Below are positions 1-24,098 of a DNA stretch of 24,098 nt, piece by piece. The notes under the pieces were generated by a model. The model worked only from the letters and a program-made list of their open reading frames with translations. It was not told where the DNA came from and searched no databases. Source of the stretch: a virus; the IMG/VR virus record IMGVR_UViG_3300032053_000511, positions 1 through 24,098 of that record; one strand, 5' to 3'. Each line of letters begins with the position of its first letter. Positions within the stretch are counted from its first letter, which is position 1. The position numbers and the translations under genes were made by a program.

Positions 1-1416
1 TTTTGGCGCAAGAGCAGAAAGGTGGTTCTCTTTGATGAGGTCGATGCTTACCCGAAGCTGGACGAGGGCGACCCGATCAAGCTGGGCCGCAACCGTGCTG
101 ATTACTACTGGGACCGAAAGATTGGTCAGGGCGGCACCCCGATCTTTGTAGGAGGCAAGACCGAGGAGGCCTTCCTGCGTGGTGACCAGCGGCGTTTCTT
201 TGTGCCGTGCCCGTTCTGCCAAACCATGCAGGTGTTGCGCTGGGAGCAAATGGAGCGCGAGGGCACAGCCGCCGGCTGTTACCGCTGCGAGAACTGCGCC
301 GATCTGATCCCCCACAGCAAGAAGCGCTGGATGGTTGAGCGCGGTGAGTGGCGGCCAACTGCTGAATCACAGCAGCCAGGCCTGGTGTCCTTTCACATCT
401 GGGCGGCCTACAGCTACAGCCCAGCAGCGGATTGGAGCGTGCTGGTGCGCGAGCACGCCGAGGCCCTAGACGCCATGAGGAAGGGTGACCCTGATGCAAT
501 GCAGACCTTCCGCAACACCGTGCTGGGCCTGCCGTGGGAAGACACGCTCTCAGGCAAGCTCACTGGCGACGGCCTGGCGGAACGGCGCAAGAACGAAGCC
601 ACTGGCAACGGCTATGCAGTGGGCACGGTGCCATCTGGCGTGCTGCTGATCACCGCTGGCGTTGACGTGCAGGGCGGTGGCGGCACTGTTGGCGAGCGGT
701 TGGTGGTGACGTTCTGGGGCTGGGGACGCGGCGAGGAAGGGTGGCACCTGGGCCACTTCGAGATTGACGGCGACCCACAGCAGGCCGAGACGCTGGCGCA
801 GCTCGATCAGATCGCCGCCACCAAGTGGAAGCGGGAAGACGGCATGGAGCTACGGGTGAGCATGGGCGGCATTGATGACGGTGGCATCGCTACCCAGGAG
901 GTCAGGGAATGGTGCCGCACTCGTTCGGCGCAATGGGTGCCGGTGAAAGGTGCGCCGCAGAAAGGCAAGCCACTGATAAGTCGTGGCGTGCCGGTGGATG
1001 TGAACCGGAAGAACCAGACCACTAAACGCGGCGTGATGCTGTATCACGTCGGCTATGACGCCAGCGTCAATCACCTGCAGGGCCGGCTGAGGGTGGAGCA
1101 ACCTGGCCCGAGTTACTTGCACCTCGGCGCTGCAGCCACTGATCAGTTCCTGGCGGAGCTGTTCCCGTGGAAGCGAATGCCCAAGCGCGATAAGGGCCAG
1201 ACCGTTTACAGCTGGATCTTGCCAAGAGGCGCAAGAGATGAAGGTGGAGATTGCACGCGCTACGCCTACGCCGCGCTGCAACTGGTGGCCAGGCGATATA
1301 ACCGCGCCACGATGTGGGACCAACTCGAGGCCGGCCTAACCAAGTCCGCACCCGAGACCACCAAGCGCCGCAGCTCAGCACCATCACGCCCGGGTGGATT
1401 CGTTTCTGGCTGGTGA
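1..1416 (+). CDS. Terminase large subunit, lambda gpA type (5' truncated)
   Basis: ATP-driven DNA packaging motor and nuclease that cuts the concatemer and pumps DNA through the portal. The reading frame is open from base 1, so the gene begins outside the window; the GTG at 22 is internal. About 471 residues remain; lambda gpA has 641, so the Walker A region is missing. Visible: a Walker B-like strand VVLFDEVDAY (bases 22-51); a Cys cluster CPFC (208-219) then CYRCENC (277-297), typical of gpA-like terminases; and a C-terminal nuclease domain with candidate metal-binding acids in AGVDV (Asp at 664-666) and IDDGG (from 871). The C-terminus is basic and Ser/Pro-rich. The small terminase subunit would lie upstream. 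The family call is firm; individual catalytic residues are inferred from position. Confidence 0.93.
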   Translation, partial: FWRKSRKVVLFDEVDAYPKLDEGDPIKLGRNRADYYWDRKIGQGGTPIFVGGKTEEAFLRGDQRRFFVPCPFCQTMQVLRWEQMEREGTAAGCYRCENCADLIPHSKKRWMVERGEWRPTAESQQPGLVSFHIWAAYSYSPAADWSVLVREHAEALDAMRKGDPDAMQTFRNTVLGLPWEDTLSGKLTGDGLAERRKNEATGNGYAVGTVPSGVLLITAGVDVQGGGGTVGERLVVTFWGWGRGEEGWHLGHFEIDGDPQQAETLAQLDQIAATKWKREDGMELRVSMGGIDDGGIATQEVREWCRTRSAQWVPVKGAPQKGKPLISRGVPVDVNRKNQTTKRGVMLYHVGYDASVNHLQGRLRVEQPGPSYLHLGAAATDQFLAELFPWKRMPKRDKGQTVYSWILPRGARDEGGDCTRYAYAALQLVARRYNRATMWDQLEAGLTKSAPETTKRRSSAPSRPGGFVSGW

Positions 1417-1432
1417 TCCATAGCCTGAGGCT

Positions 1433-2008
1433 ATGACAGTTCCCGCCACCATTCGGGCCGGCACAACAGTGCGGTGGGTGGAGCCGCCGACTGTGGATCT
1501 TGACGGCAATGCAGCCACATCAGCTAGCTGGACGCTGATCTCCTACCTGCGCACAAACACTGCCAGCGAAGGTGCTGCCGTTACCGGCACGGCACGCGCC
1601 GATGGCGGCTGGGATATGGCGATCACCGCCACCACGTCAAGCGCATTTGATGCCGGCACTTGGTACTGGGAGACCCGGGCCACCAGCGGCGCCACGGTGC
1701 TGACCATTGGCTCTGGCACCACGCAGGTGCTGCCAGGCCTGAACTACACCGGCACACCCGGCGCCTTCAACGGCCAAAGCCAAGCGGAGCAGGACCTCGT
1801 AGCGGTGCAGGCTGCAATCCGCTCGATCGTCAGCAAGGGCGCCAAGAGTTACACGATCGGCAGCAGGAAGTTTGACGCCGCCGATCTAGGCCAGCTGATG
1901 GAGCGCGAAGCGCAGCTCAAGGCGATCGTCGCCCGCGAGCGTGCCGCTGAAAAAGTGGCCGCCGGCCTGGGTGATCCGCGCTCGCTATTCGTGAGGTTTG
2001 GAAGATGA
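1433..2008 (+). CDS. Ig-like / gpW-like head-tail connector protein
   Basis: A 191-aa protein between terminase and portal. Residues 1-100 are Thr/Ala-rich and beta-rich, with tryptophans spaced as in a small Ig-like fold (WTLISYL, WDMAITA, WYWETRA). Residues about 120-191 are helical and resemble gpW/DUF6148-type connectors: a YTIGSRKF strand, a charged helix, then an LFVRFGR end. I recall unnamed prophage proteins with this two-part design at the same locus. A role in closing the head or joining head and tail is inferred from position and the C-terminal pattern. A GAGG at 1427-1430 sits only two bases from the ATG, closer than usual. The 3' end overlaps the portal start by four bases (ATGA), implying coupled translation. 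Confidence 0.75.
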   Translation: MTVPATIRAGTTVRWVEPPTVDLDGNAATSASWTLISYLRTNTASEGAAVTGTARADGGWDMAITATTSSAFDAGTWYWETRATSGATVLTIGSGTTQVLPGLNYTGTPGAFNGQSQAEQDLVAVQAAIRSIVSKGAKSYTIGSRKFDAADLGQLMEREAQLKAIVARERAAEKVAAGLGDPRSLFVRFGR

Positions 2009-3546
2009 GCAAGCGCAAGAAGCCACAGGCACCAGCCGCACCACGCCGCCGCGCCTATGAGGGCGCCATGGTGTCGCGGCTGACGGCCGACTGGGTGACC
2101 AGCTCGACATCGGCAGACGCTGAGATTGACGGCAGCTTGGTGCGGCTGCGCAACCGGGCGCGGCAGCTGGTCAGAGATAACGGCTACGCCCAGCAGGCGC
2201 TGCGCTGCATCGTCTCCAACGTGATTGGAACTGGCGTCAGGATGCAAGCCCAGGTGCCGGCGGCGGCCAACGGCGGCCGACCAGACACCGCAATCAATGA
2301 CGCCATCGAGCGGCAGTGGGCGCACTGGTGCCACGCCGACACCTGCCACGCTGCCGGTCAGCTGAGCCTGCAGGAAATAGCCCGGCTGGCATGGCGCGCC
2401 ATGGCTGAATCTGGCGAAGCGTTTATCCGATTGGTGCCTGAGGCCATGGGCGACGGCACCGTGCCGCTGGCATTGGAGATCCTTGAGGCCGATCTAGTTG
2501 ACGAGGGCAAGACATCAGGACCAGAAGCTGATGGTGGCGAGTGGCGAATGGGCGTGCGCGTCAACCGCTGGGGGCGGCCCACTGCCTATCGCTTCAGGAC
2601 ACGGCACCCGGGCGACGTGTCGGGATCGGTGGGCTATTCAGTGGTCGATGTCCCGGCCGACCAAGTAATTCATCTGCGCCGCATTGAGCGCCCCGGCCAA
2701 ACGCGAGGCGTTCCTTGGTTCGCTGCAGCAATCAAGAGCCTGCATCACTTGGCCGGCTACCAAGAAGCTGAAGTGGTGCGAGCCCGCGCCGCCAGCAGCC
2801 TGATGGGATTTATCACCAGCCCTGAAGGCGAGCTGATTGGTGATGACGTTTACGACGCCGAGCGCGTCAGCAACTTTGAACCAGGCGTCTTCAAGTACTT
2901 GGCGCCTGGCGAATCGGTCAGCGTGCCTCAGCTTGATGCACCTGACGGGCAGTTTGAGCCCTTTCTTAGGGCCATGCTGCGCGGCGTTGCAGCATCAACC
3001 GGCTGCAGCTTTGAGCAGGTCAGCAATGACTACAGCCAAAGCAACTACAGCTCAAATCGAATGAGCCGCCAGGATTCGATTGAGATGTGGAAGGGTGAGC
3101 AGCAATACGCCATCGAGCACTTCTACCGGCCGATCTTCCAAAGGTGGATGGATGCAGCTGTTGGTGTTGGTGATCTGTCGCTGCCGAGCTACGACACCAT
3201 GCGCGACCGCTATCAGGCCGTCCGCTGGTATCCGAGGGCCTGGGGCTTCCTTGATCCAAAGGTGGAGATCGGCGCTTACAAAGATGCTGTCCGCTGCGGC
3301 TTCATGACGCAGGCGCAGGTTGTAGCTGAGCAGGGTGGCGACCTGGCTGAGCTGATGCGCGACCTAGCGGCAGAGCGAGAGATGGCGCAAGAGCTGGGCC
3401 TGACCCTTGACATTGACGCCGGCAAGGTTTCAGGCGCCGGCCTGACGCAGGCACGGCCAACGGGATCAATTATTCCGCAAGACCCCTACGCACCAGATGA
3501 CACGGCAGCCGATGCCAGCAGCGACGACGTGGAGGACTTGAGCTGA
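2005..3546 (+). CDS. Portal protein, lambda gpB family
   Basis: The portal forms the dodecameric ring at one capsid vertex through which DNA enters and leaves. The 513-aa product is close to the 533 aa of lambda gpB. It has family features in order: a basic N-terminus; a helical segment rich in Arg and Gln ending in the conserved-type CIVSNVIGTGVRM; a beta-rich clip/stem region with EILEADLVDE; the FEQVSNDYSQSNYSS region typical of this family; and an acidic, disordered C-terminal tail. The gene begins inside the stop of the upstream gene (ATGA) and ends TGATG, giving the next gene its start. A lambda-type portal beside a gpA-type terminase is the expected pairing. Confidence 0.93.
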   Translation: MSKRKKPQAPAAPRRRAYEGAMVSRLTADWVTSSTSADAEIDGSLVRLRNRARQLVRDNGYAQQALRCIVSNVIGTGVRMQAQVPAAANGGRPDTAINDAIERQWAHWCHADTCHAAGQLSLQEIARLAWRAMAESGEAFIRLVPEAMGDGTVPLALEILEADLVDEGKTSGPEADGGEWRMGVRVNRWGRPTAYRFRTRHPGDVSGSVGYSVVDVPADQVIHLRRIERPGQTRGVPWFAAAIKSLHHLAGYQEAEVVRARAASSLMGFITSPEGELIGDDVYDAERVSNFEPGVFKYLAPGESVSVPQLDAPDGQFEPFLRAMLRGVAASTGCSFEQVSNDYSQSNYSSNRMSRQDSIEMWKGEQQYAIEHFYRPIFQRWMDAAVGVGDLSLPSYDTMRDRYQAVRWYPRAWGFLDPKVEIGAYKDAVRCGFMTQAQVVAEQGGDLAELMRDLAAEREMAQELGLTLDIDAGKVSGAGLTQARPTGSIIPQDPYAPDDTAADASSDDVEDLS

Positions 3547-5441
3547 TGGCCAACGTCAACGGCAGTGATATTCAATCTGCCAAGGAAGAACAAATCGCGC
3601 TGCATAGCCTGAGGCCAGATACAGCTGCGCCGATGGAACAACGCGACCTCAACCGTGAGCCGCTCCGCCGCGTTGCGTCATTTGATGCCAGCGCGGTTGG
3701 AGAGGAATCACGGTCGCTGGAGTTTAGCTTCAGCAGCGAGGCCCCGGTAGCTCGATGGTTTGGAGACGAGGTGCTCAGCCACAACTCCGAATCTGTTGAT
3801 CTCACCCGCCTCAACGATGGCGCGCCCCTGCTCTGGAATCACAATCCAGATCAGGTGCTTGGTGTTGTTGAGCGCGGCTGGATTGACGGCGAGAAAAGGC
3901 GCGGAATGGTCGCGGTTCGGTTCAGCCGCTCAGCATTTGCTGAGGAAAAGCTGGCCGATATTCGCGACGGCATTCTGCGCAATGTCTCCGTTGGCTACAG
4001 CATCAACGACGCCGATCAGACACGCGACGGCTCCATCGTTGCGACCTCATGGCAACCCCATGAGGTTTCGGTGGTGTCGGTCCCTGCTGATGTCTCCGTC
4101 GGAATCGGGCGCCAGCTCGAGACCACAATCGCGGCCCCGGCCGCAGACCAAACCCAACCCCCGATCGAATCCATGGAACCGACCATCGACATCGAGGCGG
4201 TGAAGGCTCAGGCTGCGGCCGATGAGCGTTCACGCGTCTCCAGCATCACCGGCCTTTGCCGCACCCACGCCGCCGACGATCTGGCCCAAGGCCTGATCGA
4301 GCGTGGCGCCACTGAATCTGATGCCATGAAGGAAGTGCTCGCTGCCATCGGCAAGCGCGCCAGCCAGCCTGCTGCTCCTAAGGCGGCTCAGCCCATCGCC
4401 TCCGGTGGTTCGGCTGACATTGGCCTGAGCGATAAGGAAGCCCGCTCCTACAGCTTCCTGCGCGCCATCCGTGCTCAGGCGTTCCCCAACGATCGCTCTG
4501 CTTACGAGGCCGCCGGCTTTGAGCGTGAGGTGTCTGCTGCTGTTGAGCAGCAGATGGGCGTCAGCGCTCGCGGCTACCTGATCAGCAATGAGGTGCTTAA
4601 GCGTGATCTGACCGTCGGCACTGCATCTGCAGCTGGCGATCTTGTCTTCACCGATGCACGGCCTGGTTCGTTCATCGAGCTGCTGCGCAATCGCCTAGCG
4701 CTGACCACCCTTGGCGTCACGATGCTCACCGGCCTCAACGGCCCGGTTGCCATCCCCCGCCAAAACGCCGGCGGCACGGCCTACTGGGTGGCAGAGAAGG
4801 GCACGCTCACCGAGAGCAACCCCACGGTTGACCAGGTGAACATGACGCCGAAAACCCTCGGCGCCTACACCGAGTTCAGCCGCCGCCTGCTGCTCCAGTC
4901 GTCCATTGACGTGGAGACCATGGTGCGCAATGAGCTGGCCACCGTGATCGCGCTTGAGATCGACCGCGCTGCGCTCTACGGCCTGGGCAACACTAACCAG
5001 CCCCAAGGCCTGAAGTTGATCACCGGCATCAACACCGAGGACTTTGCTGCCAATGCCCCGACTTACGCGGAGCTGGTGAGCATGGAGATCAAAATCAACG
5101 CCGATAACGCCGACATCGGCGCAATGTCCTACGTCACCAACAGCACCATCTACGGCGGCTTCAAGACCACCGAGAAGGCCAGCAGCACCGCTCAGTTCGT
5201 CCTTGAGCCCGGCGGCACGGTGAACGGCTATGGCGTGGTCCGCTCCAACCAGGTCGCCACTGGCGATGTGTTCTTTGGAGTTTGGAACCAGATGCTGATG
5301 GGCATGTGGGGCGCTCTGGATCTGCAGGTCAACCCCTACGCGCTGGATACCTCCGGCGGCGTGCGGGTGACTGCATTGCAGGACGTTGACGTAGCGGTGC
5401 GCCATCCCGAGGCGTTCACCCGCGGCAACAACACCCTTTGA
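3546..5441 (+). CDS. Prohead protease-major capsid protein fusion (HK97 type)
   Basis: One 631-aa polyprotein. Residues about 30-190 are a U35-type prohead protease: WNHNPDQVLGVVE carries candidate catalytic His99, NVSVGYS carries Ser148, and WQPHEVSVVSVPAD follows with possible third residue Glu173. Residues about 200-275 are Pro/Ala-rich, then helical, and look like a scaffold or delta segment. From about 290 to the end is an HK97-fold major capsid protein, with PRQNAGGTAYWVAEKG, TLGAYTEFSRRLL and NTNQPQGL. The protease presumably frees itself, removes the linker and leaves mature capsid subunits. No S49/ClpP-like protease of lambda gpC type is seen, so capsid assembly is HK97-like although terminase and portal are lambda-like. 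The cleavage site cannot be placed from sequence alone. Confidence 0.9.
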   Translation: MANVNGSDIQSAKEEQIALHSLRPDTAAPMEQRDLNREPLRRVASFDASAVGEESRSLEFSFSSEAPVARWFGDEVLSHNSESVDLTRLNDGAPLLWNHNPDQVLGVVERGWIDGEKRRGMVAVRFSRSAFAEEKLADIRDGILRNVSVGYSINDADQTRDGSIVATSWQPHEVSVVSVPADVSVGIGRQLETTIAAPAADQTQPPIESMEPTIDIEAVKAQAAADERSRVSSITGLCRTHAADDLAQGLIERGATESDAMKEVLAAIGKRASQPAAPKAAQPIASGGSADIGLSDKEARSYSFLRAIRAQAFPNDRSAYEAAGFEREVSAAVEQQMGVSARGYLISNEVLKRDLTVGTASAAGDLVFTDARPGSFIELLRNRLALTTLGVTMLTGLNGPVAIPRQNAGGTAYWVAEKGTLTESNPTVDQVNMTPKTLGAYTEFSRRLLLQSSIDVETMVRNELATVIALEIDRAALYGLGNTNQPQGLKLITGINTEDFAANAPTYAELVSMEIKINADNADIGAMSYVTNSTIYGGFKTTEKASSTAQFVLEPGGTVNGYGVVRSNQVATGDVFFGVWNQMLMGMWGALDLQVNPYALDTSGGVRVTALQDVDVAVRHPEAFTRGNNTL

Positions 5442-5455
5442 TCTGAGACATAACG

Positions 5456-5650
5456 ATGCTGATTGAGATCCTCCGCCAAACATCCATCAAAGGCATCCCC
5501 GCAAGGGTTGGCGAATTGATTGATGTATCCGATGCTGATGGCCGTTACCTAGTCGGTAACGGTAAGGCAAAGGAGGCGGAGACTCAACCAGTTGCATGTT
5601 TTATGCCTGAGGCGCGGAAGCCTCGCCCCCGTAAATTTACCCCCGCCTGA
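5456..5650 (+). CDS. Small conserved phage protein (DUF7210-like), head module
   Basis: A 64-aa protein right after the capsid gene. Residues 1-40 follow a pattern often seen in small proteins downstream of phage capsid genes: a short strand, then IPARVGELIDVSDADGRYLVGNGKAKEA, here quoted by its core motif GELIDVSDADGRYLV. This resembles DUF7210-like proteins. The C-terminal 20 residues are basic and proline-rich (RKPRPRKFTP). The function is unknown; a capsid-associated or assembly role is inferred only from position. The gap to the capsid gene is 14 bases and to the next gene 3 bases, so it belongs to the same transcript. Confidence 0.6.
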   Translation: MLIEILRQTSIKGIPARVGELIDVSDADGRYLVGNGKAKEAETQPVACFMPEARKPRPRKFTPA

Positions 5651-5653
5651 TCA

Positions 5654-6043
5654 ATGGCCATCTTTCAACAAACGCTGGAAAAACTTCAGCACTTCCCGCT
5701 TCACCCTGTTGCATCTGAATCCGCCACCTTCACCGGCGCCACCACCAACATTGCTGACCTTGGCGACTTCGATGGTGACATCCAGGTGATTCTGGATGCT
5801 GGCGCTGCTGCATCTTCCGGCACCATGACCGGCAAGATCCAGCACAGCGACACCACAACCGCTGGTGACTTTGGTGATTTCACCGGCAACGGTTTCACCG
5901 CTGTTGCTCAGGCTGCATCAAAGCAGGTGATCACCCTGAACAGTGACGCTCTCAAGCGTTACATCCGGTTCGTTGGCACCATTGCCGCCAGTGGCACCAC
6001 CATCTACTCCGTCAACGGCTACGGCCTGAAGAAGTACGGCTGA
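5654..6043 (+). CDS. Probable capsid decoration or head structural protein
   Basis: A 129-aa, beta-rich protein rich in Gly, Thr and Ala, with no signal peptide or membrane segment. Recognisable parts are an N-terminal FPLHPVASES, a central GKIQHSDTTTAGDFGDF strand pair, and the C-terminal LKRYIRFVGTIAASG. I recall similar 120-130 aa proteins after the major capsid gene in many siphophages, where they are annotated as structural or decoration proteins. Position between capsid and gpFII-like joiner supports a head-surface role, but no biochemical function can be read from the sequence. The stop overlaps the next start by one base (TGATG). Confidence 0.6.
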   Translation: MAIFQQTLEKLQHFPLHPVASESATFTGATTNIADLGDFDGDIQVILDAGAAASSGTMTGKIQHSDTTTAGDFGDFTGNGFTAVAQAASKQVITLNSDALKRYIRFVGTIAASGTTIYSVNGYGLKKYG

Positions 6044-6321
6044 TGGCACTTACCGAGAACCTAGATGTGTTCTTGGCAGACTTCGGCGTCAGCGTAACTG
6101 CTGGCGCCGTTTCTGGTGTTGGCATCTTGGACATGCCCGGTGAGCTGGTGGCCGATGGGATGATCATCACCACTGATTACAGCCTCAGGTGCGAAGCGTC
6201 AAAGTTTGGAACGTTGGCCTATGGCGCGTCAATCACCGTTGACGGCGCGGCCTACACAATTCGCGAGAATAGACTGATCGAAGATGGTGTGTTCTGTGAG
6301 ATCACGCTGCAAAAGACCTGA
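6043..6321 (+). CDS. Head-tail joining protein, lambda gpFII-like
   Basis: A 92-aa protein with the features of gpFII/phage-attach proteins, which form the ring joining the filled head to the tail. It starts with a short helix (LDVFLADFG), then V.GILDMP, a central strand region around YSLRCEASKF, and ends in a beta hairpin (TVDGAAYTIRENRLIEDG) leading to the hydrophobic ITLQKT. The length and the motif order fit the family, and the position at the end of the head module is the expected one. It begins on the stop of the preceding gene. The family call is by pattern, not by alignment. Confidence 0.7.
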   Translation: MALTENLDVFLADFGVSVTAGAVSGVGILDMPGELVADGMIITTDYSLRCEASKFGTLAYGASITVDGAAYTIRENRLIEDGVFCEITLQKT

Positions 6322-6342
6322 CCCCCATCACTGGATCTGATC

Positions 6343-6918
6343 ATGGCTGACCTGGTTGCCGCAGTACGAATCAACAAACCGGACATTCCAGGCGAACTGG
6401 GTGATCTGTACTTTCCCGCGTCTCAAGGTGTAGCCGGCAAGGCATACCGCACCACCGCCACCATCACCCGCCCCAGCAACACCACTGCCTACACCGCTGG
6501 CGACGTTGTTGGAGATACCGGCGGCAGCGCGATCATCAGCCTGACCGCTGCTGGCCCAAGTGCTGGGTTTGTGATCATCCAGAGCGTCTCGCTGGTGTTC
6601 AGTGACAGCGCAGTACCTAGCGGCATGGGTGCGTTCCGGCTGCATCTGTATTCCGCCAGCCCGACTGCCATCGCTGACAACGCCGTCTTTGACTTGGTGA
6701 GCGGCGAGCGGGCCAACTACATGGGCTTCATCGACCTGCCAACACCTGTCGATTTTGGCAGCAGCCTCTACACCCAGACCGATTACCCCGGCAGGCTGAT
6801 CAAGCTGGGCACTGCCAGCACCACGTTGTTTGCTGAACTTGAAACCCGTGGCGCCTACACCCCAGTTAGTGCCAGCACGGTGGCCATCCGCGTGAATCTG
6901 CTGGAGGCTGGCCTGTGA
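6343..6918 (+). CDS. Phage structural protein of the accessory (neck) cassette
   Basis: A 191-aa beta-rich protein. After about 33 residues it shows a pattern I recall from phage structural proteins of unknown role: TAYTAGDVVGDTGG, then GPSAGFVIIQSVSLVFSD, then AFRLHLYSASPTAIADN. No catalytic motif, signal peptide or membrane segment is visible. It lies between the head-tail joiner and the lectin-like spike, and the spike GTG start lies inside its 3' end (GTGA, four bases), so the two are probably made together. A role as adaptor or base for the spike is an inference from that coupling. It could also be a capsid-surface protein. Confidence 0.55.
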   Translation: MADLVAAVRINKPDIPGELGDLYFPASQGVAGKAYRTTATITRPSNTTAYTAGDVVGDTGGSAIISLTAAGPSAGFVIIQSVSLVFSDSAVPSGMGAFRLHLYSASPTAIADNAVFDLVSGERANYMGFIDLPTPVDFGSSLYTQTDYPGRLIKLGTASTTLFAELETRGAYTPVSASTVAIRVNLLEAGL

Positions 6919-8204
6919 GCCGGCTGCTCGTTGCTCAGCGGGCGCTTACGGTCCCTGGCTGGGCTAAGGATGCACTCTGGCGCCGCGCTCAGGCAGTGCC
7001 GTCGCTTGACCTGCGCTTTGCTGACAACAAGAGCCTGGTTGATGCGGTCACTGGCGCGTCACTGGTCACGTTCACCCGCGCCAGCTCTGGCACGTTTGTG
7101 GATAGTGCTGGGGTGTTGCAGACCGCAGCCACCGACGTGCCTCGCTTTGACCACGACCCCACGACCGGCGAAAGCCTGGGGCCGCTGGTGGAGGGGCAGA
7201 GTACGAATCTTGTTCAGCAAAGTGCAGACATCTCAAATGTTTACTGGGTTAAATCAGAAACAACCGTAACTGCCAACGCCATTGCCGCTCCTGATGGCAC
7301 TATGACGGCAGGGAAGTTGGTTGAAAGCACAGCCAACAGTCAACATACTCTGGCTTCTGCCGCCATTACATGGGTTGGAAATACTCAATATACGGTTACC
7401 TTTTACGCTAAAGCAGGTGAGCGGTTTAATTTTGACCTTCTTCTAGGCACTGCCGGTAATTGGGTAAACGCCGAGCGTGTTGCCACTTTTAATGTAAGCG
7501 CCGGCACTCTTCTGCTTACCCCTAATTCGCCAGCAATTGCATCCATTCAAGCAGTAGGCAATGAGTGGTACAGGTGTCGATTGACCGCGACAACAGTAGC
7601 TTCACCGTCTGCTAGTGCTGTATTCATCCGCATGGCGGATAGCACTGGATTGTCTAGCTACCAAGGCATCACTGGGAACGGCATCTACCTCCGGGGCGCC
7701 CAACTAGAAGCCGGCGCATTCCCCACCAGCTACATCCCCACCACCACCGCAACCGCCACCCGCAGTGCTGATGTGGCGGACCTGATCAGCCAAGCAATCG
7801 CCAACAACATCCGCACGCTGTATCTGGAGTTCCGCAGCCCTGCATCTGGCACGCGAGGCGTGGCCAGCTTGAATGACAACACCGCCAACGAACGGGTCAA
7901 CGTGCTCACCAGTGGCACCGACCCACGGCTGATTGTTTTTGATGGCGGCGCGGAGCAGGCCAACGTCAACGGTGGCACCGTGACGGCCAATCAACGCACC
8001 CGCGTGGCAGTGCAAATCAACGCTAACGATTTTGCCATCAGCATTAACGGTGCCGCCGTGGTGACTGACACCAGCGGCACGCTGCCAACCGTTGACCGCC
8101 TGATGCTGGGCCGCACGCAAGCCGGCGAGTATCTCACCGGCACGCTGGCGCGGGTGATCGGATGGGACACTACGCGGCCCGATCTGCAAACGCTGAGCCA
8201 ATAA
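6915..8204 (+). CDS. Lectin-like head or neck spike protein
   Basis: A 429-aa probable surface appendage that may bind host glycans. The GTG start is chosen because it overlaps the upstream stop and has GGAG at 6903-6906. Residues about 51-100 carry VTFTRASSGTFVDSAGVLQ and RFDHDPTTGESLG, a signature seen at the start of many phage spike proteins. Residues about 100-275 look like a carbohydrate-binding jelly roll ending in YLRGAQLEAGAFPTSYIPT. Residues about 290-429 look like a concanavalin A/LamG-type domain, with LYLEFRSP and LARVIGWDTTR. No glycan-degrading motif is apparent. Bases about 7200-7680 are clearly lower in GC than the flanks. The position before the tail genes suggests a head or neck fibre rather than a tail-tip one. 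Confidence 0.7.
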   Translation: MSRLLVAQRALTVPGWAKDALWRRAQAVPSLDLRFADNKSLVDAVTGASLVTFTRASSGTFVDSAGVLQTAATDVPRFDHDPTTGESLGPLVEGQSTNLVQQSADISNVYWVKSETTVTANAIAAPDGTMTAGKLVESTANSQHTLASAAITWVGNTQYTVTFYAKAGERFNFDLLLGTAGNWVNAERVATFNVSAGTLLLTPNSPAIASIQAVGNEWYRCRLTATTVASPSASAVFIRMADSTGLSSYQGITGNGIYLRGAQLEAGAFPTSYIPTTTATATRSADVADLISQAIANNIRTLYLEFRSPASGTRGVASLNDNTANERVNVLTSGTDPRLIVFDGGAEQANVNGGTVTANQRTRVAVQINANDFAISINGAAVVTDTSGTLPTVDRLMLGRTQAGEYLTGTLARVIGWDTTRPDLQTLSQ

Positions 8205-8208
8205 CACC

Positions 8209-8490
8209 ATGCACTGCTACAAATTCCAATCCCGCACCCACTTCCGCACCCTGGCTGCTGCTGAGGGCCTGATCACTGCCGCCGGCGAGCTGATCACCGC
8301 CAGCCACACCCATGCCATAGATGAGGTTGGCACCATAACCAAGGGCGGCACCTACGACCCTGAAACTGGCGAGGTGATTACGCCTCCCATTCCCCGCAGC
8401 GGCTGGCATGTGAACTACGCCGGTGAGCCACCTGATGCGTGGGAGCAGTATCTGGTAACGCCGCAGCATCCAGCCAGGGTGTGGGCATGA
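8209..8490 (+). CDS. Small phage protein downstream of the spike
   Basis: A 93-aa soluble protein of unknown function. A pattern I recall from small phage proteins is visible: HAIDEVGTITKGGTY in the middle, then GWHVNYAGEPPDAWEQY and an ending VTPQHPARVWA. It starts four bases after the spike stop and is followed by 35 untranslated bases before the tail terminator. Proteins of this type often lie next to fibre or spike genes, so an assembly or attachment role is possible, but nothing in the sequence proves it. No Cys, membrane segment or catalytic motif is visible. Confidence 0.6.
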   Translation: MHCYKFQSRTHFRTLAAAEGLITAAGELITASHTHAIDEVGTITKGGTYDPETGEVITPPIPRSGWHVNYAGEPPDAWEQYLVTPQHPARVWA

Positions 8491-8525
8491 GCTGCTCAGA
8501 CTGACCCACAGCCCCACCCTTACCG

Positions 8526-8957
8526 ATGCCATCCAAGCGAGAATCAATCCTGGCGGCAGTGGCTACCACGCTGGCCGGCACCACAGGCGTCAGCACCCGC
8601 ATCTATCGCTCAAGGGTGGAGGCGTTCGCACGCAATGAAGCTCCAGCGCTGGTGATCGAGCCTGGCACCGATTCAGCATCGGAAGAGCTGGTCAGCAACT
8701 GCAAGATCGACTGGCGACTGCCGGTGCTGATCGCGGTCTACACCCGTGGAGCGATTCCAGATCAGCTAGCTGATCCGATCATCACCAGCCTGCACAGCAA
8801 GCTCATGGCAGACCGCACCCTCGGCGGCCTGGCGATGGACATATTCCCCGTTTCGGTGGACCCTCAACTTGAAAAAGCCGATCAGCCTGCGCTTTGGACC
8901 GTCTGCACCTACAGCGTCAGGTATCGCTCCAGCGTCACTGATCTGACAACAGGATGA
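8526..8957 (+). CDS. Tail terminator / tail completion protein
   Basis: A 143-aa protein whose layout fits the gpU-like tail terminators that stop tube growth and give the head its docking surface. The N-terminal helix SKRESILAAVATTLAG is followed by a strand and IYRSRVEAFARNEAPALVIEPG, then DWRLPVLIAVYTRG, a helix around ADPIITSLHSKLM, and a C-terminal strand CTYSVRYRSS. Its place directly before the tail tube gene is the usual one. No strong ribosome binding site precedes the ATG at 8526; the N-terminal helix pattern supports this start. It ends TGATG, overlapping the start of a possible 20-codon frame. Confidence 0.7.
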   Translation: MPSKRESILAAVATTLAGTTGVSTRIYRSRVEAFARNEAPALVIEPGTDSASEELVSNCKIDWRLPVLIAVYTRGAIPDQLADPIITSLHSKLMADRTLGGLAMDIFPVSVDPQLEKADQPALWTVCTYSVRYRSSVTDLTTG

Positions 8958-9019
8958 TGCATAGCATGAGACAGAACTTCGGCCAGGGCGGCAGCACCGG
9001 CCACAACCCACACAAATGA
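8957..9019 (+). CDS. Possible 20-codon translationally coupled ORF
   Basis: In the 73-base gap between tail terminator and tail tube, an ATG overlaps the upstream stop (TGATG) and opens 20 codons, ending with TGA at 9017-9019. The peptide would be Gly/His/Asn-rich (MHSMRQNFGQGGSTGHNPHK). The stop lies on the GAGG that probably serves the tail tube gene at 9031. It may only carry ribosomes across the gap, or be chance. There is no family evidence, hence low confidence. Confidence 0.2.
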   Translation: MHSMRQNFGQGGSTGHNPHK

Positions 9020-9030
9020 GGATGTGAGCA

Positions 9031-10191
9031 ATGCCTTTGCTTTCCCGTAAACGCCTGGTCCTCTGCAAAGCTGAAAGCAGCTACGGCGTGGACATTACCC
9101 CCGACGGCACCGATGCGCTGCTGGTGCGCAGCCTTGAGGTGACGCCGATCGAAGCTGATGTGGTCAGCCGCGATCTGATCCGCAACTATCTGGGCAACTC
9201 CGATCAATTGCTAGCGCAAACTCGCGTCAGCATCTCCTTTCAGGTGGAGATGGCCGGCTCTGGTGCTGCCGCCACAGCACCACGATTTAGCAGCCTGCTG
9301 AAGGCCTGTGGCATGGCTGAAACCATTACATCTGCAGCAGTCACCGGAACAGCAACAGCAGGCGGTGCCGGCACAATCACTCTGGCCGCTGGCGCCAGCG
9401 CCGTTGACGACTTTTACAACGGCATGGTGATCTCAATCACCAGCGGCACCGGCAACGGTCACATCGGCCTGATCACCGATTACGTTGGGTCCACTAAGGT
9501 GGCAACCGTCCAGGCTTCCACCGCCACCTTTGTGCCTGGCGCTTCCTCTGTTTACAGCATTGCCGCCAACGTAGGCTACCTGCCCGTTAGCACCAACTTC
9601 GCCAGCGCCACGATCTACTTCAACAACGACGGCGTGCTGCACAGGATCACCGGCGCGCGCGGCACCTTCACGCTCACCGCTGCCGTAGGCGGCATCCCAA
9701 CAATTGATTTTCAGCTAATCGGGATCTACAACGCCCCGACCGATACCGCGGCACCGACCACCACCTACAGCAACCAGGCCACGCCGGTGATCTTCAAGGC
9801 TGGCAACACCAGCGTTTTCTCAATCCTGAACTACCACGCCTGCCTGCAGTCGTTGTCGTTAAACATGGCCAACGAGACGGTCTACCGCGAGCTGGTTAAT
9901 TGCACTAAGGAGGTGATGATCACCAATCGCGCTTCAGCTGGTGAGTGCATGATTGAGGCGCCAACAATTGCTCAGAAGGACTTCTTTGCGATCGCCAACA
10001 ACGACACCACCGGAACGTTGACCTTGCTGCATGGCAGCATTGCCGGTAACCGGGTTACGCTACTGGCGCCCAAGGTAGACATCACCAACCCGTCCTATGC
10101 CGACCAGGACGGAATCCAAATGCTAAACATTCCCTACGTCGCCATCCCGACCACGGCTGGCAACGACGAAGTAAAACTCACTTTCACCTAA
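9031..10191 (+). CDS. Major tail tube protein with inserted beta domain
   Basis: A 386-aa structural protein that should polymerise as rings forming the tail tube. N-terminal residues about 1-100 (LCKAESSYGVDITPDGTDALLVRSLEV, here by its core AESSYGVD) and the C-terminal part (NNDGVLHRITGARGTFTL, FQLIGIYNAP) are typical of siphophage tube proteins. Residues about 104-178 look like a separate small beta domain, with GTITLAAGASAVDDFYNG and SGTGNGHIGLITDYVGSTK, a module I recall from many virion proteins; it probably projects from the tube surface. A GAGG at 9018-9021 precedes the ATG at a normal distance. Position between tail terminator and tail chaperones fits. Confidence 0.85.
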   Translation: MPLLSRKRLVLCKAESSYGVDITPDGTDALLVRSLEVTPIEADVVSRDLIRNYLGNSDQLLAQTRVSISFQVEMAGSGAAATAPRFSSLLKACGMAETITSAAVTGTATAGGAGTITLAAGASAVDDFYNGMVISITSGTGNGHIGLITDYVGSTKVATVQASTATFVPGASSVYSIAANVGYLPVSTNFASATIYFNNDGVLHRITGARGTFTLTAAVGGIPTIDFQLIGIYNAPTDTAAPTTTYSNQATPVIFKAGNTSVFSILNYHACLQSLSLNMANETVYRELVNCTKEVMITNRASAGECMIEAPTIAQKDFFAIANNDTTGTLTLLHGSIAGNRVTLLAPKVDITNPSYADQDGIQMLNIPYVAIPTTAGNDEVKLTFT

Positions 10192-10205
10192 TAGCAACAC
10201 CCTGT

Positions 10206-10565
10206 ATGGCGTTTGTTCTCAAGCAGTCCGACACCTACGTCTGGCCGGTCACCTTTGACATCCCCGTCGATGGTGGCCGGCATGAACGGCAAACATTTGA
10301 CGGCGAATTTAAACGCCACCCGCAGAGCAAGATCGGCCCGATGGTGGCCGAGCTGCAAAAGCTGGAGGATCTAGGCGACCTGGAGCGCATCACTGAGATG
10401 GCGGCCGATTTACTGGTCGGCTGGTCCGGCGTGACCGGCGATGATGGCAAAGAGATCCCCTTCAGTCAGAAGGCGCTGGTGCAGCTGCTGGAGGTGCCAT
10501 TCCTTGCGGTAGCGGTAATGAAGGCTTACATGGACAGCATCAAGGGAGCCAAAAGAAAAAACTGA
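10206..10565 (+). CDS. Tail assembly chaperone, lambda gpG-like (zero-frame product)
   Basis: A 119-aa protein lying where lambda gpG lies, between tail tube and tape measure genes. Tail chaperones of this type coat the tape measure protein and recruit tube subunits, and are absent from mature virions. The N-terminal half is beta-rich (YVWPVTFDIPVDGG, RQTFDGEFKR) and the rest helical, ending in a basic stretch GAKRKN. The last two sense codons, AAA AAC, with the preceding A form a -1 slippery heptamer directly before the TGA stop. A fraction of ribosomes should therefore continue into the downstream frame and make a longer gpGT-like product. The role is by position and layout. Confidence 0.8.
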   Translation: MAFVLKQSDTYVWPVTFDIPVDGGRHERQTFDGEFKRHPQSKIGPMVAELQKLEDLGDLERITEMAADLLVGWSGVTGDDGKEIPFSQKALVQLLEVPFLAVAVMKAYMDSIKGAKRKN

Positions 10566-10885
10566 CAGAGGCCGCCGAGCATTGGGCCGGCGGTGGCGTC
10601 AAGGATGACAGCCAAGACGATGCCGCCATCCTTGGAGTGGCGCTGCCAGAGCAACTCCAATCCGATGACTTTGAGGTATGGGAGGAAAACTGGCCGGTGC
10701 TGGAAATGTTCCTGCGCTGCCAGACGCAGTGGCGCACCACGATGAGCGGCCTGCTGGGACTGGACTATGGAGCAGTGGCTTGGCTCTTTAAGATGTACGC
10801 AGTGGAAGACCCGCGCGCATTACTGGAGGATCTGCAGATCATGGAAGCCGCGGTGATGATGGCACTGAACAACCGGGAGGCGTGA
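10206..10885 (+). CDS. Frameshifted tail assembly chaperone, gpGT-like (226 aa)
   Basis: Predicted -1 product, join(10206..10562,10562..10885): 119 zero-frame residues followed by 107 from the -1 frame. The second part begins LTEAAEHWAGGG and contains EVWEENWPVLEMFLRCQTQWR and GLLGLDYGAVAWLFKM (cores ENWPV, TQWR, GLDY), a DUF1799-like pattern seen in gpT-type chaperone segments. The -1 frame is open from the slippery site to the stop at 10883. An internal GTG at 10637 could start a short product, but it would cut off the helical start of the domain and has no good ribosome binding site. The tape measure gene begins two bases after the end. The frameshift is inferred from sequence only. Confidence 0.82.
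10556..10593 (+). promoter_or_regulatory. Programmed -1 ribosomal frameshift element
   Basis: The heptamer A AAA AAC at 10556-10562 is in the correct phase: zero-frame codons AAA and AAC can re-pair with AAA and AAA one base back. The zero-frame TGA follows at once (10563-10565). Nine bases after the heptamer is a possible hairpin, CCGCCG (10572-10577) with CGGCGG (10588-10593) and a 10-base loop, extendable by a G-U pair (10571/10594). Heptamer, spacer and stem match the classical -1 frameshift layout. The efficiency cannot be known from sequence. Confidence 0.8.
10875..10880 (+). promoter_or_regulatory. Shine-Dalgarno GGGAGG for the tape measure gene
   Basis: GGGAGG lies six bases before the ATG at 10887, inside the end of the frameshifted chaperone frame. 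A second ATG lies six bases further downstream (10893), but the spacing favours 10887. Confidence 0.7.
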
Positions 10886-10886
10886 C

Positions 10887-13151
10887 ATGGCGATGAACAT
10901 GGACGCCATGCTCCGCATCAAGGCGGATGTTCAGGGCGAGAACAACATCCGCCGGCTTGGCAATTCGTTGCAGGGCCTCCAAGGCCAGGCCAAGAACGCC
11001 GCGATGGGGTTCAAGAACCTCAAGGGCGCGGTCGCAGGCTTCGGTGCAGTGATCGGTGGTAGCGCCATTGTGGGCGGCCTGACGGCCATCGTGAAGAAGT
11101 CGATCGACGCCGGCGATGAGCTGTTCAACCTGCAAGCCAAGACCGGCATCGCAGCCAATGCGCTGATTGGCCTAGGCAATGCAGCCAAGCTGGCGGATGT
11201 AGACCAGGCCACCCTTGGCAAAGGCCTGACCAAGCTCAGCGTAAACCTGGTCAAGGCCGCCGAGGGTAATGACGGGCTAACGCAGAAGTTCAAGGCGCTG
11301 GGCGTCTCGATCAAGAATGCCAACGGCCAGGTGGTGCCGGCAGATAAGGCGCTGAAGCAGATCGCTGATCGCTTTGCCGACATGCCCGATGGTGCGCAGA
11401 AGGCGGCCGCGGCGGTTGCGCTGTTTGGCAAGTCCGGCGCGGATCTTATCCCGCTCCTGAACGAAGGCGCGGCCAGCATGGAAAAGTTCACCTACAAGGT
11501 GGGCGAGGACTTTGCAGCGCGCTCTGATCTGTTCAATGACACGATCACCGAGCTAGGCATCAAGACCCAGGGCTTCGGGCTGGAGCTCACCGACGCACTG
11601 CTACCGGCGCTGCAGTCAATCCTTGAGGTGTTTGGCGACCTGTTTGACACTAAGCAGGATTGGTCGGCGCTGTTTGATGTGATCATCGTTGGTCTGCGTG
11701 CGGTCGCCACGGTGATCTACGCGACGATCAAGCTGGTGGATGTGGCCATCAAGAACCTGGCCGCGTATTTCGATGCGGTTGGCAAGGCGCTGCAGGGTGA
11801 CTTTGGCGGCGCTGCTGATGTGGTGAAGAACCGTATCGGCGGTCTGCTGGAGCAGGCCAGGCAGGACTTTGCGCAGATCCAGAAAATCTGGACCGGCGCC
11901 CCATCCCCCGGCACCGGCCGCCGCACGGGCGGGCGCAACATGGAGCTGGACACCACCAGCAGCGACGCAGCAGCGGCAGCAGCGGATGCGAAACGGAGAG
12001 CGGCAGATGCTAAGCGTGCAGCATCTGAGCAGGAGCGCGCAGCAGAAAAATACAATAACTATCTTCAACAAGGAGCTGACCTAGCCGACGATTTAACGCA
12101 GCAAATCAAGCAAATAGGTCTTGAGACAAAAGCCGTTAGCGCATCGCCTGCTAAGTCAATTTTACTTTCTTTAGAGCAAGACTATGCTGCAATTACATTT
12201 GAACAGACCAAGCTAGTTGCAAAAGTAAACGATCTTACTGCAGAAACAGGTTTGCAGTTTGACGGGTTGCGAAACAAAATAATAGAGCTTACCAATGCTA
12301 AGCTTGACCAAGCCTTGGCAAACTCGAATCAATCGCTGTTTGAATTGCTACCCAGCCTTGAGGAGTACGACGCCAAGATTGCAGAAGTGACTCGCGACAA
12401 GACCGAGCTGACCGAGCTGGAGAAGCTCAACGCTGAGGTGAACCTGCTGCAGCTGGACATCCTTGCTCAAACCAACCCGGCACTAGCCGAGCATGTCCGC
12501 CTGCTGGGTGAGCGCGCCAAAGCATTGGATGCAGCAACCGAGAAGCAGAAGAAGGACAGCGAGTCTATTGGTGAAGGCATTAAGGGCCGCTTGCAGGATT
12601 ACTACAACAGCGTGAAGGATTTGGGCGGCGCGATTGGTAATGCGGTGGTTAGCGGTCTGCAAGGTCTGGAGGACCAGCTGACGGCGTTTGTCACCACTGG
12701 CAAAGCCAGCTTCAAGGAACTGGCCGTCAGCATCCTCAGCGACTTGGCGCGCATCGCATTGCGGGCAGCGATCATCCAGCCGATCGTGAACGCGCTTGGC
12801 GGTCTGTTCCCTGGCTTCAAGTTCGCTAACGGCGGCATCATGACCGGCGATGGCCCGATGCCGTTGAAGACCTATGCGCGCGGCGGCATCGCCAACAGCC
12901 CGCAGCTGGCGATGTTTGGCGAGGGCTCGATGCCCGAGGCCTATGTTCCCCTCCCTGATGGCCGGCGCATCCCTGTGGCGATGCAGGGCGGCGGTGGTGG
13001 CGGCACCAGCGTGGTGGTGAACGTCGATGCAAAGGGCACCAGCACTCAGGGCAACAGCGGCCAAGGCGAGCAACTCGGGCGTGCCATTTCGCAGGCAGTG
13101 CAGGCAGAATTGGTGAAACAAAGGCGGCCCGGTGGCCTGCTGGCGGCGTAA
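10887..13151 (+). CDS. Tail tape measure protein
   Basis: A 754-aa protein that sets tail length and is ejected with the DNA. At about 0.15 nm per residue it would predict a tail near 113 nm. Residues 48-69 form a hydrophobic segment (GAVAGFGAVIGGSAIVGGLTAI), here by its core GGSAIVGGLTAIV, which may insert into the host membrane. The middle is helical, with an Ala/Lys/Arg low-complexity stretch near residue 365-390 (AAAADAKRRAADAKRAAS). The C-terminal part has the lambda-type FKELAVSILSDLARIAL, then GGLFPGFKFANGGI and a Gly-rich segment. No lytic enzyme domain was seen. Bases about 12040-12350 are much lower in GC than the flanks (25 of 60 against 37 of 60 in two counted lines), suggesting recombination inside the gene. 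Confidence 0.92.
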   Translation: MAMNMDAMLRIKADVQGENNIRRLGNSLQGLQGQAKNAAMGFKNLKGAVAGFGAVIGGSAIVGGLTAIVKKSIDAGDELFNLQAKTGIAANALIGLGNAAKLADVDQATLGKGLTKLSVNLVKAAEGNDGLTQKFKALGVSIKNANGQVVPADKALKQIADRFADMPDGAQKAAAAVALFGKSGADLIPLLNEGAASMEKFTYKVGEDFAARSDLFNDTITELGIKTQGFGLELTDALLPALQSILEVFGDLFDTKQDWSALFDVIIVGLRAVATVIYATIKLVDVAIKNLAAYFDAVGKALQGDFGGAADVVKNRIGGLLEQARQDFAQIQKIWTGAPSPGTGRRTGGRNMELDTTSSDAAAAAADAKRRAADAKRAASEQERAAEKYNNYLQQGADLADDLTQQIKQIGLETKAVSASPAKSILLSLEQDYAAITFEQTKLVAKVNDLTAETGLQFDGLRNKIIELTNAKLDQALANSNQSLFELLPSLEEYDAKIAEVTRDKTELTELEKLNAEVNLLQLDILAQTNPALAEHVRLLGERAKALDAATEKQKKDSESIGEGIKGRLQDYYNSVKDLGGAIGNAVVSGLQGLEDQLTAFVTTGKASFKELAVSILSDLARIALRAAIIQPIVNALGGLFPGFKFANGGIMTGDGPMPLKTYARGGIANSPQLAMFGEGSMPEAYVPLPDGRRIPVAMQGGGGGGTSVVVNVDAKGTSTQGNSGQGEQLGRAISQAVQAELVKQRRPGGLLAA

Positions 13152-13154
13152 CCC

Positions 13155-13490
13155 ATGGCGACTTTCACCTACACCCCGAGTTTTCAGGCAACCGAAAGCA
13201 GCAAGCCTCGGGCGCGCAAGTTCCAAGCTGGCGACGGCTACGAGCAGCGCGTGCGCTTTGGCCTTAACACGGACCCCAAGGAATGGAGTTTGACCTTTGC
13301 CAACCGCACCGACACCCAACGCGACGACATCACAGCGTTTCTTGATGCCCGCGGTGGTGTGGAGTCATTTGACTGGACCCCACCACGCGGCGGCGCCAGT
13401 AAGTATGTTTGCGAGGAGTGGCAGACTACGCTGAGCAACTGCAACAACAACCAGATCCAAGCCACCTTCCGCGAGGTTTTTGAACCATGA
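13155..13490 (+). CDS. Minor tail protein, lambda gpM-like
   Basis: A 111-aa tail-tip protein. Family features are visible along the whole length: FTYTPSFQATESSKPRARKFQ (core PSFQATESSKPR), GDGYEQRVRFGLN, KEWSLTFANRT, an AFLDARGGVESFDWTPPRG strand turn and a C-terminal ATFREVF. These correspond to the gpM/phage_min_tail pattern, including the Phe-x-Trp-Thr-Pro-Pro turn. Such proteins help join the tape measure and tube to the tip complex. The gene begins three bases after the tape measure stop and its TGA overlaps the ATG of the next gene (ATGA). Confidence 0.88.
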   Translation: MATFTYTPSFQATESSKPRARKFQAGDGYEQRVRFGLNTDPKEWSLTFANRTDTQRDDITAFLDARGGVESFDWTPPRGGASKYVCEEWQTTLSNCNNNQIQATFREVFEP

Positions 13491-14506
13491 GCACGATCAT
13501 TACACGCGCTGTAAAGGGCACACCGCTGACCCATGTAGAGGTTGATGCCAATTTCACCAACCTGAACACGGACAAGCTGGACACTGCTGGCATCGCATTA
13601 GGCAGTGCCGCAAGCCCGACGCTGAAGTTCACCGGCGACACCAACACCGGCATCTATAGCCCAGGTGCAGACCAAGTAGCCATCTCAACTAATGGCACGG
13701 GGCGGTTGTTTGTTGAGTCTGATGGCCGAGTGGGCATAGGTGCTGCAAATACAACCGGCGGCATCAATTTACAGGTGATTGGATCGACTCCTATTTTGCG
13801 AGTAACAGGTACCTCAGCGACCAACCCTAAGCTTGAGCTTGTGTCAGTTGGCGCTACTCTTTGGAGCCAAATTGTCAGCGGTTCAGATGGATCTCTTTCG
13901 TTTAATCGAGATGGCACTGAGCGCATGCGCCTGGACTCCAGTGGCCGATTAGGTCTGGGGACCAGTAGTCCTGTCACAGCTTTGCAAGTCATAGGAATCA
14001 GTACGTTTGGCGATGGCGTCGGCGGCAGGCTGCAAGTCACAACTGGTTCTAATCTTGGCTACATAGACTCCCTAAACAATACCTCTACTCAATGGCAGCC
14101 GTTAATTGAGCGTGGCACAGAAATACAGTTTCACACCAACACTGCCGGTGTTACGCCAGTAGAGAAAATGCGTGTAGATAGCAACGGTTTCGCTAATCAT
14201 ACGGGTGCGATTGGTCGTGGGGCTCCAGTTACAAAGACTGGCAATTTCACGGTTGGCATTGCAGAAAATTGGCTGATTTGCAACGGCACCGCATCCATTA
14301 CCACAACGCTTCCCACTGCAAGTGCTTGGATCGGTCGTGAAATTATGCTGAAGACCAGTGCTGCATTTACAGTCATTTCCGCGTCTTCCAATGTGGTGCC
14401 TCTGGCTGGTGGCGCGGCTGGTACGGCGATCCTTGCGGCCACTGCTGGCAGATACGCGACATTAGTCAGCGATGGAACCAACTGGGTCATCATGCAGGCC
14501 AATTGA
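13487..14506 (+). CDS. Accessory tail fibre protein
   Basis: A 339-aa fibre-like protein. The N-terminus (ITRAVKGTPLTHVEVDANFTNLN, core LTHVEVDANFTNLN) is a common virion-attachment motif in phage fibres. The shaft holds repeats such as GIYSPGADQVAIST, GRLFVESDGRVGIG and ERMRLDSSGRLGLG, the short beta repeats seen in trimeric fibres. The C-terminal part (residues about 250-339) is beta-rich, Ala/Thr-rich and ends VSDGTNWVIMQAN. No intramolecular chaperone (S74) motif is seen. It lies between gpM and gpL, where lambda has no fibre. Bases about 13740-14400 are lower in GC (28 and 26 of 60 in two counted lines) than the flanks, as expected for exchangeable receptor-binding parts. Confidence 0.75.
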   Translation: MSTIITRAVKGTPLTHVEVDANFTNLNTDKLDTAGIALGSAASPTLKFTGDTNTGIYSPGADQVAISTNGTGRLFVESDGRVGIGAANTTGGINLQVIGSTPILRVTGTSATNPKLELVSVGATLWSQIVSGSDGSLSFNRDGTERMRLDSSGRLGLGTSSPVTALQVIGISTFGDGVGGRLQVTTGSNLGYIDSLNNTSTQWQPLIERGTEIQFHTNTAGVTPVEKMRVDSNGFANHTGAIGRGAPVTKTGNFTVGIAENWLICNGTASITTTLPTASAWIGREIMLKTSAAFTVISASSNVVPLAGGAAGTAILAATAGRYATLVSDGTNWVIMQAN

Positions 14507-14558
14507 TTAGTCACCTTCTCTAGCGCCTCGGTTAAACTTCACCCATCACGGAGCACCC

Positions 14559-14876
14559 ATGACTACCACCTTCACCTGGAACGTAAGCACACTGGAGCGC
14601 ACCACCGCTGACGGCGCTGTGTTCACCGCCCACTACACCGTGGATGCCAAAGACGGCACCTACAGCGCAGGCGCTTATGGCAGCGTCGGGCTGGAGCAAC
14701 CCGACCCCGAGACAATGATCCCCTACGCCGACCTCACCCCCGAGGTAGTGATTGACTGGGTGCAGGAGAATCTGGGCGGCGATGAGAAGGTGGCTGAAGT
14801 TGAAGCGGCGTTGCAAGCCCAGCTAGACAAGCAACACGCGCCAACCAAAGCCGCTGGTGTGCCCTGGGGTAACTAA
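14559..14876 (+). CDS. DUF7936-like phage protein
   Basis: A 105-aa protein, beta-rich in the first two thirds (TFTWNVSTLERTTADGAVF, then AHYTVDAKDGTYSAGAYGSV, quoted by cores) and helical near the end (VVIDWVQENLGGDEKVAEVE). The ending GVPWGN and the ID-W-V helix are patterns I recall from small proteins of cyanophages and other marine phages (DUF7936). The function is unknown. It follows the accessory fibre after 52 untranslated bases, has GGAG near 14550-14553, and overlaps the next gene by one base. Position suggests a fibre-associated or structural role. Confidence 0.65.
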   Translation: MTTTFTWNVSTLERTTADGAVFTAHYTVDAKDGTYSAGAYGSVGLEQPDPETMIPYADLTPEVVIDWVQENLGGDEKVAEVEAALQAQLDKQHAPTKAAGVPWGN

Positions 14877-16336
14877 TGGCTATTTCCCTTTTGTACGTCG
14901 AACCTGAATACTGGGTTAACGGCTACGCCGAGGGAGACGGCTTTTATCTACTTAACGCAGAACTCCAGAAACCAGCACCAAGCAGCATCATCGAGCTATT
15001 CGAGCTGGAGCTGAACGTCACACAGCACGGCGTAAACGAAACCTATCGCTTCCACGCTGGCGCCAACATGGTCGACAACGGTGACGTGACCTGGGCTGGC
15101 AACTCCTACCTGCGGTTCCCAATCGAAGCGGACGGGTTTGAATACAGCGGCCAAGGCCAGCTACCTCGCCCCAAGCTGCGCGTCAGCAACGTTCTTGGCA
15201 CCATCACGGCGCTGCTGCTGACACTGCCCAACGGCTTAGAAGGCGCAAAGGTAACGCGCATCCGCACCCTGGCGCGATTCATGGACGGGATTAACTTCCC
15301 AGGCAACATCAACCCTTACGGCCCGCCAGACCCCATTGCAGAGTTTCCCCGCGAAATCTACTACGTTGATCGCAAAGTTGTTGAAAACAAAGATGTTGTT
15401 GAGTTTGAACTGGGAGCTATTTTTGACCTAATCGGCGTTCGCGCACCAAGGCGTCAATGCGTTAGCAACGTGTGTCAGTGGAAATACCGCGGCCCCGAGT
15501 GCGGCTACGCCGGCAACGCATACTTCAACACCAATAATCAGCCCGTAGCGACACTGGCGCAAGACGCCTGCGGCAAGCAGCTAAGCAGCTGTGAACTGCG
15601 ATTCGAGCAGCAATACCGCACAGGATCGGTAACAGTTGGCAGCAACATCCTCACGCTTACGCAGCCCAGCTCATTCAGCACTGGCGATCCAGTCACAGGA
15701 TTCGGCTTGCCCGGTAGCACGACTGTCTCAAGCGTAAGCGGCGCCCTAGTAACGCTAAGTCAAAACGCTTTTGCCAGCACAAACGTCGTAACAGGCGGCA
15801 CGATCCAAGGCAACTTCACGCAGATTGTCGTATCAAGCGCCACGGGCATTACCCCCGGCATGGCTGTAGTGGGAAACTACTTGCCCGCCAACTGCCAAGT
15901 AGTCGCGGTTTCCGGCACCACAGTTACACTCAGCTCAACCGTAGACCTTACACAATTCTTTACCGTAGTTGGCTCCGCTACCTCGCTGGTTACGGTTGAC
16001 TTTGCAGTCTACTTCCCTCAAGCTACATCGTTTAGTGTTGGGTGGTTTTTAGCTAGCAGTGTAATGCCCCTTAATAGATACGCTCAGATAACAAATAAAC
16101 GCTCCCGTTCGGTTAAGGCGCCTTCGGGTAGAAATGTATCTGTTTCGCGATACACCATTGCAGATATAAGCCAAAACCAGGGGAACAACGCTGATGCAGC
16201 ATGGACCTTCTACGTTTTTGCCGGCATCCCATCAGCCACCTATACATTCTTTGCAACAGATCAGTCTTACACTTTTAGGGCCAACGCAAACATACCGTTC
16301 GGCTCATTCCCCGGTGTGGGGCAGTACACAGCATGA
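14876..16336 (+). CDS. Minor tail protein, lambda gpL-like, with large insertion
   Basis: A 486-aa tail-tip protein; typical gpL proteins are about 230 aa. Residues 1-246 show the family: [29 protein letters not shown], and a cysteine domain with Cys195, Cys200, Cys209, Cys232 and Cys239. Spacings 200-209-232-239 equal those recalled for the four Fe-S ligands of lambda gpL (173-182-205-212), so a [4Fe-4S] cluster is likely. The family C-terminal motif PFGSFPG appears at 474-480. Between them, residues about 246-470 are an extra beta-rich region with two similar modules and an aromatic segment ([17 protein letters not shown]). The inserted part is lower in GC near 16021-16080. Start overlaps the previous gene; the stop overlaps gpK. 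Confidence 0.88.
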
Positions 16337-17034
16337 CCTGGCAAGACAAGGCACTGGAGCACGCTCAAGCTGAAGACCCCCGCGAGGCGTGTGGCCTACT
16401 CATTGTGCATAAGGGGCGGCACAAGTATTGGCCGTGCCAAAACCTTGCAGCTAGCCCTGATCAATTCTTTCTACTAGACCCTGCCGACTGGGCCGCCGGC
16501 GAGGACGCCGGCGAGATCGTAGCCATTGTGCATAGCCACCCCGTCACGCCGCCAACGCCATCACCAGCAGACCGCGCAGCGTGCGAAACCAGCGGCCTCC
16601 CGTGGCACATCGTCAATCCCAAAACCGGCCAGTGGGGCGAATGCACACCATCTGGTTACAAGGCGCCGCTAATTGGCCGCGAGTGGGTGTGGGGCGTCCA
16701 CGACTGCTGGACCCTCACCCGTGACTGGTACGCTGAGCAGGGCATCACGCTCCGCGATTGGGAGCGCTGCAACAACCCTGACGACTTTCAGCTATCGCCC
16801 TACTTCGACAAGTGCTGGCGCGACACCGGATTCAAAGAACTCAAGGAGGAGGAAGAACTGCATCACGGCGATCTGTTGCTGCTAGCGATCAACAGCACGG
16901 GCCTCAACCACTGCGCCGTCTACCTAGGCCACCAAGAAGTGCTCCACCATATTCAGCATCGCCTAAGTGGACGCGACTTCTATTCCGGCTGGCTCCTAAA
17001 GTGTACGGGTAGGAGGTTGCGTCATGTTGCGTAA
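16333..17034 (+). CDS. Tail assembly protease, lambda gpK-like (JAMM + NlpC/P60)
   Basis: A 233-aa two-domain protein. Residues 1-105 are a JAMM/Mov34 metallopeptidase: Glu18 in PREACG, then His67 and His69 in VHSHP and Asp80 in SPAD, the complete zinc motif with ten residues between His69 and Asp80. Residues about 115-233 are an NlpC/P60 cysteine peptidase: Cys125 in HDCWTL and His193 in LNHCAVYLG, with His205/206 as possible third residues. Both active sites look intact. In siphophages gpK is needed for tail-tip assembly and may cleave peptidoglycan during entry. It overlaps gpL by four bases and gpI by eleven. Confidence 0.92.
17011..17016 (+). promoter_or_regulatory. Shine-Dalgarno AGGAGG for gpI-like gene
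   Basis: A perfect AGGAGG inside the end of the gpK-like gene lies seven bases before the ATG at 17024. It fixes that start although it lies eleven bases inside the upstream gene. Confidence 0.8.
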
Positions 17035-17596
17035 GATCAAGCTGTACGGCAAGCTGGCCAAGTTTGTCGGTCACCGCATCCTCGAAGCCGACGTAGCAAC
17101 CGCCGCCGAGGCCGTCCGCTTCCTGGTTGCGAACTGGCCCGAACTGGAACGCCACATGGCCGACCAGCATTACCGCGTAAGTGTCGGCACCTACGACCTC
17201 GACCTAGAAGAGCTGCACGACCCCGCCGGCCAGCAGGAAATCAAGATCGTGCCAGTGATGGCCGGCGCTGGCGCAACAGCGAGAATTATTGCGGGGATTG
17301 CGCTGGTGGCGCTGGCTTTGTTTGTTCCAATGGTGGCGTTTGGTGTTGCCTTAAACGGTGCGGTGCTTGGCATCGGCGCCAGCCTCGTCCTCGGTGGCGT
17401 CGCCCAGCTACTCACGCCCACGCCAAGAATCCCCACCGGCCCCGACACGCAGAACGACCCACGCAAAAGCTACAGCTTCAGCAGCATCCAAAACACCAGC
17501 CGCCAGGGCGTACCAGTGCCGATCATCTACGGCGAAACCATCGTCGGCAGCGTGGTCATCTCCGCTGGCATCGACACCGTGCAGGTGCAGGCATGA
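17024..17596 (+). CDS. Tail assembly protein, lambda gpI-like
   Basis: A 190-aa protein. Residues 1-75 have a ubiquitin-like beta-grasp pattern ([20 protein letters not shown], then [17 protein letters not shown], cores quoted) and end near [11 protein letters not shown]. Residues about 85-135 are strongly hydrophobic and Gly/Ala-rich ([20 protein letters not shown]), like the hydrophobic stretch of gpI proteins. The C-terminus has a polar segment and [19 protein letters not shown], a strand pattern that in this family contacts gpJ. The gene lies between K and J as in lambda, and its stop overlaps the gpJ start (ATGA). The exact role in tail-tip assembly is not known. Confidence 0.88.
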
Positions 17597-20500
17597 CCAT
17601 CATCGGCGCAGGCGGTAGCGGTGGTGGCAAGGGAGGCGGTGGCGGCGCTGCTCGCACCCCAACCACTGCAACCGATACCCTCAACTCAACTCAGTACGCC
17701 CAGGTCATCGACCTGATTGGCGAAGGTGAGATTGCCGGACTAAAGGACGGCTTCAAAAGCATCTTCCTTGATAACACTCCGCTGCAAAACCCAGACGGCA
17801 GCTTCAACTTTCAAAACGTCACGATCTACACGCGCAATGGCACCCAGAATCAAGATGCCATCCCGTTTGCTGGTGTAATCGAAGATGAGCGCCCAGTCAG
17901 CGTAACCGTCCGCAACGATGGCGCCGTAACTCGCACCATCACCGATTCGCAGACCGAAGCAGTCCGCGTCACGATCACAGTGCCACGCCTGGAGCGCATC
18001 ACCGACAAAGGCGACGTCGTAGGCGAATCGGTACGGCTACAAATCGCCGTCCAGTACAACGGCGGCGGCTTTACCACCCTCATAGACGACACCATCTCAG
18101 GCCGATCAGGCGACCTGTACCAGCGCGATTATCTAGTTGGCATAGCTGGCGCGTTCCCAGTTGATGTTCGCGTTACGCGCATCACACCAGACAGCAACGA
18201 CCTACGGACGGCAAATGAGTTCTCATGGTCTAGCTACACCGAAATCATCTACGCCAGGATGGCTTACCCCAACAGCGCACTGGTCGGCATCCGTATCGAC
18301 GCCGAGCAGTTCAACAACATCCCCAGCCGCAGTTACCGAGTACGCGGCATCAAGGTAGCCGTACCCAGCAACGCAACCGTTGATCAAACCAATGGCCGCA
18401 TCACATATGCAGGCGTTTGGAATGGCACGTTCGGCGCGGCGCAGTGGACTAGCGACCCAGCTTGGATCTTGTGGGACTTGCTTACCAGCGCCAAGTACGG
18501 CTTTGGTGAGCACATCACCGCCGCAAGTCTAGACAAGTTTGCATTTTTCGCTGCATCGCAGTACGCTTCCCAGCTGGTGCTGGATGGCTTTGGCGGCTAC
18601 GAGCCTCGCTTCTCCTGCAACACCAACATCCAAACGCAGGAAGACGCATACAAGCTAATTAACGACATGTGCAGCGTGTTTCGCGTGATGCCCTATTGGG
18701 GCCTCGGCTCGCTGACTGTCTCGCAAGATAAACCAGCAGATCCCGCTTACCTATTTACACAGGCAAACGTCACCGAGGACGGCTTTAGCTACAGCAACAG
18801 TAGCCTCAAGACGCGCCCCAATGTCGCCGTTGTCAGCTACCTCGACCTAGAACTACGCGACACCGTATTTGAAGTAGTAGAGGACGCTGAAAACATCGCC
18901 AAATACGGCGTCATTAAAACCGAGATCAGCGCCTTTGCTTGCACAAGTCGCGGCCAGGCACGGCGCCTTGGCGAGTTTATTATCTACTCCGAACGCTACG
19001 AAAACGAAACCATAACATTTACAGCCAGCCTTGATGCCGGTGTTGTAGTACGGCCAGGACAGGTCATTGAGGTGGCCGATCCAGTCAAGGCTGGCGCGAG
19101 ACGCGGCGGTCGCATTACTGCTGCAACCACAACGGCGATCACGGTAGATGACGCCACCGGCCTGATAGCATCAGGCGCTCAACTGTCGGCCATCTTGCCC
19201 GACGGCACCGTTGAGAAACGCGCCATCGCCTCCATCGCCGGCAATGTCATAACAGTATCGACAGCTTTTACCACTGCCCCAAGCGCAAACAGCGTTTGGA
19301 TTTACGAAACTAGCAATATCCAGCCCTCAACGTGGCGCGTATTAGCCATCCAAGAGCAGGACACGGCAACCTACGCCATCAGCGCGCTCTCATATAACGC
19401 CAGCAAGTACGACTACATCGAGCGCGACCAACCACTACAGCAGCGCGACATCACCGACCTCAACATTATCCCCGAAGCGCCAACCAATTTAACCGCAACA
19501 GAGGTACTATACGACGGCGGCGGGATTGCTAAGAGCAAGCTAACTATTAACTGGCAGCCAGTGCTAGCCATCAAAGACTACAGGATTCGATGGCGCTACG
19601 GCTCCGGCAACTGGAACATATCTAATGTCACGCGGTTTGACTTTGAAATCCTCGACACCTCGCCTGGTGTTTACACAATCGAGGTGTACTCAATTGGCAC
19701 AAACTTAAGAGCATCGCTGCAGCCTGCGCTACTTACATTCCAAGCATTTGGCAAGACCGCACCGCCGGCAGATGTACTAGGCGTAAGCATCCTTGCAATT
19801 GACGAGGCAAGCGCCATCATCAGCTGGGATCGTGCCACTGACCTCGACGTGTTGTTAGGCGGCAAGGTGCTGATCCGGCACAACGTTGAACTTGTTACCC
19901 CTGCATGGGAAGAATCACAAGAGATTGTCCCAGCAGCAGCAGGCAGCCAGACCCAAAAGCAAGTGCCCTTGCTTGAAGGCAGCTACCTATTGAAGTTTGA
20001 AGATGACTTCGGCAACCGCTCTGTAAATGCCACCGCAATAGTAGTAGACCTACCCACACCACAGCCACGCTTTTTGGTGCAGGCATACGCAGAGGACCAA
20101 GAGTCGCCGCCATTTAGTGGCAATGTCACAGGGATGTACTACAACTTTGACCTAGACGGACTTGTTATCGACTCGGGGCAACTTATAGATGACATGGCGA
20201 CCGATGGCAACTTTGATGCGCTTCCGTCTATTGACGTTACCGGAGGTATCAACCCTGCCGGCGAATACAAGTTTGGTAGCTCATGGGATATGGGCAGCGT
20301 CTTTGACGTAAATATCAGACGGCGTTTTGTGGCGCGTTCGATTCTACCTGGCCAGCTATTCGACGACAACACGCTGCTAATTGACGAGTGGCCGGAAATC
20401 GACGAAGACAACCTTGACCGGGTAAACGCCGAGATGTACGTTCGCACCACCAATGACGACCCCGCTGGCACGCCCGTCTACGGCGACTGGAATCAGTTTG

Positions 20501-20853
20501 CTAACGCCATCGTGCGCGGCAGAGGTTTTCAGTTCAAAACCATCGCCACATCAGGCGACCCTTCAATAAACATCCTGATCGACGAGCTTGGTGTGGAGAT
20601 GGAGCTGCAGTTACGCACTGAGCAATCAGCAGTGCTCACTAGCGGCGCGAGCGCCTACGCCGTCACCTTTACCGATGCCTTCTACCAGGCCCCCAACATC
20701 GGCATTACGGCTAACAACATGGCCACTGGTGACTTCTTCATAATCACCGCAGTGACGCGCCTTGGCTTTACGGTAGAATTTAGGAACAGTGCCGGCACAG
20801 CCGTGAACAGACAGTTCAGCTACACTGCCGTTGGCTACGGCAAGGAGATTTAA
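17593..20853 (+). CDS. Central tail tip / host specificity protein, lambda gpJ-like
   Basis: A 1086-aa protein; lambda gpJ has 1132. It forms the tail-tip hub and its C-terminus usually meets the receptor. The glycine-rich start (IIGAGGSGGGKGGGGG) precedes the hub region, with YAQVIDLIGEGEIAGL and YRVRGIKVAVPSN; ILWDLLTSAKYGFG near 295-308 is highly characteristic. Residues about 470-580 carry a beta insert common in the family (GRITAATTTAITVDD). Two fibronectin III-like domains lie at about 628-705 and 708-800. The C-terminal third is acidic and Asn/Asp-rich, ending with a beta domain from about residue 1010 (LTSGASAYAVTFTDAFY). That end is the likely host-range determinant. No enzymatic motif was found. 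Confidence 0.93.
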   Translation: MTIIGAGGSGGGKGGGGGAARTPTTATDTLNSTQYAQVIDLIGEGEIAGLKDGFKSIFLDNTPLQNPDGSFNFQNVTIYTRNGTQNQDAIPFAGVIEDERPVSVTVRNDGAVTRTITDSQTEAVRVTITVPRLERITDKGDVVGESVRLQIAVQYNGGGFTTLIDDTISGRSGDLYQRDYLVGIAGAFPVDVRVTRITPDSNDLRTANEFSWSSYTEIIYARMAYPNSALVGIRIDAEQFNNIPSRSYRVRGIKVAVPSNATVDQTNGRITYAGVWNGTFGAAQWTSDPAWILWDLLTSAKYGFGEHITAASLDKFAFFAASQYASQLVLDGFGGYEPRFSCNTNIQTQEDAYKLINDMCSVFRVMPYWGLGSLTVSQDKPADPAYLFTQANVTEDGFSYSNSSLKTRPNVAVVSYLDLELRDTVFEVVEDAENIAKYGVIKTEISAFACTSRGQARRLGEFIIYSERYENETITFTASLDAGVVVRPGQVIEVADPVKAGARRGGRITAATTTAITVDDATGLIASGAQLSAILPDGTVEKRAIASIAGNVITVSTAFTTAPSANSVWIYETSNIQPSTWRVLAIQEQDTATYAISALSYNASKYDYIERDQPLQQRDITDLNIIPEAPTNLTATEVLYDGGGIAKSKLTINWQPVLAIKDYRIRWRYGSGNWNISNVTRFDFEILDTSPGVYTIEVYSIGTNLRASLQPALLTFQAFGKTAPPADVLGVSILAIDEASAIISWDRATDLDVLLGGKVLIRHNVELVTPAWEESQEIVPAAAGSQTQKQVPLLEGSYLLKFEDDFGNRSVNATAIVVDLPTPQPRFLVQAYAEDQESPPFSGNVTGMYYNFDLDGLVIDSGQLIDDMATDGNFDALPSIDVTGGINPAGEYKFGSSWDMGSVFDVNIRRRFVARSILPGQLFDDNTLLIDEWPEIDEDNLDRVNAEMYVRTTNDDPAGTPVYGDWNQFANAIVRGRGFQFKTIATSGDPSINILIDELGVEMELQLRTEQSAVLTSGASAYAVTFTDAFYQAPNIGITANNMATGDFFIITAVTRLGFTVEFRNSAGTAVNRQFSYTAVGYGKEI
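20842..20847 (+). promoter_or_regulatory. Shine-Dalgarno AAGGAG for the GTG-started tail fibre
   Basis: AAGGAG within the last codons of the gpJ-like gene lies nine bases before the GTG at 20857. Together with the conserved-looking N-terminus, it supports the GTG start. Confidence 0.75.
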
Positions 20854-20856
20854 GCA

Positions 20857-21810
20857 GTGGCACAACACGACTACATTATTGCCAACCAGTCAGGCGCTGC
20901 CTTCCGCTCTGACCTGAACAACGGCTTGGCTGCCATCGTCAGCCAGAACAGCGGCGCCGCTCAACCCAGCACTACATACGCCTACCAGTGGTGGGCCGAC
21001 ACCACCACCGGACTGCTGAAGATCCGCAACTCCGGCAACAACGCTTGGATCACCGTCGGCACCTTGGCTAACTCCAACCTTGGGCTGGCACCGCTGGCAA
21101 GCCCCACGTTTACAGGCAACGTAACGATTAACGCCCAAGGCGATTTGCGCCTTGCCGACTCGGACAGCAGCAACTGGGTAGCACTCCAGGCGCCGGCAAC
21201 AGTTGCCTCGAACTTAACGCTTACAGTCCCAGCCGCTGACGGCACCGCCGATCAGTCGCTGGTCACTGACGGAGCTGGTGCGCTCAGCTTTGCCAGCCGC
21301 AGCCGACTGGTGCGCGGCACTGCTGTCGCCACAACCAGCGGCACCAGCATTGACTTCACCAGTATTCCAAGTTGGGCTAAGCGAATCACTGTCAATCTGG
21401 TTGGTACCAGCACTAACGGAACAAGTGCTGAAATAATCCGCATTGGCGACTCTAGCGGCTTTTCTGCTAGTTCCTATGTTGGCACAACGTCTTTTCTTGT
21501 TGGTGGTGTGAGCCCCATTTGTGGAGTTAACACATTATCTGATGGCTTTAACTTAATGGGACAAACAGCATCAACGCCAACCAATAATTTAACTGCGAAA
21601 GTTGTAATTGAGCTGGTTGCGGCATTTGGTGGCATTAATTACTGGGTAGCCAGTGGAGTCATTTCCAGAATTGATGGCGGCAATGTTTATCAAAAGTTTG
21701 TCGCTGGCTATAAAGGGCTAACCGGCACGTTGGATCGTGTTCAGCTAACAACTATTACCGGCACAGCGTCGTTTGATGGCGGTTCTGTCAACATCATCTA
21801 CGAGGGCTAA
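20857..21810 (+). CDS. Tail fibre protein, terminal
   Basis: A 317-aa fibre. Residues 1-70 (HDYIIANQSGAAFRSDLNNG, then TTYAYQWWADTTTGLLKIRN, cores quoted) are an N-terminal module I recall from many fibres of cyanophages and other marine phages; it probably docks the fibre to the tip. Residues about 78-150 have shaft-like repeats (ASPTFTGNVTINAQG, LTLTVPAADGTADQSLVTDG). Residues about 150-317 form a beta-rich C-terminal domain starting near RLVRGTAVATTSGTSIDFT, likely globular and receptor-binding. GTG start with a strong ribosome binding site. The C-terminal coding region is markedly lower in GC (23 of 60 in one counted line) than gpJ. It directly follows gpJ. Confidence 0.8.
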   Translation: MAQHDYIIANQSGAAFRSDLNNGLAAIVSQNSGAAQPSTTYAYQWWADTTTGLLKIRNSGNNAWITVGTLANSNLGLAPLASPTFTGNVTINAQGDLRLADSDSSNWVALQAPATVASNLTLTVPAADGTADQSLVTDGAGALSFASRSRLVRGTAVATTSGTSIDFTSIPSWAKRITVNLVGTSTNGTSAEIIRIGDSSGFSASSYVGTTSFLVGGVSPICGVNTLSDGFNLMGQTASTPTNNLTAKVVIELVAAFGGINYWVASGVISRIDGGNVYQKFVAGYKGLTGTLDRVQLTTITGTASFDGGSVNIIYEG

Positions 21811-21813
21811 CCC

Positions 21814-21999
21814 ATGCACCGCATTGAAGTCAACGTCCAAACCGGCGAGCAGCGCACCGTCGTCCTCACCGAGGCGGAGATTGCAGAGCTGCAAAGCCGC
21901 CCGCAGCCTGAACCCCCAACACCGCCTACGCCAGCCGAAAAACTTGCCGCCGCTGGCTTGACCGTAGCCGAGCTACGCGAACTACTGGGCCTCGACTAA
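21814..21999 (+). CDS. Small fibre-linked phage protein
   Basis: A 61-aa protein starting four bases after the fibre stop. The N-terminal half is a short strand pair and helix (HRIEVNVQTGEQRTVVLTEA, quoted to its core), the middle is a proline-rich linker (QPEPPTPPTP), and the end is a helix LTVAELRELLGLD. I recall similar short proteins, with the same proline linker and terminal leucine helix, after tail fibre genes in several phages. The function is unknown. The layout would suit an adaptor or a fibre assembly factor, but this is inference from position. It ends the tail module. Confidence 0.6.
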   Translation: MHRIEVNVQTGEQRTVVLTEAEIAELQSRPQPEPPTPPTPAEKLAAAGLTVAELRELLGLD

Positions 22000-22019
22000 G
22001 TAAGCCCCGGCGCGGCCCA

Positions 22020-22067
22020 GGTAAGTAGGCCTCGGCCCGGTAGCATGCACAGAGAGGCCAACTTACC
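22020..22067 (+). repeat. Inverted repeat (hairpin) at the tail/lysis boundary
   Basis: GGTAAGT-A-GGCCTC (22020-22033) pairs with GAGGCC-A-ACTTACC (22054-22067): 13 base pairs with one A/A mismatch and a 20-base loop that holds the palindrome GCATGC. The arms lie in the 86-base gap 22000-22085, the largest gap on the plus strand. No T-run follows, so it is not a standard intrinsic terminator. A partial direct repeat of the left arm (GTAAG followed by CGGCCC) lies just upstream, near 22000-22018. It may be an RNA structure, processing site or protein-binding site. Confidence 0.65.
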
Positions 22068-22085
22068 AGCCCGCTGTGCTACGCC

Positions 22086-22355
22086 ATGATCGAACTTGGA
22101 GCAGCGGCGCTGGGCGCCATCATCACATGGGCCGGAATGGGCGCAATGGGCGCCGGTAAGCGGAACGGCGAAGCCAGGGACGCCATAATTCGACTCAGCA
22201 GCGCGGTCGAGCACATCGCAACCCAGCTAGAGGTGCTGCACGCAGACATGCGCGACGAGCGAAAAGAGACATTCGGCCGCCTTAACGGCGTCGAGCAGCG
22301 CGTCAGCAAGCTCGAAGCCGCTCCCCTCTGGGACGGCAGCAACAGGCGCCAATGA
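22086..22355 (+). CDS. Small membrane protein with coiled coil (holin- or spanin-like)
   Basis: An 89-aa protein. Residues about 3-22 are one hydrophobic segment (LGAAALGAIITWAGMGAMGA), followed by a basic patch (GKRNGEAR) and a long charged helix with heptad spacing (about 28-78: IIRLSSAVEHIATQLEVLHA, then ETFGRLNGVEQRVSKLE). One membrane anchor plus a coiled coil fits an inner-membrane spanin or an XhlA-like partner of a holin. It opens the lysis block and overlaps the next start by four bases (ATGA). No ribosome binding site is clear. The membrane topology is predicted by eye, and no specific family is recognised. Confidence 0.6.
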   Translation: MIELGAAALGAIITWAGMGAMGAGKRNGEARDAIIRLSSAVEHIATQLEVLHADMRDERKETFGRLNGVEQRVSKLEAAPLWDGSNRRQ

Positions 22356-22558
22356 TCACCGCACCCACCGAGCGCAGCTACCTGCTCCGCTGCCTAGTAG
22401 CGCTGCTAGCTACCGGCATCACCATTGGCGCCATCGACCTGGCCGCCTGTCGCTTCCGCACACCAAATAACTGTGATCCCCAATCCTCAGCGGTCTATGC
22501 TGCTGTGGGCGCCGCTGCCGGCTGGATTGGCGGCATCCTCACCAAGTCACCGCAATGA
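22352..22558 (+). CDS. Putative holin (two membrane segments)
   Basis: A 68-aa protein with two hydrophobic segments, about residues 11-31 (LLRCLVALLATGITIGAIDL) and 47-64 (AVYAAVGAAAGWIGGILT). They are joined by a short loop with two Cys (CRFRTPNNCDPQ). The N-terminus is short and polar, and the end KSPQ is basic and short. Size, two segments and place before an endolysin fit a class II holin, which would open the membrane so that the leaderless endolysin can reach the wall. I recall similar small proteins with a Cys-containing loop in picocyanobacterial prophages. Four-base overlaps with both neighbours imply coupled translation. Confidence 0.68.
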   Translation: MITAPTERSYLLRCLVALLATGITIGAIDLAACRFRTPNNCDPQSSAVYAAVGAAAGWIGGILTKSPQ

Positions 22559-22836
22559 CCAACATCTTCCGCACCATCGCACTAGAGCTAGGCCGCGTAG
22601 CGCTCCGGCTTGCTGTGGATCGTGCGCTGCAGAAAGAGCTGCCGGCGATCTTTGCCAAGCTTGACCTTGAGCTGCCTTACATGTTGGCAAGCAGAGCCAA
22701 GCCGTTGCAGGTCCAGGCTGCTGTCACAGAGGCGATTGAGGAGAAGATTGGCGGCATTGCTACTGCCACCCAGGTAGCCGCTGTGCTGAGCCTCTATGAC
22801 CCCGTTAAGGCTGCACTCAAAAACATCCGCCGATGA
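22555..22836 (+). CDS. Unrecognised helical protein in the lysis block
   Basis: A 93-aa protein I do not recognise. It appears all-helical, with no clear signal peptide; the most hydrophobic parts, IFRTIALELGRVALRLAVDR (residues 4-23) and ATATQVAAVLSLY, look amphipathic rather than membrane-spanning. The C-terminus is basic (KAALKNIRR). It lies between the putative holin and the endolysin with four-base overlaps (ATGA) at both ends, so it is surely expressed with them. It could regulate lysis (an antiholin-like role) or be an unrelated late protein; nothing in the sequence decides this. Confidence 0.6.
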   Translation: MTNIFRTIALELGRVALRLAVDRALQKELPAIFAKLDLELPYMLASRAKPLQVQAAVTEAIEEKIGGIATATQVAAVLSLYDPVKAALKNIRR

Positions 22837-23891
22837 CTTACGCCACCGTCCGATCTGCCGCTGAGCACATCGCCAGGGCTGGCAAGATCACGCCGCATCA
22901 GCTGGCGGCATTGACTGCGCACGATGAGTCACTCACCGATGCGCAGCGCCAAGGGTTTACCGAGCTGTGGAGGGCGGCGGGGAGTCCGGCGGCGCAGCAG
23001 TCTGATCCGATCTATCTTGCACCGCAAAAGATCATCAAGGAGTTTGAAGGCTGCAAGCTCGCTGCCTACAAATGCCCAGCAGGGATCTGGACGATTGGCT
23101 GGGGCGCCACCATCGTCAACGGTGCAGCAGTGCGCGATGGCGACAAGATCAGCCAAGACCTAGCCGATGAACTGCTGCGCGCTGAGATTCTGCGCATTGC
23201 TGCTGAGCTGCACCAGATAATTCCAGCAAGCGCGAAATGGGGCGGCAATCAGCAGGCGGCCATCATCAGCTGGGCCTACAACGTGGGCCTGGGTGCTGCG
23301 AAAGACAGCACGCTGCGGAAGCGCATCAACGCTGGTGAAGGTGGAACCACGGTGATTCCGCAAGAGCTGCCCAAGTGGGACAAGGCAAACGGACAGCCGC
23401 TTGCCGGCCTGACACGTCGCCGCGCTGCAGAGGTGGCCCTATTCATCGGTGCTGCTATTCCGCCGCCGCCAGCACGCTTCACGCCATCGTCACCGCTGAG
23501 CACCAAGGTCACACCGCACATCACCTACGGCGAGCTGTGCCTTGGGGAAGAGCGTCGCCGCTTCATCAACCAGGCTCAGTGCGACATCGCCACTGAACTC
23601 TGCGCGTTTATTGAAAAAGCCAGAGCACAATTCGGTAACCAGCCAATCATCATCACGAGCGCTCATCGGCCAAAAGCAGTGAACGATGCTGTTGGTGGTG
23701 CCACAGACAGCGAGCATCTCTACAAGCCAGGAAGCGGCGCCATCGACTGGTATATCAAAGATGTCTCGGTCAAATTGGTGCAGGACTGGTGCGATCTCAA
23801 CTGGCCTTTCTCGCTTGGCTACGGTGCGCCGAAGGGGTTTGTCCATCTAGGCATTCGCGCTGGCCGTCCTCGCGTGCGCTGGGATTACTGA
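22833..23891 (+). CDS. Bifunctional endolysin: GH24 muramidase + M15 peptidase
   Basis: A 352-aa wall-degrading enzyme. Residues 1-55 are a helical domain of unknown role (ITPHQLAALTAHDESLTDAQ). Residues about 60-210 are a GH24 lysozyme with the E-x8-C-x5-T triad Glu72, Cys81, Thr87, in which Cys replaces the Asp of T4 lysozyme, as in P1-type enzymes. Residues 211-240 are a Pro/Ser linker. Residues about 245-352 are an M15-type metallopeptidase with Arg279 (SAHRP), His295 (SEH), Asp305 and His338 (FVHLG) as probable zinc or substrate ligands. There is no signal peptide or signal-anchor, so export should depend on a holin. The His-Asp spacing is ten rather than the common seven. Confidence 0.92.
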   Translation: MTYATVRSAAEHIARAGKITPHQLAALTAHDESLTDAQRQGFTELWRAAGSPAAQQSDPIYLAPQKIIKEFEGCKLAAYKCPAGIWTIGWGATIVNGAAVRDGDKISQDLADELLRAEILRIAAELHQIIPASAKWGGNQQAAIISWAYNVGLGAAKDSTLRKRINAGEGGTTVIPQELPKWDKANGQPLAGLTRRRAAEVALFIGAAIPPPPARFTPSSPLSTKVTPHITYGELCLGEERRRFINQAQCDIATELCAFIEKARAQFGNQPIIITSAHRPKAVNDAVGGATDSEHLYKPGSGAIDWYIKDVSVKLVQDWCDLNWPFSLGYGAPKGFVHLGIRAGRPRVRWDY

Positions 23892-24064
23892 GGCGCTTCT
23901 ACGCCTTGCTGCTTGCATTGAGCCCAGAACGATTCCAGCGCTCTGTTGCCGGCACGGTGGCGTGTGCAGATGCCGCTGCCGCATACCTGCCAGATCGGTT
24001 CACCGTTGACCTGCACCACCTCAATCATTGGATAAACAGACTGGGGCATCTGTGCTGCGCTCAT
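23885..24064 (-). CDS. Small antisense-strand gene, 59 aa, Cys/His-containing
   Basis: The only credible minus-strand gene seen: ATG at 24064-24062 and TAA at 23887-23885, 59 codons. The product begins MSAAQMPQSVYPMIEVVQVN and contains a compact motif with C28, C33, H36 and C50 (core CGSGICTRHRAGN), which might bind a metal. A helix ALESFWAQCKQQG follows. It is not a shadow of another gene, because the plus strand after 23891 has no gene; its 3' end overlaps the endolysin's last codons by seven bases. No good ribosome binding site precedes it. The function is unknown. Convergence with the late operon suggests separate regulation, perhaps an early or host-takeover gene, or the edge of the flanking genome. 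Confidence 0.55.
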   Translation of the reverse strand: MSAAQMPQSVYPMIEVVQVNGEPIWQVCGSGICTRHRAGNRALESFWAQCKQQGVEAPQ

Positions 24065-24098
24065 GGAATCTCTGGTGCCTGTGCTCAGCCTGCCGACC

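Follow-up and report, generated by a model that had tools for sequence, protein, structure and literature searches.

The closest described systems are the tail tip of phage lambda and the hubs of phages LSH1 and Jersey. Lambda gpL has 232 residues and is encoded ahead of gpK, gpI and gpJ. In its cryo-EM structure the Fe-S cysteines are Cys173, Cys182, Cys205 and Cys212, and the Fe-S domain lies on the outside of the tip, where its role was stated to be open (PMC10721106). The C-terminal region of gpL has also been described as a focus of hypervariability, presumably near the cell wall (PMC13243795). According to the accessible part of that report, the same hub region is variable in LSH1 and Jersey and is thought to face the cell wall, a likeness to the gpL studied here. 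However, LSH1 carries a different single-chain fold in that region and Jersey a truncation, and the accessible part describes no tandem-barrel insert (PMC13243795).

The sequence under study, called the window below, is a metagenomic IMG/VR record of 24,098 bases. It contains a gpL homologue in the gene order gpL-gpK-gpI-gpJ, which is that of lambda. The features of this region are the following.

14876..16336, forward strand: gpL homologue (Phage_tail_L) with an insert, 486 residues (PF05100, TIGR01600, lambda gpL 8iyk_L).
15029..15610, forward strand: conserved gpL core, residues 52-245, Fe-S domain included (Pfam match).
15473..15592, forward strand: codons of the four putative Fe-S ligand cysteines, C200 at 15473, C209 at 15500, C232 at 15569 and C239 at 15590 (lambda spacing).
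16295..16315, forward strand: family C-terminal motif PFGSFPG, residues 474-480 (same motif in plain gpLs).
16333..17034, forward strand: gpK-like protein, JAB and NlpC/P60 (context).
17024..17596, forward strand: gpI-like tail assembly protein (phrog_32, E 3.7e-51).
17593..20853, forward strand: gpJ-like central fibre (context), similar among relatives up to its tip.
20857..21810, forward strand: fibre-like protein downstream of gpJ, with a conserved N-terminus and a variable remainder.

The window gpL matches PF05100 over residues 52-245 (E 4.6e-55, 186.6 bits against a cut-off of 25) and TIGR01600 with 218.8 bits against a cut-off of 70.75, while a phmmer comparison with lambda gpL (PDB 8iyk chain L) gives E 3.9e-29. 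Its cysteines are at 195, 200, 209, 232, 239 and 340. Residues 200/209/232/239 are spaced 9/23/7, identical to the lambda set, as a preliminary description of this DNA had stated. We infer, from the cysteines alone, a putative [4Fe-4S] cluster. The core, the cysteine spacing, the position before gpK, gpI and gpJ and the C-terminal motif are all as in lambda. The two proteins differ in what lies behind the fourth cysteine: about 20 residues in lambda, and 247 residues, holding three predicted barrels, in the window gpL. In plain gpLs the PFGSFPG-type motif stands 4-22 residues past the motif of the fourth cysteine (Cys4), that is, directly past the Fe-S domain. This usual length and motif placement is not seen here. 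The PFGSFPG end is intact, as had been noted, and 230 residues separate the end of CELRF (F243) from P474, against about 6 in plain gpLs, giving a net insert of about 225 residues, the size first estimated. Judged by its profile matches, the window gpL is a length variant still within the Phage_tail_L family.

The insert can be divided as follows.

15611..15799, forward strand: module A, residues 246-308, predicted six-stranded barrel (repeat with B; AlphaFold2).
15800..15973, forward strand: module B, residues 309-366, predicted six-stranded barrel (HHalign, AlphaFold2; module profile 89 bits).
15974..16219, forward strand: module C, residues 367-448, predicted diverged third barrel and hypervariable, probably exchanged cassette (HHalign, AlphaFold2, entropy, recombination).
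16085..16168, forward strand: predicted long beta-hairpin of module C, residues 404-431 (AlphaFold2 strands, model residues 166-179 and 182-193).
16220..16294, forward strand: conserved closing segment SATYTF..YTFR, residues 449-473 (common to all insert-bearing gpLs; diverged yet recognisable in L176).

The preliminary description had seen here two similar modules followed by an aromatic part of lower GC. The repeat is real: HHalign aligns A with B at E 4.6e-8 as a single comparison (25% identity, 59 columns). GC does go down, to 0.49 across residues 366-486. The number two has to be revised, as the aromatic part appears to be a third, diverged copy of the barrel. Module C aligns with B in register at E 6e-4, which is weak taken alone, and L159, a more distant relative, has a clearer third module copy, GIAVGQFIVGPGIPS. 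AlphaFold2, run on the insert alone with 27 sequences, gives three barrels with a mean pLDDT of 88.8 and a pTM of 0.73. The order of the six strands is the same in A, B and C, and strands four and five of C are lengthened into the hairpin. In sequence repeat and predicted fold, the insert consists of a six-stranded barrel of about 60 residues repeated three times in tandem. Since plain gpLs do without the insert and the insert alone is predicted to fold with high confidence, the data support a separate fold, as had been supposed, rather than a part of the gpL core. For full-length gpL with 24 close relatives AlphaFold2 modelled the core poorly (mean pLDDT 50.6), so that core and arm could not be docked.

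By sequence, the insert found no Pfam family at E 10, none for any of its 27 members at E 0.1, and no isolate phage at E 1. Solved structures gave chance-level sequence matches (best E 0.26, virus capsid protein VP3), and Foldseek with the insert gave only chance-level hits among solved structures. A match to phrog_161 (head closure) at E 0.0048 was judged to be chance. By sequence, phrog_5838 (best E 4e-5) and phrog_6005 (best E 1.8e-6), two families of virion structural proteins, share the module, but their members are long virion proteins of other kinds and not gpL. The module profile also matches a fibre-like protein of L094 with 35 bits. In a comparison with predicted viral structures, structural, lectin-like and fibre proteins of cyanophages and uncultured phages matched best, and a Bordetella phage tail collar/fibre protein superposes on the module over 59 residues with an rmsd of 1.2.

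The best structural neighbour is chain 8eci_1 of Arthrobacter phage Bridgette (Z 9.2, 81 aligned residues, rmsd 4.2). All other neighbours have Z values in the range where just a common arrangement is indicated, including the Mystique phage tail tube at 7.0 and the tail tip of Chi at 6.6. The FCCH barrel of E1 enzymes has a comparable six-stranded arrangement, with 67 residues aligned at an rmsd of about 2.1 and a Z of about 7.5, a value common among small barrels. It belongs to different proteins with a different function, and by sequence no Pfam family matched the insert. Closer in place is the barrel inserted in lambda gpJ (residues 483-569, matched over 490-564; Z 6.7, rmsd 2.5, 65 aligned), a small barrel of similar kind that also belongs to the tail tip. 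It is, however, a single copy in HDIV of gpJ, and its likeness to the gpL module is structural and not evidence of common descent. In the window gpJ, residues 506-561, where lambda gpJ has this barrel, match the module profile weakly (4.6 bits).

A first scan gave 35 loci in IMG/VR, of which 29 show homology along gpL. Every complete gpL ORF among them has 247 residues past Cys4, except one with 246, and the insert is therefore fixed within the close group. A second scan with the insert as query reached deeper relatives (L063-L065, 51-52% identity), and a scan of genome contigs found one gpL, L072, without it. Because the wide gpL alignment holds no stretch conserved enough for scanning, a sample independent of the insert was drawn with a DNA pattern spanning cysteines three and four (CGKR..SC..RF). 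It gave at least 120 stretches and 105 complete gpL ORFs. Among the matches listed, 99 of the 105 have 17-35 residues past the Cys4 motif, and the other six have 85, 85, 112, 237, 244 and 255. Thus six carry more than 60 extra residues at this place, and three carry a window-type insert; the latter frequency, about 3%, is rough, since the sample is non-random (one pattern, first rows, related records). These three long gpLs (L161, L176 and L159) have modules of the window type and close the insert with a related YTF segment. Both 85-residue gpLs and the partial L107 have a different small beta insert, and L170 yet another. The preliminary description had taken an insert of one length in all gpL homologues of this group as an argument against an added domain; such constancy is found inside the close group and not outside it. 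A single clade of insert-bearing gpLs by core sequence is rejected (p-AU 6.6e-5), and L161 groups with plain-ended gpLs. The phylogeny hence indicates that the insert has moved between gpL lineages or has been lost several times.

Additions to gpL are common in general. At least one extra stretch is present in 69 of the 105 gpLs among the matches listed, at the N-terminus (49, usually about 65 residues), between the second and third Fe-S cysteines (16), in a core loop (8), after Cys4 (6) and elsewhere (4). Judged from these stretches, gpL acts as a mounting platform. The gpL of Synechococcus phage S-CBS4 (AEX56003.1; L039 2965-4362) resembles the window gpL in having about 220 residues added, but they lie between Cys2 and Cys3, and the module profile finds no match there. 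Along with L039, seven other gpLs (L105, L123, L137, L153, L155, L160 and L180) have from 150 to about 700 extra residues at that site; in several these are helical-looking or beta-rich and of unrelated sequence. Near residue 143 a core loop of L003, L006, L010 and others holds short LLLEDG..LLLED repeats, which are absent from the window, and L159 has an LLLED-like stretch elsewhere in its core. In the marine virus AG-345-A17 (MH327491; L038 4974-5966) the core loop carries a stretch that looks like a cupredoxin, HPLRI..YYCSTHGNSMGNTITM, with similarity to a type I copper site. This ORF stops before the Fe-S domain and the four cysteines are missing; it may be a genuine variant or an assembly cut short. 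Hypervariability of the gpL region is already known; the triple-barrel insert there is a new variant, and no report of one was found in the published literature, chiefly openly accessible papers.

Variation within the window-type gpL is concentrated in module C. Over 18 gpLs, the mean column entropy in bits amounts to 0.33 for the core, 0.36 for module A, 0.42 for module B and 0.37 for residues 449-486, but to 1.18 for C and 1.32 for its hairpin. In all parts of gpL pN/pS is below one, mostly higher in C, and gives no support for positive selection, module C included. Synonymous changes far outnumber amino-acid changes, and modules A, B and C are under purifying selection. Third codon positions, as a proxy only for synonymous change, were contrasted at module C in 153 pairs. 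The pair L012/L022 differs by 0.787 inside C against 0.28 outside (p 3e-16); high divergence inside C could by itself partly reflect a faster evolution of the module, but the low value of the pair L002/L017, 0.024 inside C against 0.315 outside (p 1.8e-9), cannot. The trees point the same way. For core, A and B, L006, L007 and L008 form one clade (97/93), while in the tree of module C L008 joins L010, L012 and L013 (97/93). As the third-position divergence jumps at C and the trees conflict, the best reading of module C is a cassette that is swapped by recombination while its flanks stay conserved. As another source of the variation, a diversity-generating retroelement was weighed and set aside, because synonymous and amino-acid divergence jump together at C in several pairs, which fits the exchange of a whole segment.

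The gpJ of 14 relatives with a full gpJ is 72-96% identical over the whole length and 68-96% in the last 306 residues. In the fibre protein that follows gpJ, the first 70-97 residues are conserved and the rest is exchanged or strongly diverged in most relatives. Two variable elements are therefore seen at the tip, module C of gpL and the fibre after gpJ. In 11 phages the types of the two showed no co-variation (r about 0).

We consider that the gpL insert is most likely a surface-displayed, exchangeable tip module that contacts the host surface, on the grounds of the variation pattern of module C and of the other proteins in which the module is found. The window gpL is a hub protein with an additional arm, rare in the family, placed where plain gpLs have a short loop from the fourth Fe-S cysteine to PFGSFPG. 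The arm is predicted to consist of three tandem six-stranded beta-barrels, of a type that fibre and virion proteins of phages also contain. If each tip has three copies of gpL, as in lambda, three arms would project from the outside of the cone. The third barrel, including the long hairpin, could then touch variable molecules of the host surface, probably glycans, next to a conserved gpJ and an exchangeable fibre. The first description had suggested an added surface receptor-binding or adhesion domain. The separately folded addition agrees with the predictions, and module C, which compared with other parts of the virion is hypervariable and exchanged, behaves as a host-contact part would. Taken as a whole, an arm that projects from the tip with module C touching the host is the best explanation, and we regard it as probable. 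Against host contact speak the pN/pS of C and the fact that the fibre after gpJ, a more usual receptor-binding candidate, also varies, and does so independently of the module C types.

Small barrels also serve as plain decoration on phage tails. The arm could serve the architecture of the tip without reaching the host, as a collar or brace that steadies the cone of gpL and gpJ or keeps the fibres apart, with C varying as its least constrained part. The similar barrels in tail tubes and tips (lambda gpJ, Chi and Mystique) would fit such a role, and so would a pN/pS below one and the good conservation of modules A and B. Nevertheless, a brace against a conserved gpJ should itself be conserved, and C is the most variable part of gpL, exchanged as a block; we therefore find this role unlikely. 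That the arm docks side fibres, or the fibre after gpJ, seems to us rather improbable. The fibre gene adjoins gpJ and its conserved first residues look like an anchor, but a conserved anchor needs no hypervariable dock, and module C does not follow the distal fibre. Even less can be said for a neutral passenger, acquired without function and drifting under weak constraint: most gpLs among the matches listed live without the insert, but its frame is open and of near-constant length in all complete relatives, all its modules are under purifying selection and it sits in separate gpL lineages. An assembly or frame artefact, which the single metagenomic record and the lack of matches among isolate phages might suggest, is rejected as practically negligible because more than 25 separate contigs carry the insert in frame with intact ends, with synonymous changes far in excess of amino-acid changes.

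If the arm contacts the host, a further step can be imagined, which we offer as a doubtful extension. A main determinant of host range might have shifted from distal gpJ to the exchangeable gpL barrel. Because the barrels are attached immediately after the last ligand of the cluster, binding to the host might put strain on the Fe-S domain and so contribute to triggering the opening of the tip. A variable element on gpL, next to a gpJ conserved to its tip, suggests that predictions of host range for uncultured lambda-like phages should consider gpL besides gpJ and the fibres. Module C, a defined cassette of 82 residues, is open to direct testing.

Some other features of the window were observed. 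Residues 7-22 of gpL (14894-14941) form a peptide missing in the 29 gpL relatives, which matches the start of unrelated proteins of L030-L035, for example an alanine-rich 296-residue protein of L031. Between the tape-measure region and gpL lies a tail-fibre-like ORF (13487-14506) that has only partial matches in 18 related contigs, the majority of them to fibre genes at other places. A 429-residue protein encoded among the head and neck genes (6915-8204) has a lectin-like match (Laminin_G_3) of 24.1 bits, against a Pfam cut-off of 27.6. Finally, a single ORF at 22833-23891 combines a phage lysozyme domain with a peptidase M15 domain.
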